NCBI GenBank assembly: GCA_030431515.1 | Contig: JAUIIX010000009.1 | Coordinates: 1-64,000 of the forward strand | Direction: 5' to 3' | DNA: 64,000 nucleotides | Source of the DNA: a bacterium | GTDB lineage: Bacteria > Bacteroidota > Ignavibacteria > Kapaibacteriales > UBA2268 | Shown: piece by piece, positions 1-64,000 of the stretch | Position numbering within the stretch: position 1 is the first letter of the stretch | How the letters are laid out: each line of letters opens with the position of its first letter | Made by a program: the position numbers and the translations under genes | The notes under the pieces: model-generated | Database searches by the model: none | What the model was told of the DNA's origin: nothing | Seen by the model: only the letters and a program-made list of their open reading frames with translations

Positions 1-84
1 ACTTATAATTTGTGGTATTTGTGAAAATGAATTATATTGAATAATTCCAAATAAAAAAAGTATGTATAATATTTGTATTTTCAT
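1..84 (-). CDS. N-terminus of a third secreted tail-collar-like protein, truncated by the window edge
   Basis: Positions 1-113 are identical to 892-1004. The minus-strand ATG at 82-84 encodes MKIQILYILFLFGIIQYNSFSQIPQIIS, the same N-terminus as ORF 94..975. Confidence 0.85.
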   Translation of the reverse strand, partial: MKIQILYILFLFGIIQYNSFSQIPQIIS

Positions 85-93
85 CTGAATACC

Positions 94-975
94 TCAATAT
101 TTAATAATATAATACAAATACACATTATTTGGTCTTGTTTCTGAGCTTGTTTTTGGTACGCCAAAACCTGGGTTTGCATAATCAGTTATAGCTCCTCGTG
201 TTTCACCTGCAACGAAATCAAAAGCATTTCTTGAATTAGTTGCAGTTGTTCCACCTGATCCTAAATCATTCCAACCACTTCCACCTTGTGCATTTTGATA
301 TACTTGATGTCCATGTCCTTGAAAAGCATCTGATTGAACACTTCCTACATTATTACCAGTGTTACCACCAGCATTCATTGCAGTTCTTGAAGCTTTATCT
401 GGGTCTATATTAGCAAGCCCATCAACACCTCTTACAAACCTACCTCTTAAGTCTGGCAAATTGAAAGTAGTAGCTCCATCTCCAGCTCCAAAAGCAACCC
501 CAATAGAATTAAATAAAGATGCGTAAGTAGTTCGACTTATGGCACTACCATCACAAATCAAGTAGCCTGAAGGAATAGATATTCCTCCAAAATTTAAAAT
601 TGTTCCAGGTGGTACACCATTCATAGCATAAGCTGCAGAAGTAAGTTGTGTTCGTGGAGTCATTTCAATTCCACCAACAGTAACACCTAAGTAATATTGA
701 GTACTAAAGCCAATAGTGAATGGAGTAACAGAACCAAGATTAACATTAAATACGCCTTGATTTGTTGTAACTGATTGACTTTCATTCCAAATTGACGAGC
801 CGGCTACTGCAACTGTATAAAGATTGAATGTTACATTGTAACTATCATCAGATACAAGATTACCTGAGTTATCAGTAAGTACACCTTGATAACTTATAAT
901 TTGTGGTATTTGTGAAAATGAATTATATTGAATAATTCCAAATAAAAAAAGTATGTATAATATTTGTATTTTCAT
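94..975 (-). CDS. Secreted protein with phage tail collar-like domain
   Basis: Signal peptide; SQIPQIISYQGVLTDNSGNLV N-domain; collar-like core (PSGYLICDGSAISRTTYASLFNSIGVAFGAGDGATTFNLPDLRGRFVRG...SSETRPNNVYLYYIIKY). Confidence 0.85.
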   Translation of the reverse strand: MKIQILYILFLFGIIQYNSFSQIPQIISYQGVLTDNSGNLVSDDSYNVTFNLYTVAVAGSSIWNESQSVTTNQGVFNVNLGSVTPFTIGFSTQYYLGVTVGGIEMTPRTQLTSAAYAMNGVPPGTILNFGGISIPSGYLICDGSAISRTTYASLFNSIGVAFGAGDGATTFNLPDLRGRFVRGVDGLANIDPDKASRTAMNAGGNTGNNVGSVQSDAFQGHGHQVYQNAQGGSGWNDLGSGGTTATNSRNAFDFVAGETRGAITDYANPGFGVPKTSSETRPNNVYLYYIIKY

Positions 976-984
976 CTGAATACC

Positions 985-1857
985 TCAATATTTAATAATA
1001 TAATTCATATAAACATTTTTAGGTCTTGTTTCTGAGCTTGTTCTTGGAACTCCATTTGTTCCATCAGTTATTGGGTGCTGGACTGTTTGCAAAAGATTTT
1101 GTTTAGTTGGTTCAGGAGGAGTTGAGAACTGATTTATTCCAGATCCACCAGGTGTAATCAACGCAGCCATACCTATAAAATTATGATAATGTCCTTGGAA
1201 AGCATCATCTTGCAAAGAACCAATATTATTTCCTGTATTACCACCAGTATTAGATTCAATACGGGTTACTTTGTCAGGGTCATTCCCAGCAGTTCCATCA
1301 TATCCTCTTATAAATCTACCTCTTAAATCTGGCAAATGAAATGTAGTAACACCATCACCATTGCCAAATGATGTTCCTATAATTGAAAATAATTCAGAGT
1401 ATGTTGTTCGAGAGACTGTATTTCCATTACAAATTAAGAAACCACTTGGAGCAGATGAACCTACGTAAGCTAAAACAGTTCCAGCTGGATTACCATTCAT
1501 CGAATAAGCCGCAGAAGTGAGTTGAGTTCTTGGTGACATTTCGGTGCCACCGATTGTAACACCAAGATAATACTGACTACTAAAGCCAATTGTAAATGGA
1601 GTAACAGAACCAAGATTTACATTAAATACGCCTTGAGTAGTTGTAACAGATTGAGTTTCTGTCCAAATAGACGACCCTGCTACAGAAACTGTATAAAGGT
1701 TAAAAGTTATATTATAATTGCCATCAGATACAAGATTCCCTGAGTTATCAGTTAGCACACCTTGATAACTTATAATTTGTGGTATTTGGCTACACAAATA
1801 AGAGATATTAATTATATATACGAGTAATACAATTTTGATAGTTTTCATAGGGTACAA
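985..1857 (-). CDS. Secreted protein with phage tail collar-like domain, tandem paralogue
   Basis: Same architecture as 94..975, with a divergent segment between DAFQGHxH and SSETRPxNVY. Confidence 0.85.
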   Translation of the reverse strand: MYPMKTIKIVLLVYIINISYLCSQIPQIISYQGVLTDNSGNLVSDGNYNITFNLYTVSVAGSSIWTETQSVTTTQGVFNVNLGSVTPFTIGFSSQYYLGVTIGGTEMSPRTQLTSAAYSMNGNPAGTVLAYVGSSAPSGFLICNGNTVSRTTYSELFSIIGTSFGNGDGVTTFHLPDLRGRFIRGYDGTAGNDPDKVTRIESNTGGNTGNNIGSLQDDAFQGHYHNFIGMAALITPGGSGINQFSTPPEPTKQNLLQTVQHPITDGTNGVPRTSSETRPKNVYMNYIIKY

Positions 1858-1991
1858 AAACTAATTAAATAAAGATTTATTTAATATATATATCGGTATA
1901 AATTTTTTAAAACTTTAATATTTTTCAAAATTTACTCAAAAAAAAACCGTAATGAATATTACGGTTTACTATAAAAAAATAAAATTAAACT

Positions 1992-3230
1992 TTAAGCTGC
2001 AAAAACTTCTTTTACTTTATCAGCTACTTGATTAATATTTTTAGCAACTTTGAATTCCATATCAGAATTTTCTAAAATTACAGCAGCTTCATCTTTATTA
2101 GTACCATCTAATCTTACGATTACTGGTATATCAACTTGTACAGTTTTTAATGCTTCTACAATACCTAAAGCAACTCTATCACATCTAACAATACCACCAA
2201 AGATATTGATTAACACAGCTTTAACTCCTGGGTCAGACATCATAATTCTGAACGCATTTGATATTCTTTCAACATTAGCCCCACCCCCAACGTCTAAGAA
2301 GTTTGCGGGTTCACCACCAGAAAGTTTGATTAAGTCCATAGTAGCCATTGCAAGACCAGCACCATTAACCATACAACCAACATTACCATCTAATTTGATG
2401 TAGTTTAAGTTGTATTTTTCTGCTTCAACTTCTAATGGTGAAGTTTCACTTTCGTCAGCTAAAGCTAAGTAATCTTGGTGACGGTATAAAGCATTATCAT
2501 CAAAGTTCATTTTACAATCTAATGCAATGAACTCTTCATCTTCAGTAACAACTAAAGGATTAATCTCTAACATAGAACAATCTAATTCGTTGTAAGCTTT
2601 TTCTAATTTAACGATAAATTTAACAAAACTTTTAAAAGCATTGCCAGATAAACCTAAAGAAAATGCTAATTCACGAGCTTGATATCCTTGAAAACCAATT
2701 TTAGGGTCAATCCAAATTGTTTTAATTAACTCAGGATTATGTTCAGCAACATGTTCGATTTCCATACCACCTTCAGTAGATACCATGATGATATTTTGAG
2801 AAGTAGCTCTATCTAAAAGCATTGAACAGTAGTACTCTTTTTTAATTTTAGCACCAGCTTCAATCATCATTCTTTTAACTACAGATCCTTCTTCACCAGT
2901 TTGGATAGTAACAAGTTTATTTCCAAAAGTTGCTTTTGCTATTTGGTAACATTTGTCTGAGATATTTCCACCTGCAATAACATTAACACCTCTAACTGGC
3001 TTGTCAGATAACATTAATTCTTCGTTAGTTTCAAAATCCTTAACAACACCTTTACCTCTACCACCAGCATGAATTTGTGATTTTAAAACCACTACATCTA
3101 TGTCTTGAGATTCAAATTCTTCAAAACATACTTTTCCAGCTTGTGAAGGGTCAAATACAACTCTATTCTTTAAAACAGGTACACCATATTTGGCTAATAA
3201 TTCTTTCGCTTGATATTCGTGTATATTCAT
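1992..3230 (-). CDS. sucC: Succinyl-CoA synthetase (ADP-forming) beta subunit
   Basis: MNIHEYQAKELLAKYGVPV ... GGANVERISNAFRIMMSDPGVKAVLINIFGGIVRCDRVA. Confidence 0.95.
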   Translation of the reverse strand: MNIHEYQAKELLAKYGVPVLKNRVVFDPSQAGKVCFEEFESQDIDVVVLKSQIHAGGRGKGVVKDFETNEELMLSDKPVRGVNVIAGGNISDKCYQIAKATFGNKLVTIQTGEEGSVVKRMMIEAGAKIKKEYYCSMLLDRATSQNIIMVSTEGGMEIEHVAEHNPELIKTIWIDPKIGFQGYQARELAFSLGLSGNAFKSFVKFIVKLEKAYNELDCSMLEINPLVVTEDEEFIALDCKMNFDDNALYRHQDYLALADESETSPLEVEAEKYNLNYIKLDGNVGCMVNGAGLAMATMDLIKLSGGEPANFLDVGGGANVERISNAFRIMMSDPGVKAVLINIFGGIVRCDRVALGIVEALKTVQVDIPVIVRLDGTNKDEAAVILENSDMEFKVAKNINQVADKVKEVFAA

Positions 3231-3259
3231 ATTATTTTAAAATTAATTATACAATTTCA

Positions 3260-3267
3260 CAAAATTA
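3260..3267 (-). promoter_or_regulatory. Putative Bacteroidota-type -7 box (TAATTTTG) for sucC
   Basis: CAAAATTA on + strand, about 30 bp upstream of the sucC start. Confidence 0.5.
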
Positions 3268-3436
3268 TGGATAAAGTAAGTAAAAAACAAGATATTTAAA
3301 ATAAAAGAGTAATTAAATTTATTTTAATTTTGTTTTTAATACTTGTTTTCAACTATTAGTTTGATAAATCAAGATAAATTATTTACAATTTATACACTAA
3401 ATTCAAAAAATATTTTTTTATTTTAAATAAATTATC

Positions 3437-3444
3437 TAATTTTG
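3437..3444 (+). promoter_or_regulatory. Putative -7 box TAATTTTG for rpsD
   Basis: TAATTTTGTAGTTC about 52 bp upstream of the ATG; near-identical to the box upstream of rplS. Confidence 0.55.
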
Positions 3445-3495
3445 TAGTTCTATATGAAATGAAATTGAAAAAAAGTTTTTAAATAGGTTAAATAA

Positions 3496-4098
3496 ATGAA
3501 GTATAACGGACCAAAAGTTAAAATTTCAAGAAAAATTGGGATTAATTTAACTTCTAAAGCAGCTAAAGTTGCTGGTAAAAAGCCTTATCCTCCTGGACAA
3601 CATGGGCAAAGTAAGAGAAGAAATAAGCAATCTGACTACGGTAAGCAATTGCTTGAAAAACAAAGATTGAGATTGCAATACAACCTCTCTGAAAAACACA
3701 TGACTAAGTATTATGCTCAAGCTGTTGCTATCGATGGTAACACTGGTGATATCTTTATGCAGTTATTAGAGCAAAGATTAGACGCTGTTGTTTATAGATC
3801 AGGATTTGCTCCTACTATATATGCATCTAGACAATATGTTGGTCACGGACACATCTTAGTGAATGGCAAAAAAGTTGATGTTGCTTCTTGTAAAGTAAAA
3901 GTAGGTGATGTTGTTTCTATTAAAGAAAAAAGTAGAAAATTAGAAAATTTTCAAGATGCTGTAAGAGGTGCTAATCCTCCGCAATATTTAGAAATATCTA
4001 AAACTGATTTTTCTGTTAAATATTTACACATACCAACTCGTGAAGAAATACCTGTTGAGTGTGATATTCCATTAGTAGTTGAGTATTATTCAAGATAA
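3496..4098 (+). CDS. rpsD: 30S ribosomal protein S4 (C-minus form, no Zn-finger cysteines)
   Basis: MKYNGPKVKISRKIG...KKPYPPGQHGQSKRRNKQSDYGKQLLEKQRLR; S4 RNA-binding domain. Confidence 0.95.
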   Translation: MKYNGPKVKISRKIGINLTSKAAKVAGKKPYPPGQHGQSKRRNKQSDYGKQLLEKQRLRLQYNLSEKHMTKYYAQAVAIDGNTGDIFMQLLEQRLDAVVYRSGFAPTIYASRQYVGHGHILVNGKKVDVASCKVKVGDVVSIKEKSRKLENFQDAVRGANPPQYLEISKTDFSVKYLHIPTREEIPVECDIPLVVEYYSR

Positions 4099-4124
4099 TA
4101 CAATTCTATTATTTCAAGTTTTAC

Positions 4125-4150
4125 AAAAGGAGCATTTGCTCCTTTTTTTT
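4125..4150 (+). terminator. Intrinsic terminator after rpsD
   Basis: AAAAGGAGC-ATTT-GCTCCTTTTTTTT. Confidence 0.8.
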
Positions 4151-4237
4151 TGCACTATATTTTAAAATTAAGTAGAATTACTAAGTAATTTGACTAATTT
4201 ACACTCTATTTTTGTAATAAATAAATGGGGGTTTATT

Positions 4238-4474
4238 ATGAAAGTTAATAAAATTAATTCGTTTACACTAAATAGTACTTATAGTCAAAAAACTATTCCG
4301 AATATTGCTCATAATTCTGAAGAATATAAGAGTAATAGAAAAGATAATAATGAATTTAAAATTACAAAATTTCCAAAATATGATGATAGTTTCTATAAAT
4401 TAGAAAGAAATGACATCAGTACAAGAATAAAATCAGAATCTAATGTTGGGATTAATTTTGACCTAAAAGTTTAA
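4238..4474 (+). CDS. Small hypothetical protein
   Basis: ORF 4190..4474; the likely start is the internal ATG at 4238 (MKVNKINSFTLNSTYSQK). No family recognised. Confidence 0.45.
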   Translation: MKVNKINSFTLNSTYSQKTIPNIAHNSEEYKSNRKDNNEFKITKFPKYDDSFYKLERNDISTRIKSESNVGINFDLKV

Positions 4475-4545
4475 TTATTTTTTTATTAAAGATAAAATAT
4501 TTAATTTTGTCTTGATTGCAGCATAAAATAATTAAAGGTATTGAT

Positions 4546-5931
4546 TTGAAAATCGTTTGCTTAGGTGCAGGTAAAAGTGGTTTCGCTGCCGCAAAACTTG
4601 CTAAGAAAAATAATCATGATGTATTTTTAAGTGAATATAATTCTATTGAAAAATTCACAAATATATTAGATGAACTTAATTCACTCGAAATTGAATACGA
4701 ATTTGGTGGGCATAGTCTCAAGAAAATTCTTGATTCAGATTTAGTTGTTTGTTCACCTGGTATCAAACCCACTTCAGAAATAATTCAAGAAATAAAAAAT
4801 AATAATATAAAATTAATTTCAGAAATTGAATTTGCTTCTTATTATACAAATAATCCAATAATAGCAGTAACAGGAACAAACGGTAAAACAACTACTGTAA
4901 ATCTTATTCACTATATAATTACAAGTTGTGGAAAACAATCTGAGCTTCTTGGCAATGTAGGGAATCCTTTTTCTGATTACGCTCAAAATCCAAAGAAAGA
5001 TTCAATTATAAGTTTGGAACTGTCGAGTTATCAATTAGATAACATAGTTGACTTCAGACCTGATGTAGCTGTATTTTTAAATATTACAGAAGACCATCTT
5101 AGCTATCATGGTAGTTTTCAACACTATTTTGAGGCAAAGTGGAAAATTACTTCTAAGCAAAATGAAAATGATTTATTAATTTTGAATGTTGACGATAAAC
5201 TGTTAATGCAATTCTTAAATGTCGGGGGACACAAAAGTAAGGCAAGTTTTTCAGCAATTAGCACTAATCCAGATATAATTCTTGATGAAAGATTCAATGA
5301 CGGAATATATTCGGATGGTGAAAAAATATATTATTTCAAAATGCAGCAACACGGACTCCCAGTCCGACAGCAATATAAAGAGGAACTAATGCAGCTATCA
5401 AACTTGGCTTTACCAGGTATTCATAATCTGTATAATTCTATGGCGGCAGCTATGGCAGTTAGAAGATTTGAAATCAAAAATGAAGATTTGCGAGATTGTC
5501 TTGCTACATTCCAAGGGGTAGAACACCGCTTAGAATTTGTAAGAACTATAGGAAGAAATGATTATATAAATGACTCCAAAGCGACTAATGTGAACGCAGC
5601 TTGGTATGCATTATCTAGCTACGAAAGACCAATAATATGGATAGCAGGTGGTCAAGGAGAAAATGATTATTCCGAATTATTCGAACTTGCAAAAAGTAAA
5701 GTCTCAAAAATAATAACATTTGGCGAAGAAGCAAATAATATATTCAACTATTTCTATAAAGATTTTGATACTTACCTTGTTAATAATCTTGAACAATCAA
5801 TATTAAAAGCAAAAGAATTAGTAACTTCTAATGAAATAATTTTATTCTCTCCTGCTTGTAAAAGTTTCGACCAATATACTAACTTTGAAGAAAGAGGGCA
5901 GCATTTTAAAACTATAGTTAAAAGTCTATAA
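4546..5931 (+). CDS. murD: UDP-N-acetylmuramoyl-L-alanine--D-glutamate ligase
   Basis: MKIVCLGAGKSGFAAAKLAKKN, AVTGTNGKTTT, YINDSKATNVNAAWYAL. TTG start at 4546 preferred because 4516 leaves almost no leader after the TAATTTTG box at 4502-4509. Confidence 0.93.
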   Translation: MKIVCLGAGKSGFAAAKLAKKNNHDVFLSEYNSIEKFTNILDELNSLEIEYEFGGHSLKKILDSDLVVCSPGIKPTSEIIQEIKNNNIKLISEIEFASYYTNNPIIAVTGTNGKTTTVNLIHYIITSCGKQSELLGNVGNPFSDYAQNPKKDSIISLELSSYQLDNIVDFRPDVAVFLNITEDHLSYHGSFQHYFEAKWKITSKQNENDLLILNVDDKLLMQFLNVGGHKSKASFSAISTNPDIILDERFNDGIYSDGEKIYYFKMQQHGLPVRQQYKEELMQLSNLALPGIHNLYNSMAAAMAVRRFEIKNEDLRDCLATFQGVEHRLEFVRTIGRNDYINDSKATNVNAAWYALSSYERPIIWIAGGQGENDYSELFELAKSKVSKIITFGEEANNIFNYFYKDFDTYLVNNLEQSILKAKELVTSNEIILFSPACKSFDQYTNFEERGQHFKTIVKSL

Positions 5932-7106
5932 TGGATAAAATTAAAGGACATATTGACTGGTATATTTTATTACCAATATCAGCTTTAATGCTTTTTGGTT
6001 TGTCTTTTGTTTATTCTGCATCGTCAGCTTATTCTGGTTTAAAATTAGATTCAAACGAAGCACTATTCTTTAGTCATTTAGGGAAAGTAATATTAGGATT
6101 AATATTGATGATTGTATTTGCAAAAATTGATTATCATGTATATCGAAAAATATCAAAATCATTTTTAACTATTTCAGTATTACTTTTAGTAATGGTTCTA
6201 TTCATAGGTAGTAGCGCAAAAGGAGCTACTCGTTGGATTGATTTAGGACCCATTAGTTTACAACCTTCAGAGATTGTAAAATTTGCAATGGTTATTCACT
6301 TTGCTTCTATGCTATCTGCAAAACAAGCATTTATAAAACAATTTGAACAAGGATTTCTACCATTTTTAATTTGGCTTGGACTAATTTCAATATTAATAGC
6401 ATTACAACCTAACTTTTCTACAATGATTGTAGTTTTGCTAATTGGTTATGCTATAATGTTTATAGGAAATGTGAACTTACTGCATTGGATAGGCACATTA
6501 TTAATTGGTATTTTTGCTGCTGGATTATATCTAATATCAGCACCATATAGAATGAAAAGAATATTGTCCTATTTAGGAATGGGCGATGCAACTTCTGCAG
6601 CTGGAAGTGATTACCAGTTAAACCAGGCACTGATTGCAATAGGGAATGGTGGTATAACAGGATTAGGACCTGGGCAAAGCCGTCAGAGTAATTTATTCTT
6701 ACCCGAATCTTATGGAGATTTTATATTTTCAATAGTAGGAGAAGAATTTGGTTTTATAGGATTAGTCTTAATATTAGCTGCATTCGGATTAGTATTTTGG
6801 CGTGGCTTAATAGTTGCTAAAAATGCACCAGATAACTTTGGTTATTTTCTATCAGTTGGAATAATAATCACATTTGCTTTTTATGTATTCGTGAATGCAG
6901 GAGTAAATACGGGTATATTACCCACAACAGGTGTACCTTTTCCATTTATTTCTTATGGTGGAACAGCAATTCTATTATATTCTGCTGCTATAGGAATTCT
7001 TCTTAATATTTCTGCTCAAACTGGAATGTATCCAATAATTGCAAACCAATCTCTTGACGATTCACTTGAAGAAGAAGACGATGATGATGACGACGATGAC
7101 GATTAA
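5931..7106 (+). CDS. ftsW: FtsW/RodA-type SEDS protein, probably FtsW
   Basis: Multi-TM SEDS protein (GSSAKGATRWIDLGPISLQPSEIVKFAMVI, GVPFPFISYGGTA); directly follows murD; ends in EEEDDDDDDDDD. Confidence 0.9.
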   Translation: MDKIKGHIDWYILLPISALMLFGLSFVYSASSAYSGLKLDSNEALFFSHLGKVILGLILMIVFAKIDYHVYRKISKSFLTISVLLLVMVLFIGSSAKGATRWIDLGPISLQPSEIVKFAMVIHFASMLSAKQAFIKQFEQGFLPFLIWLGLISILIALQPNFSTMIVVLLIGYAIMFIGNVNLLHWIGTLLIGIFAAGLYLISAPYRMKRILSYLGMGDATSAAGSDYQLNQALIAIGNGGITGLGPGQSRQSNLFLPESYGDFIFSIVGEEFGFIGLVLILAAFGLVFWRGLIVAKNAPDNFGYFLSVGIIITFAFYVFVNAGVNTGILPTTGVPFPFISYGGTAILLYSAAIGILLNISAQTGMYPIIANQSLDDSLEEEDDDDDDDDD

Positions 7107-7138
7107 AAAAAAAGCAATCATATCTGATTGCTTTTTTA
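7107..7138 (+). terminator. Terminator between convergent ftsW and dnaA
   Basis: AAAGCAATCA-TATC-TGATTGCTTTTTT. Confidence 0.8.
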
Positions 7139-7163
7139 AAATAATGACTAATTGCTATAAAAA

Positions 7164-8657
7164 TTAAATACTCATTTCTTTACAAAGATTGAATAATTTA
7201 TCATAATCTTTTTGAACTTTTTTATCAAAATAAAGATAATTATCAATAGCAGTGCATGAATGTAAAACAGTAGAATGATCTCTACCTCCAAATTCAGCAC
7301 CAATTGCCTTTAATGAATTTCTTGTAAATTTCTTAGCTAAATACATACTCATTTGTCTTGCTAAAGCAATTTCATGTTTTCTCGATTTTGACTCAATCAA
7401 ATCAATAGGAACTTGATAATGCTCAGAAACTAATTCTTTGATATTATGAATAGTAAATTCTTTACTTGTTAAAGAAAGTTGATTTCTTACAACTTGTTTA
7501 GCAAGGTCTAAATTTAATTCTTTCTTATCTAAAGTATGCTTTGCAATTAAATTAATTAGAATTCCTTCAAGGTCTCTAATTCTATGAGTTGCATTTTTAG
7601 CAATATACTCAGCAATTTCCATCGGAAGTTCAATTCCAGCATTTGCAGATTTTTGTTTTAAAATCGCAATTCTTAATTCAAGCTCTGGCTTTTGAATATC
7701 TACATTCAAGCCCCATTTGAATCTTGAAATCAATCTTTCATCAATACCATTTAATTCAGAAGGAGGAGTATCGCTTGATAAAACGATTTGTTTTCCTTGC
7801 TGATGTAAGGCATTAAATGTATGGAAAAAATTATCTAATGTTTTTTCTTTACCTGATAAGAATTGAATATCATCTAAAATAAGAACGTCAATACTACGGT
7901 AAAAGGCAACAAAATCATTGACTTTACTATTTTGGATGGCATTTACAAATTCTATGATAAAGTTTTCACTATGAGTATAAAGAACTCTTTTAGATGGATT
8001 GTTTTTCACAATATAATTACCAATAGCATGTAACAAGTGAGATTTTCCTAAACCTGTTTCACTATAAATAAAAATTGGATTAAATTGTGTTCCACCTGGG
8101 TTACCTGCTACAGCTTTTGCTGCTGATACTGCTAACTGATTACTTTCACCAGTTAGAAAATTGTCAAAAGAATACCTTGGATTTAAGTTGTTAGAATAAT
8201 GTTGAATTTTATTATCAGCACCTTGGAATGACAAACTCTGTTGTGCCACTGGTGGCGGAGTTTGAAATGCAGGAACTATAATTGATCTTTCTTCAACATT
8301 TTTATTATTTCTGTCAATCACAATATCATATTGCAATCTCGCACCATCACCAAACACTCTTTCAATTGTTTTGTGTAGTAAGTCATAATAATTGTTTTCT
8401 AATTGCTCATAAAAAAACTGACTTGGCACTTGAACAGTAATAACTTTGTCACTCCATTTAAGGGGGGTAATTGGAGTAAACCAAGTATTATATATCAATG
8501 ATGAAACATTATCTCTAAGTATTCTTAAACTTTTTTCCCACAATTCTTTAGTATTTGAATCTGCAGCCACTTTTTTTGTATTACTTTCGTCATACTTTGT
8601 GATTGTTGCAGCTTCTGTATTTTCGAAAAGTGAAATTGTCTCTGGATAGGTCAACAA
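7164..8657 (-). CDS. dnaA: Chromosomal replication initiator DnaA
   Basis: LWEKSLRILRDNVSSLIYNTWF; NPRYSFDNFLTGESNQLA; GLGKSHLLHAIGN; GGRDHSTVLHSC. Confidence 0.97.
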   Translation of the reverse strand: MLTYPETISLFENTEAATITKYDESNTKKVAADSNTKELWEKSLRILRDNVSSLIYNTWFTPITPLKWSDKVITVQVPSQFFYEQLENNYYDLLHKTIERVFGDGARLQYDIVIDRNNKNVEERSIIVPAFQTPPPVAQQSLSFQGADNKIQHYSNNLNPRYSFDNFLTGESNQLAVSAAKAVAGNPGGTQFNPIFIYSETGLGKSHLLHAIGNYIVKNNPSKRVLYTHSENFIIEFVNAIQNSKVNDFVAFYRSIDVLILDDIQFLSGKEKTLDNFFHTFNALHQQGKQIVLSSDTPPSELNGIDERLISRFKWGLNVDIQKPELELRIAILKQKSANAGIELPMEIAEYIAKNATHRIRDLEGILINLIAKHTLDKKELNLDLAKQVVRNQLSLTSKEFTIHNIKELVSEHYQVPIDLIESKSRKHEIALARQMSMYLAKKFTRNSLKAIGAEFGGRDHSTVLHSCTAIDNYLYFDKKVQKDYDKLFNLCKEMSI

Positions 8658-9039
8658 AATTTCTCTCTTTTTTTATTAAAGAATAATTAATTAAACGCAA
8701 TATCTAATTTTTTTCTTTACGAGGCAAGATATTTATTTTTCAAAATCAAAATATTTTTCTTGCATATTTCAATTGTATTGAAAAATAATGCAGTTAGAAA
8801 GTAAAAAAAAAATAATTATTTTTGTAGTTGAAATTAATTCAAATGACAAAAAAAAGTGATGTAAAATTCACATATTGTTTTTTAGTAAAAATTGTAATAT
8901 TTTGAAAAATAATGAGATGTGTTAGTCGGATAAATTAAATTGAATTTTGTAAATCTAATAAAAGCATAAAGTCAATTTAAGAAATCTTAACAAAAAAAGG
9001 AGAAGAAAATAATGTTAATAAACAAAAAAAACTAAAAAA

Positions 9040-11520
9040 ATGAAATTATTATTAATTTTAATTGTCATTGTATTTTTCCACATAAATACATATTCTTATG
9101 AAAATATAAAATGGGTGAAATCTGAATTGCCTGAACTTCCAAGTAATGATCCATTAAGAAATATATTTACAATTGCTAATTCAACTTTCCTTGATGTTAT
9201 GTTTTTAGAGAGTAATCCTAACTATGGTTGGGTTAGTGGATTTAACTCTTTGGTGTTAAGAACTGTTGATGGTGGGAAAAATTGGGATTACACAATAGTT
9301 GATAGAAACAATCAATATCAATTAGAGTCTGTTTTCTTTTTAAATGAAAATGTTGGCTATGCTTCTGGCCCTTGTAACTCATGCTATAATTTGGATGGAG
9401 GTGTATTCAAATCAACTGATGGTGGAATTACTTGGAAAGAAATAACTCCAATATTTTCATATCAGAGTATTTTAGGAATAAAACATAGCTTGCCACTTTG
9501 GGGATGTTTTTTTGAAAATGAATTAGAAGGTTATGTTGTTGGTGGAGATTGTGGGACAGAATATCCTATAACTAATTTTAGTAATTTCCAACAAGTAATT
9601 TATAAGACTAAGGACGGAGGTGAAAACTGGGAATTAATTCCTTTTAGTGAAGGTTTTACAAAAATGGCAGACATAATTACTGATGAAGATGGATTTAGCT
9701 GGGTTATTTCAAGTGGAAGATTATGGAAATCTAATATAGAAAAAACTAATTGGACAATTGTGAGTGAAACAGGTGAAGTAGATTGGCACGAAGATATTTC
9801 AAAGTATAATAATTCCTTCATTGTTCCTTATTCTGTTGGATGTGCTGGAAACAATAATGTAGATGGTGGGTTAAGGATTACAACTGACGGGGGTAATACT
9901 TGGCGAGATACTGTTACTGAAGGTGCAATGTATGGTTCTTTGATGGTAGATGATTTGACTGGCTGGGGAGTAGGTTATAATGCTTCAGTTTACCAAACAA
10001 CTGATGGTGGGTATAATTGGAAAAATATCAATGCTTGTTTAGATGGAGGTGATTTCTTAGATGATATTGCTTTAGCTTCTGATGGTAGGTATTGGATAGT
10101 TGGTGATGATATTTGGCACTCTGCACCTGCGATTTTTGATACTCTTACAAGGCAACAGGAAATCATTAATATTTGCAAAGGTGAAAAAATAATTTTAGAT
10201 TTAGATACTAATATTAATAATATATATTGGAATGTAAATTCCTTCTCCTCGACTTTTGAATATGAAGCTAATTCTTCTAAAACAATTACGGCAATGTATT
10301 ATAATGAAGAATGTGCTGATACTGTTTATCATTCAATATTTGAAATAAATGTCCTACCATTGCCAGATTATCAAATTACTTTCTCTAATAAGCAACCCTG
10401 TGTTGGCGAGGAAGTCCTTGTAAGTGTAAATCCTTTATATTCCAATTATAAATGGGAAAATATGACTGACTCGACTATTCTCAATACGACTGGGAATTCA
10501 GCTACTATTACAAAATCAGGAACTTACAAAGTATCAATAGTTGATGAGTTTCTCTGTGAACACTCTTATGAGTTTCCTGTTGAGTTTAAACCACTTCCTA
10601 TCCTAAATATTGATTCAATCGGCAGAATTAACTTTTGTCTTGGTGATACTTTACTTCTAATTGCAAAACATAACGGTACTTCAGTAGAATGGTATGAAGA
10701 AAATAATGAAAATAGTATTTCTAATCAAGATACATTAATTGTTTTAAATTCTGGTACTTTTCATGCAATAGTTACTTCAGAATATGGATGTACAATAAGT
10801 TCAGATATTATAAATGCAAAAGCAAGGATTGACACTAATAACTTTAAATTAAATTATGAATTTGATGGAAACTGGTTCGAAGATGATATAGTAGTCAAAG
10901 GTGATTATGTTTGTAATAAATTAATAATTAGAAATCATAGAGATTTTGATGCTGTAATTGATAATCCAATAGTTTTAGGCAATACAGAGTTTTCAATACC
11001 GTCTTATCAATTGCCACTTACTATTCCAGCAAATTCTCAAGCTGAACTCGAAGTTTGTTTTTTAGGAATTGGAGAACAAATAAGATTAGATACAATACTA
11101 ATTGCAGATAGATGTAGTGACCATTATTTACCATTAAAAGCAATTGTAAAAGATAAAGTAGAGTTAACAGAATCAAAATGCTTTTTATCAATTAAATTAA
11201 TTGATGTATCTTTAATGGATGAATATTTTATTACTCTTGGTGTTCCATATCCTAACCCAACTCAAAATATTTCAAAGTTAGAATATATAGAATTTATACC
11301 TAATGATTTTCAATTTACAATTGATGTAGCATTATACGACCTATTTGGAATTCGAATAAAAGAGTTAAATTATAATATTGTCGAAAGTGATATACAAAAA
11401 AACGGAAAATTAGTTAAGTCTATTATTGATATTGATATGACTGACCAAAACTCTGGAGTATATTTAATACAAATCGTAAATCCTAACTCAACAGACTATT
11501 TTAAAATAATAAAAATATAA
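9040..11520 (+). CDS. Secreted YCF48/BNR-repeat-like protein with T9SS C-terminal sorting domain
   Basis: Repeated TxDGGxxW motifs; C-term VPYPNPTQNISKLEYIEF...YDLFGIRIKEL...SGVYLIQIVNPNSTDYFKIIKI. Confidence 0.85.
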   Translation: MKLLLILIVIVFFHINTYSYENIKWVKSELPELPSNDPLRNIFTIANSTFLDVMFLESNPNYGWVSGFNSLVLRTVDGGKNWDYTIVDRNNQYQLESVFFLNENVGYASGPCNSCYNLDGGVFKSTDGGITWKEITPIFSYQSILGIKHSLPLWGCFFENELEGYVVGGDCGTEYPITNFSNFQQVIYKTKDGGENWELIPFSEGFTKMADIITDEDGFSWVISSGRLWKSNIEKTNWTIVSETGEVDWHEDISKYNNSFIVPYSVGCAGNNNVDGGLRITTDGGNTWRDTVTEGAMYGSLMVDDLTGWGVGYNASVYQTTDGGYNWKNINACLDGGDFLDDIALASDGRYWIVGDDIWHSAPAIFDTLTRQQEIINICKGEKIILDLDTNINNIYWNVNSFSSTFEYEANSSKTITAMYYNEECADTVYHSIFEINVLPLPDYQITFSNKQPCVGEEVLVSVNPLYSNYKWENMTDSTILNTTGNSATITKSGTYKVSIVDEFLCEHSYEFPVEFKPLPILNIDSIGRINFCLGDTLLLIAKHNGTSVEWYEENNENSISNQDTLIVLNSGTFHAIVTSEYGCTISSDIINAKARIDTNNFKLNYEFDGNWFEDDIVVKGDYVCNKLIIRNHRDFDAVIDNPIVLGNTEFSIPSYQLPLTIPANSQAELEVCFLGIGEQIRLDTILIADRCSDHYLPLKAIVKDKVELTESKCFLSIKLIDVSLMDEYFITLGVPYPNPTQNISKLEYIEFIPNDFQFTIDVALYDLFGIRIKELNYNIVESDIQKNGKLVKSIIDIDMTDQNSGVYLIQIVNPNSTDYFKIIKI

Positions 11521-11620
11521 AAATTTTCTAAATTATTACAATAAAAAGCAAGCAAAATAGTTTATATATGTAATTAATTGCAAATGAAATTAATTTTATT
11601 TTTTAACAAAAAGGTTTTTT

Positions 11621-12130
11621 ATGAAAAGATTTAACTACTTACTTAGCATTTTCGCTATTTCTTTTTTACTTGTATTCACATCATGTTCTGAAGATGATGA
11701 TAAAGATACTGCAATAGAATATAAATTAACTGAATCACTATTCAGTAGTGCAACAAATCCAATTCAGACTAACATCAACACTGGTGCTATGGCACATAAT
11801 GGAGATGCAACTGCATCTGGAACTATGACATTCAGAGATGTTTATACAAATATGTCTGATGTAAGCGGAACTGCAAAACCAGGTGATATTATTACTAAAT
11901 ATGTATATGGAAAAGATTCTACTGGTGCAAAAGGTGCTTTAATGGTAGCTTTTGCAATGGTAAAACAAGAAGCTGGAAATGGAGATGATGATGGAAATTG
12001 GTATTGGTATATGTTACCAAATGGAAATGATACAGATTTTTCAACAGTTGCAAAAGTTGACCCTCAATCTAATTGTTCAGGATGCCACTCTGCTGGTATA
12101 AGTGACCATAGATATGTTTTTGGTAATTAA
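11621..12130 (+). CDS. Lipoprotein with one CxxCH haem motif, cytochrome P460-like
   Basis: Lipobox FTSC; DGNWYWYMLPNG ... NCSGCHSAGISDHRYVFGN. Confidence 0.65.
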   Translation: MKRFNYLLSIFAISFLLVFTSCSEDDDKDTAIEYKLTESLFSSATNPIQTNINTGAMAHNGDATASGTMTFRDVYTNMSDVSGTAKPGDIITKYVYGKDSTGAKGALMVAFAMVKQEAGNGDDDGNWYWYMLPNGNDTDFSTVAKVDPQSNCSGCHSAGISDHRYVFGN

Positions 12131-12158
12131 TTCAAATTGCTATATAATTTCTTATTTT

Positions 12159-12188
12159 AAATGTCCTTAGAAATAAGGACATTTTTAT
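12159..12188. terminator. Bidirectional terminator between convergent genes
   Basis: AAATGTCCTTA-GAAA-TAAGGACATTTTTA. Confidence 0.75.
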
Positions 12189-12862
12189 TTTATATAGATA
12201 TTTTGTGCAAAAATCTCACTTAATTGTTCTATTTTATCATCAATCATTACTTCATAAGAATTGTCAAATTTTCTTTTTTCAATAATTTTTATTTTACTTC
12301 CTAATTCAATACCAATTTTACTAGCATACTTTAATAATTCTTCATTTTCATCATTAATAGAAGCAACTGTATGGACTTTATTAATTCCTATTTCAGATAA
12401 AAGTCTAAATTTTTCAATATGATAATTTCCACTTTTACTTGGTATCAATGAGCCATGAGGATCTTTCTTTGGAAAATCCATAAATTCATCTAATTTGTCA
12501 ATTAATTTTTCAGATTTTATATGTTCTAACTGTTCTGCAATCTGGTGGACTTCATCCCATGAGAAATTCAAATAATCACAAAGGAAGGTTTCCCAAAGGC
12601 GATGCTTACGTATTAATAATATTGCAAACTTTTTACCTTCATCAGTTAAGCTTATCTTTCCGTATTTTTCATAATTAACTATGTTTTTAGATTTAATTTT
12701 TTTTACCATCAAATTAACAGAACCCGGAGATAAATTTAGTTTATCAGCAAGTTTATTAGTGCCAATTTCTTTTTCACCTGATTCATAAGTCAATGAAAAA
12801 ATAGCTTTAATATAGTCTTGTTCATTTAAAGTAAGTCGGTTAAAATCTGAATTTTTTGCCAT
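12185..12862 (-). CDS. DtxR/MntR-family metal-dependent transcriptional regulator
   Basis: N-terminal wHTH (LNEQDYIKAIFSLTYESGEKEIGTNKLADKLNLSPGSVNLMVKKIK), dimerisation region (RKHRLWETFLCDYLNFSWDEVHQIAEQLEHI...PHGSLIP), FeoA-like C-term. Confidence 0.9.
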   Translation of the reverse strand: MAKNSDFNRLTLNEQDYIKAIFSLTYESGEKEIGTNKLADKLNLSPGSVNLMVKKIKSKNIVNYEKYGKISLTDEGKKFAILLIRKHRLWETFLCDYLNFSWDEVHQIAEQLEHIKSEKLIDKLDEFMDFPKKDPHGSLIPSKSGNYHIEKFRLLSEIGINKVHTVASINDENEELLKYASKIGIELGSKIKIIEKRKFDNSYEVMIDDKIEQLSEIFAQNIYIK

Positions 12863-13020
12863 AGAAGTAGAAATTCAATGTAATTTTTATTTAATATTAT
12901 CAAAATTAAAAAAAATACTTGTCTTAAACTAATTATCTATTTTCTTCTATTTTAAAATAAATTAATAATCATTTGTTAAATTGCAATTTATATTTTTTTA
13001 ATTCAGAGAAAAAAAAATTA

Positions 13021-13968
13021 ATGAAGATTAGTATAGTAATAGCTACAACTAATAGAAAAAGTGAATTAGAATATTCAATTAACCAGTATTTTAAACAAAG
13101 TTATCAAGATTTTGAAATTTTAGTAATGGATAATGCTTCTAACGATGGTACTGGGGAAATGATTAAAGAAAAGTATTCTGATAATGAAAAAATTAGATAC
13201 TATCGTTTTGAAGAAAATTTATATTTTACTGCATTTAATTATGGAGTTTGGGAAAGCAAAGGGGATATAATTTGGGTATGTGATGATGATTCTAATCCAA
13301 GAGATACAGATTGTTTTGAAAAAGTTATTGAAAAATTTGTAAAATTTCCGCAAATAGCAATCTTAGGTACAGAAGATATTGAAGTAAATAGTAATAATTC
13401 GATCTGGAATTGGCATCCGCTTGAAGTTGATAAACATAATATTCCAGAAGATGGATTTAAAACTTGTTTATTTCATGGAACTGGAGCAGGTATTAGAAAA
13501 GAAGTTTTTAATAAAATTGGTGGATTTTGGGGCTTTGGAATGGAAGAATTAGATTTCACAACTCGTGCAATTATAGCTGGGTATGAAGCAAGATACTTTC
13601 CTAATATTGTTACTATGCACCATAATTCACCTAAAATGCGATTCAAAGAGGAACGCTGGATTCACATGAGTTCACAAGTAGTTAAATATAATTATAAATA
13701 TTTCTCTTTTTGGAAAGCAACTGGAAAAGTGTACCCTTTGTTAATTATTGAACTATTCAGGGCTATTGCTTTAAGATTTAGACCTTTAATTATTCTAAAT
13801 GCTATATTATCATGGAAATACTTTGCAATTAATACTTTTAGAAAAGAGCATACACCTATTCCAAAAGATAAAATCAACGATGTTACTCTTGGAGTAAGCA
13901 CTTGGAAAAATCAAATGAAATATATCAAATATGTTATTAATAATAAAGTCTTTAGGAAAAAGAGTTGA
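13021..13968 (+). CDS. GT2-family glycosyltransferase
   Basis: MKISIVIATTNRKSELEYSINQYFKQSYQDFEILVMDNASNDGT...VCDDDSNP. Confidence 0.9.
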   Translation: MKISIVIATTNRKSELEYSINQYFKQSYQDFEILVMDNASNDGTGEMIKEKYSDNEKIRYYRFEENLYFTAFNYGVWESKGDIIWVCDDDSNPRDTDCFEKVIEKFVKFPQIAILGTEDIEVNSNNSIWNWHPLEVDKHNIPEDGFKTCLFHGTGAGIRKEVFNKIGGFWGFGMEELDFTTRAIIAGYEARYFPNIVTMHHNSPKMRFKEERWIHMSSQVVKYNYKYFSFWKATGKVYPLLIIELFRAIALRFRPLIILNAILSWKYFAINTFRKEHTPIPKDKINDVTLGVSTWKNQMKYIKYVINNKVFRKKS

Positions 13969-15158
13969 AAATCTTACAATTAATACCGCAATTTATACTT
14001 CCTGCTACTGATGGAGGAAAAATTGGTATTTATAATATTATTAAGGAATTTTCTAAATATTCTAATATTGAATTAATTGTTTTTACTAATCACCTACCAG
14101 AAGAAGAATATATAAATGAATTAAAAGAATATGCGAATATTCATTTTATAGTTGAAGATATTTCTAATAGTTCGAATAATATTATTAAATCTATACTTCA
14201 CAACAAATCTGTATATCTTGATAAATTTTATAATCAGAAAATATTAAATCAAATTGATAAAATAATTGAAAATATTGAATTTGATATAATTCACGCAGAC
14301 CATACTTCTATGGCTCAAATTGCAGAATACATTGCTAAAAAGAAAAATAAAAAATTCGGATTACGTCTTCACAATATTGAATATATAATATGGGAAAGAT
14401 ACGCCAAAGATTTACCAATATTTGACCCAAAAAAAATAATAATTAAATATCAATCTGGATTATTAAAAAAAGAAGAAGCAAGATTAATTTCAGAATCAGA
14501 AATTTCATTTCCAATCACAAACAAAGATAAAAGTATAGCAAAAGAATTATCTCCTAATTCAAAAATGATTGTAGCAAGTGCAGGAGTTGATGCTGCAAAA
14601 TTAAAAAGAAGCAAAGTTGAAAGGAATCCCTATCAATTAGTAATTGCAACAACTTATAATTGGGTACATAATATTAATGGTTTAATATGGTTTATCGAAA
14701 ATGTGCTAAGTAAAGTTAAATATAAAATTCCAAATATATCACTTAAATTATTCGGTAAAAATCTGCCCGATTCACTTAAAAAATATGGTCATCTTGGAGT
14801 AGAAGCTATTGGTTTTGTTGACGATATAGGAATTGAACTTAGCAAAGCTTCAATTTATATATCACCATTATTTGTTGGCTCTGGAATACGTATAAAAGTA
14901 TTAGAAGCATTAGCTTATGAACTACCAGTTATTTCAACATCAATATCAGCCGAAGGAATAGAAATAGATGAAGAGAATGGATTATTTATTAGCGATGACG
15001 CTGAAACACAAGCAAATAAAATAATTGCTTTAATCAATAATCCTCAATTAATCAATACAATAGGGGAGAGAGCAAGGAATGCTGTCCTTGAAAAATATAC
15101 TTGGGAAAGTAATGTTAAACTAATGATTGATGAGTATCAAAAAATAATCAACGATTAA
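13965..15158 (+). CDS. GT4-like glycosyltransferase
   Basis: LQLIPQFILPATDGGKIGIYNI...SPLFVGSGIRIKVLEALAYELPVISTSISAEGIE; TTG start overlapping the upstream stop. Confidence 0.85.
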   Translation: MKILQLIPQFILPATDGGKIGIYNIIKEFSKYSNIELIVFTNHLPEEEYINELKEYANIHFIVEDISNSSNNIIKSILHNKSVYLDKFYNQKILNQIDKIIENIEFDIIHADHTSMAQIAEYIAKKKNKKFGLRLHNIEYIIWERYAKDLPIFDPKKIIIKYQSGLLKKEEARLISESEISFPITNKDKSIAKELSPNSKMIVASAGVDAAKLKRSKVERNPYQLVIATTYNWVHNINGLIWFIENVLSKVKYKIPNISLKLFGKNLPDSLKKYGHLGVEAIGFVDDIGIELSKASIYISPLFVGSGIRIKVLEALAYELPVISTSISAEGIEIDEENGLFISDDAETQANKIIALINNPQLINTIGERARNAVLEKYTWESNVKLMIDEYQKIIND

Positions 15159-15861
15159 TTAAAAATGCAGCACCAACATTTATAAAATAGAAATCATCTC
15201 TTTCACTAATATCTTTTCCTAAATGACAATCAACTTGAAAATTATCATTTATCATATAATTCATACCAAAATCTACTGCATTTGAAGTGAAATTATTTCT
15301 ATTCTCTAAAGAATTTCCATAAATCTCAGCAAATATTCCAATCTTTGAACTTAAATTATACCCAAGATTAAAAGTATAAGCAAAATCAGAATTATCTTTT
15401 AAATAAACATATCCTAAATTGTAAGATATAGTAAAATCATTAAATGTATTTCTAAAAATTAAACGAATACCTGGGCTAATATCAATATTATCATTAGTTA
15501 AATTTGGAGTAATTGCACTTAGCAAAATACCAACTGATGGTATAAATCCTTCTTTGTCTATAAGTTCTCTTTTATAATTCAAACTTACAGAAGTAATATC
15601 ACTTTCTTTGTTAGTCATATTATTATTTAAAGCAAATCCAAATTTCAATTCTTGCTTGCTTGATAATCCATATCGAATTTCAGTAACTCCCAACGCAATA
15701 TTCTCGTTAAATGAATCATCACTATAGTTTATTCCGCTTTCAATCATAAATGAATTAACTGGAACAACCCAAGGTGAATTTGATTGACTTGGTCGGTTTG
15801 GTGCAAAATTATCTTTTGCAGAAAGATTAAAAATACTGAAAAATATAATTAAAAATATCAT
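15148..15861 (-). CDS. Predicted outer-membrane beta-barrel / transporter-like protein
   Basis: Signal peptide; PVNSFMIESGINYSDD...LGVTEIRYGLSSKQELKFGF; alternating beta-strand pattern. Confidence 0.6.
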   Translation of the reverse strand: MIFLIIFFSIFNLSAKDNFAPNRPSQSNSPWVVPVNSFMIESGINYSDDSFNENIALGVTEIRYGLSSKQELKFGFALNNNMTNKESDITSVSLNYKRELIDKEGFIPSVGILLSAITPNLTNDNIDISPGIRLIFRNTFNDFTISYNLGYVYLKDNSDFAYTFNLGYNLSSKIGIFAEIYGNSLENRNNFTSNAVDFGMNYMINDNFQVDCHLGKDISERDDFYFINVGAAFLINR

Positions 15862-16790
15862 TAAATTAACTCATTGTTTTCATTATAAAAAATCGACTCA
15901 CTCCATGGACCAAAACCATTAAAGTTTAATCCTCTAACTTTAAATTCACCTTGTTTAATGTCAATTGGCGATTTAAGTTCATTACCTTCATAAATTATTT
16001 GCCAATCTACAGAATTAAACCTATTCCTAAAAACTAATTGATATGATTGAGCATTAACATCTTTTTCCCAATGTACAATACTATTTTTGACAATTAATTT
16101 AGAAGTATTATTTGGAGTATTTTTATTTTTAAAGGATAATTTTGGTAAAGCAAAACCTAAATCTAATAATTTTGCTTCTTTTTTACTCCAATAAACAATA
16201 CATAAACTATATAGACTTCTCAAATTAAGTGAATCTTGATTGAATCTTTTTTTAATTCTATTTGATAAGTTAGTTTGTTCTTCTTTATAATTTAATGCAC
16301 TTCCGTAAGTGTTTCTAACCTCATCTAACATAGGAATTAATAAATCAATTACACCTTGTGTCATTTTATCAATCTTAATTTTTGAATTAGTTCTAACTTT
16401 ATTAATAAAATCACTGCTAAATTCTATTTTATCAATTCTTGTTGTAGGAAGTTGAGTATCATCTTCATCAAATACATTTTGATTTTTATATTGACTTAAA
16501 ACCAAATCTTTAAATGAATTAAATTTTTGAAAGAACTCTCTTTCAATTGTGCTAATTAAATTAAAACTTTCATTTTTCTTAATTGTAATTTCATTAAATT
16601 TATCGGTGAGATATAAGAATTCCTCATAAGAATATAAAGCCCAATCCAATAGTTCATGCGATATATTTATTTCTTTAGCATACTTATTGATATTATTCTG
16701 AAGCAAATCTAATCTCGATATTCTTGCTTCCCTTGTATCCATAGTAAAACTATTATTTTCTATTAATATCTTCATTTTTAAATTTGTCAA
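15861..16790 (-). CDS. Hypothetical helical protein with FN3-like C-terminal segment
   Basis: Long ORF overlapping 15148..15861 by 1 bp; C-term IVHWEKDVNAQSYQLVFRN...FKVRGLNFNGFGPWSESI. Confidence 0.55.
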   Translation of the reverse strand: MTNLKMKILIENNSFTMDTREARISRLDLLQNNINKYAKEINISHELLDWALYSYEEFLYLTDKFNEITIKKNESFNLISTIEREFFQKFNSFKDLVLSQYKNQNVFDEDDTQLPTTRIDKIEFSSDFINKVRTNSKIKIDKMTQGVIDLLIPMLDEVRNTYGSALNYKEEQTNLSNRIKKRFNQDSLNLRSLYSLCIVYWSKKEAKLLDLGFALPKLSFKNKNTPNNTSKLIVKNSIVHWEKDVNAQSYQLVFRNRFNSVDWQIIYEGNELKSPIDIKQGEFKVRGLNFNGFGPWSESIFYNENNELI

Positions 16791-16893
16791 TAATAAAACC
16801 CTAAAATTAACAAAAAATCATTGAAATAAATAATATTTAATAGAAATACTCTAAAATCTTAAAAAATAGCAAAAATTCCATTGAAATAGATAT

Positions 16894-17823
16894 TTACATT
16901 TTGTTCCGTTTTGATAAAAACCTAATCAAAGCTTTATCAAAATCTTCATTAGTCAATATTAAATTATAGTCAACTTTATTCTGGTGACAAACATTCTTAA
17001 TTTGGTCAATAAATTTATTTACAGTCTCAACATAAGATTTCTGCAAATGATGTGGCTGAGTAATTAGTTCTTCATCAGTCTCTAAATCAATAAAATTAGA
17101 CGCACTACCTAAATCAAAGTCCATTTCCCTTGGGTCAAGAACCTGAAATAAAAGCACTTCGTGATTTCTATGTCTAAAGTGATTCAATGCTTTACTAATT
17201 GACTCAATATCATCAAGCAAATCAGATATAATTATAATTAACCCTCTACGCTTAATTCTTTCAGCCAAATTATCCAACGCAAGAGAAGTTCCAGTCAGAT
17301 TGCTTGGTTGATTATTCTCTAATTTATTAATAATCTCACCAATATAAGAAGTTTTAGAGCGAGCAGGCATATAATCAACTAACTCATTATTATAAATAGC
17401 AAGTCCCACAGCATCTCTTTGCTTATTCATTAGATATGCAAGAGTTGACGCTAAAAATATAGAATAATTATATTTACTCACATTCCCTTTAGAAGCATAA
17501 GACATAGATTTTGAACTATCAATAACAATAGTTGCACGTAAATTAGTCTCTTCTTCAAACTGCTTCACATAAAATTTATTAGATCGCCCATAAACTTGCC
17601 AATCAATATGCCTAATCTCATCACCTGGTCTATATTGTCTATGTTCCGCAAATTCAACACTAAAGCCATGATAGGGTGATTTGTGAAGTCCAGTTATAAA
17701 TCCCTCTACAACTAATCTGGCTTTCAATTCCAAATTCTTTAAACTTGAAGCACTCTTTGGGTCAAAAACATTTTCTTTATTTTTCATATAATATAATGCG
17801 AATATCTTTAAAATTTGTTGCAA
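16894..17823 (-). CDS. DUF58-domain protein
   Basis: ENVFDPKSASSLKNLELKARLVVEGFITGLHKSPYHGFSVEFAEHRQYRPGDEIRHIDWQVYGRSNKFYVKQFEEETNL. Likely true start is a downstream ATG (MKNKENVFDPK). Confidence 0.92.
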   Translation of the reverse strand: MQQILKIFALYYMKNKENVFDPKSASSLKNLELKARLVVEGFITGLHKSPYHGFSVEFAEHRQYRPGDEIRHIDWQVYGRSNKFYVKQFEEETNLRATIVIDSSKSMSYASKGNVSKYNYSIFLASTLAYLMNKQRDAVGLAIYNNELVDYMPARSKTSYIGEIINKLENNQPSNLTGTSLALDNLAERIKRRGLIIIISDLLDDIESISKALNHFRHRNHEVLLFQVLDPREMDFDLGSASNFIDLETDEELITQPHHLQKSYVETVNKFIDQIKNVCHQNKVDYNLILTNEDFDKALIRFLSKRNKM

Positions 17824-17946
17824 ATAATAATATATATATTACAAAAATACTGAATTATTCCTATCATTAGCAACTAAAATTATTCAATCATTGTCCACAT
17901 TTTAAAAATAAATAAAATAATATTTGGTTTATAATAAAATACTACT

Positions 17947-17954
17947 TAATTTTG
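17947..17954 (+). promoter_or_regulatory. Putative -7 box TAATTTTG for rplS
   Basis: TAATTTTGTAATTC 30 bp upstream of the ATG, with an upstream TTTG element. Confidence 0.55.
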
Positions 17955-17983
17955 TAATTCTTTTCGTAACGAAGGCAATAAAA

Positions 17984-18364
17984 ATGGATAAGTTAATATT
18001 AGTTAATGAAATGTTCAAAGAAAAAGCATTGAACATTCGCAAAGAAAAAGATGGTGATTCATTTGTTGAACGTCCTCAGTTTAAAGCTGGTGACCAAGTG
18101 AATGTTGCTGTTAGAGTATCTGAGGGTAACAAAGAGAGAATCCAAAATTACAAAGGTATTGTAATTGCACGTCAAGGTGGTGGATTAACTGAAACTTTCA
18201 CTGTTAGAAAAATTTCTAATGGTATTGGTGTGGAAAGAATTTTCCCTATCTATTCTCCTCATGTTCAAAACATTGAAGTATTAAAAGTTGGTAAAGTTCG
18301 TAGAGCTAAATTATTCTACTTACGTGGAATGAGCGACAAAAGAACTAAACAAAAACTTAGTTAA
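17984..18364 (+). CDS. rplS: 50S ribosomal protein L19
   Basis: [83 protein letters not shown]. Confidence 0.97.
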
Positions 18365-18384
18365 TTCTATTCTAATGACTATTT

Positions 18385-18420
18385 TAAAAAAACCTCTTAT
18401 TTTAAGAGGTTTTTTTTTTA
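18385..18420 (+). terminator. rplS terminator
   Basis: AAAAAACCTCTTA-TTT-TAAGAGGTTTTTTTTT. Confidence 0.85.
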
Positions 18421-19446
18421 TTCTAATGATTCCAATAATAATAGATAACTCTCATATCTATCTGCATCAATATCACCTTCTTCTACAGCTGCCAATACTG
18501 CACATCCTGGCTCATGAGTATGACTGCAAGGCAAAAATTTACAATTATGGTGATACTCTATAAAATCATCAAAGTAAGTAGGTAACTCATATTTATCTAT
18601 ATCCCATAAAGCAAACTCTCTAATCCCAGGCGAATCAATTATCTCACCACCAAAAGGTAATTCAAACATTCTAACAAAACTTGTAGTATGCAAACCCTTA
18701 GCAGTTCGCAAACTAACAATCCCAACTTCCTGAACTTCATTATTTAATAAATGATTAATAAAAGTAGATTTTCCAGACCCAGAAGGACCTGAAATTATTG
18801 TTCGTTTATCTTTTAATATTAACTCAATAGTATCTAAGTTAATTTTTTCTTGAAGTGAAATTAAAAATAATTCTATACCTAATTCATCAGTGTAAGTATA
18901 TAAATCTTCATAAATAGTTTCTTCATCACCTAATTCAGATTTATTTATCACAATAATTGGTGTTAAATCCCCGCATTTAGCCGCAACTAAATATCTATCA
19001 ATCAATCGTCTATTATATTTAGGATTATCTGCAGCCATAAAAATCAGCATCATATCAGAATTTGCTCCAATTACATGTTCCATATTTTTATTTTGCGGTG
19101 ATATTCTTGATAATTTAGAAAATCTATTTCCAACCTCCCGAATTGTACCTTTTTGATAACCCGATGATTTAGAAAATTCATCATAAATTTCAATCTTTAC
19201 ATTATCGCCAACCGCTACAATCGAAGAGTCCGAATACTTTGATTTAATTATCCCAGCAACTTGACATTCATAAGTAACTCCATCACATTTAACTAAACTA
19301 ATTGAACCAATTGTAGCAATAAGTTTCCCTTCGATAAGATTACTCTGATCGATTTCATCTTTAAATCTAATTCGTTTGTTTCTAATTTTAAATTTTTCTT
19401 GCTTTTCTTTATTCTTGAATTGCTTTATTTTATTTTCAACAGACAA
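18418..19446 (-). CDS. rsgA: Ribosome small-subunit-dependent GTPase A
   Basis: Circularly permuted GTPase: INKSEL, GPSGSGKSTFINHL, DSPGIREF; Zn motif CKFLPCSHTHEPGC. Confidence 0.95.
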   Translation of the reverse strand: MSVENKIKQFKNKEKQEKFKIRNKRIRFKDEIDQSNLIEGKLIATIGSISLVKCDGVTYECQVAGIIKSKYSDSSIVAVGDNVKIEIYDEFSKSSGYQKGTIREVGNRFSKLSRISPQNKNMEHVIGANSDMMLIFMAADNPKYNRRLIDRYLVAAKCGDLTPIIVINKSELGDEETIYEDLYTYTDELGIELFLISLQEKINLDTIELILKDKRTIISGPSGSGKSTFINHLLNNEVQEVGIVSLRTAKGLHTTSFVRMFELPFGGEIIDSPGIREFALWDIDKYELPTYFDDFIEYHHNCKFLPCSHTHEPGCAVLAAVEEGDIDADRYESYLLLLESLE

Positions 19447-19472
19447 ATCAAATCCTACTAATATTTAAGTGA

Positions 19473-19892
19473 TTATATTGAATGTACAATTTTAGTTATA
19501 ACTCCTATAATTTTCCAACTTAACTCATCACCTAACTCAAGAGGTGTAAAGAAAGAATCGTGTGATTCTAAATATTGTTCACCATCTATATTTCTGTAAT
19601 ATTTTACAGTCAAATTATCATCTAATGTTGCAAGTACTAATTTCCCATCTACCAATTCTACATCTGTATCTATTATTAATATATCTCCATTAGAAATCCC
19701 AACAGGACTTAATTCATCACCAGTAATTCTGGCAAAGAATGTAGTGTTCGGATGCTCAATTAGAAATTCATTTAAGTCAATTACCGTATGAGAATCTGTA
19801 TCAATTGGAATTGGAATTCCAGCAGAAACTGATACGTCATAAAATGGTAATTTCGACGTACTACCCTTGAATGAACCAAATAATTCAATCAT
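19473..19892 (-). CDS. UmuD/LexA-like S24-family protein without HTH
   Basis: MIELFGSFKGSTSKLPFYDVSVSAGIPIPID...IDLNEFLIEHPNTTFFARITGDELSPVGISNGDILIID...LTVKYYR. The supplied ORF extends upstream through non-homologous sequence from a TTG. Confidence 0.8.
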   Translation of the reverse strand: MIELFGSFKGSTSKLPFYDVSVSAGIPIPIDTDSHTVIDLNEFLIEHPNTTFFARITGDELSPVGISNGDILIIDTDVELVDGKLVLATLDDNLTVKYYRNIDGEQYLESHDSFFTPLELGDELSWKIIGVITKIVHSI

Positions 19893-20043
19893 TTTAATAC
19901 CTTTATTTTGTTTGTCCCCCGTGAAGAATTTAAAATTAAAGCATTTTTTATTAATTTGCAAATTATAATTTATTCTTTTTATTGTTAAATTAAATGATTT
20001 GGTTAATTTAGTGTTTAATCTTTGAAAAAAATTGAATTTAAAA

Positions 20044-20763
20044 TTGAAAATATTAGTAATTGTACCTGCATTTAACGAACAAGATTGTATTGACCAAGTA
20101 ATTCTTGATTTAAAAAAAACCAATAATGATTGGGATGTCCTTATTGTAAATGACGGGTCAAAAGACAATACAAGCCAAGTAGCAAAATCAACAAAAAAAG
20201 CAAAAGTCATTGACTTAGTTTCTAATCTTGGAATAGGTGGAGCTGTACAAACTGGCTTCAAATATGCTGAAAGAAATGGCTATGACATTGCCTTACAGTT
20301 CGATGGTGATGGGCAACATATATCTACTGAAATACCTAAGTTAATTGCACCAATCATCAGCAAAGAAGTTGATATGGTAATTGGTTCACGATTTGCAATA
20401 ACACACTCGGGTTGGAAATCAAGCGTACCAAGACGAATGGGAATTTTTGTATTTACAATTCTTAATAGATTATTAATTAGACAAAGAATAACAGATAGTA
20501 CATCTGGCTTCAGAGCATATAATAAAGAAACAATAAAGTTTTTATCTGCACATTATCCTATGGACTATCCAGAGCCAGAAGCAATAATTTTGCTTGGTAA
20601 AAATGGCTTTAAGATGAAAGAGATTTCAGCTGATATGAAAGCCAGAGAAACAGGAACATCATCAATAAATTATAGAAGAGCAATATATTATATGATAAAA
20701 GTAGTGCTTGCAATATTAATGACATCAATAAGACCAAAAATAAGAAAAGGAGTTAAAAAATGA
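20044..20763 (+). CDS. GT2-family glycosyltransferase, dolichyl-phosphate-mannose-synthase-like
   Basis: ILVIVPAFNEQDCIDQVILDL...LIVNDGSKDNT...GGAVQTGFKYAERNGYDIALQFDGDGQH. Confidence 0.92.
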   Translation: MKILVIVPAFNEQDCIDQVILDLKKTNNDWDVLIVNDGSKDNTSQVAKSTKKAKVIDLVSNLGIGGAVQTGFKYAERNGYDIALQFDGDGQHISTEIPKLIAPIISKEVDMVIGSRFAITHSGWKSSVPRRMGIFVFTILNRLLIRQRITDSTSGFRAYNKETIKFLSAHYPMDYPEPEAIILLGKNGFKMKEISADMKARETGTSSINYRRAIYYMIKVVLAILMTSIRPKIRKGVKK

Positions 20764-21152
20764 TTGATTTATTTTTGAACTTTAGATTTCAATTTATATC
20801 AGTATTTGGAAGTATTTTTGCAATTCTTTTTGTTGTTGAACTAATAAGAAGAAGAAAAATAAAAGAAGAATACTCATTACTTTGGTTATTCTTAGGATTT
20901 AGTTTTCTTGCAATGAGTTTATCCCAAACATTGATAAATAAATTAGCTGATATGATAGGAATAGCATATTCCCCTGCGGCATTGCTATTATTTTTGATAC
21001 TCGGTTGCTTCGCAATACTAATTCACTATAGTGCAGTTATCACTAAAATTACAATAAAAAACAAAGACTTAGTTCAAGAACTATCAATATTAAAATATGA
21101 ATTTGAAGAATTTAAGACTAAATTAGAAGCAAAGGAAAAGGGAGAGGAGTAA
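20760..21152 (+). CDS. DUF2304-like membrane protein
   Basis: Three TM helices; ELIRRRKIKEEYSLLWLFLGFSFL...IGIAYSPAALLLFL; follows a GT2 gene with a 4-bp overlap. Confidence 0.8.
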   Translation: MIDLFLNFRFQFISVFGSIFAILFVVELIRRRKIKEEYSLLWLFLGFSFLAMSLSQTLINKLADMIGIAYSPAALLLFLILGCFAILIHYSAVITKITIKNKDLVQELSILKYEFEEFKTKLEAKEKGEE

Positions 21153-21172
21153 GGGGAGAATAATGATTTTTA

Positions 21173-21427
21173 TTAATTTAAATCAATAACTATTCTTATT
21201 ATTTCATCTTTTTGCATATTATTTTGAATACAAATTTGATTTATAATTGCTGATAGTGTTCCAACTTTTAACGGCTTATGATTTGGTAATGAAATAGAAA
21301 ATTTTGAATCATTTATTGTTTTAGAGAATTTTATATGACTACCCCTCTGATGAACAAAATTATAATTCAAATATTTTAAAAGTTTGATAAAATCATTACT
21401 ATCTAAATTTCTAGGAATTTTTGTCAT
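21173..21427 (-). CDS. hicA: HicA-family toxin
   Basis: LKYLNYNFVHQRGSHIKFSK...SLPNHKPLKVGTLSAIINQ. Confidence 0.85.
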   Translation of the reverse strand: MTKIPRNLDSNDFIKLLKYLNYNFVHQRGSHIKFSKTINDSKFSISLPNHKPLKVGTLSAIINQICIQNNMQKDEIIRIVIDLN

Positions 21428-21636
21428 ACAGACAATAATTCCTCTTTTACAAATTGTAATCTAATTGTTTTAGGCGAATATTCTTCATCATAAAAATGGC
21501 ATTCAACTGCATCTTTAACCATTAACTTTAGTTCTTCTAAAGTGTCACCTTGAGTAATAATTGAAAATTCGAGAGATGATGCAGAATACCCACCCTCTAA
21601 ATCTTCTTCCACAATAAATGTTATTTCTTTATCCAT
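21424..21636 (-). CDS. hicB: HicB-family antitoxin
   Basis: ITFIVEEDLEGGYSASSLEFSIITQGDTLEELKLMVKDAVECHF; overlaps hicA by 4 bp. Confidence 0.85.
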   Translation of the reverse strand: MDKEITFIVEEDLEGGYSASSLEFSIITQGDTLEELKLMVKDAVECHFYDEEYSPKTIRLQFVKEELLSV

Positions 21637-21698
21637 ACATTTATAAACGTATAAATTGTTAATATATTTTACTTCGATTTAAAGTAAAAATTAAATAA

Positions 21699-21959
21699 TT
21701 AAATTAACTCTTCAATTTTATATTCAGGAGATGGAATTGCATTTATAAGTCCTGTCATGCTCAAATCTTCATCTATATCTTCCCAATGAATCCCTAACCC
21801 TGAACCAGATATGTTAAAATTATTACGTTCAATTTCATTCGCTTTATCTAATCTTGGATACAAATAAATAGGTGTAGATACAATTCTATCATCGCTTAAA
21901 TAAATTGTAATATGACTATCGCTAATAGTAACATTTATTATTCTAAAATCATTATTCAT
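21699..21959 (-). CDS. DUF2442-domain protein
   Basis: MNNDFRIINVTISDSHITIYLSDDRIVSTPIYLYPRLDKANEIERNNFNISGSGLGIHWEDIDEDLSMTGLI. Confidence 0.85.
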   Translation of the reverse strand: MNNDFRIINVTISDSHITIYLSDDRIVSTPIYLYPRLDKANEIERNNFNISGSGLGIHWEDIDEDLSMTGLINAIPSPEYKIEELI

Positions 21960-22050
21960 TAAAAAACCTTCTCCATTTTTCTAACATTAATTCTTGATTT
22001 TTTACAGTACATTGTTTATTGACATTCTGATGTGATTAATAATGTTCCCA
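21952..22050 (-). pseudogene. Possible remnant of a DUF4160-like gene (C-terminal end only)
   Basis: Frame overlapping the DUF2442 start reads SHQNVNKQCTVKNQELMLEKWRRFFNE*, resembling DUF4160 C-termini; interrupted upstream by a stop. Confidence 0.4.
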
Positions 22051-22099
22051 TTTTTGCTCCTTATACATAAAGAACAACGAAGATTATAATGTTTTATTC

Positions 22100-22141
22100 T
22101 AAAAAAGGTTCATTCTTTGGGGTAAGAATGAACCTTTTTTT
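22100..22141. terminator. Strong hairpin terminator
   Basis: AAAAAAGGTTCATTCTT-TGGGGT-AAGAATGAACCTTTTTTT. Confidence 0.8.
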
Positions 22142-22157
22142 GAATAGAATAATAATT

Positions 22158-23243
22158 CTATTTATACTTCATTTTCAATAATCTTCCATTATCCCCACCA
22201 GAAATATATAAATTACCATCATGTAACTCAATATCCTTAATTGAACTATTTTCATCTTCATATATTGTTTTTATAATATTTGAATTCTTTATAGATTTAT
22301 ATTCAAATTCTTTTACAATAGCAGTGTTAAAACCGATTCCTAATAGTAATTTATCACCTACAAATTCAATATCGCTAATACTTTTTTTAACTCCAACATC
22401 AAACCATTCCCAACTTACTCCATTATCGGATGTTTTGGCAAGTATTCCTCCAACTCCATAAATCCAAAGTTCTTGTTTATGCTTTTTTATATTCCAAACA
22501 CCTTTATCTTCTACTTCTACAAACTCGCTCCAACTATCTCCAAAATCAGTAGATTGTAAAAACAATTCCCTTTTATAAGTAGAGTCTGGTTTTTTATTGA
22601 GTACACTATTTGGGTCATCATCAGTTTTTATCCATTTTGACACGTTATTTAAACTATCAACAACTTGGACATATAGATTGTTACCAGACATCATGTAATT
22701 TTTGTCTCCATTACTTGAATAATCTATACTATAGTACAAATACAAGATGTTGTCAAATAGAAATAAATTACTGTATTTATAATTATAACCATCTACTTTT
22801 GAAATATCTTTTACAATCCAACTTTTTCCATAATCTCTCGAAATTGAAATCTTATTGTTAAAATGACTAAGAACAATATTATTTCCTTGAATTGCTATTG
22901 AGTTATTATATGAACCGTTATTTTTCAATTCAAAATATCCAACATCTATATCTTTAATTTCATTAGTTTTTGGATTTACTTTAAATAAAATTCCACCTCT
23001 ACTCACTGCCCAAAGAAACTTTCCATCATATTCAATGTCTTCAATATCTTCAACTGTTCCAAAGTTTAAATTTTTCCAATTTTTGCCACCATCTTTTGTG
23101 TAAAACAAATATGGTTTGCTTATAGTCATTGCATATATTATATCATTATTTATAACACAAGTTTCAGTTATAGTTGAATACTTATGATAAAGTAACTCTT
23201 CTTGTGAAAATAACATTTGCATTAATAGCATTAAAATAATCAT
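22158..23243 (-). CDS. Secreted YCF48/BNR-like repeat protein without T9SS tail
   Basis: Signal peptide; FYTKDGGKNWKNLNFG, SRDYGKSWIVKD, STDFGDSWSEF, TSDNGVSWEWFDVG. Confidence 0.75.
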   Translation of the reverse strand: MIILMLLMQMLFSQEELLYHKYSTITETCVINNDIIYAMTISKPYLFYTKDGGKNWKNLNFGTVEDIEDIEYDGKFLWAVSRGGILFKVNPKTNEIKDIDVGYFELKNNGSYNNSIAIQGNNIVLSHFNNKISISRDYGKSWIVKDISKVDGYNYKYSNLFLFDNILYLYYSIDYSSNGDKNYMMSGNNLYVQVVDSLNNVSKWIKTDDDPNSVLNKKPDSTYKRELFLQSTDFGDSWSEFVEVEDKGVWNIKKHKQELWIYGVGGILAKTSDNGVSWEWFDVGVKKSISDIEFVGDKLLLGIGFNTAIVKEFEYKSIKNSNIIKTIYEDENSSIKDIELHDGNLYISGGDNGRLLKMKYK

Positions 23244-23255
23244 TTTTTTTATTCC

Positions 23256-24710
23256 TTAATTTGTTATAAATCTTTTTGTTAGATAATCGCCTTTATTACT
23301 TGTTAATTCAAGAATATAAATGCCTTTTGGTAAATTATTCAAAATCAATTTTTTAGTAAACTCACCTTTGCCAACCTCTTGACTAAAAAATGTTCCCACT
23401 TCTTTTCCAAGCATATCATAAACTTTGATATTAATTTTCAGATCAACATTAATTTTTAAGTTTACATTAATTTCTGAATTATCATTCCCAACATAAACAT
23501 TATTTATTTCAATATTCTGTAGTTTGTTAGAGCATAATCCTAAAAAGTTTTCTGCTGGTACTTCTTCACATAATTCCTTAGACTTATTCTTCAAAATTGC
23601 CAATTCATATTCTAAAATTCTTTTATATCTATCAGGTAAAACTTTTGCAAGACATTCTGTAACAGGATACCATACAACAACTTTATCAATATAATTACTA
23701 TTACTAATATTAACTACAACAGGAATTAAATTCAAGTTATTTAATAGCCCATCTACATTTTTGATGTTATTATTGTATTGACTACAATGAATTACTGCTT
23801 CATTCTCCATCCCTTTAATCTTAAATGCTACCAAATAAGGTAAAGGTAAATTCTCTTTTGTTTTTTCTAAATCATTATAATTCTCAACTTTAATTTGTTG
23901 ATAATCATTAATGTAATCAGTTGTCTCTAAGCTGTCTTCAATCATCCAATAATCTACATTCTTGATGCTTTCCAAGTCCAAATATACTGTTTGCAATATT
24001 TCAATAGTATCCATTGCAGGAATATAATTTTCTCGTATAAATGCTTGAACTTTTGATGAATTTCTATAGTTTGTATTATATTTCAAACTATATTTTGCAA
24101 ATAAATCACTTGCAATAAACTTGTAATTCAACACTTCATTTTCAAACTTAATTCCAAATTTTATTGCTTCATCTGCGGTAATAACTGGTATTATAACACC
24201 AGGTATTGACCCATTTGTAGATTTACTTAGTATCAATTCATCAGGGTTTGAATAACCTTTGCCTGTACTTACAAGGAAACCTGAAAAAGTAGTTGATTCT
24301 GACTCTATATTTTTTGAGATAGGAGACTTTATTCTAAAATTCTCATCTCTGTAAGTAATATACTTATTCTCATTAACTTTAGGCAATACAGTTTTTTTAA
24401 CTATATTCTTTACATCATCAATCCCAACAATCGTAGTCAGAGTACCAGAATGTTCGTATTGTTTATTGCCACTTTCTTCTGCTTTAATTTGAGCAATATT
24501 ATCATTGATTTTGAGATTTGCAATTTCAACTTTTTCATCACTATAAAAATAATAGATAGAAGTTATCGCAGTAATCAAAGCAAACAGCAAAGGAATATAG
24601 AGTTTAAATCTATTTTTATTAAAGAATTTCATTTCGATTTCCTCTTTATCAAATGGAACATTTTTTACACCTTCTTTATATGAGTTAAAATATTTATCTA
24701 AATTATTCAT
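23256..24710 (-). CDS. Single-pass membrane protein with anti-sigma-like topology and a T9SS-type C-terminal domain
   Basis: About 35-aa N-terminal segment, one TM helix (KLYIPLLFALITAITSIYYFY), large extracytoplasmic region, C-term IKVYDMLGKEVGTFFSQEVGKGEFTKKLILNNLPKGIYILELTSNKGDYLTKRFITN. ATGA overlap with the upstream sigma gene. Confidence 0.7.
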   Translation of the reverse strand: MNNLDKYFNSYKEGVKNVPFDKEEIEMKFFNKNRFKLYIPLLFALITAITSIYYFYSDEKVEIANLKINDNIAQIKAEESGNKQYEHSGTLTTIVGIDDVKNIVKKTVLPKVNENKYITYRDENFRIKSPISKNIESESTTFSGFLVSTGKGYSNPDELILSKSTNGSIPGVIIPVITADEAIKFGIKFENEVLNYKFIASDLFAKYSLKYNTNYRNSSKVQAFIRENYIPAMDTIEILQTVYLDLESIKNVDYWMIEDSLETTDYINDYQQIKVENYNDLEKTKENLPLPYLVAFKIKGMENEAVIHCSQYNNNIKNVDGLLNNLNLIPVVVNISNSNYIDKVVVWYPVTECLAKVLPDRYKRILEYELAILKNKSKELCEEVPAENFLGLCSNKLQNIEINNVYVGNDNSEINVNLKINVDLKINIKVYDMLGKEVGTFFSQEVGKGEFTKKLILNNLPKGIYILELTSNKGDYLTKRFITN

Positions 24711-25183
24711 TTTTCTACTCCCATTAACTCTTTTAATTCTTGCATTCCTCTTGAAATCCTCGACTTAACTGTTTCTTCACTAACACCTTGCAAATCAGCA
24801 ATTTCCTTTCTCGAAAACCCTTGGATTTTCGTCAATATAATTGCTTCTGCTTTATCTTCACTAATTTTGCTAAGCATATCAAAAAGAACCTTAATATCAA
24901 ATTGAACTTCAGAATCAAAGTTATCAATCAAAAACTCTTCATTAATCTCTTGATTTGATTTATTCTTTTTACTTAACTTAAAGAACTCTCGCCTCAAAGT
25001 TGTAAACATAAACGATTTCAAAGAATTATCATCTCTGATAGAATTAAGATTTTTCAGAGTACTATAAATCGAATCGCTCATTATATCATAAGCATTCTGT
25101 CTATTCTTTGTTAAGAATAGAGAATAGTTCCAAAGTTGAACTCTGATTTTTTCAAACTCTTCTAAAAACCTGTTTTTCTTCAT
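24707..25183 (-). CDS. ECF-type sigma-70 family factor
   Basis: Sigma2 region (NRQNAYDIMSDSIYSTLKNL...LKSFMFTTLRREF) and sigma4 (EAIILTKIQGFSRKEIADLQGVSEETVKSRISRGMQELKEL). Confidence 0.9.
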   Translation of the reverse strand: MKKNRFLEEFEKIRVQLWNYSLFLTKNRQNAYDIMSDSIYSTLKNLNSIRDDNSLKSFMFTTLRREFFKLSKKNKSNQEINEEFLIDNFDSEVQFDIKVLFDMLSKISEDKAEAIILTKIQGFSRKEIADLQGVSEETVKSRISRGMQELKELMGVEK

Positions 25184-25531
25184 TAATTGAATTGCTTTTT
25201 GCTTATTAGAGATTTCAATTTACAAAAAGGGTGCAAAAGGTAGGATATTTTTTTTGAAATTTTTATATAAATATTAATATTGTAAAACTAAATGTAAATT
25301 CTTCATAGATTTTAATTCTTCTTTAAGGTCACAAATTGTGATTTTAAACAAAACAATTAACTTATAATTTTGTAAAATAAAATAAACGATATTATAAATT
25401 AATCACCAAGTATTCTATCTTAAAAAAATATTATAAATTTGTCGCTTATGTTTAGTTTAGAATCGGAAAGTTCGAATCCATAAGTTTAATAACTTCATAA
25501 TATATATAATTTAAAATATATTAAATTTCCA

Positions 25532-25539
25532 TATATTTG
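25532..25539 (+). promoter_or_regulatory. Putative -7 box TATATTTG for the acyltransferase gene
   Basis: TATATTTG about 29 bp upstream of the ATG. Confidence 0.45.
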
Positions 25540-25567
25540 TAAATTTAATTTTAAACAAAATCTAAAT

Positions 25568-26629
25568 ATGATTAATAATCATTTGTATTCAAATGAAAGT
25601 AGAAAAAATAATTTTGATTTTCTTCGTTTGATTTTTGCCTCATTCGTAATTATCACTCATTCTTATCCACTTTCAGGGTCAATAGAATATGATTTAATTG
25701 GTCAACTTACAAATGGACAATATAGCTTTTCTTATATTGGTGTTAAGGGCTTTTTTGTAATAAGTGGTTATTTAATATTTCAAAGTCTTCTAAGAAGTAA
25801 AAATATTGTTAATTATTATAAAAAAAGACTATTAAGACTATATCCAGCACTTTTTGTAGTTTTATTGCTTACTTTAATTTTAGCACCTATTGTCTATGAA
25901 GGTAATTATTCAATTTTTAATAATAAATCTTTTTGGACTTATTTGCCAAACAATCTTTTGTTTTATAAACTTCAATATTCAATTGATGGTATATTCGAAA
26001 ATAATAAGTTTAAATCAGGAATTAATGGAAGTCTTTGGACTATTCGATTTGAATTTACTTTATATGTTATAATATCATTTTTAATTATATTTAAAAAAAA
26101 CAAAAGATTACTTAAAGTTGCTTTAATTTTATTATTCTTTTTGTTTTTTGTATCTTATGTAGTTATATATGAACAAATAATTTATTATATTGAAAGTATT
26201 GGAAAAATTAAAATTTTTGATGGAGTTAAAAATTTATTAGATCTTGGATTGTTTTTTATAGGAGGTTCAGTATTAGCAGCTTTTGATTTTGAAAAAATTA
26301 AAAGTAAAGAAAGAATACTAATTTTAATTTTCATATTTTTATTACTTTCATTTTATTTTGATATATTATATTTCACAATTTACTTTTGTTTTCCAATTCT
26401 AATTATAGTTTTAGGTTTATATCCAATACCATATTTATATAAAATTGGTCATAAAATAGGTGATTTGTCTTATGGTATATATATATATGGATTTCCAGTT
26501 CAACAAACCTTAATGTATTATTATAAATTAACTACAATAGAATTAATGATATACAGCATGATTATATCTTATATTTTTGCTTATTTTTCATGGCACGTAG
26601 TAGAAAAAAAGGCATTAAAACTAAAATAG
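25568..26629 (+). CDS. Acyltransferase 3 family protein
   Basis: NNFDFLRLIFASFVIITHSYPLSG...GVKGFFVISGYLIFQSL...LRLYPALFVVLL. Confidence 0.9.
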   Translation: MINNHLYSNESRKNNFDFLRLIFASFVIITHSYPLSGSIEYDLIGQLTNGQYSFSYIGVKGFFVISGYLIFQSLLRSKNIVNYYKKRLLRLYPALFVVLLLTLILAPIVYEGNYSIFNNKSFWTYLPNNLLFYKLQYSIDGIFENNKFKSGINGSLWTIRFEFTLYVIISFLIIFKKNKRLLKVALILLFFLFFVSYVVIYEQIIYYIESIGKIKIFDGVKNLLDLGLFFIGGSVLAAFDFEKIKSKERILILIFIFLLLSFYFDILYFTIYFCFPILIIVLGLYPIPYLYKIGHKIGDLSYGIYIYGFPVQQTLMYYYKLTTIELMIYSMIISYIFAYFSWHVVEKKALKLK

Positions 26630-26668
26630 ATTTTTTTTGAAACTAATATCGAAATTATAAGAACATCT

Positions 26669-27688
26669 TTACTTCTTGCCAAGTATTCTACTATATAAGT
26701 CAATGAATGTTTCTTTGTTTAGGTTGAATTTTGGAGCTGAACGTTCGAAACTAACTACTTTATTGTTCTCAAAAATTAATTTGAATCTGAAAATGAAGGA
26801 GCCACCTTGTTTGATATAAAAATCTGAACGGCTAAATCGTAAATCAATAAAGTATAATTCGTTCTGCTCTTCGATAATAGTATATATTCCTCTTGAAAAC
26901 CACATTAGTTTTTTTATTACTTCATCATTCAGATTATCCTGAATTAAATGAGTATTTCTTGTGATTTTCTCGAATTTAACATTTTTGTTATTATCAAGAT
27001 GCGAATAAACTGCAACATAAGCCGTATCATTTTCTGCTATAAAAATACTATTCCAAAGTATAATATTTAATGGACTAGGGGAGGAAAAATCATTGACAAG
27101 TTCAAGCTTATATTTTTCAAAATTATCTTCAAAAACCTCATCAGCAGAGTATTTTGAAATCAAACCTAAAAGCAAATAAAATGTAGTAAATATTAAAGCT
27201 ATATTATTAATTAATCTTCGTTTTTTACTTTGTCTATTAAAAAACAAAATAGCAATTAATGCAATTATAAATGGTAAGGTATAAACTAAATCAATTATAA
27301 ATATAGAATTAAATGCAACTGGATAATCACTGAAGGGTTGAAATAACTGAGTTCCATAGACTGTGAAGGCATCTAAAATCGGATGAGTAACTACTGCTAA
27401 AAATGATAGTAAAAGCCAATCTTTGTAATTTGATTCTTGTTTTTTATGAATTTTAAATTGAATGAATGCTAATAAAGGAGCTATCAAAAATGCAAATAAA
27501 AAAGAATGTGAAAAACCTCGATGAACTCCAAGCATTTCTACTTCATCATAAAATAATCTCATAAATACATCTAAATCAGGAATTGTACCACAAATACCAC
27601 CCCAAAGCATAGCCCAATTTCCAGCTCTTTTCCCCGCTACTGCTTCACCAACCGATGCACCCAAAACAAATTGCGTTACAGAATCCAA
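26669..27688 (-). CDS. Membrane-bound metal-dependent hydrolase, YdjM/DUF457-like
   Basis: MDSVTQFVLGASVGEAVAGKRAGNWAMLWGGICGTIPDLDVF...HRGFSHSFLFA...THPILDAFTVYGTQLFQPFSDYPV. Confidence 0.9.
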   Translation of the reverse strand: MDSVTQFVLGASVGEAVAGKRAGNWAMLWGGICGTIPDLDVFMRLFYDEVEMLGVHRGFSHSFLFAFLIAPLLAFIQFKIHKKQESNYKDWLLLSFLAVVTHPILDAFTVYGTQLFQPFSDYPVAFNSIFIIDLVYTLPFIIALIAILFFNRQSKKRRLINNIALIFTTFYLLLGLISKYSADEVFEDNFEKYKLELVNDFSSPSPLNIILWNSIFIAENDTAYVAVYSHLDNNKNVKFEKITRNTHLIQDNLNDEVIKKLMWFSRGIYTIIEEQNELYFIDLRFSRSDFYIKQGGSFIFRFKLIFENNKVVSFERSAPKFNLNKETFIDLYSRILGKK

Positions 27689-27699
27689 ATTATCCTAAA

Positions 27700-27975
27700 T
27701 TATTTGATAAGTAATAAATCGTGAGTCTTATTGTTTTTTGACATAAACTTAGTCATCATACTGTGCATAGGAAATACTTTTAATTTATTATCACGAGCAT
27801 ACTTAATAGTATAATTCATAAGTTCTAAGCCAACACCTTGTCCTTCCAAAAACTTAGGAACTTCAATATGAAACACAACAATATGATTTTGTCTCGGAAT
27901 ATACTCCAGATGAGCAGTATATCCATCAACTACAACTTCAAATCTGTTCTTATCTTTATTATTTTTAATTTTCAT
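27700..27975 (-). CDS. GNAT-like N-acetyltransferase, YjdJ-like
   Basis: FHIEVPKFLEGQGVGLELMNYTIKYARDNKLKVFPMHSMMTKFM. Confidence 0.85.
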   Translation of the reverse strand: MKIKNNKDKNRFEVVVDGYTAHLEYIPRQNHIVVFHIEVPKFLEGQGVGLELMNYTIKYARDNKLKVFPMHSMMTKFMSKNNKTHDLLLIK

Positions 27976-28090
27976 AATTTTTTCTTTTAGAGACGATTAA
28001 TAACAGATATTCATTTATACAAATTCAAAATAAAAGATAAATGAATATCCTCCTCCTAAGTCTAAACTTGTTTCATAATTTTTTACTTGT

Positions 28091-28154
28091 CATTCAGAGC
28101 GTAGCGATGAATCTATAAAAACTCTAGGTCATTCTGAGGCGTAGCCGAATAATC
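28091..28154 (+). repeat. Two-unit hairpin repeat (family A), copy 1
   Basis: CATTCAGAGCGTAGCGATGAATC then TATAAAAACTCTAGGTC then ATTCTGAGGCGTAGCCGAATAATC; the pair recurs inverted at 42664-42730. Confidence 0.85.
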
Positions 28155-28195
28155 TCCCCGAAATACCAAACGACCTTCTACATTAATCGAAAATT

Positions 28196-28274
28196 GCGTC
28201 TTTAGATGCAAAATGTTTGTAAACAACAAAAAACCACCAAAACAAAAGCTCCGTTGGTGCGAAATGTTAACTAA
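28196..28274 (+). repeat. Two-unit hairpin repeat (family B)
   Basis: GCGTC-TTTA-GATGC followed by AAAATGTTTGTAAAC, then GCTCC-GTT-GGTGC followed by GAAATGTTAACTAA. Confidence 0.6.
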
Positions 28275-28447
28275 AAAACATCATATTTTCAAAAATAAAT
28301 TATAAATTTTTAATGTCTTATTTGCAAGATTAAGAAAATTTGCAAACAAATCACAAGATGGATTTAATCCTGCACGTAAATGTTGTGAGATTTTTATATA
28401 TATTTACTAAATTCAATTCTTCGATTTCGTTGTATTTTTTGAAAAAA

Positions 28448-28476
28448 TTTGCAGTGTTTGCAGTTTTTTGCAGTGA
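28448..28476 (+). repeat. Phased TTTGCAG repeats
   Basis: GCAG at 28451, 28460 and 28470 (9-10 bp spacing), each preceded by T-runs. Confidence 0.7.
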
Positions 28477-28545
28477 TTTTTTAAAGTATTTTAGTATTTT
28501 CAGCATATTTTGCATTTGTAAATAGTTGTTGTTAAAAGTTATATA

Positions 28546-28574
28546 CGATTTTTGCAGTATTTGCAGTAAAATCG
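28546..28574 (+). repeat. Perfect inverted repeat enclosing TGCAGTATTTGCAGT
   Basis: CGATTTT - TGCAGTATTTGCAGT - AAAATCG. Confidence 0.75.
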
Positions 28575-28880
28575 GTGTTTTTTCGTTATTTGTAAGAACT
28601 GGGTTTAATTAACAAGTACAGTAAATCACACTCTGTCGTTTTGACAGCTCCCTCCATTGAACATAAAAAGAAGATTGATTCTTTACTTCACTCAGAAAGA
28701 CAAGGCAAAATTAATATATTAATTTTTTATATAAAGATTTTTATTATAAAATATTTGTAATTTATTTTAAAAAATACGTGCTTTGTGATTACTCTTAGAT
28801 TCTTCGATTAAGCCTAGAAGTGATGTATTTTATTTTAGATAAAATAGATGGACTCCAAGATTTACATTGAAAAGCAAAAA

Positions 28881-28902
28881 AAAAGGAGCCGAAGCTCCTT
28901 TT
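28881..28902 (-). terminator. Terminator downstream of the E2 gene
   Basis: AAAAGGAGC-CGAA-GCTCCTTTT; identical stem-loop at 42777-42798. Confidence 0.75.
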
Positions 28903-28921
28903 AAATAAAAAAAATAAACAA

Positions 28922-30700
28922 TTACAATTGAATTGTGTCTTCATTTAATGATTCTAAGTAATCAACTGCTGCTTTTAGTGATTTTCCACCAAGCATTCCA
29001 TCGATAACTCTATGGTCATACGTAATTGACATATACATTATATGTCTAACTACGATTGCATCTGCACCGTCTAATTCACGAACTACTGCTTGTTTTTTAA
29101 TTGCCCCAACGCTGAAGATTACACATTGTGGTTGATTAATTACAGGAGTTCCGAATAATGTTCCGAATGTACCAACATTAGTTAATGTGATAGTTCCACC
29201 CATTACATCATCTGGATCTAATTTTTTGATTCTTGCTCTTGAAGCTAAATCAGCAACAGATCTTTGTAAGCCAGTAATACTCAATCCATCTGCATTTTTA
29301 ATTACAGGTACGATCAAGTTTCCATCAGGTAATGCAGTTGCCATTCCAATATTTGTATTTCTATGTCTTAGTATATTTGTACCATCAACACTTACATTTA
29401 TCATTGGGTTTTGTCTTACTGCTTCTGCCACAGCAGATATAAAGAAAGAAGTATAAGTTAATTTAGTACCTTCTCTCTTCTCAAAAGCAGCTTTATTTTT
29501 CTCTCTAAATTTAACTAAGTTTGTTACATCAACTTCAGCTACTGATGTAACGTGAGCAGATGTACGTTTAGAATTTACCATGTGTTCAGAGATTAATTTT
29601 CTCATTCTATCCATTGGGATAACTTCTACATTTTTACCAGCATGTGATGGTGCTGATGCTTGAGTGTTAGCCGCTGGAGCTTGAGGAGTTGCAACAGGAG
29701 CAGGGGCTGGAGCTGCTGGAGCAGGTGATGCTGGAGCAGTATAAGTTTGTTGAACAGGAGCAGGCGCTGGAGCAGATGTTGCTTGACTTCCTCTATTGTT
29801 CATATAATTCATTATGTCGTCTTTAGTAATTCTACCTTCAATTCCACTTCCGTTAATTACTAATAATTCTTCTAAAGATACACGATTAACTTTTGCAATT
29901 TCTCTAACTAAAGGAGAGAAGAATTTGCCATTGTGTGTTCTTGGAATTTCAAATGTTGTACCACTTACTGCTTGTTGAGGAGCAGGAGTCGGTGCAGATT
30001 GAACTGGTGCTGGAGCAGGTGCAGCCATTGGAATAGGAGCAGAAACTTGAGGTTCGGGAGCTGCTGCCTGAGCAACTGTAGCACTTCCACCAGTAGAAAT
30101 TCTTGCAATTGGAGTACCAACTTCAACAGTTTCTTCTTCTTGTACTAAAATTTCAGATAAAGTACCAGATACTGGAGATGGAACTTCTGTATCTACTTTA
30201 TCAGTAGAAATTTCAAGTATCATTTCATCTCTTTCTATAGTTTCGCCAACTTTTTTCATCCATTTGATAATAGTACCTTCTTGCAAAGATTCACCCATTT
30301 TAGGCATAACTACATCAACTAAATTACCACCACTTGTAGCAGCAGGAGCTGGTGCAGCTTGAACTGGTTCTGGAGCAGGAGCAGCTTGTGGAGCTGGCTC
30401 TGATTGAACAGGTGCAGGGGCTGGAGCTGCTTGTGCAGCAGGAGCCGGTGCAGATGCCGAAGCATCAGTTTCAATAATTGCAATAGGAGTTCCTACTTCA
30501 ACTGTAGTTTCTACAGGAACTAAAATTTTGTATAAAATACCAGATTGTGGAGAAGGAACTTCAGTATCAACTTTATCAGTAGAAATTTCTAAGATCATTT
30601 CATCTCTTTCAATTACATCGCCTTCTTTCTTCAACCAGTTAATAATCGTGCCTTCTTGGAGTGATTCCCCCATTTTCGGCATTACAACTTCAACTTGCAT
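28922..30700 (-). CDS. Dihydrolipoamide acyltransferase (E2) with two lipoyl domains and Ala/Pro-rich linkers
   Basis: Two copies of VVMPKMGESLQEGTII.W.KK.G...EISTDKVDTEVPSP; E3-binding domain (FFSPLVREIAKVNRVSLEELLVINGSGIEGRITKDDI); catalytic SITYDHRVIDG. Confidence 0.95.
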   Translation of the reverse strand: MQVEVVMPKMGESLQEGTIINWLKKEGDVIERDEMILEISTDKVDTEVPSPQSGILYKILVPVETTVEVGTPIAIIETDASASAPAPAAQAAPAPAPVQSEPAPQAAPAPEPVQAAPAPAATSGGNLVDVVMPKMGESLQEGTIIKWMKKVGETIERDEMILEISTDKVDTEVPSPVSGTLSEILVQEEETVEVGTPIARISTGGSATVAQAAAPEPQVSAPIPMAAPAPAPVQSAPTPAPQQAVSGTTFEIPRTHNGKFFSPLVREIAKVNRVSLEELLVINGSGIEGRITKDDIMNYMNNRGSQATSAPAPAPVQQTYTAPASPAPAAPAPAPVATPQAPAANTQASAPSHAGKNVEVIPMDRMRKLISEHMVNSKRTSAHVTSVAEVDVTNLVKFREKNKAAFEKREGTKLTYTSFFISAVAEAVRQNPMINVSVDGTNILRHRNTNIGMATALPDGNLIVPVIKNADGLSITGLQRSVADLASRARIKKLDPDDVMGGTITLTNVGTFGTLFGTPVINQPQCVIFSVGAIKKQAVVRELDGADAIVVRHIMYMSITYDHRVIDGMLGGKSLKAAVDYLESLNEDTIQL

Positions 30701-31041
30701 AATATTCTCCTAAACTTAAATATTTTTTTAATTTTCTTTTTATAATCTACTAAATTAACCAAATTTAACAATACATACAAAGAATTTGCTCACAATTTAT
30801 AAAAAACTTTTTCCTCATTTTTGAATTTATTGATTAGCAAACTCTATGAAGATTTTATTAACTCTTATTTTATATACTGTTAAGTAATTATTAATTTGAT
30901 TTTAACTAAAATAAATGAGTTAATTTTAACAAGATTATCATTAGATTTTAGAGGGAGGTATATTTGGAATATGAACATATTTTAAAAATATTTTTTTTAA
31001 CTTGCAGATGAAAGATATTTATTTTTAAAACAATTTGAGAT

Positions 31042-31069
31042 AAAAAAAAAGCCGATTAAAAAATCGGCT
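31042..31069 (-). terminator. tig terminator
   Basis: AGCCGATT-AAAA-AATCGGCT flanked by A/T runs. Confidence 0.75.
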
Positions 31070-31076
31070 GTTTGTT

Positions 31077-32378
31077 TTACATTTCTTCGTCCATTAGGTC
31101 TTCGTAAGGAACTTCGTTGGTAACTGCGAAATCTAAAATAAAGTCAATCACTTTTTTATTTAGAATTTGCATTTTAATATTTTCGTTAGTTTCGATTACT
31201 TTTCTAACTTCTGCTACTTCTCTTCCAACTTTAGCAGCTTCTGAAGCAGCTAATTGGTCGATGTCGTAATCTTCAACTTCGATATTTTCTAATTCAATTA
31301 CTTTATTTCTAATTAATTCCCATTTTACATTTCTAACTGCAATTGGATGGAATTGTTCATTAAAAATTTCTCTTTTAACATTTTTAGCAGCTTCGCCATA
31401 TTGTTTTAAGAAATTATTAACTAAAATTTCGATTGCATTATTTACAAATGGTTCAGGAGCATCAACTGTATTATCGTTGATTAATTTTGCAACAATTTGA
31501 TCTTCTACAGCAGCTCTACACTTTCTATCCCATTCTTCTTGTAATGAAAATTCTAAATCTTCTTTAAAATCTTCTACATTGTCAAATTTTTCTTTTGTAA
31601 ACTCTTTTACAAATTCATCAGTTAAAACTGCTGGAATAAGTTTTTGAATATCTTTTACTTCAACTTGGTAGATATGTTGGTGAGTTTCACCTGCTTCGTG
31701 TTGATGTTCATCATGTGGTTGGTCATGTTCGAAAATATATTCTACTTTTTCACCAACTTTTGCACCAATAAGTACGTCAACTAATTTTCTATCAATTTTT
31801 TCATTATTAAGATAAACATTATCTTCAAATGGTTCGATTTCAGTATTAATTTCTTTAGTTTCATTATCTAAAGTAAGGAAAGATAAGCCAACTACAAAGT
31901 TTTCATCATCCACTATAGTTGCATCTTCGAAAGTACCTTGAGCATTAAGTATTTTACTTATTTCAACTTCAACTTCATCTTCAGTAACTGCGTGAACTGG
32001 TTCATCAACTGTCAAGCCCTTGTATTCGTTTAATGTAACTTCTGGATAAACACCATATGAAAAATTAAATTTAACTACACCATTATTCATATCAATGTTA
32101 GTTAATTCGGGGCGAGAGATTAAATGAATTTTATCTTCAGTAACAACTTTTTCAAAAGAGTCTTGAGCAGCTTCATCAATTGCTTGTTCTTGAATCATAC
32201 CGCCAAATTGTTTTTTTGCGATATGGAATGGAACTTTACCTTTTCTAAAACCAGGAATACTTAATTTATTCTTAATTTTATTATAAGCAGTATTGTAATA
32301 AGATTGAAAGGCATCATCATCAATAATGATTTCCAGTTCTTGTATACCATTTTCAGTTTTTAGTATCTTCCTTTCCAA
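31077..32378 (-). CDS. tig: Trigger factor
   Basis: SIPGFRKGKVPFHIAKKQFGG...QEQAIDEAAQDSFEKVV; PPIase region; C-terminal chaperone domain. TTG start (CAA at 32376-32378 on +). Confidence 0.93.
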   Translation of the reverse strand: MERKILKTENGIQELEIIIDDDAFQSYYNTAYNKIKNKLSIPGFRKGKVPFHIAKKQFGGMIQEQAIDEAAQDSFEKVVTEDKIHLISRPELTNIDMNNGVVKFNFSYGVYPEVTLNEYKGLTVDEPVHAVTEDEVEVEISKILNAQGTFEDATIVDDENFVVGLSFLTLDNETKEINTEIEPFEDNVYLNNEKIDRKLVDVLIGAKVGEKVEYIFEHDQPHDEHQHEAGETHQHIYQVEVKDIQKLIPAVLTDEFVKEFTKEKFDNVEDFKEDLEFSLQEEWDRKCRAAVEDQIVAKLINDNTVDAPEPFVNNAIEILVNNFLKQYGEAAKNVKREIFNEQFHPIAVRNVKWELIRNKVIELENIEVEDYDIDQLAASEAAKVGREVAEVRKVIETNENIKMQILNKKVIDFILDFAVTNEVPYEDLMDEEM

Positions 32379-32432
32379 TTTAATACCTGATATTATTTCG
32401 AAAAACCTTTATTAATGAAAGGTTAAAATTAG

Positions 32433-32514
32433 TACGGACGGGGAGACTTGAACTCCCACGGGTCGCCCCACTAGATCCTAAATCTAGCGCGTCTGCCAAT
32501 TTCGCCACGTCCGC
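32433..32514 (-). tRNA. tRNA-Leu (anticodon UAG)
   Basis: Reverse complement GCGGACGTGGCGAAATTGGCAGACGCGCTAGATTTAGGATCTAGTGGGGCGACCCGTGGGAGTTCAAGTCTCCCCGTCCGTA; long variable arm; anticodon TAG in ATTTAGGAT; CCA not encoded. Confidence 0.93.
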
Positions 32515-32549
32515 ATTGATTATTTTCTTATTTTTGAAAAAATAAAACA

Positions 32550-32557
32550 CAAAATTA
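32550..32557 (-). promoter_or_regulatory. Putative -7 box (TAATTTTG) for tRNA-Leu
   Basis: CAAAATTA on + strand, 36 bp upstream of the tRNA 5' end. Confidence 0.5.
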
Positions 32558-32592
32558 AGTAATTATTATATATTTAACAAAATATTATTTCT

Positions 32593-33879
32593 ATGAAGCA
32601 AAAGATTATTATTTTAGGTGGTGGTGTAGCAGGAATTTCGGCGGCTTTTTATGCCTTAAAAAGTGGATTTGATCTTACTTTAGTTGAAGCTAATAGTAGT
32701 TTAGGCGGTAGAATTAACTCAAGAATTGATAGTAAAACTAATGATTCGATTGATAATGGTCAGCATTTATTAGTTGGTGCCTATAGTGTCTTCTTAGATA
32801 TATTGAAGAATATAAAGACTTATGATAAGTTGAAAATCCAAAATTCTTTTTTTGTAAAATATCTTGATTCTAATTCTACTTTTAATCTAGAAGAAAAATA
32901 TTTTAAAGGTCAAGTTGGATTATTATTTGGATTATTACTTTTAAACAAATTTACTTTTAATGAAAAAATTTCTGCAATTAATTTTATTTTGAAGATAAAA
33001 CTGAATTTATTTGCTAAAAACAAGGAAAAACTGATTGATGTTTTGAAAAAAAATAATCAAAGTAATGAATTAATTAGAATTTTATGGGAGCCAATGTGTT
33101 TGGCAACTTTGAATACTCCGATTAATATTGCAGATACTTCTATTTTTGCAAATGTTTTAAGGCAATCATTTTTTGCTGGTGGTTTTGCTTCAAAATTAAT
33201 TTTATCAAAAATTGGATTATCTGAATTAATTTCTCCTTTTGAAAAGTATTTAATTGAAAATGGTGTTAGATTATTAAAAAATCATTCTGTAAAGGAGTTT
33301 GAAATAAATGATAAAAAAATTACAAAAGTTAAACTTACTAAGAATATTGAATTAGAAGCTGATTATTTTATTTCTTGTTTACCATATAATAGACTAAATA
33401 AATTAATAGAAAATGATATTGAATTAGATAGTTCACCTATTATTTCTGCTTATTTATGGTTTGATGAAGTATTTTTTGAAGATGAGTTTGTTGCTGTTCT
33501 TGATAAAAATATTCAATGGATTTTTAATAAAAGAAAATTTGGTTTTAATGAGGGTGAAAAAGAGTTTCCTCAGTTTTTATCTATTGTAATTAGTGATGCT
33601 TCAAAATTAATTGAATTGGGCAATGAAGAGATTTTAAATATAATATTGAAAGAAATCGATGAATTATTCCCAGTTAAAAAGAATTTATTGCATCATAAAA
33701 TAATAAAAGAGAAAAATGCTACTTTTTTAGCTGACTTGAATAATCAAAAGAAAAGGGAAAATATTATTTCCCCTTTTGATAATTTATTGATTGCAGGTGA
33801 TTGGACTGATTTAACTTTACCATCTACAATTGAAAGTGCTGCTCGTAGTGGTAAATTAGCAATTGATAAGATTAGCTAA
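32593..33879 (+). CDS. FAD-dependent amine oxidase family, HpnE-like (hydroxysqualene dehydroxylase)
   Basis: IIILGGGVAGISAAFYALKSGFDLTLVEANSSLGGRINS...DNGQHLLVGAYSVFLDIL...WEPMCLATLNTPINIADTSIFANVLRQSF. Confidence 0.8.
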   Translation: MKQKIIILGGGVAGISAAFYALKSGFDLTLVEANSSLGGRINSRIDSKTNDSIDNGQHLLVGAYSVFLDILKNIKTYDKLKIQNSFFVKYLDSNSTFNLEEKYFKGQVGLLFGLLLLNKFTFNEKISAINFILKIKLNLFAKNKEKLIDVLKKNNQSNELIRILWEPMCLATLNTPINIADTSIFANVLRQSFFAGGFASKLILSKIGLSELISPFEKYLIENGVRLLKNHSVKEFEINDKKITKVKLTKNIELEADYFISCLPYNRLNKLIENDIELDSSPIISAYLWFDEVFFEDEFVAVLDKNIQWIFNKRKFGFNEGEKEFPQFLSIVISDASKLIELGNEEILNIILKEIDELFPVKKNLLHHKIIKEKNATFLADLNNQKKRENIISPFDNLLIAGDWTDLTLPSTIESAARSGKLAIDKIS

Positions 33880-34645
33880 GTTTGACTTTTCTTTTTAAAA
33901 TATTTATTTCATTTGTTGTTAAGAATCTATAATCGCCTCTTTTCATACCAGAATTTGTTAAACCAGCATATTCTTTTCTGTCTAATTTTTTAACAACATA
34001 ACCAAAATGCTCAAACATTCTTCTTATTTCTCTATATTTACCTTCTCTTAATACTATTGTGATTTTAGTATTATCAGTTGGTTCGATAAACAAGTAACAA
34101 GGTGCAGTTTTACCATCTTCAAGTTCTACTCCTTCTGCTATTTTTTTCGCATGAGTGAACTCTAATTTTTTATCTAAAGTTGCTTTGTATAGTTTTTCTA
34201 TTTCATAAGAAGGATGGCTAAGTCTATTAGCAAGTTCACCATCATTAGTTAATAATAACACACCAGTTGTATTTCTATCTAATCTACCTATAGGAAAAAT
34301 TCTTTCTTTTCTTTTAACTATATCTAATACTGTTTTTCTTCCAAGTTCATCAGATGTAGTAGTGATTACATCTTTTGGTTTGTTTAGTAAGATATAAACA
34401 TTTTTACTATAATAAGAAACTGGATCACCTTGAACTGTTACTTGGTCAGATGGACTAATTTTTGTTCCCAGTTCTTTAACTAATTTACCATTAACTTTAA
34501 CAACTCCAAGTTCGATAAATTCATCAGCTTTCCTACGAGAGCAAAGTCCTGATTCTGCAATAAATTTATTTAAACGGATTAATCCATTTGTATTTTTCGT
34601 CAAGTTTGTATTAACTATAACTTTTTCTTTTTTAGGTCTATTCAT
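33872..34645 (-). CDS. RsuA/RluB-family pseudouridine synthase
   Basis: RLNKFIAESGLCSRRKADEFIELGVVKVNG...LLNKPKDVITTTSDELGRKTVLDIV...IFPIGRLDRNTTGVLLLTNDGELANRL. Confidence 0.93.
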   Translation of the reverse strand: MNRPKKEKVIVNTNLTKNTNGLIRLNKFIAESGLCSRRKADEFIELGVVKVNGKLVKELGTKISPSDQVTVQGDPVSYYSKNVYILLNKPKDVITTTSDELGRKTVLDIVKRKERIFPIGRLDRNTTGVLLLTNDGELANRLSHPSYEIEKLYKATLDKKLEFTHAKKIAEGVELEDGKTAPCYLFIEPTDNTKITIVLREGKYREIRRMFEHFGYVVKKLDRKEYAGLTNSGMKRGDYRFLTTNEINILKRKVKLS

Positions 34646-35649
34646 TATGGATTTATCCTTAAATAAGTATATTTTAAAATCAGTTCTAATGCGATTAAAG
34701 CAAATGCTAATAAAGCAAAAAATAAATATTCTTCACTGTAATCATTAAAGTAAGCAATGTCTATTTCAGTTCTTTCAAGATTGTCAATTTCTTCATAAAC
34801 AGTTTCTAAAGACTTATTATCAGTAGCACGGAAGTATTGTCCCTTTGTTAATTCTGCAATTTTTTTCATTGTATCTTCGTCAAGGTCAACATCAACATTT
34901 TGATATCTTATTCCAAAAGGAGTTTTAACTGGGTAAGGGGCTTTTCCTCTTGTTCCTATTCCTATTGTGTATGTTTTTATATCAAATGTTCTTGCAAGCT
35001 CTGCTGCTGTCTCTGGTGCTATAAAACCAGTGTTGCTAACACCATCAGTAAGCAATATTGCTACTTTTGATTTTGATTTACTGTCTTTTAATCTTGATAC
35101 TGCTGTTGATAAACCGTCTCCAATTGCAGTTCCATCTTTTATTTTACCTGTTTCGAGTTGCGAAAGCACTGTTTTAACTACTGCATGATCAATTGTAACT
35201 GGAGTTTGGGTAAAGCTCTCACCAGCAAAGATAACTAATCCTATTCTATCATTTGGTCTTTTGTCAATGAACTCCATAGCAGTTTTTTTAGCTGCTTCAA
35301 GTCGATTAGGTTTAAAATCTTCTGCTAGCATAGAAGTTGAAACATCTATTGTAAGGACTATATCAATTCCTTCACTTTTAACATTTCTTCTTGAAGAAGA
35401 AGTTTGAGGTCTTGCTATTGCAACTATTAATAATCCAATTGCAAAAATTCTTAGAACACTTGGTAAATAAATTAATCTTTGTCTTATTGTTTTTTTTGCA
35501 TTATTAATAGCATCACTTGTTGGCAATACTAATTCTGGGTAAAGTTTTTTGTTCTTCCAAATAAGCCATGCAAGCATAATTGGAATTACAAGTAAAAACC
35601 ACAAATACTCTGGATTAGCAAATTTAATATCATTAAAATTTGGAATCAT
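34645..35649 (-). CDS. VWA-domain membrane protein, BatA-like
   Basis: FANPEYLWFLLVIPIMLAWLIWKNKK...GIDIVLTIDVSTSMLAEDFKPNRLEAAKKTAMEFI; MIDAS motif DVSTS. Confidence 0.9.
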   Translation of the reverse strand: MIPNFNDIKFANPEYLWFLLVIPIMLAWLIWKNKKLYPELVLPTSDAINNAKKTIRQRLIYLPSVLRIFAIGLLIVAIARPQTSSSRRNVKSEGIDIVLTIDVSTSMLAEDFKPNRLEAAKKTAMEFIDKRPNDRIGLVIFAGESFTQTPVTIDHAVVKTVLSQLETGKIKDGTAIGDGLSTAVSRLKDSKSKSKVAILLTDGVSNTGFIAPETAAELARTFDIKTYTIGIGTRGKAPYPVKTPFGIRYQNVDVDLDEDTMKKIAELTKGQYFRATDNKSLETVYEEIDNLERTEIDIAYFNDYSEEYLFFALLAFALIALELILKYTYLRINP

Positions 35650-36600
35650 TTAGTCCTCTTCTTCCTCATTTTTAACAATTAAACTTTTAGTTTTTTCAAC
35701 AAAATCGAAAGCATAATTAATTGCACTTTCATTAATTTCTTGAATTGGCTTTTCTTTAGCGAATTTAACTAAATCTGAATTTGTGAAGATAAACTTTAAG
35801 TTAGAGAATAATATTTCATCAATATTTTTAGATTTTAATTCTTCTAATATTTCTGATGATGTCATATCAAGTGCGTTGATATCATATACTCTAAATATAT
35901 ATATTCTAAGAATATCAGTCAGTTTTGTATAATAAAGTTTAAACTCATTGTTTTGCCAAAGTTTCTCTTCACTTAGTTTTTTTAATGCTTCTAATGCCAG
36001 AATATCAGCAGGGATTTTAGGGTCATAAGGAACATTATCTTCTTCCTTAACTCTATTTTTATAGTATTTTTTATACAAATACCATAAAATTAGTGCTAAT
36101 ATTAGAAATCCTAAAGTAAAGTATATATAATTGATGATTTCCCAAATTGAAAATGGAACATCCATTAATGGCTTTATATCCTTGAATGTCTGTGTTGTAT
36201 CAATCTGAACTGAATTAACATAAACAGGGATTGAATTAGTAGATATTGTTCTAAAATCAGCGAGTTTATTTGAATCATTTTTATCTTTATAAACAAATTT
36301 GATTGATGGAATTTCAAAATGACCACTATCGAACTGAATTAAAGATAAATTTTGTTTATACTTTAGAATATTTTCTTGCTTAATAGTATCAATTTTAGAA
36401 ATATTTATAATTTCAAATGATGATAAAGTATCACTGTAATTAGGAAAAATAATATCATATTCACCATTAGAATTTATTTCAAATGACATTATAAGCTCTT
36501 CACCAATAACTATATTATTGCTATTGACGGTAGCTACTACATTTGGCTCATTAGAGTATGATAAGGTATTTAGAAGTAATAATATTAGTAAAGTTTTCAT
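35650..36600 (-). CDS. Signal-peptide/TM protein of a Bat operon (BatD/DUF4381-like)
   Basis: Signal peptide, beta-rich N-domain, one TM, helical C-domain with LSEEKLWQNNEFKLYYTKLTDILRIYIFRVYDINALDMTSSEILEEL; abuts BatA. Confidence 0.7.
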   Translation of the reverse strand: MKTLLILLLLNTLSYSNEPNVVATVNSNNIVIGEELIMSFEINSNGEYDIIFPNYSDTLSSFEIINISKIDTIKQENILKYKQNLSLIQFDSGHFEIPSIKFVYKDKNDSNKLADFRTISTNSIPVYVNSVQIDTTQTFKDIKPLMDVPFSIWEIINYIYFTLGFLILALILWYLYKKYYKNRVKEEDNVPYDPKIPADILALEALKKLSEEKLWQNNEFKLYYTKLTDILRIYIFRVYDINALDMTSSEILEELKSKNIDEILFSNLKFIFTNSDLVKFAKEKPIQEINESAINYAFDFVEKTKSLIVKNEEEED

Positions 36601-36662
36601 AGTTTTTTATAGCATTTCACAACGCAAAACAATCAGGATATACGAATCAAAGTTAAAAAAGT

Positions 36663-37331
36663 TTAGTTATTTAATACTGCTTTTGTTAAAAAATCTTTTA
36701 CATCTTTAGCAGCATAATAATATTCAATTAATAACTCTTTTATATTATCAGATATTATATGTTTTTTGTCAAGTTCAGTCCAATAATATAGTTGCTTATT
36801 TGCTAAATAAGGTTCTTTTTTAGCAATTTCTTTAAAATCTTTGGGAATGATTTTATTTTTTTCACCTTGAAGTTTTCCATAGTATTTAACAAATTTTTTA
36901 TCATTTATTACTTCTTGAAATTCATCAAGGTTATTTGCAATATAAGTTCTAAAATTTAAAATTTGGTGTTTGTCTGCTTGATAAATACCACCTGCTAAAT
37001 TAATTCCTTCATATCCAAGTTGAAAATAATATCCAGGATAGAAGTTATCTTTTTTAGTCATCGCACTTATTATAGCACCAACATGATTTTTATAAGGTGT
37101 TTTATCTGCAGAAAATCTAATATCTCTATTAATTCTGAAAATTGCATCTTTTGCTTGCATTGTAATATTATCATCAAGAGATAATTCCGCTATCAAATCA
37201 GTAACGAAGTTATTAAATGGATCTTTTACAATTTTTAAATATCTTTTTCTATTTTCATCAAACCAATTTTTATTGTTATTTTCTTCGAGTTCTTTAAAAA
37301 AATTCAGAAAATCCTGTTCAAAATACTTCAT
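36663..37331 (-). CDS. DUF2461-family protein
   Basis: FLNFFKELEENNNKNWFDENRKRYLKIVKDPF...IFRINRDIRFSADKTPYKNHVGAII. Confidence 0.9.
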   Translation of the reverse strand: MKYFEQDFLNFFKELEENNNKNWFDENRKRYLKIVKDPFNNFVTDLIAELSLDDNITMQAKDAIFRINRDIRFSADKTPYKNHVGAIISAMTKKDNFYPGYYFQLGYEGINLAGGIYQADKHQILNFRTYIANNLDEFQEVINDKKFVKYYGKLQGEKNKIIPKDFKEIAKKEPYLANKQLYYWTELDKKHIISDNIKELLIEYYYAAKDVKDFLTKAVLNN

Positions 37332-37735
37332 TATTCATCCTCAATTAGCTTTTTATTTATGAAATAAAATCTATCAATTTTAGCGTTAAAAGAAGTACCG
37401 TCTTCTTTAAGCATTTCAAAGTGACCTTCCATAGTTCCCCATTCAGTATCGAGAGGGCAATAAGAAGTATAAGTAAAAGTTGAGCCAGGTTTTAGTTCAG
37501 GATAATATCCAACAACTCCACCGCCTCTAACTTCGTCTTTTTCACCATCTGCATTAATAATACACCAATATCTACTTTGGAGTTTTGCCCAATGATCGCC
37601 TATATTGGCTATCTCTACTCTATATGAGAATAAATTCTTTTGACCTTCTTTTGTGTTTTCTTCTTGTACAAATTCAGGTTCAACAGTGATTTTTATTCCA
37701 TTGGTAATAGTAACAGAGTTTGCTTTATTTGGCAT
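37331..37735 (-). CDS. apaG: ApaG-like protein
   Basis: TNGIKITVEPEFVQEENT...FSYRVEIANIGDHWAKLQSRYWCIINADGEKDEVRGGGVVGYYPELKPGSTFTYTSYCPLDTEWGTMEGHFEM. Confidence 0.93.
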   Translation of the reverse strand: MPNKANSVTITNGIKITVEPEFVQEENTKEGQKNLFSYRVEIANIGDHWAKLQSRYWCIINADGEKDEVRGGGVVGYYPELKPGSTFTYTSYCPLDTEWGTMEGHFEMLKEDGTSFNAKIDRFYFINKKLIEDE

Positions 37736-37758
37736 AGTGTTTGATAATTATTATAAAA

Positions 37759-38862
37759 ATGCAGCAAAATAAAATGATAAACATCACAAAAATAATCCTA
37801 TTAACGTTTATCTTAGTTTTTACTTTTAAATTAAATGTTTTTTCTCAAGAAAACATAAATGAAGTTAAACTAAGTATTAAACATTTATCTGATTCTTTAT
37901 TAATCTTAGATTTACGAACTAAGACTAATTTGAATAAGTTAAATAGTCTTGCTAAAACAAGTAAGAACGATTATAATAAAAATAGAAATAGACTAAATAA
38001 ACTTAGTGAATCAGTTTTAAAAAATATTCAAGATATTAATTTAATCAATGAAGATATTTCTAAAAATAAAAGAGATATTAGTGATATTAGGATTTTAATC
38101 TATGATATGGAAGTAGATTATACTAAATTAGTAAATAGATTAAATGAAATAGAAGATTTTTTAAAAGAAACTAAAGATGAAATTGATATTTTAAAGCAAA
38201 ATCAAACTGCAATTTATGAAGATATTGAAATAATTCATAATAAGCAAAGAGATATGGGAGTAAAATTAAATCAACTTCCTGAAATACTTTTTTGTAGAGA
38301 ATGTATTCCGACTATTGCTTTCGGTCTTGGAGGGAGTTTTTTTCCAACAAATATTGTAGATATTCCAAATTCTTATGCTTGGAGTATTGATGCAAGGTAT
38401 TTAGTTAATGAAAATATTAGTATTATTGCAGAGGCAAATTTCCCTAAAGTACTAATTAGATCAATACCTCCTATGAACGGAAGTAATTTTATGGTTGATA
38501 AATGGGATATTAGTATCTACTCTTTGGGAGTAAACTTTTCATTATATAGTTTTTTTGAAAATAAAATAAATATCTCTGGCGGAAGTTCATTGTTTTATGC
38601 TTTAGGTGATTTGGATAATTTTTATAATCAAAGTCAGTATAATACTAAAACAAAAATTGACCAAAACAAAGCAGGACTTATGTTAGATTTAGAATTATCA
38701 TATCGAGATTACTTAAATAAAAATCCTTTAGAGTATTATATTAGTTTTAACTCATATATTTCGAGTTCCAATATACTACTTACTAACTCAGTTGGTCAAT
38801 TTACTGACATAGGATTATTTTTACCTTCATTAAAAACTGGTATAAGGTTTAATTTCTATTAA
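37759..38862 (+). CDS. Coiled-coil plus predicted outer-membrane beta-barrel protein
   Basis: Signal peptide, long Asn/Lys-rich helical region, FCRECIPTIAFGLGGSFFPTNI, barrel-like C-term GLFLPSLKTGIRFNFY. Confidence 0.55.
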   Translation: MQQNKMINITKIILLTFILVFTFKLNVFSQENINEVKLSIKHLSDSLLILDLRTKTNLNKLNSLAKTSKNDYNKNRNRLNKLSESVLKNIQDINLINEDISKNKRDISDIRILIYDMEVDYTKLVNRLNEIEDFLKETKDEIDILKQNQTAIYEDIEIIHNKQRDMGVKLNQLPEILFCRECIPTIAFGLGGSFFPTNIVDIPNSYAWSIDARYLVNENISIIAEANFPKVLIRSIPPMNGSNFMVDKWDISIYSLGVNFSLYSFFENKINISGGSSLFYALGDLDNFYNQSQYNTKTKIDQNKAGLMLDLELSYRDYLNKNPLEYYISFNSYISSSNILLTNSVGQFTDIGLFLPSLKTGIRFNFY

Positions 38863-39012
38863 AGATGATATTTCTATAATATTTATATACTTACTAAAAT
38901 TTAATGAAAAGTAGAATTATCAACAATTCTACTTTTTTTTTATACTTTATTAATATTTCTTAAAATATTCGTAATTTTAACTTTATTTTATTTACATTTT
39001 AGGAAATAATCA

Positions 39013-40608
39013 ATGACATATAATGTAACTCCAAATAATTCAAGTTTAGATTATCTGAATATTAAAGATGCAAAAGTACATTGGAACTTATCACCAGATG
39101 AATTAGCACAAATATCTGTTGATAAAAATATGGCTCAAAAAGCTGATAATGGTGCAATTTCTGTAAATACAGGAGAATTTACTGGTAGGTCGCCTAAGGA
39201 TAGATTTATCGTAAAAGATTCTGTAACGAATGATGCAGTCTGGTGGGGAGATGTAAATATTGCATTTGATTCTAATAAATTTGATAAATTGTATGATAAA
39301 GTAACTAATTTTCTATCAAATAAAGAATTGTATGCACGTGACGCTTATGTATGTGCTGACCCAAATTATAAAATGAATTTAAGAGTAATAACTGAATATC
39401 CTTGGTCGAGTTTATTTGCTCATAATATGTTTTTAAGACCAAGTGAAGAAGAATTGAAAAACCCATCTCCAGAATGGACAATAGTTTGTGCTCCAAGTTT
39501 TATGGCAAACCCTGAAGAAGATGGAACAAGACAACATAATTTCGCTATATTAAATTTTGAAAGAAAAATTGCTTTAATTGGTGGAACTGGTTATACTGGT
39601 GAAATTAAAAAAGGTATTTTCTCAGCATTGAACTTTATTTTACCTCATCAAAAGAATGTATTATCAATGCACTGCTCTGCTAATGTAGGGAAAGATGGTG
39701 ATACTGCATTGTTCTTTGGTTTATCTGGAACTGGTAAAACTACTTTATCTGCTGACCCAGATAGAAAATTAATTGGTGATGATGAGCATGGCTGGTCTGA
39801 TAATAGTGTATTCAACTTTGAAGGTGGATGTTATGCTAAAGTAATTGACTTAAGTGAAGAAAAAGAACCTGATATTTATAGAGCAATTAGACCAGGTGCT
39901 TTACTTGAAAATGTTACTTTCAAAAATGGAAATGAAGTAGATTACGAAAGTTCTAAAATTACTGAAAATACTCGTGTATCTTACCCATTATATCATATTG
40001 ATAATACTCAAGACCCAGCTGTTGGTCCGCAACCAAAGAATATATTTTTCTTAACTTGTGATGCTTATGGTGTTTTACCTCCAATAAGTAAATTGAGCCC
40101 AGGTCAAGCTGCTTATCACTTTATTTCTGGTTATACTGCTAAAGTTGCAGGAACAGAAGCTGGACTTACTGAACCAAAAACTACTTTCAGTGCTTGTTTT
40201 GGTGGTCCATTTATGTTATTGCACCCTGGTGTTTATGCTGATATGTTAAGCAAGAAAATTAGAGAATCTGGTGCAAGAGTTTGGTTAGTTAATACTGGCT
40301 GGACAGGTGGTGCGTATGGTACTGGTAATAGAATGAGTTTGAAACATACTCGTTCGGTAATTACGGCAGCTTTAAATGGTGAATTAGATAATGTGGAGTA
40401 TTACACTTCTGATATATTTAATTTACAAGTTCCTAAAACTTGTCCTAATGTTCCTTCAGAAATATTGAACCCAAGAAATACATGGGCTGATAAAGATAAA
40501 TTTGATGAAACTGCAAGAAATTTATCTAAACAATTTAATGCAAACTTTGCAAAATTTGAAGATGGATCAACAGAAGAAACTTTATCTGGTGCACCTTCTG
40601 TTAAGTAA
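39013..40608 (+). CDS. pckA: Phosphoenolpyruvate carboxykinase (ATP)
   Basis: TGEFTGRSPKDRFIVKD; MHCSANVGKDGDTALFFGLSGTGKTTLSADPDRKLIGDDEHGW. Confidence 0.97.
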   Translation: MTYNVTPNNSSLDYLNIKDAKVHWNLSPDELAQISVDKNMAQKADNGAISVNTGEFTGRSPKDRFIVKDSVTNDAVWWGDVNIAFDSNKFDKLYDKVTNFLSNKELYARDAYVCADPNYKMNLRVITEYPWSSLFAHNMFLRPSEEELKNPSPEWTIVCAPSFMANPEEDGTRQHNFAILNFERKIALIGGTGYTGEIKKGIFSALNFILPHQKNVLSMHCSANVGKDGDTALFFGLSGTGKTTLSADPDRKLIGDDEHGWSDNSVFNFEGGCYAKVIDLSEEKEPDIYRAIRPGALLENVTFKNGNEVDYESSKITENTRVSYPLYHIDNTQDPAVGPQPKNIFFLTCDAYGVLPPISKLSPGQAAYHFISGYTAKVAGTEAGLTEPKTTFSACFGGPFMLLHPGVYADMLSKKIRESGARVWLVNTGWTGGAYGTGNRMSLKHTRSVITAALNGELDNVEYYTSDIFNLQVPKTCPNVPSEILNPRNTWADKDKFDETARNLSKQFNANFAKFEDGSTEETLSGAPSVK

Positions 40609-40630
40609 TATTATTTTTTAATTTAAGTTT

Positions 40631-40668
40631 AACCCAATCTTAATGGATTGGGTTTATCTTTTTTTTTG
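40631..40668 (+). terminator. pckA terminator
   Basis: AACCCAATC-TTAATG-GATTGGGTTTATCTTTTTTTTT. Confidence 0.7.
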
Positions 40669-40678
40669 GAGAATATCA

Positions 40679-41881
40679 TTGGCTTTAAATTATATAAAAC
40701 CCGCTAGAAGAACTGAAAAAATAAAATATGCAATTAGAGATATTATTGTTTTGGCTGATGAAGTTGCTAAAACTGGTATGAAAATGCACTATTTGAATAT
40801 TGGTGATCCAAATGTATATGACTTTGAAACACCAAGTAAATTAGTTGAGATAGTTCACAAAGCAATGTTGGAAAATAAGAATGGTTACTCGCCTTCTTCG
40901 GGGATTCCAATTGCAATTGATGCGATTAAAGAAGATGCTAAAAATAAAGGCATTGAGAATATTTTAGATGTTTTTGTTACAACAGGTGCTGCTGAAGCAA
41001 TTGAAGTTTCACTTACTGCTTTACTTAATAATGGCGATAATTTTTTAATGCCAACTCCTGGTTATCCACTTTATACAGCTATTCAAGCGAAATTAGAGTG
41101 TGAACCAAATCCATATTATCTTGATGAAGAAAATGGATGGCAACCTGATGTTGAGGATATTAGAAAAAAAGTAAATAGTAAAACTAAAGCGATTATTCTA
41201 ATTAATCCTAATAATCCAACTGGGTCTATTGCTTCAAGAAAAGTTTTAGAAGAGATAATTGAAATTGCAGTTGCTCATAATTTAGTGATTATTGCAGATG
41301 AGATTTATGATAAATTAATTTTTGATGATAAAGAGATGATTTCAATTGCTTCTCTTAATAAAGAGGCAAATTGTATCACTTTCTCTGGCTTATCTAAGAA
41401 TTTCTTAGCTCCAGGTTGGAGAATTGGTTGGGGTGTTGTTTCTGGTAAAAAAGAATTTATGGGCGATTATGTTGAGGCAATTAATAAAATATTACGCTCT
41501 CGTGTTTCTGCAAATCATCCTTTACAATATGCTATCCCTGAAGCTCTTTTAGGTGATAAATCACATATAATTGAAACAATTGAAAAACTTCAAAGTCGTA
41601 GAAATTTAGTAATAGATAAAATTGCAAAAATTGATGGAATTGATCTTGTTCAACCAGAAGGAGCTTTCTATGCTTTCCCGAAAATTGATGTAAAAGATGA
41701 TTGGGATTTCTGTAGAAAATTGCTAACTGAAACTGGTGTAATTGTAGTGCCGGGTGATGGTTTTGGTCAAAAGCCAGATACTAAACATTTTAGAATTGTT
41801 ATCTGCCCAACTGAAGATGTTCTTGATGAAGCATTTGATTTGTTAGGTGATTTTTATAAAGAATATAGGAAAAGTTTATGA
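40679..41881 (+). CDS. Pyridoxal-phosphate-dependent aminotransferase class I/II
   Basis: MHYLNIGDPNVYDFETP; ILINPNNPTGSIASRKVLEEI; ADEIYDKLIFD; FSGLSKNFLAPGWRIGW. TTG start with GGAGA upstream. Confidence 0.9.
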   Translation: MALNYIKPARRTEKIKYAIRDIIVLADEVAKTGMKMHYLNIGDPNVYDFETPSKLVEIVHKAMLENKNGYSPSSGIPIAIDAIKEDAKNKGIENILDVFVTTGAAEAIEVSLTALLNNGDNFLMPTPGYPLYTAIQAKLECEPNPYYLDEENGWQPDVEDIRKKVNSKTKAIILINPNNPTGSIASRKVLEEIIEIAVAHNLVIIADEIYDKLIFDDKEMISIASLNKEANCITFSGLSKNFLAPGWRIGWGVVSGKKEFMGDYVEAINKILRSRVSANHPLQYAIPEALLGDKSHIIETIEKLQSRRNLVIDKIAKIDGIDLVQPEGAFYAFPKIDVKDDWDFCRKLLTETGVIVVPGDGFGQKPDTKHFRIVICPTEDVLDEAFDLLGDFYKEYRKSL

Positions 41882-42609
41882 GTATTGCGATAGTTGGCTA
41901 TGGTAGAATGGGACAAGAAATTGAGTCCACTGCCAATGAACAAGGTGTTAAAATTAATGCAATATTTGATGTAAAAAATCATCTTACTAATTTGAGTGAT
42001 TACGATTTTTCAACTGCTATTGAGTTTACTAATCCAGATTCTGTTATCGAGAATATTAAACTTCTCGCTGAAAATGGAAGAAATATTGTAACTGGAACTA
42101 CTGGCTGGTATGGTCAAATAGATGAGGTTCAGAAAATAGTAGAGCATAATAAAATTGGTTTTATTTGGGGTTCAAATTTTTCTGTTGGTGTTAATTTATT
42201 TTTTAAAATAGTTGAAAATGCATCTAAAGTTTTTAATTCATTTGAAGATTTTGATGTTATGGTTCATGAAATGCACCACAAAAGAAAATTAGATAGTCCA
42301 TCTGGCACTGCTTTGAAATTAGGATATTTAATCAATGAAAATATTGACAGAAAAGAAAGTATTGTGAGTGATAAAATAGATGGTGAAATAGATCCTAAAG
42401 CACTTCATATAAGTTCAACTCGTGGTGGAGAAATATTTGGTAAGCACTCAGTATATTTTGATTCAGTTTCTGACGAGATACTACTATCACATAATGCAAA
42501 AAACAGAAAAGGATTTGCCAAAGGAGCTGTACTTGCTTCCGAATGGATATATAACCGTAAAGGATTTTATGAATTTAGAGAAGTAATTGAAGATATAGTT
42601 CAGATATAG
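41878..42609 (+). CDS. dapB: 4-hydroxy-tetrahydrodipicolinate reductase
   Basis: IAIVGYGRMGQEIE; GTTGWYGQ; GSNFSVGVNLFF; EMHHKRKLDSPSGTALKLG. Confidence 0.93.
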   Translation: MSIAIVGYGRMGQEIESTANEQGVKINAIFDVKNHLTNLSDYDFSTAIEFTNPDSVIENIKLLAENGRNIVTGTTGWYGQIDEVQKIVEHNKIGFIWGSNFSVGVNLFFKIVENASKVFNSFEDFDVMVHEMHHKRKLDSPSGTALKLGYLINENIDRKESIVSDKIDGEIDPKALHISSTRGGEIFGKHSVYFDSVSDEILLSHNAKNRKGFAKGAVLASEWIYNRKGFYEFREVIEDIVQI

Positions 42610-42630
42610 TATTGTTTTAAGTTTACAATC

Positions 42631-42662
42631 AAAAGCCATTTAGAGATAAATGGCTTTTTTTT
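42631..42662 (+). terminator. dapB terminator
   Basis: AAAAGCCATTTA-GAGA-TAAATGGCTTTTTTTTT. Confidence 0.85.
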
Positions 42663-42663
42663 T

Positions 42664-42730
42664 GATTCTTCGGCTACGCCTCAGAATGACGGGGAGTTTT
42701 TATGGATTCACCACTTCGCTCTGAATGACC
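42664..42730 (-). repeat. Two-unit hairpin repeat (family A), copy 2, inverted relative to 28091-28154
   Basis: Reverse complement GGTCATTCAGAGCGAAGTGGTGAATCCATAAAAACTCCCCGTCATTCTGAGGCGTAGCCGAAGAATC. Confidence 0.85.
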
Positions 42731-42776
42731 TAGATAATACTTGTAAGATAATGAAATATGTGAAGAAATACATAAA

Positions 42777-42798
42777 AAAAGGAGCCGAAGCTCCTTTT
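42777..42798 (-). terminator. Terminator downstream of the type III GS gene
   Basis: AAAAGGAGC-CGAA-GCTCCTTTT. Confidence 0.75.
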
Positions 42799-42823
42799 AA
42801 TTTAATATAAATTTATTATTATT

Positions 42824-45007
42824 TTAATGTAAGAATAATAATTCTCTGTATTTAGGTAGTGGCCAAGATTTATCTTCTACTAACATCTCTAAATTATCTG
42901 CTGAAACTCTAATTTTATCAAAATAAACTTTTACATTGTCGTGATACATTTGAGCAGAAATTTTATGTTCGAATGTATGTGCTGTTGTTCTTTCTTCTTT
43001 CATTTTATCAATATCAGCCATCATTGCTTTAATGTTTGAAGAAATTTTAGCGATTAAAACTTTTAAATTTTCTGCTTCGTCTGTTAGCCCAATTGAGCTT
43101 AGGTTTTTAACATTTTCAATTAATTTATTTTGATATTTAACACAAGCAGGTAATATTTCAGTAGTAGCAATTTCGTCAATTAATCTAGATTCTATATCTA
43201 TTTTATTAATATATTCTTCAATAAAAATGTTAAATCTTGATTTTAATTCTGCTTCTGAGTAAATATTATTTCTTGCAAAAAGTCCTATTGTTTTGTCAGA
43301 TAAGTAATGTTGTAGAGCTTCTGGAGTGGAACGTAAATGAGGAAGTCCTCTTTTTTCTGCTTCTGTAACCCATTCTTGTGAATAACCATCACCATTAAAA
43401 ATTATGCTTTCAGATTCAATTAAAATTAATTTTAACTCTTCTCTGATCGCTTGTTCAGTTTCTTGTCCATCAGCTATTCTTTTATCAATAGATATTTTGA
43501 AATTATTTAATTGATCTGCCATTATAGTATTCAAAACTGTAATAGGATTAGAAACATTTACAGACGAGCCAACTGCTCTAAATTCAAAACGATTTCCAGT
43601 AAATGGAAATGGTGATGTTCTATTTCTATCTGTTTTATCTTTTTTAATGCGTGCAACTTTTTCTAAATCAATTTCTAATAAAGTTTCACCTTCTTTGTCT
43701 TTTAGTATCCCTTGTTTGAAGTCATTTAATACTTCTTGGATATCATCTCCAGTAAAGATTGAAATAATTGCAGGTGGTGCTTCGTTAGCTCCTAATCTGT
43801 GTTCATTTCCTGTGTTTGCAATACTTGCTCTTAACAGTTCAGAATGATCTTTTACAGCTTTTAGAGTATTTATAAAGAAAGTTAGGAATTGTAAATCGTG
43901 TGCTGGGTCATCTCCACCATCGAATAGATTTTTACCTGTATCTGTTTGTAAAGACCAATTATTATGTTTACCAGAACCATTAATTCCTTTATATGGTTTC
44001 TCGTGAAGTAATACTCTAAGCCCATGTCTTTTTGCAATTCTGTCTAAAACATCCATCAAAAGTTGATTATGGTCAGCAGCTGTGTTTGCAGCTTCAAAGT
44101 GTGGAGCACATTCAAATTGAGTAGGAGCAACTTCATTATGTCTTGTAGTTAGGGGAATACCCATCATTAAACAGTCGTCTTCAAAATCAATCATAAAGTC
44201 ATGAACACGCTCAGGAATTGATGCAAAATAATGATCATCAAGTTGCTGGCCACGAGCAGAAGCATTTCCAAATAATGTTCTTCCACAAAGCATTAAATCT
44301 GGACGTGCATTAAATAAACTACCATCTACTACAAAGTATTCTTGCTCCCAACCTAAGTTTGCGTGCACACGAGTAACTTTTTCATCAAAGAATTGGCAGA
44401 CAGGTACAGCAGCTTTATTGATTGCATTGATAGATTTTAATAATGGAGTTTTTAAGTCCATTGAATCGCCTTCGAAAGAGATAAATATTGCTGGAATACA
44501 TAAAACTTTACCGTAAGCAGTTTCTTGGATAAAGGCAAAAGAAGAAGGATCCCATACAGTATAAGCTCTAGCTCTGTGAGTTTCTCTAAGTCCACCATTA
44601 GGGAAGCTTGAACCATCTGGTTCTTGTTTAACTAATGTTTTTCCATCAAAATTTTCAATAGGATTACCTTTTTTGTCTAATCTAAAAAAGGAATCATGTT
44701 TTTCTGCAGTTTTGCCAGTAAATGGTTGAAACCAATGAGTATAGTGCGTTGCACCAAGATCCATAGCCCAGTTTTTCATACCAACAGCTACAAAGTCTGC
44801 AGTTCTTTCATCGATTTTTTCACCAGTTTCGATTGACTTCATTAAACTTTCGTAAGCATCTCGCATAAGATATTTTTTGATAGCTTCTTCACCAAAAACA
44901 TATTCACCATACATTTTGGATAAATGTTTATCTTTTACATTACTAACAAATCTACGGTCTTCACGAGTTTCGGAAATTTTTTGAAGAGAGGATAATCGAA
45001 TTGACAT
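42824..45007 (-). CDS. glnN: Glutamine synthetase type III
   Basis: GSIII-sized (727 aa); THYTHWFQPFTGKTAEKHDSF; KPYKGINGSGKHNNWSL; NRTSPFPFTGNRFEFRAVGSS. Confidence 0.95.
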   Translation of the reverse strand: MSIRLSSLQKISETREDRRFVSNVKDKHLSKMYGEYVFGEEAIKKYLMRDAYESLMKSIETGEKIDERTADFVAVGMKNWAMDLGATHYTHWFQPFTGKTAEKHDSFFRLDKKGNPIENFDGKTLVKQEPDGSSFPNGGLRETHRARAYTVWDPSSFAFIQETAYGKVLCIPAIFISFEGDSMDLKTPLLKSINAINKAAVPVCQFFDEKVTRVHANLGWEQEYFVVDGSLFNARPDLMLCGRTLFGNASARGQQLDDHYFASIPERVHDFMIDFEDDCLMMGIPLTTRHNEVAPTQFECAPHFEAANTAADHNQLLMDVLDRIAKRHGLRVLLHEKPYKGINGSGKHNNWSLQTDTGKNLFDGGDDPAHDLQFLTFFINTLKAVKDHSELLRASIANTGNEHRLGANEAPPAIISIFTGDDIQEVLNDFKQGILKDKEGETLLEIDLEKVARIKKDKTDRNRTSPFPFTGNRFEFRAVGSSVNVSNPITVLNTIMADQLNNFKISIDKRIADGQETEQAIREELKLILIESESIIFNGDGYSQEWVTEAEKRGLPHLRSTPEALQHYLSDKTIGLFARNNIYSEAELKSRFNIFIEEYINKIDIESRLIDEIATTEILPACVKYQNKLIENVKNLSSIGLTDEAENLKVLIAKISSNIKAMMADIDKMKEERTTAHTFEHKISAQMYHDNVKVYFDKIRVSADNLEMLVEDKSWPLPKYRELLFLH

Positions 45008-45049
45008 TTTTATCTCAAATATTTAATTATTTTTTAAAAAATATATCTG

Positions 45050-45057
45050 CAAAATTA
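45050..45057 (-). promoter_or_regulatory. Putative -7 box (TAATTTTG) for the GSIII gene
   Basis: CAAAATTA on + strand, about 43 bp upstream of the start. Confidence 0.45.
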
Positions 45058-45106
45058 AGAAATTTATATTTTAATTCAATTGATTGTTTTAATTGTTTAA
45101 AAAAAA

Positions 45107-45505
45107 TCAACTGTAGCTATTATCAACTTTTAGTGCTTCTGAAAGCAATTCTCTAACTATTTGTTCATCAATATCTTGAATTGAATAAAATATTCTGCTA
45201 TATATCTGTTTTCTATTAGCTCTATCTAAATAGTTGTGTTTGTCATTTAATAAATATCCTTTAGACAAACTAAAACTAACACCTTTATTTTTTACTTTAC
45301 CCCAAGGAATTGAGGAAGGCCAGATATAGCAAATAGCTTTATTTCTATGAAAAAAAGGAACATTAAATGATAATTTCTCTTTTGCATCAGGAATAATTTC
45401 ATATACTAAGTCTCTTAAATATAAGACAATTTCCTTCTCATCTTTATCAATGTAGTCGTAAAATTCATCAAAATTATTAAAATTTACATTTTGAAATTTA
45501 TTCAT
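45107..45505 (-). CDS. DUF1801-family protein
   Basis: LRDLVYEIIPDAKEKLSFNVPFFHRNKAICYIWPS...GVSFSLSKGYLL. Confidence 0.8.
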   Translation of the reverse strand: MNKFQNVNFNNFDEFYDYIDKDEKEIVLYLRDLVYEIIPDAKEKLSFNVPFFHRNKAICYIWPSSIPWGKVKNKGVSFSLSKGYLLNDKHNYLDRANRKQIYSRIFYSIQDIDEQIVRELLSEALKVDNSYS

Positions 45506-45513
45506 TTCATATT

Positions 45514-46164
45514 TTAATTGTTAAATTCTTTGATACACATAATTTGAAATGCTTTTTTAGGATTATTTCTAACAAAAAACTGAGTTATATCTGAAATAAA
45601 CATCCAAAATGATTTAGGTGAATATCTTATATTAGAGTATTCTCCTCTCAAAGGTTTCCAACCATTAATACCAATAACTTTGTATCCTCTTTCTTGCATT
45701 TCTTCTACTGACCAGCCAGATAAGTGAACTTGCCAAGGATTATTATCATATTCACCTTGTTGCAAGAATCCATTTGGAGTAAAAATAATTACTCTTTTTG
45801 AAGCGACCTTTTCCATTAATTCAATTAATTTAAGACCATCTTCTTTAGTTAGATGTTCAATTAAATCAGAAGCTAAAGCACAATCAAAAGATTTATCTTC
45901 GAAATGTTTGTCAATATCTAAAACACCAATTTGATAATATTCATCGTGGATATTTTGCTTCTTACTTTTTTCTATTGATGGTAAAAAAGCGTCTATTCCA
46001 ACGGCATGAATCTTTTTAGAGAAATATTTAATCGGAGAATCTGTTCCGCAACCAATATCAATTAAAGACTTAGAGTCCTTAACTGCTTTTTCAAGTTCAT
46101 AGAAATAATTCTTAAAAAATTTCGGATAAACATTTTGATGAAAATTTTGAAGTAATTTTTTCAT
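45514..46164 (-). CDS. Class I SAM-dependent methyltransferase
   Basis: LIDIGCGTDSPIKYFSKKIHAVGIDAF...FDCALASDLIEHLTKEDGLKLIELMEKV. Confidence 0.85.
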   Translation of the reverse strand: MKKLLQNFHQNVYPKFFKNYFYELEKAVKDSKSLIDIGCGTDSPIKYFSKKIHAVGIDAFLPSIEKSKKQNIHDEYYQIGVLDIDKHFEDKSFDCALASDLIEHLTKEDGLKLIELMEKVASKRVIIFTPNGFLQQGEYDNNPWQVHLSGWSVEEMQERGYKVIGINGWKPLRGEYSNIRYSPKSFWMFISDITQFFVRNNPKKAFQIMCIKEFNN

Positions 46165-46175
46165 TAGTTAATTAT

Positions 46176-47804
46176 TTACATTCTAAAAATACCAAATTTA
46201 GCTTCTTCAATAGGAGCATTTAACGATGCAGAAATACCCAGAGCAAGAACTTTACGAATATCTATAGGGTCAATCACTCCATCGTCCCACAATCTTGCCG
46301 AACTATAATAAGGAGTTGCTTGATATTCGTATAAATCTAAAATTGGTTTTCTAATATCTTCAATTTCTTCAGCACTTAGTTTATTACCTTTTGCTTCGAG
46401 TTGTTTTACTTTAACTTGTGCAAGTACATTAGCAGCTTGTTCTCCACCCATTACAGATATTTTCCCAGAAGGTAACATCCATAAAAAGTTAGGGTCATAA
46501 CCTCTTCCACACATTGCATAATTCCCAGCACCATAAGAGCCACCTACAATAAGTGTAAATTTCGGAACAGGAGCATTTGCAACAGCATGCACTAATTTTG
46601 CACCATCTCGAGCAATACCAGCGTGTTCAGATTTTTTCCCAACCATAAAGCCAGTAATATTTTGAAGGAAAATTAATGGAATTTTTCTCATGCTACAAAG
46701 TTCAATAAAGTGAGCACCCTTTTGACTTGATTCACTAAATATTACTCCGTTGTTACCAATAATTCCAACAGGATAGCCCATTATATTAGCAAAACAAGTT
46801 ACAAGAGTCTTCCCATAATTTTCTTTAAATTCTTGAATTTTAGAGCCATCAACAATTCTTGCAATTAATTCTCTAATATCAAATGGTGTTCTAATATTTT
46901 GAGGAATAATTCCGTAAAGTTCTTCTGGTGAGTAAAATGGTTCTTCATAGTTTTTTCTACCAATATCAGTTTTAGGTCTAATTCCAAAATTCTCAACAAT
47001 ATTACGAGCAATTTGTAAAGCATGATCATCATTTTCTGCGAGATGGTCTGCCACACCTGAAATTTTAGTATGTACATCCGCTCCACCGAGTTCTTCGGCT
47101 GTTACTACTTCACCAGTTGCTGCTTTTACAAGTGGAGGCCCACCAATGAAGATTGTAGCTTGATTACGAACCATAACCACTTCATCACTCATTGCAGGAA
47201 CATAAGCACCTCCAGCAGTACAAGAACCCATCACAACAGCAATCTGAGGAATACCCATCGCTGACATTTGTGCTTGATTGTAAAAAATATTACCAAAATG
47301 GTCTTTGTCAGCAAATGTTTCTGATTGAAAGGGAAGGAAAATTCCTCCCGAATCAACTAAGTAAATGCAGGGAAGATTATTTTTCATTGCAACATTTTGA
47401 GCTCTAACGTGCTTTTTGATTGTCATAGGGAAATAAGTTCCACCTTTAACAGTTGCGTCATTTGCTACAATGATACATTCCTGTCCGTGTATAACACCTA
47501 TACCTGTAACAACACCAGCAGAAGGAGCTTCATCATCATACATATCATAAGCTGCTAATGCAGATAACTCTAAAAATGGGGTATCTTTATCAATTAATTT
47601 ATTTATTCTATCTCTTACAAGTAACTTTCCTCTTTCTTGATGTCTAACCCTGTGTCTTTCGGGACCACCAAGCTTAATTTTAGAAAGTTCTTCACTCAAT
47701 TTTGTTGTAATTTCTTTATTAAATTTAAAATTATCTTTAAATTCAGGTGAATTAGTCGTAATACTGGATTTGAATCTTTTCATACTTTGTAAATATATTT
47801 TCAA
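46176..47804 (-). CDS. Acyl-CoA carboxylase carboxyltransferase (beta) subunit, MCC/PCC-like
   Basis: [93 protein letters not shown]. Confidence 0.93.
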
Positions 47805-47850
47805 ATAAATGTAAAATTAAGGAATGCGAGTTAGAAAATCAAATAAAAAA

Positions 47851-47876
47851 AAAGCAAGTCATTTAGACTTGCTTTT
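47851..47876 (-). terminator. Terminator downstream of the cyclophilin gene
   Basis: AAAGCAAGTC-ATTTA-GACTTGCTTT. Confidence 0.75.
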
Positions 47877-47881
47877 TAAAC

Positions 47882-48499
47882 TTATAATTTTTCAGCAGCT
47901 TTTAGCTTTGGAAATTTCTTATCTAAGATTTTATTCCACTCATCAACTCTTGATTGAACTGCTTTTACTTCAGCTGGAATCTTACCAGAAATTGATACAG
48001 AAATAATTTTATCACCTTGTTTAATAGCATCTACTACATTTTGCCCTTGGATAACTTTACCAAAAACTGTATGCTTACCATTTAACCAAGAAGTTTCTTT
48101 GTGTGTGATAAAAAATTGAGAACCATTTGTAGAAGGACCTGAATTAGCCATTGATAAAATACCTGGACCAGAGTGCTTCAAATCGCCTCTTGTTTCATCT
48201 TCAAATTTGTACCCTGGGTCACCTGAACCAGTACCAAAAGGACAGCCACCTTGAATCATAAAATCGTTGATAACTCTATGAAAATTCAAACCATCATAAT
48301 ATCCTCTTTTTGCTAAATTAACAAAACTACCAACAGTTAGTGGAGTTTTATCACCATAAAGCTCTAATATTATATCACCTTTATCAGTTTTAATAGTTCC
48401 AGTTAACATATCTTTTTTAGTTGCATCAGATGATTTTGCTGATGATAGAAAAGAAAGAGAAAATACAGTTAGTAATGCTAAAATTGAAAATAATTTCAT
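47882..48499 (-). CDS. Secreted cyclophilin-type peptidyl-prolyl isomerase
   Basis: Signal peptide; GDIILELYGDKTPLTVGSFVNLAKRGYYDGLNFHRVINDFMIQGGCPFGTGSGDPGYKFEDE. Confidence 0.93.
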   Translation of the reverse strand: MKLFSILALLTVFSLSFLSSAKSSDATKKDMLTGTIKTDKGDIILELYGDKTPLTVGSFVNLAKRGYYDGLNFHRVINDFMIQGGCPFGTGSGDPGYKFEDETRGDLKHSGPGILSMANSGPSTNGSQFFITHKETSWLNGKHTVFGKVIQGQNVVDAIKQGDKIISVSISGKIPAEVKAVQSRVDEWNKILDKKFPKLKAAEKL

Positions 48500-48576
48500 A
48501 AAAATCCTTTAATTTATTGTTTAAATAATTTACTTTATAATACTTAAAAATTCTGAAAATGTTTCAAAAAAAAAAA

Positions 48577-49671
48577 TTAGTTTTTAGGAATAGTAAAACT
48601 GAATGTTGTGCCTTTTCCTAATTCAGAAACAGCCCAAATTTCACCACCTAATAATTTAACAAACTCTTTACAAACTATCAGACCTAAGCCAGTTCCTTTT
48701 TCATTATCAGTACCAAGAGTAGTTGTATTAAAATCTAAATTAAATAGATTATCAACTACTAATTCACTCATTCCAACACCAGTATCAGTTACATTCACTT
48801 GATAATTTTTTATATTACTATCAACAGAAATTGTAATTTTACCATTAGTATTTGAAAACTTAACAGCATTATTAATTAAATTTCTCAAGACTGTATTTAT
48901 TAAATTTGAATCGGAATAAACTTTTATTTCTTCAGTTACATTATTAATGATTTCAATATTTTTTGCAGTAGCAACAGTATGATAAAGTTGGATATTACCA
49001 TCTATAATAAATCTTAAATCAAAAATATCAGGAGTGAAATTAATTTTTCCTCTTTGAGTTCTTGACCAAGTTAATAGATTTTCCAAAAGACCATAAATGT
49101 TTTGAGCATTATCTTTTAAATCTATTAAATACTCATTCAAGTCTTCTCTATCTAAGTTTTCATACTCTTTAACTAAAGTATCAGTCGCCAAGGCAAAGAT
49201 TGAAAGCGGACTTTTTAAATCATGAGCCATAATAGAGAAAAATTTATCTTTAGTTGCATTTAATTCTCTAAGTTCATTTTCAGTTCTAATTCTTCTTATA
49301 GCAAATTTAATTGCTTTTAGTAAATCCTTAGAATTAATATCTTCTTTCATTATAAAGTCTTGAGCACCTTTGTCAATAAGGTCTAATCCTAATTCAACAT
49401 CAGAGTGTCCAGTCAATAAAATTATTGGAATATGAGGGCATTTATTAAATACTTTGCTAAAGGCATCACCTTTTTCACCATCTGGTAAGTGCATATCTAA
49501 TAAGATACAATCAATATTTTCAGTATCAATTAGTGCTAAACCATCAAAAATAGTATTTGCACTCATCAAATTAATTTCTTCACCACTGCTTTTCAAGATT
49601 TTTTTAATAAATAATAAATCTAAGTCTTTGTCTTCTATAACTAATAAATTCATATTTTTTATTTTTTCCAT
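48577..49671 (-). CDS. REC-HisKA-HATPase signal transduction protein
   Basis: REC (LLVIEDKDLDLLFIKK...CILLDMHLPDG), H-box FFSIMAHDLKSPLS, ATPase GTGLGLIVCKEFVKLLGGEIW. Confidence 0.92.
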   Translation of the reverse strand: MEKIKNMNLLVIEDKDLDLLFIKKILKSSGEEINLMSANTIFDGLALIDTENIDCILLDMHLPDGEKGDAFSKVFNKCPHIPIILLTGHSDVELGLDLIDKGAQDFIMKEDINSKDLLKAIKFAIRRIRTENELRELNATKDKFFSIMAHDLKSPLSIFALATDTLVKEYENLDREDLNEYLIDLKDNAQNIYGLLENLLTWSRTQRGKINFTPDIFDLRFIIDGNIQLYHTVATAKNIEIINNVTEEIKVYSDSNLINTVLRNLINNAVKFSNTNGKITISVDSNIKNYQVNVTDTGVGMSELVVDNLFNLDFNTTTLGTDNEKGTGLGLIVCKEFVKLLGGEIWAVSELGKGTTFSFTIPKN

Positions 49672-49685
49672 TTATAATATACAAT

Positions 49686-50312
49686 TTAAAACATTTTTTT
49701 TTGATTTGAAAATATCTTAGTCAAAAAAGTTTTCCTATGAATAGGGCATACGCCATATTCAATGATTTTTTCTCTATGATATTTAGTTGCATATCCTTTA
49801 TGTTTTGCAAAACCGTATTCAGGATATAATTTATCTGCTTCCTCAATCATATATCTATCACGTATTACCTTTGCAATTATTGATGCTGCTGCGATAGAAT
49901 ATGAAATACTATCTCCTTTTACAATTAAAGTATATTCAGTATGAAAATTTCCAAATCTATTTCCATCAATAAGAAGATGATCAACTTTAGAGTTTAATTC
50001 ATCAACACTATTTTTCATAGATTGAATTGATGCTTGAAGTATATTAATATCATCAATAACATTATTATCTATAAAATTAACAGAATACTCAATATCATTA
50101 ATTAAGTCCTTATAAATTAATTCTCTTTTGTCTTTAGTTAATGCTTTTGAATCATTAATTTTATCAAAATAATCTTTCTTTAATATTTGATTGTTCAAAA
50201 TAGCTGCAGCACTAACAACTGGACCTGCTAAACAACCTCTACCAACTTCGTCAAGTCCAGCAACTATTTTGCCTTTTTTCCATAATTTTTCTTCGTATTC
50301 AAATGTTGGCAT
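49686..50312 (-). CDS. rnhB: Ribonuclease HII
   Basis: VAGLDEVGRGCLAGPVVSAAAIL; DSKALTKDKRE; SIAAASIIAKVIRDRYM. Confidence 0.95.
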   Translation of the reverse strand: MPTFEYEEKLWKKGKIVAGLDEVGRGCLAGPVVSAAAILNNQILKKDYFDKINDSKALTKDKRELIYKDLINDIEYSVNFIDNNVIDDINILQASIQSMKNSVDELNSKVDHLLIDGNRFGNFHTEYTLIVKGDSISYSIAAASIIAKVIRDRYMIEEADKLYPEYGFAKHKGYATKYHREKIIEYGVCPIHRKTFLTKIFSNQKKMF

Positions 50313-50758
50313 TAAACTATATAATCGTTAAATTTTTTTATTTTTACAGGGTCACCATTGTATTCAATTACATTATTTTCAGTTTCCCATAATTTTATTT
50401 TACTTAATTTAACGTTTTCGCCAAATTTATCTTTTAATATTTCCCAAAATATTACAACAATGTTTTCAGCCGATGGAATTATTCCTTTTAAAAAAGGGAC
50501 ATCTAAATTTAAGTTTTTGTGGTCAACTTTATCAACAATATATTCTTTTATGATGCGTTTCATTATTTTTAAATCTAACACATAACCAGTGTTTATATCA
50601 GGTACACCAGATACAGTTACTTCCATTATATAATTGTGACCATGACCATTTGGGTTATTACATTTATCAAATATTTCATAATTTTTCTTTTCATTCCACT
50701 CTGGATTATGCAATCTGTGGCTTGCAGAAAATAAGACTCTTCTAGTAACGTGTATCAT
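50312..50758 (-). CDS. 6-pyruvoyl/6-carboxy-tetrahydropterin synthase family
   Basis: FSASHRLHNPEWNEKKNYEIFDKCNNPNGHGHNYIMEVTVSG; VDHKNLNLDVPFLKGIIPSAENI; WETENN. Confidence 0.93.
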   Translation of the reverse strand: MIHVTRRVLFSASHRLHNPEWNEKKNYEIFDKCNNPNGHGHNYIMEVTVSGVPDINTGYVLDLKIMKRIIKEYIVDKVDHKNLNLDVPFLKGIIPSAENIVVIFWEILKDKFGENVKLSKIKLWETENNVIEYNGDPVKIKKFNDYIV

Positions 50759-50786
50759 ATATTTTTCGTATAGTTTATTTATTTAG

Positions 50787-50794
50787 TAATTTTG
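50787..50794 (+). promoter_or_regulatory. Putative -7 box TAATTTTG
   Basis: TAATTTTG about 39 bp upstream of the lipoprotein ORF at 50833. Confidence 0.45.
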
Positions 50795-50832
50795 CATAAT
50801 TGACGTTATCTTTTTAAAAATATTTATAAAAA

Positions 50833-51579
50833 ATGAAAAAATTAATTTTAGTTATTTTACCAGTTCTATTTATCATTTCTTGTACTACAAGTAAGAAAAT
50901 CACAGAACGATTCGAGGAAACTCAAAATTTACCTTTTTATAATCCAAAATTAACTACACTTCTAATCGAAGGGAATATGGATGTAAATATGCCTTCAAAT
51001 AATGTTGGGGCAAGTGTAGAAGTTAATATTAACAAATTAGAAGAATTTAAAATGAACCTATTTGGTCCATTTGGAATTGAAGTAGCAAAGCTATATTCTA
51101 ATTCAAGCAAGTTTATATTTTATAATATGTTTCAAGGTGAAGCTTATGGAGGAGTACCTTCATCGGAAAATCTGAATAAAGTAGCAAATATAGCATTATC
51201 TTTCGAAGATTTAATTTCAATTATGAGATGTGAAATCCCATCTGGTACTAAACAGTATAAAAAGAAATCAGAAAATAAAGAATCAACTACTTATCATAAC
51301 AAACTTGATAATAAAACAACTGAAAAAGTAATTGTTAATAAATTTGGCTTACTAACTAAATATGAATTACTTGATCAGTCAAATAAAGCTATATTAACTG
51401 TAGATTATTTAGATTATAAAGCTGTTGATAATTTTAAATTAGCACATAAAATCAATATTATATTTCCTAAAATAGCTGGACGTTTGGAAATGAAAATAGA
51501 TAATTATAAAATAAATGATAAATTAGAAGAACTACAGTTTAGTTTACCTAAGTCAATTAAACTTCAAGAAATCAAGTAA
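50833..51579 (+). CDS. DUF4292-like outer-membrane lipoprotein
   Basis: Lipobox IISC; LRVxG-type N-domain and FPKIAGRLEMKIDNYKINDKLEELQFSLP. Confidence 0.7.
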   Translation: MKKLILVILPVLFIISCTTSKKITERFEETQNLPFYNPKLTTLLIEGNMDVNMPSNNVGASVEVNINKLEEFKMNLFGPFGIEVAKLYSNSSKFIFYNMFQGEAYGGVPSSENLNKVANIALSFEDLISIMRCEIPSGTKQYKKKSENKESTTYHNKLDNKTTEKVIVNKFGLLTKYELLDQSNKAILTVDYLDYKAVDNFKLAHKINIIFPKIAGRLEMKIDNYKINDKLEELQFSLPKSIKLQEIK

Positions 51580-51582
51580 CAA

Positions 51583-54207
51583 TTGAAATTAATAATAATA
51601 ATATTTTTTATTTTCAATTCTATCTATGTGTATTCTCAGATAGATACTTCTCTTGTTATTAAAACTGAAAACCAAATCATTAGTGATACCTTGAATTTGG
51701 ATAATGTGCTAAGTGATACTTTAAAAACTCCTTCAAAAAAATCTTCTTCTGGCTTAGATACAATTATTGAAATGAAATCTTTAGATACAATTTCCCTTAA
51801 TCTTAAAAGCAAAAGAATGAGATTGAAAAATGAATCTGTGATTAATATGGGTGGTAGAAATCTCGAAGCAGATGAAATCATAGTAAGGTTTAGTGAAAGC
51901 ACCTTAGAAGCATTAAGTGGAACAGATTCACTCGGAAATGAATTTGGCTATCCTAAATTAGTTGAAAAAGGTGAAGAGTATTATGGTGAGCGAATTTTAT
52001 ATAATTATAAAACAAGTAAGGGTGTAATCTCTCAAGGAGAAACAGAGCTAAGCGAAGGTTATTATTACGGAAAGAAGATAAAACGTATTTCTCAAAATGA
52101 ATTTAATATTCAAGACGGTTTTTATACACCTTGCAATGAAGAAAATCCGAGTGCATATTTTGGCTCCTCAGAAATGAAAATGATTGGAAAAAGTAAAATA
52201 TTTCTTGACCCGATTGTATTTTATGTTCAAGATATGCCGCTCTTAGTTTATCCATTTGGTTTATTTTTTAATATGCAATCAGGACGCAGGTCAGGATTTA
52301 TTATTCCTCAATTTGATTTTTCATCAACAAGGGGATTAGTTTTCCAAGAGTTTGGATATTACTTTGCTGCATCTGAATATTGGGACACAAAATTAACAGC
52401 CGATTTTTATTCAAAAGGTGGATTTGTAGCAAAGTCATACTCAAGATTCAGAAAAGGTGATGAACTAAATGGTAATGTTGATATTCAATGGGGTAAAACA
52501 AGATTTGACACCGAATCTGAAATGCAAGAAAACTACTCTGTTAATGTTTCAAATTTTAATTGGGCAATAACACCCGAAGATAAAATAAGTGGGAATTTAA
52601 TCTATAAAACTCAAGACTTTAATAGAAGAACTGTATCTAATTTAGCTCAGCGTGTTACTCAAAATGCAAATTCTAATTTATCTTATGCAAAAAATAGTTT
52701 GTTAGTTACAGGTGATAATCTATCGGTAAACTATTCAAGAAACCAACAATTAATTACCGGTGAATTTGACCAAACTCCAAGAGTAGAATATAACTTACCA
52801 AATAAATCTTTATTCAAATTATACAATCAAGACTTTAACTTTTCTTATGGAGTTAGGGGAGAACTGTATCAGAAAAAGACAAGAGATATAAGTTCATTTA
52901 TTGAAGATGAAGTAACAAACTATGATACTACATTTAATACAAATGAAAAATACTATGTATATCATAATCCAAGAATTAGCTATAATGTTCCTAAATTTTG
53001 GAATTTAAGTTTACAACCATCAGTAAATTTCGGAATGAATAATTTTGGAAGGAAAATAGAGAAATACTATGACCCAATAGACGATGAAGTAAAGGAAAAT
53101 GAAATTCAAGGATTTTTCTCAGAATATTGGTGGTCAACAGGTGCAAGATTACAAACTCGATTATATGGTATTACTCAAGCAGAGTTTTTAAGGAAGATAA
53201 ATGTAAAAGGTGCAAGACACACTATAGAACCATCAATCTCTTACAATTACCGTCCAGACCAATCGCAATCAAGTTTTTATGACACATATATTGATAAAGA
53301 TACTAACGAAATAATGTACAGAGTGTTTGAAAAAGATGGAGGTGGTGGTTCATCATCTAATAGAGCTTCTCAAAATTTATCATATAACCTGAACAATAAA
53401 TTTGAAATAAAAGTAGATAAAGGAGATTCAGTTGATGCAGAAAACCTTGAATTGTTAAACTTTAATTTAAATGGTTCTTATGATTTTGAGAGAGATTCAT
53501 TAAAATTTTCAGATATTAGAGCAAATTTTAATACTCCCGTATTAGAGTTTTTAAATTTTTCTGGTAATATAGTATTTGGATTATATGATTCAGACCCTGT
53601 TTTTAATACTACTACTAATCAGATAACATCATACCGTAAAGTAGATAGATCACTCTACGAGGCAGGAAAAGGAATAGCCAAAGTAGAGTCATTTGATATT
53701 GGTATAGGAACTTCATTCTCTGATAAAGGAATATCATTAAATCAAAGACAAGATCAGAATAATCAATCAATTACTGATTCTACAAGAAAAAAATTAGGTG
53801 GAAGGATTTTTAATAATCAAACTAATAACTTTGAAGACTTTGATGTTTTTGGCGATAACACTCCGGGATATGCACCAATTGATTTTGAATGGAATGTAAA
53901 TATAAATGTAAACTATTCAAATAATAGGAGTAATCCATTAAATATTACAGAAACATTTAGAACACAAATCACTATTGATTTAAAACTAACAGAAACTATG
54001 AAATTAGCAGGTGGAATCAATTATGATTTTATCAATAAAGAACTTAATGCACCGCAGATTAGAGTTAGCAAAGATTTAGGTTGTTGGGATATGTCTCTTA
54101 ATTGGACTCCTATTGGTATTCATAGAAGTTTATTTTTCCGTATTGGCTTAAAAGCATCACAACTAAAAGACTTCCAATACCTATTACGTGAAAGTAATAT
54201 TTATTAA
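51583..54207 (+). CDS. lptD: LptD/OstA-like outer-membrane assembly protein
   Basis: ADEIIVRFSESTLEALSGTDSLGNEFGYPKLVEKGEEYYGERILYNYKTSKGVI...DPIVFYVQDMPLLVYPFGLFF; large beta-barrel; TTG start. Confidence 0.85.
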   Translation: MKLIIIIFFIFNSIYVYSQIDTSLVIKTENQIISDTLNLDNVLSDTLKTPSKKSSSGLDTIIEMKSLDTISLNLKSKRMRLKNESVINMGGRNLEADEIIVRFSESTLEALSGTDSLGNEFGYPKLVEKGEEYYGERILYNYKTSKGVISQGETELSEGYYYGKKIKRISQNEFNIQDGFYTPCNEENPSAYFGSSEMKMIGKSKIFLDPIVFYVQDMPLLVYPFGLFFNMQSGRRSGFIIPQFDFSSTRGLVFQEFGYYFAASEYWDTKLTADFYSKGGFVAKSYSRFRKGDELNGNVDIQWGKTRFDTESEMQENYSVNVSNFNWAITPEDKISGNLIYKTQDFNRRTVSNLAQRVTQNANSNLSYAKNSLLVTGDNLSVNYSRNQQLITGEFDQTPRVEYNLPNKSLFKLYNQDFNFSYGVRGELYQKKTRDISSFIEDEVTNYDTTFNTNEKYYVYHNPRISYNVPKFWNLSLQPSVNFGMNNFGRKIEKYYDPIDDEVKENEIQGFFSEYWWSTGARLQTRLYGITQAEFLRKINVKGARHTIEPSISYNYRPDQSQSSFYDTYIDKDTNEIMYRVFEKDGGGGSSSNRASQNLSYNLNNKFEIKVDKGDSVDAENLELLNFNLNGSYDFERDSLKFSDIRANFNTPVLEFLNFSGNIVFGLYDSDPVFNTTTNQITSYRKVDRSLYEAGKGIAKVESFDIGIGTSFSDKGISLNQRQDQNNQSITDSTRKKLGGRIFNNQTNNFEDFDVFGDNTPGYAPIDFEWNVNINVNYSNNRSNPLNITETFRTQITIDLKLTETMKLAGGINYDFINKELNAPQIRVSKDLGCWDMSLNWTPIGIHRSLFFRIGLKASQLKDFQYLLRESNIY

Positions 54208-54275
54208 TTTATTTTATTTTTTATAAATCCTTTTTTAAATTGCAAAATCTCAAATTAAAATTTAAAGGAATTATA

Positions 54276-54830
54276 ATGGACAACCCAGCTCAAACAATGA
54301 TAGACAATTTGGCTAAAAATACAGGAAAAACAATTCACGAATGGGTTGAAATTGTTAAGAATGAAAATTTTGAGAAACATGGCCAGATAATAAAATTTTT
54401 AAAAGAAAAACATAATTTTACTCATGGATTTGCTAATTTAGTTGCTCATAAAGCAAGAGAGTCGGACTCTGCTTCTGTAGAGAATAAAGAAGATTTGGTA
54501 GAAAAGCAATATAAAGGTAAAGAAAATCTAAGAGAAATCTATAATATATTGTTAAAAGAGATTTTGAAATTTGGAGATGATATTGAAGTAGCTCCAAAGA
54601 ATGCTTCTGTAAGTTTAAGAAGAAAAAAGCAATTTGCTTTACTTCAACCAGCAACTAAAACTCGATTTGAAATAGGGTTAAATGTAAAAAATGTTGAAAA
54701 TGAAGGTATCTTAGAATATGTGAAGAGTAAAAATTCAATGTGTTCACATAAAATTAAAATTATGGATAAAAAAGAAATAACAGACGAAGTATATAGTTGG
54801 ATTAAAAAAGCATATCAAGATGCAGGATAA
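54276..54830 (+). CDS. DUF4287 + DUF5655 domain protein
   Basis: AQTMIDNLAKNTGKTIHEWVEIVKNENFEKHGQIIKFLKEKHNFTHGFANLVAHKA; LRRKKQFALLQPATKTRFEIGLNVK. Confidence 0.85.
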   Translation: MDNPAQTMIDNLAKNTGKTIHEWVEIVKNENFEKHGQIIKFLKEKHNFTHGFANLVAHKARESDSASVENKEDLVEKQYKGKENLREIYNILLKEILKFGDDIEVAPKNASVSLRRKKQFALLQPATKTRFEIGLNVKNVENEGILEYVKSKNSMCSHKIKIMDKKEITDEVYSWIKKAYQDAG

Positions 54831-54832
54831 AA

Positions 54833-54862
54833 AAAATGGCTGTCTATTTAGACAGCCATTTT
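54833..54862. terminator. Bidirectional terminator between convergent genes
   Basis: AAAATGGCTGTC-TATTTA-GACAGCCATTTT. Confidence 0.85.
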
Positions 54863-54881
54863 ATTTAATATTAGCTTAAAA

Positions 54882-56045
54882 CTATTTATCTAAGTTACCA
54901 CGTTTAGCTTGGTCAACTTCAATAGCTTCGAATAAAGCTTGGAAATTACCTTGCCCAAATCCAGAAGCTCCTTTTCTTCTTTGTATTATTTCATAAAAGA
55001 AAGTGGGTCTGTCACCGATAGGTTTTGTAAATATCTGAAGTAAATAACCTTTACCTTCAACATCAATCAAGATGTTGTTTTTTTGTAATTCTTTAATATC
55101 TTCAGTTAATCCAAAATCTTTGCTTGCTATATCTTCATAGTAAGAGTTTGGTGGTGGGTCTAAAAATTCAACGCCATTCTTTCTTAAATTAGACACTGTA
55201 GTAATAATATCAGTAGTTAGTATAGCAATGTGTTGAATACCAGATCCATGATATTGCATAATATATTCTTCAATCTGACTTCTTTTCAATCCATCATAAG
55301 GTTCGTTAATTGGATTCTTTATAATATCATCTTTAGAACGAACTACTTTAGAAATTAATGCAGAATATTGAGTTGAAATATCACCAGGTCCAAAATCTAC
55401 GAAAGTTTCAAAATCTAAAGATTTATTAATATAACTTGCCCAGTAGTCCATTTCATTAATATTTACATTACCAACAATATGATCAATACCTTTTAAGCCA
55501 GTATCATTTCTTTCAATATTCCAATCAAAATGTGGTTTTTCAAAACCAGGTTGAAACAATCCTTTGTAATTATCATAATTAACAAAATTTATTTCACAGT
55601 CATCATATAGTCTGATTGCAGCCATATCAACATAACCGTCCTTATCTTCTAATTTATAAGGATCTTTAACTGGAATTGCACCATTTTTTAATGCTTTCGC
55701 ATAAGTTACTTCTACATTATCAACTTCTACTGTCCATCTTTTAACACCATCACCATGTCTATTTAAAAAACTATGAATATCATAAGTTTCAGGTTGAAGT
55801 GCAGAAGTTATAACAATTTTAAAGTTTGGATTTGATTCAGACGCTAATAAGAAAGACATTCTGTCTCTATGACCAGTTTCTGGTCCTTTATAAGCAACTA
55901 TGTCCAATCCCATAGCTTTAGCATGCCAATAGGCAAACATTTTTCCAGCACCAGAGTAGAATTCAATGAAGTCATACCCTCTTATTCCCATTGTGTTATT
56001 ATGAATTTTGGTTGGAACACCACCATAACAAATTCCCATTTCCAT
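54882..56045 (-). CDS. hppD: 4-hydroxyphenylpyruvate dioxygenase
   Basis: YDFIEFYSGAGKMFAYWHAKAMGLDIVAYKGPETG; GIDHIVGNV; GSGIQHIAILTTDI; QIFTKPIGDRPTFFYEIIQRRKGASGFGQGNFQALFEAIE. Confidence 0.95.
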   Translation of the reverse strand: MEMGICYGGVPTKIHNNTMGIRGYDFIEFYSGAGKMFAYWHAKAMGLDIVAYKGPETGHRDRMSFLLASESNPNFKIVITSALQPETYDIHSFLNRHGDGVKRWTVEVDNVEVTYAKALKNGAIPVKDPYKLEDKDGYVDMAAIRLYDDCEINFVNYDNYKGLFQPGFEKPHFDWNIERNDTGLKGIDHIVGNVNINEMDYWASYINKSLDFETFVDFGPGDISTQYSALISKVVRSKDDIIKNPINEPYDGLKRSQIEEYIMQYHGSGIQHIAILTTDIITTVSNLRKNGVEFLDPPPNSYYEDIASKDFGLTEDIKELQKNNILIDVEGKGYLLQIFTKPIGDRPTFFYEIIQRRKGASGFGQGNFQALFEAIEVDQAKRGNLDK

Positions 56046-56074
56046 AATTTTTCTCCTTTGATAATATATTTTTA

Positions 56075-56082
56075 CAAATTTA
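56075..56082 (-). promoter_or_regulatory. Putative -7 box (TAAATTTG) for hppD
   Basis: CAAATTTA on + strand, about 30 bp upstream of the likely start. Confidence 0.45.
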
Positions 56083-56140
56083 CGAAATGCAAAATTGTAA
56101 AGCAAAACTTATAGATACTTATTATTTAATTTTTTATTAT

Positions 56141-56148
56141 TAAATTTG
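56141..56148 (+). promoter_or_regulatory. Putative -7 box TAAATTTG for the PAS kinase
   Basis: TAAATTTG about 29 bp upstream of the ATG. Confidence 0.45.
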
Positions 56149-56176
56149 TGTAAAAAATCAATAAAATATTAAAAAA

Positions 56177-59100
56177 ATGCAAAATAAGAATATTGAAGAG
56201 CTGATATCAAAGAACCTTGAACTAAAAGCTATACTAAAAACTAATCCTGATTTAATTTTTGTTTTAGATAATGACAGTAATTTTTTAGAGGTATATACAA
56301 ATACTCCTGATTTATTATTTATGCCTATTGAAGAATTTATAGGTAAAAATCTAAGTATAATCATACCACCTGATATATACGATATCATTAAAACCAAAAT
56401 AGAAGATGCTAAAAATAGCTCAACTTTACAAGTTGCTAAATATGATTTGATGATTTTAGACAAAAAATCATATTTCGAAGCAAGAATTCTTTCATTTGAA
56501 GGAGATAAATTAATTTGTATAATTAGAGACATAACAGAAGAAGAAAATTTAAGAATTCAATTAGAAGAAAGAAGTAAATTATTAGATTCGATAACTAAAG
56601 CCAGCCCTTTTTATATATATGTATATGATTTTATTAATAATGAATTTATTTTTAACAATGTAGATTTTTCTGATTATTTTCATGTTGATGATGAAATTTT
56701 AGATATATTTGAAGTATATAGAAGATTATTTCATAAGGATGATTTAAATAAATTTTTAGAAAATCGAAAAAGATTATTAGAAAAAAATACGGATGATACA
56801 TATTCAACAGAAGTCAGAGTATTAGATAAAGAAAATAATTTTATTTGGAATAGAATAACTAATAAAATATTTGAACGAGATGAAAATAATAATCCAACTA
56901 AATTATTAGGAATTATTGAAAATATTGAAAAGCAAAAAGAAAATGAATCAAAGATAATTGAAAGTAGTTTATTTATTAATAATGTCTTATCTATATCACC
57001 TGTTTTCATTGGTATATTTGATAATAATAGTTTGAAATTATCATATATTAATAAAAGGATAGAAGATAGACTGTCTTTCAACTTACAAGAAATCAATGAG
57101 TTTGAAAAATCTTTCTTTTCTTTGATAAATGAAGATGATAAAGAAGAAGTTTTAAATAGTATTATTGATTTATTAAGTTCGAATAAAGATAAAAGCGTAA
57201 ATGTTGAATTTAGGATAAAAGATAAAAGCGGTAAATTTATTTGGCTACAATCAACATTCAGTATATTTGAGAAAAATGCAGACTCAACCAAAATTGTCGG
57301 TGTTGGTATTGAAATCAGCGAACAAAAAGAAAATGAGTTAAAAATTCAAGACCTTGAAAAAAGATGGCAATTTGCAATTGAAGGTAGTGGAGATGGTGTT
57401 TGGGATTGGAATACAAAAACTAATGAAGTATTCTTTTCTAAAATGTGGAAATCTATGATTGGCTTTGAAGATCATGAATTAAAAAATGAATTTGAAGAAT
57501 GGAATAATAGGATTCACCCAGACGACAAAGAAGAAGTATTTTCTAAATTAAATGATTATTTTGAAGGGAAACAAGATGTATATGTTTCACAAAATAGGTT
57601 GTTATGCAAAGATGGTACATATAAATGGATATTAGCAAGAGGTCAAATAATTGAAAGAGATGAAGAAGGAAATCCATTAAGGATTATTGGTACTCATACT
57701 GATATTAATGAATTATTATTAACTCAAGAGAAGTTAATTAATAGTGAAAAAAGATTCAAAAATATTATTGATGCTGCTGGTGAATATATCTGGGAAGCCG
57801 ATGAATTTAGTCGTTATACTTTTGTTTCTGATAGGTTTTATAAGTTGTTAGGTTATACTAAAGAAGAAGTAATTGGTAAGTCACCTTATGACTTTATGAT
57901 TGATGAAGATAAAAGGAAATTACAAAGACAATTCTTTTCAATTAGAAGATCTAAATCAAAATTTAAAGATATTTCATTCAAAATTAGAAGAAAAGATGGA
58001 CAATTTGTTCAACACTCAATAAATGGAAGACCATTATTAGATTCTAACGACGAAATCTTTGCTTATATTGGAGTTGGGGCAGATATTACTGAAAGAGTTG
58101 AACGAGAAATGGAATTAGTAAAAACTCAACAAAAATTAAGTAGTATATTAAATGAAATCAATGATGTTATTTCATCAGTTTCATTACCAGATATGAATTA
58201 TATTTATATTTCTCCTTCAGCTGAATTATTATTTGGTTACTCAACTGATGAATGGTTTAAAAATTCAAATTTATGGAAAGAAGTAATTTATAAAGACGAT
58301 AAATATATAATAGATAAAATAGATAAATTACTCCAAGAAAATGGAAATTTTAAAGATATTGTTTATAGGATAGTTACTAAACATGGTGAATTAAAATGGG
58401 TGAATAGTTCAGGAAGTATAATAAAAGGTAAAAATGGTGAAAGCGATAGAATTGATGGAATTGTAAAAGACATAACTAAACAAAAAATTCAAGAAAATGA
58501 AATACGTTATCGTGAATCTATATTTAACTCATTCGTTACTTTAGCTCCCTATGGAATAGCACTAACAGATCTCAAAACCGGTAAATTTATCGAAATTAAT
58601 GATAAAATATTAGAACCAACTGGCTATACAAAAGTAGAATTTTTAAATCTTAGTTATTGGGATTTAACTCCAAAAAAATATGAAGAACAAGAAAGAATTC
58701 AATTAGATGATTTGAACAAAAAGGGATCCTATGGACCTTATCAAAAAGAGTATATTAGAAAAGATGGTACTACTTATCCTGTTTTACTAAATGGAATTAG
58801 AATTAAAGATAACAATAATGTTGATTTAATTTGGAGTATAGTTGAAGATATTTCTGATAGAGTTGAAAAAGAAAAAGAAATCAAAGAAAAAAATAATAGA
58901 TTAGAACTCGCTGAGAAAACTGCAAAATTAGGGAATTGGGTAGTTGATTTAGTAAATGGAACTGTAACTTGGTCTGATGAAACAAAAAGAATCCACGAAG
59001 TTGATATGGATTTTGTACCTGACATTGAAACAGGTATTAATTTTTATGCACCCGAAGTAAGAGATCATGTTACTAATGTAATTACTGAAGCAATTAAAAC

Positions 59101-61012
59101 AGGTAAAGGTTGGGAATTTGAATTACCTTTAATCACTGCTAAAAATAACAGAGTCTGGGTTAATGCTATAGCTGAAGTATTGCAAGAAAATGGAGTTACA
59201 ACTAAAATTTTTGGTACTTTTCAAGACATAACCGATAGAATTAGATTACAAGAAGAAAGGGATAGTATTTTTAATATGTCTTTAGATATGATTTCAGTTT
59301 GTGGGACTGATGCATACTTTAAGCAATTAAATGATGCTTGGTCAGAAACCTTAGAATATTCGATAGATGAGATAAAAGCTAAACCACTTTGGAATTTTAT
59401 ACATCCAGATGATATTAATAGAACTCAAGAAGCATTTATTAATGTTATGAATGAACCAGTGTTAAATTTTGAGAATAGATATATTACAAAATCAGGCAAA
59501 ATTGTTTGGTTATCGTGGAATGCTCAATCTAATCCAGATGATATGTTAATATATTCAATTACAAGAAATGTGACGACTGCGAAGGAAAGAGAGCGGGAAC
59601 TAAAGTTAGCAAGAATAGCTGCTGAAGAAGCAAATAAGACTAAGAGTGTCTTTTTAGCTAATATGAGCCATGAAATAAGAACACCAATGAACTCAATTTT
59701 AGGATTTGGTGAAATATTGTTAAATCGTCTTGAAAACAAAGAAAATGTAGAGTATGTTAGTTCAATGATGTCGGCAGGTAAAACTTTATTAACTCTTATA
59801 AATGATATTTTAGATTTATCTAAAATAGAAGCAGGAAAATTAAATTTAGAGTTAAAAGATACCAATGTTAAAACAATGATAAAAGAGCTAAGTAATATGT
59901 TTTCAATACTAGCTTCAAAAAAACATTTAACATTTAAATATTTAATCGACGATGCTTTTCCAAAAGTATTAGAAGTAGATGAAATAAGAATTAGACAAAT
60001 ACTATTAAATTTAATAGGGAATGCAATAAAATTTACTGATAAGGGTGGGATAGAGATAGTTCTAAAGCATAAAATCAACAAGAATGATTTAGTAGATTTA
60101 GAAATATCTGTAATTGATACAGGAATTGGCGTTAAAGAAAGCAATTTGAATCTTATTTTTGAAGAATTTAAACAACAAGATGATCAATCAACTCGAAAAT
60201 ATGGTGGAACTGGTTTAGGATTGTCTATTTCTAAAAAACTAGCAAATATGATGAATGGTGAAATTAAAGTAAAAAGTGAATTAGGAAAAGGATCTGAATT
60301 TACTTTATTACTATCTAATTTAAAATATAAAGCAGAGGAACAATTTAAAATTCAAAATGCTTATAATATCACATTCATTAATTCTAAATTATTAATAGTT
60401 GATGATAATGAATTGAATTTATTACTTCTTGAAACAATACTAAAGCAAATTGGAATATTAAATTATGATAAGGCATATACAGGAAAAGAAGCTATCAGTT
60501 TCATGGAAAAAAATACTTATGATTTAGTGCTGATGGATATTCAAATGCCTGAAATGGATGGAATAGAGGCAACTCAGATTATAAAAAATGATATGAAAAT
60601 CAATACTCCAATTATTGCATTATCTGCATTAGCTATGAGTCATAATATTGAAGACAATGCAAAGTATTTTGATGATTATCTAACCAAACCAATTGAATTA
60701 AAAGTAGCATTAGAAGTTTTAAAAAAATATTTAGAATATGAAATAAGTGAAGTTAGCAAAGCAAGCAAAAGCATAAAAGGTTTTGTATCACTTGAAGATA
60801 TTAATTTTATAAAAAATAATCTCAAATTAGATTTGAATAATGTGATTGATACAATGCAAATTAATGAAGTGAATGAAATTGCAAATGAGATTCTTCAAAT
60901 TGGTAAAGAGGCAAATAATAATAATATCATTGAATTTGCTAATACATTGTTTGAATATTCAGATAGTTTTGATATAGAGATGATTACTAAGCATTTAGAA
61001 TTATTAATATAA
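56177..61012 (+). CDS. Soluble multi-PAS hybrid histidine kinase (about nine PAS units, HisKA, HATPase, REC)
   Basis: Serial PAS-like units; H-box LANMSHEIRTPMNSILGFGEIL; GTGLGLSISKKLANMMNGEI; REC LLIVDDNELNLLLLE...LVLMDIQMPEMDG; no obvious TM segment. Confidence 0.92.
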   Translation: MQNKNIEELISKNLELKAILKTNPDLIFVLDNDSNFLEVYTNTPDLLFMPIEEFIGKNLSIIIPPDIYDIIKTKIEDAKNSSTLQVAKYDLMILDKKSYFEARILSFEGDKLICIIRDITEEENLRIQLEERSKLLDSITKASPFYIYVYDFINNEFIFNNVDFSDYFHVDDEILDIFEVYRRLFHKDDLNKFLENRKRLLEKNTDDTYSTEVRVLDKENNFIWNRITNKIFERDENNNPTKLLGIIENIEKQKENESKIIESSLFINNVLSISPVFIGIFDNNSLKLSYINKRIEDRLSFNLQEINEFEKSFFSLINEDDKEEVLNSIIDLLSSNKDKSVNVEFRIKDKSGKFIWLQSTFSIFEKNADSTKIVGVGIEISEQKENELKIQDLEKRWQFAIEGSGDGVWDWNTKTNEVFFSKMWKSMIGFEDHELKNEFEEWNNRIHPDDKEEVFSKLNDYFEGKQDVYVSQNRLLCKDGTYKWILARGQIIERDEEGNPLRIIGTHTDINELLLTQEKLINSEKRFKNIIDAAGEYIWEADEFSRYTFVSDRFYKLLGYTKEEVIGKSPYDFMIDEDKRKLQRQFFSIRRSKSKFKDISFKIRRKDGQFVQHSINGRPLLDSNDEIFAYIGVGADITERVEREMELVKTQQKLSSILNEINDVISSVSLPDMNYIYISPSAELLFGYSTDEWFKNSNLWKEVIYKDDKYIIDKIDKLLQENGNFKDIVYRIVTKHGELKWVNSSGSIIKGKNGESDRIDGIVKDITKQKIQENEIRYRESIFNSFVTLAPYGIALTDLKTGKFIEINDKILEPTGYTKVEFLNLSYWDLTPKKYEEQERIQLDDLNKKGSYGPYQKEYIRKDGTTYPVLLNGIRIKDNNNVDLIWSIVEDISDRVEKEKEIKEKNNRLELAEKTAKLGNWVVDLVNGTVTWSDETKRIHEVDMDFVPDIETGINFYAPEVRDHVTNVITEAIKTGKGWEFELPLITAKNNRVWVNAIAEVLQENGVTTKIFGTFQDITDRIRLQEERDSIFNMSLDMISVCGTDAYFKQLNDAWSETLEYSIDEIKAKPLWNFIHPDDINRTQEAFINVMNEPVLNFENRYITKSGKIVWLSWNAQSNPDDMLIYSITRNVTTAKERERELKLARIAAEEANKTKSVFLANMSHEIRTPMNSILGFGEILLNRLENKENVEYVSSMMSAGKTLLTLINDILDLSKIEAGKLNLELKDTNVKTMIKELSNMFSILASKKHLTFKYLIDDAFPKVLEVDEIRIRQILLNLIGNAIKFTDKGGIEIVLKHKINKNDLVDLEISVIDTGIGVKESNLNLIFEEFKQQDDQSTRKYGGTGLGLSISKKLANMMNGEIKVKSELGKGSEFTLLLSNLKYKAEEQFKIQNAYNITFINSKLLIVDDNELNLLLLETILKQIGILNYDKAYTGKEAISFMEKNTYDLVLMDIQMPEMDGIEATQIIKNDMKINTPIIALSALAMSHNIEDNAKYFDDYLTKPIELKVALEVLKKYLEYEISEVSKASKSIKGFVSLEDINFIKNNLKLDLNNVIDTMQINEVNEIANEILQIGKEANNNNIIEFANTLFEYSDSFDIEMITKHLELLI

Positions 61013-61015
61013 AAA

Positions 61016-61043
61016 AAAAGGAATTACTTATGTAATTCCTTTT
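61016..61043. terminator. Bidirectional terminator
   Basis: AAAAGGAATTAC-TTAT-GTAATTCCTTTT. Confidence 0.8.
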
Positions 61044-61067
61044 TTATTTTCATCCAAAGAATATAAA

Positions 61068-62336
61068 TTATAAATTTGGATTTGCTTGTCTTTCAGCTAA
61101 AGGTAATGGCAAGTGCATCCAAGAAGTTGCTGGATCTAAATGCCATAAATCAAAATGTCTTTGATCTAATAACCTCATTCCTTCACAGAAGAATTCTTTA
61201 TCTCTTTCAGCAATAAGCATTGCCATAGCATCACCAGCATAGTTGTCAGTTATATACTGATCATCTATAGCATCTAAGTTATAACTTGCTCTTACATTAT
61301 TTACATGAATAAGTCCTGTCCCTACATCACCACCATCAATAGCTAATTCAGCTAATAACAATTCATTTTCTTGCCAACCTAAAAATCTTATTGGAGATTC
61401 AGTAGTTGAGTGTTTGTTTTGAATAGAATAAACATTCAAAGGTGCACCAGTACTATCAGTAGCTGTACCAGGAAAAGAAAATAATGGAATTCTTGCACTT
61501 TCTTTAGGATCCAAATCTAAATAAGCAGCATAACGAGGGGCTGCATACCATTGAATTCTACCATTACCAGAATCATAGAACCAATCATTTAAAGCTAAAG
61601 CATTGTATAAAGCATTAACATTTGCATCACCTTGAACCATTCCAGCACTTAGTGCTGTTGCAGCCATAGTTGTATTATTCTGAAGTATATAAATTCTAGC
61701 TCTAAAAGTATTGATTGATCTTAATTGAGCTTCAGAAGCATATTTTTCTGCTTCAGCCAAATCTGCTAAAGTCATTGTGTATAATTCACTTCTTGATAAT
61801 AATGGACCAACATCAATAGTAGCACCTGGGCTATTTATTTCTAATCCAAAATATGAACCTAAAAAGTATTTAGCAACTGCAGAATAGAAATATCCATTAT
61901 AAAGTGCATCATTTTTTATCCCTTCTTCGCCTTCATTGAACACAATGTCATTTTCACATTTTTCAATTAATAATTCAGTATGCTTTCTAAATTCTTGAAC
62001 AGCTTTAAACCCATTTGCAATTGAATTGTTATTTGGATTTAATGGTAAAGGAGGCAATGTAGTTGCTCTGTTAATTTCATCAAACTGAACAAAAGATGCT
62101 CCTTGGATATCTCTTGTAAAGTTCATTTCATCAGACAATCCTCCGGCCATTGATGTCATTTGATCATAAGCTTCAGCAAAAAGCCCTTGAACACCTTTTA
62201 CTAAAAACTGTGCATCTTTTGCAGTTTTAAATTGGTCGTTACCAATTGAATCATTTGGTTTTTCATAATCACTTACAAAGTCATCACATGAAAAAATAGC
62301 AAATGTTAAAAGTAATATTAAATATATATTTTTCAT
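61068..62336 (-). CDS. SusD/RagB-like lipoprotein
   Basis: Lipobox FSC; YNGYFYSAVAKYFLGSYFGLEINSPG; LLAELAIDGGD; RDKEFFCEGMRLLDQRHFDLW; follows a SusC-like gene. Confidence 0.8.
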   Translation of the reverse strand: MKNIYLILLLTFAIFSCDDFVSDYEKPNDSIGNDQFKTAKDAQFLVKGVQGLFAEAYDQMTSMAGGLSDEMNFTRDIQGASFVQFDEINRATTLPPLPLNPNNNSIANGFKAVQEFRKHTELLIEKCENDIVFNEGEEGIKNDALYNGYFYSAVAKYFLGSYFGLEINSPGATIDVGPLLSRSELYTMTLADLAEAEKYASEAQLRSINTFRARIYILQNNTTMAATALSAGMVQGDANVNALYNALALNDWFYDSGNGRIQWYAAPRYAAYLDLDPKESARIPLFSFPGTATDSTGAPLNVYSIQNKHSTTESPIRFLGWQENELLLAELAIDGGDVGTGLIHVNNVRASYNLDAIDDQYITDNYAGDAMAMLIAERDKEFFCEGMRLLDQRHFDLWHLDPATSWMHLPLPLAERQANPNL

Positions 62337-62346
62337 TTTGTTACCT

Positions 62347-64000
62347 TTATAATCCTAAATTAATTGAGAAATTAAATGTTCTTGGTGCTGCTAATGTTAA
62401 AAAGTCAACATTTCTTCCAACATTAGTTCTTGAACCAGTTGTATTTACTTCTGGATCTATACCATTGTATGGAGACCATATTGCTACATTTCTAACAGAG
62501 AAAACTAAATTTAAATCTGAAACTACTTTTCTATCCATTAGTTTATTGAACATTTTAGTAGCATTATATCTTAAACTAACTTCTCTTAATTTTAACCAGC
62601 TTGCTTCTTCTGCAAAGTTAGTTACATAATTAGCAGATAATTTAGCTAATTTATTTGCAGTTGCAATATATTCAGCACTACCTGGAGTTTGAGCTGCTAA
62701 TTGTTCACTTAATTCATTAGATTCTACATCAGTACCAAATAATACTTGATATCTTCTTGTATAATTTAAAGTATATACATCTTGAGCAAAATCAAAAAGA
62801 GAATAGAAAGTAAAGTCTTTCAAGAATCTAAAAGATAAGTTAAATGAACCAGTCATTTTTGGTAATGGACTACCAATATATACATTATCAGCAGTTACAT
62901 CTTCACCTGCATAAACTCCGTTTTCGTCAAATAATGCACCAAGTACTTTTTGACCCATAAATGCAGATCTTGGTTGGTTTTCATACCATCCAACTATATC
63001 CCAAGTTATTAAATCTTGAGATCCACCTAAACTTACTATTTTATTAGTTTGATAATTTAGAATTAATCTTAAATCTAATTGATAATCCTCAGTCATAATT
63101 GGAGATGCGTAAAACATTGATTCAAACCCAGAACTTTCAATTTCGCCAATATTTGTAGGAATACTAGTGGCTGTTAATCCAGTTGAAGGAGCATTTGGTC
63201 TATTGATGATAGAGTTCGTAGCAAATTGTTGGTAATAAGTGAAATCAACACCATAAGCATTGTTATATTCTACTTCAAAACCAAACTCAATTTCATTAAT
63301 ACTTTCTGGCTTAATATCAGCATTACCTATTGATGTAATTTGAGCTCCAACTCCTGGTCCTGCATTTAAAGGTCCCCATCTTAGAGATTGACCAGCTAAC
63401 AGTCCTGGTAATTGTCCTGATTGCCCCCAACCAGCTCTAATTTTCACTAAATTAAAATCTTTAGTATCCATCACATTATCTAATCTGAATGCAGTTGATA
63501 ATCTTGGATAAATTATTTTATTAGCATCTGCACCTAAAACACTTGAATAGTCTTGTCTAATTGCAGCAGTTGCGTAAACTATATCTTTATAGTTAAAATC
63601 TTGTCTTAAAAATATTCCTGCTTCTCTATATTCTCTAATATAATCATCAGCAGATTGATAAGTAAGTCCAGACAATAAGTTTGTTAAATCTGCAGAAGGA
63701 TAATCAATAACAGAAATAAAATTTGTATTACTTTTATAAGTAAATACTTGTGAACCAATAACTGTTTCCATTCCTATGTCATCGTTAATCTTCCAATCAT
63801 ATCCAATATTGAAGTCCATGTTGAAGTTCTTTCTATTTTGATTATATACTTGTTTTGCCCCACTTGCTGCTACACCTGAATAAACATAATCAGGAGAATA
63901 GATTTGAGTATTATTAAAATCCATATAATCCATTCCCATTGAAAGTCTTGAATGTAAGTTTGGCATCCAGTTCGGTTGATATGTAACAGCCGCAGATCCA
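62347..64000 (-). CDS. SusC/RagA-like TonB-dependent receptor, C-terminal part; runs off the window
   Basis: ORF remains open upstream of the listed Met (reads SAAVTYQPNWMPNLHSRLSM); barrel motifs; WLKLREVSLRYNATKMF...RNVAIWSPYNGIDPEVN...PRTFNFSINLGL. Confidence 0.85.
   Translation of the reverse strand, partial: GSAAVTYQPNWMPNLHSRLSMGMDYMDFNNTQIYSPDYVYSGVAASGAKQVYNQNRKNFNMDFNIGYDWKINDDIGMETVIGSQVFTYKSNTNFISVIDYPSADLTNLLSGLTYQSADDYIREYREAGIFLRQDFNYKDIVYATAAIRQDYSSVLGADANKIIYPRLSTAFRLDNVMDTKDFNLVKIRAGWGQSGQLPGLLAGQSLRWGPLNAGPGVGAQITSIGNADIKPESINEIEFGFEVEYNNAYGVDFTYYQQFATNSIINRPNAPSTGLTATSIPTNIGEIESSGFESMFYASPIMTEDYQLDLRLILNYQTNKIVSLGGSQDLITWDIVGWYENQPRSAFMGQKVLGALFDENGVYAGEDVTADNVYIGSPLPKMTGSFNLSFRFLKDFTFYSLFDFAQDVYTLNYTRRYQVLFGTDVESNELSEQLAAQTPGSAEYIATANKLAKLSANYVTNFAEEASWLKLREVSLRYNATKMFNKLMDRKVVSDLNLVFSVRNVAIWSPYNGIDPEVNTTGSRTNVGRNVDFLTLAAPRTFNFSINLGL

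Follow-up and report, generated by a model that had tools for sequence, protein, structure and literature searches.

Two described systems come closest to the arrangement considered here. Dma anti-sigma factors, which are encoded next to their sigma factors, combine a transmembrane (TM) helix with a disordered tether and a beta-barrel end, and act as inhibitors (PMC13088901). In the PorA-PorXY-SigP pathway of Porphyromonas gingivalis, a protein carrying a T9SS C-terminal domain (CTD) influences an ECF sigma factor pathway through a two-component system (PMC7712824). Neither Dma nor PorA has the architecture of a sigma partner that itself ends in a T9SS CTD. Our literature search, which is weak evidence given its limited coverage, found no anti-sigma factor with a T9SS CTD and no internally initiated anti-sigma isoform. 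How the state of the T9SS and of the cell surface is sensed in Bacteroidota-type bacteria is largely open, and a T9SS-tagged, anti-sigma-like family offers a direct candidate for this sensor role.

An ECF sigma factor paired with a CTD protein

The window analyzed here, a 64,000-nucleotide stretch of a contig, contains such a candidate in a three-gene operon made up of an ECF sigma factor, a membrane protein with a T9SS CTD (hereafter the CTD protein), and a secreted YCF48/BNR-like protein (Table 1). The sequence-only reading had described an ATGA overlap between the sigma stop and the CTD-protein start and a 12-nt gap between the CTD-protein and YCF48/BNR-like genes; its coordinates, frames, overlap, and gap were all correct when the sequence was reread. 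The host genome (3.55 Mb, 160 contigs) contains about 150 CTD matches and 23 Sigma70_r4_2 matches, not every one of which is an ECF sigma factor. Elsewhere in the window, two small overlapping ORFs of 84 and 70 aa (21173-21636(-)) resemble a HicA/HicB toxin-antitoxin pair, and a hybrid histidine kinase of 1611 aa, in which many PAS domains accompany HisKA, HATPase, and receiver domains, is encoded at 56177-61012(+).

Table 1. Features of the sigma operon, in window coordinates
Feature	Position	Strand	Basis
ECF-type promoter, GCACCCTTTT-N12-TCTCTAA	25206..25234	(-)	Motif search; -10 diverged from family consensus CACTTA
ECF sigma factor, 158 aa	24707..25183	(-)	Pfam and NCBIfam profile matches, tree of sigmas
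N-in single-TM protein, 484 aa, T9SS CTD end, proposed anti-sigma (long form)	23256..24710	(-)	
N-terminal segment on the cytoplasmic side (residues 1-34), with motif L..YF..Ak....ls..E.r.Ll; proposed to bind sigma	24609..24710	(-)	Cross-family protein conservation, two modelled helices
SD-like AGAGGA, 7 nt ahead of in-frame ATG	24640..24645	(-)	Family-wide statistics
Internal ATG (M27), at which a short form of 458 aa lacking the sigma-facing segment is proposed to begin (MKFFNKNRFKLYIPLLFALITAITS...)	24630..24632	(-)	SD energy -6.0
Transmembrane helix, residues 35-57	24540..24608	(-)	AlphaFold helix, topology statistics
Tether, residues 58-155, predicted disordered	24246..24539	(-)	pLDDT 25-30, family tether composition
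Core domain, residues 326-399 (NLIPV..VWY..PDRY..ELC...LC), used for profile A1	23514..23735	(-)	Alignment
T9SS type-A CTD, residues 400-484	23259..23513	(-)	Pfam, NCBIfam, AlphaFold, structure comparison
Secreted YCF48/BNR-like protein, third gene	22158..23243	(-)	Profile match, synteny
Hairpin AAAAAAGGTTCATTCTT..AAGAATGAACCTTTTTTT, likely bidirectional terminator at operon end	22101..22143	.	Read from sequence

The window sigma factor has regions 2 and 4 and lacks region 3, as defines an ECF sigma factor. It scores above the cutoffs of Sigma70_r4_2 (47.6 bits; cutoff, 25.7) and TIGR02937 (61.2 bits; cutoff, 42.9) and reaches only 18.6 bits against the region 2 profile (cutoff, 24). A homologue search recovered relatives of its 484-aa partner that are alike beyond the CTD and nearly always have an ECF sigma gene directly upstream; their genomes are MAGs deposited under Ignavibacteria, Chlorobiota, or Bacteroidetes. 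Profile A1, which represents the core domain without the CTD body and extends into the PNP motif, matched in 53 of the 123 genomes of the order; when 396 genomes sampled evenly across the phylum were searched, its sole match outside the order was a weak one, in a genome of the same class. The aligned proteins share an N-terminal segment (MK.nLd.YF..A+....ls..Elr.L) and a TM helix, followed by a variable tether that leads to an LT.eEL..LGI motif, the core (consensus KLIPV..ILWY.PT.EF...LPERY...L..EL...AC....fD.CR..SGAI), and the CTD. The tether of L103:7631-9955(-) is lengthened by a short tandem repeat (GTGNREQ...), which fits an unconstrained spacer. L090, L103, and other loci have a partial duplication of the core in the ectodomain, visible as an additional, weaker match to the profile ahead of the main match. 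A further ORF, L099:4829-5086(+), consists of near-identical MVFIYSR repeats and probably represents a tandem repeat in the DNA, not a gene.

The sigma gene lies directly upstream in 83 of the 95 core ORFs examined, a count unbiased by the search because the query contained no sigma sequence, and a contig end cuts 4 others. This frequency excludes chance, and the ECF sigma and anti-sigma-like pair recognized in the sequence-only reading is thereby confirmed, at the level of sequence, as real and conserved. The two genes overlap in 45 of the 83 paired members, in 25 of them by exactly ATGA. In a tree with ten other ECF sigmas of the host genome, the paired sigmas split off cleanly (83/83; support, 0.86). 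Within genomes, sigma distances track the distances of both the N-terminal segment (z 5.8) and the CTD (z 5.9) of the partner, the observed values being reached in 0 of 2000 partner permutations in each case. Such co-tracking indicates that the cassette of sigma and partner, CTD included, is an old unit of inheritance. One genome also encodes the two as a fusion, in which a single ORF (L111:1968-4490(+)) joins the sigma factor to the CTD protein and carries a parvulin-type PPIase domain (92.6 bits) inside the ectodomain.

Topology and the T9SS C-terminal domain

The CTD protein is placed as class I anti-sigma factors are, directly downstream of the sigma gene and with a single N-in TM helix. 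Across the 83 paired proteins, the helix starts at a median residue of 54, and the net charge is +2.4 in the 15 residues preceding it and -0.6 after it. Unlike type-A CTD cargo, the long form has no N-terminal signal peptide, its hydrophobic segment beginning at about residue 54; among the host-genome CTD ORFs with complete 5' ends, 10 of 11 have the hydrophobic segment at residues 1 to 20, and the eleventh is another paired protein. One ectodomain column holds a cysteine in 61 members, with a partner cysteine at one of two columns (33 and 27 members) and a single exception, while 18 members lack all of the co-varying cysteines; the first 50 residues are cysteine-free in 78 of 83. The co-variation is a disulfide pattern and therefore places the ectodomain in an oxidizing, noncytoplasmic location.

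On the other side of the membrane, when an N-terminal segment profile trained on one family was applied to the 41 members of other families, 29 exceeded the 99th percentile of shuffled sequences, and the region upstream of the helix is therefore translated and selected as protein. A Pfam search of this segment in the window protein and its relatives returned no match and no recognizable anti-sigma domain, so the label "anti-sigma" rests on genetics and topology. AlphaFold models the window protein with two N-terminal helices, a helix at residues 35 to 57, a long tether of low confidence, and a CTD of seven strands; its confidence is low overall (mean pLDDT, 46.6) and reaches 73 to 84 in the CTD. 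The homologue at L161 is modelled better (mean confidence, 66.1) with an identical layout.

Gene order and topology do not distinguish an inhibitor from an activator, and FecR-type proteins likewise follow ECF sigma genes and have an N-in TM helix. The partner could then be a FecR-like positive regulator that the sigma factor requires, with an outside signal received by the CTD-bearing part activating sigma. We consider this very unlikely, as the loci have neither a FecR nor a SusC/TonB partner and gave no FecR domain match. Moreover, the architectural relatives of the CTD protein, the Dma proteins, are inhibitors (PMC13088901).

The tail that the sequence-only reading had likened to a T9SS sorting domain on an N-in membrane protein is a genuine type-A CTD, above the cutoffs of both PF18962 (Por_Secre_tail; 37 bits; cutoff, 27) and TIGR04183 (34.1 bits; cutoff, 23). 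It aligns to the CTD profile only from position 8, the leading PNP motif being lost and reading YVGN; most relatives keep both PNP and the GxY motif. Por_Secre_tail is matched (E <= 0.01) by 79 of the 83 tails of sigma-paired members, a count that is slightly biased because profile A1 reaches the PNP motif. The expectation of a CTD fold was likewise borne out, in that AlphaFold predicted the domain and the CTD of L161 resembles solved T9SS CTDs, namely that of Tannerella forsythia mirolase (8qb1; TM 0.73, rmsd 2.6) and that within the T9SS translocon (8gl8; TM 0.64). The fold is Ig-like (further match, 8gl6_D; TMt 0.59). As for the machinery, SprA occurs in 122 of the 123 genomes of the order, hence nearly universally with or without the module, and the host genome has a PorU sortase match of 808 bits. 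The T9SS also occurs in members of the order that lack the module, which is therefore not part of the T9SS core. The components for export via SprA and for removal of the CTD by PorU are thus present, and their engagement by the CTD protein is predicted.

The strongest rival to a role for the T9SS treats the protein as a conventional periplasmic anti-sigma factor whose CTD serves as a structural Ig-like domain without export role, the T9SS being uninvolved. The Ig-like fold is indeed widespread, with many non-T9SS structural matches, and the window copy has lost its PNP motif. Compared with 28 cargo CTDs of the host genome, the anti-sigma CTDs also fall on a branch that excludes 27 of them (support, 0.90), and a QR signature seen in 42 of 83 anti-sigma CTDs occurs in 0 of 28 for the cargo; given this separate branch, the anti-sigma CTDs may have lost or changed their export function. 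However, the cargo in this comparison comes from one genome only, nearly all of the paired tails still match Por_Secre_tail, most retain PNP and GxY, and the T9SS is found in every tested host but one. In addition, three relatives without a sigma gene (L110:2511-3380(-), L220:1279-2175(-), and L222:1250-2125(-)) combine a normal signal peptide with the same core and CTD, and are apparently plain T9SS cargo. We favor the reading in which the CTD of the paired proteins engages the T9SS and regard the purely structural one as somewhat improbable.

Proposed internal start, shared promoter, and third gene

Two further features, an internal start signal within the CTD-protein gene and a promoter shared among the operons, go beyond the sequence-only reading, as do the sigma-less secreted relatives. 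A methionine lies within 8 residues of the TM start in 65 of the 83 members. The SD energy at TM-start ATGs is -4.80, compared with -1.36 at other in-frame ATGs (p 3e-16, although p-values for the internal start overstate independence because the members are related), -0.98 at out-of-frame ATGs, and -2.12 at first-ATG starts of the window ORFs. The signal is stronger than synonymous recoding predicts (shuffle z -7.0), peaks sharply 7 to 10 nt before the in-frame ATG and nowhere else, and is encoded via differing amino acids (KG, WR, QRR, and FRR). Within f1, the family to which the window belongs, 35 of 42 members have an SD with an ATG at the TM start, and the signal is weaker elsewhere (15 of 41); with a slightly wider SD criterion, it is found in 50 of 75 non-redundant members. 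In the control set of TM segments deep inside other ORFs, an ATG with SD is rare (13 of 96). A first control, made up of unrelated ORFs whose hydrophobic segment lies at residue 30 or beyond, was dropped, many of these ORFs being over-extended with the ATG as their true start. The long-form start, located at the sigma stop, also has an SD (mean, -3.87). In the window, the putative internal start reads GATAAAGAGGAAATCGAA followed directly by the ATG of M27, and the beginning of its predicted product is signal-peptide-like. We infer that most family members also make a shorter isoform that lacks the sigma-facing segment.

Translational pausing at SD-like sequences near TM segments has been proposed in the literature, and the sequence at the TM start could be a programmed translation pause that aids membrane insertion rather than a start site, all the more as some members keep the ATG without the SD. 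This explanation is unlikely, however, since the motif is confined to a narrow distance ahead of an in-frame ATG and the combination is rare at the deep TM segments of other proteins.

A promoter of the form GNAACYTTTT-N11-12-(G)CACTTAC precedes the sigma gene in nearly all paired operons. Cross-validation of the promoter matrix between families, each half being scored with the matrix of the other, placed 35 of 41 and 24 of 41 members above 99% of the null. Strict sites number 15 in 54 genomes, and 12 of them precede these sigma operons; a looser pattern finds all three paired sigma operons of the host genome, along with three sites for which no convincing target is apparent. The host-genome search found no promoter link to T9SS genes. 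A promoter shared by most paired operons implies autoregulation, and the sigma factor is predicted to transcribe chiefly its own operon. At L256 and L258, two identical-type ECF promoters stand in tandem, 185 nt apart, ahead of the same sigma operon.

The third gene is more variable. The sequence-only reading placed a secreted YCF48/BNR-like protein in this position, and the position stands; the profile match in the window is below cutoff (23.8 bits; cutoff, 27), and it is clear in syntenic relatives (50.9 to 60.7 bits). The proposed three-gene order holds in part, as the pair of sigma and CTD protein is conserved family-wide and the full triple is confined to a subclade of six loci, namely, the window and L091, L092, L093, L095, and L169, whose sigmas are the nearest relatives of the window sigma. 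Other subclades have different secreted third genes, which were read from the sequence as DUF1573-like or VIT-like. With so few operons carrying it and other genes in its place elsewhere, the YCF48-like protein cannot be the general signal. It might still be a specific ligand of the switch within the window's subclade, given that the six loci have such closely related sigmas; with most operons lacking the gene, we consider even this restricted role decidedly unlikely.

Proposed mechanism and comparison with known systems

We propose an autoregulated ECF operon that encodes a T9SS-tagged, trans-envelope anti-sigma factor together with a cargo-like twin from the internal start, a proposal that we judge to have an even chance of being correct. 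The surveillance switch suggested by the sequence-only reading, in which T9SS engagement of the CTD or binding of the YCF48-like protein would alter sigma release, is supported in part, namely in the pairing, in the N-in topology with a real CTD, and in the wide conservation. The long form would act as a single-pass anti-sigma protein that holds the sigma factor by its N-terminal segment, which would face the cytoplasm. Its extracytoplasmic part would be a T9SS-cargo-like ectodomain closed by the type-A CTD, and the CTD would position the protein's outer end at the T9SS or the outer membrane, as the beta-barrel does in Dma anti-sigma factors. In most members, the second ribosome-binding site at the TM start would yield a short form that keeps the ectodomain and CTD but lacks the sigma-facing segment, resulting in a cargo-like twin beside the sensor. 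Altered engagement of the ectodomain or CTD at the outer membrane, when the T9SS is blocked or saturated or the envelope is disturbed, would then be the trigger that releases the sigma factor, probably via proteolysis of the long form, and the freed sigma would transcribe its own operon, including the short form and the secreted third gene. More tentatively, a single gene may supply both a T9SS cargo (short form) and an anti-sigma factor bearing the same cargo (long form), with competition or partnership between twin and sensor reporting the state of the secretion route.

If the proposed mechanism holds, surface secretion may be wired straight to gene control in cells of this order, and the trans-envelope principle of the Dma proteins would extend to a second route to the outer membrane. 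The predicted internal start offers a simple genetic test of whether export of the twin controls the sigma factor, and with the promoter motif known, a reporter is easily built.

Among known systems, the Dma proteins are the closest in layout. Both families have an adjacent ECF sigma gene, a cytoplasmic N-terminal part, one TM helix, a long disordered tether, and an outer-membrane-type C-terminal end, and a fusion to the sigma factor occurs in Dma3 as well as in L111. By analogy, the CTD protein would work like a Dma protein. However, it ends in a T9SS CTD, and because no beta-barrel was found, the family was not classed as Dma; it also has a different conserved ectodomain, a conserved internal start, and a range limited to a single order. 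The cognate sigma group of the Dma proteins is ECF21, while the paired sigmas were compared only with the other ECF sigmas of the host genome. In that genome, three proteins of 405 to 427 aa encoded after other ECF sigma genes (L047:1715-2998, L048:1673-2890, and L049:1710-2948) have an internal hydrophobic segment and a barrel-like C terminus, possibly of Dma type; a Pfam search of the three gave only a sub-threshold OmpA match, and without a secure barrel, they were not accepted as Dma proteins.

The class I single-pass anti-sigma factors (RseA, RskA, and FecR types) resemble the CTD protein in being co-transcribed, N-in, and single-TM, whereas the latter has a short N-terminal segment without a known anti-sigma domain, a CTD end, and a second start. 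T9SS type-A cargo (TIGR04183/PF18962) shares the sequence and fold of the CTD, and the sigma-less relatives appear to be plain cargo of this kind; the long form differs in having, instead of a cleavable signal peptide, an N-in anchor with a cytoplasmic tail. With the PorA pathway, the family has in common a CTD-bearing protein and an ECF sigma pathway. PorA, however, carries a signal peptide and exerts its effect by way of a two-component system controlling T9SS genes, whereas here the CTD protein has a cytoplasmic segment beside its sigma factor, and the sole clear promoter target is its own operon.
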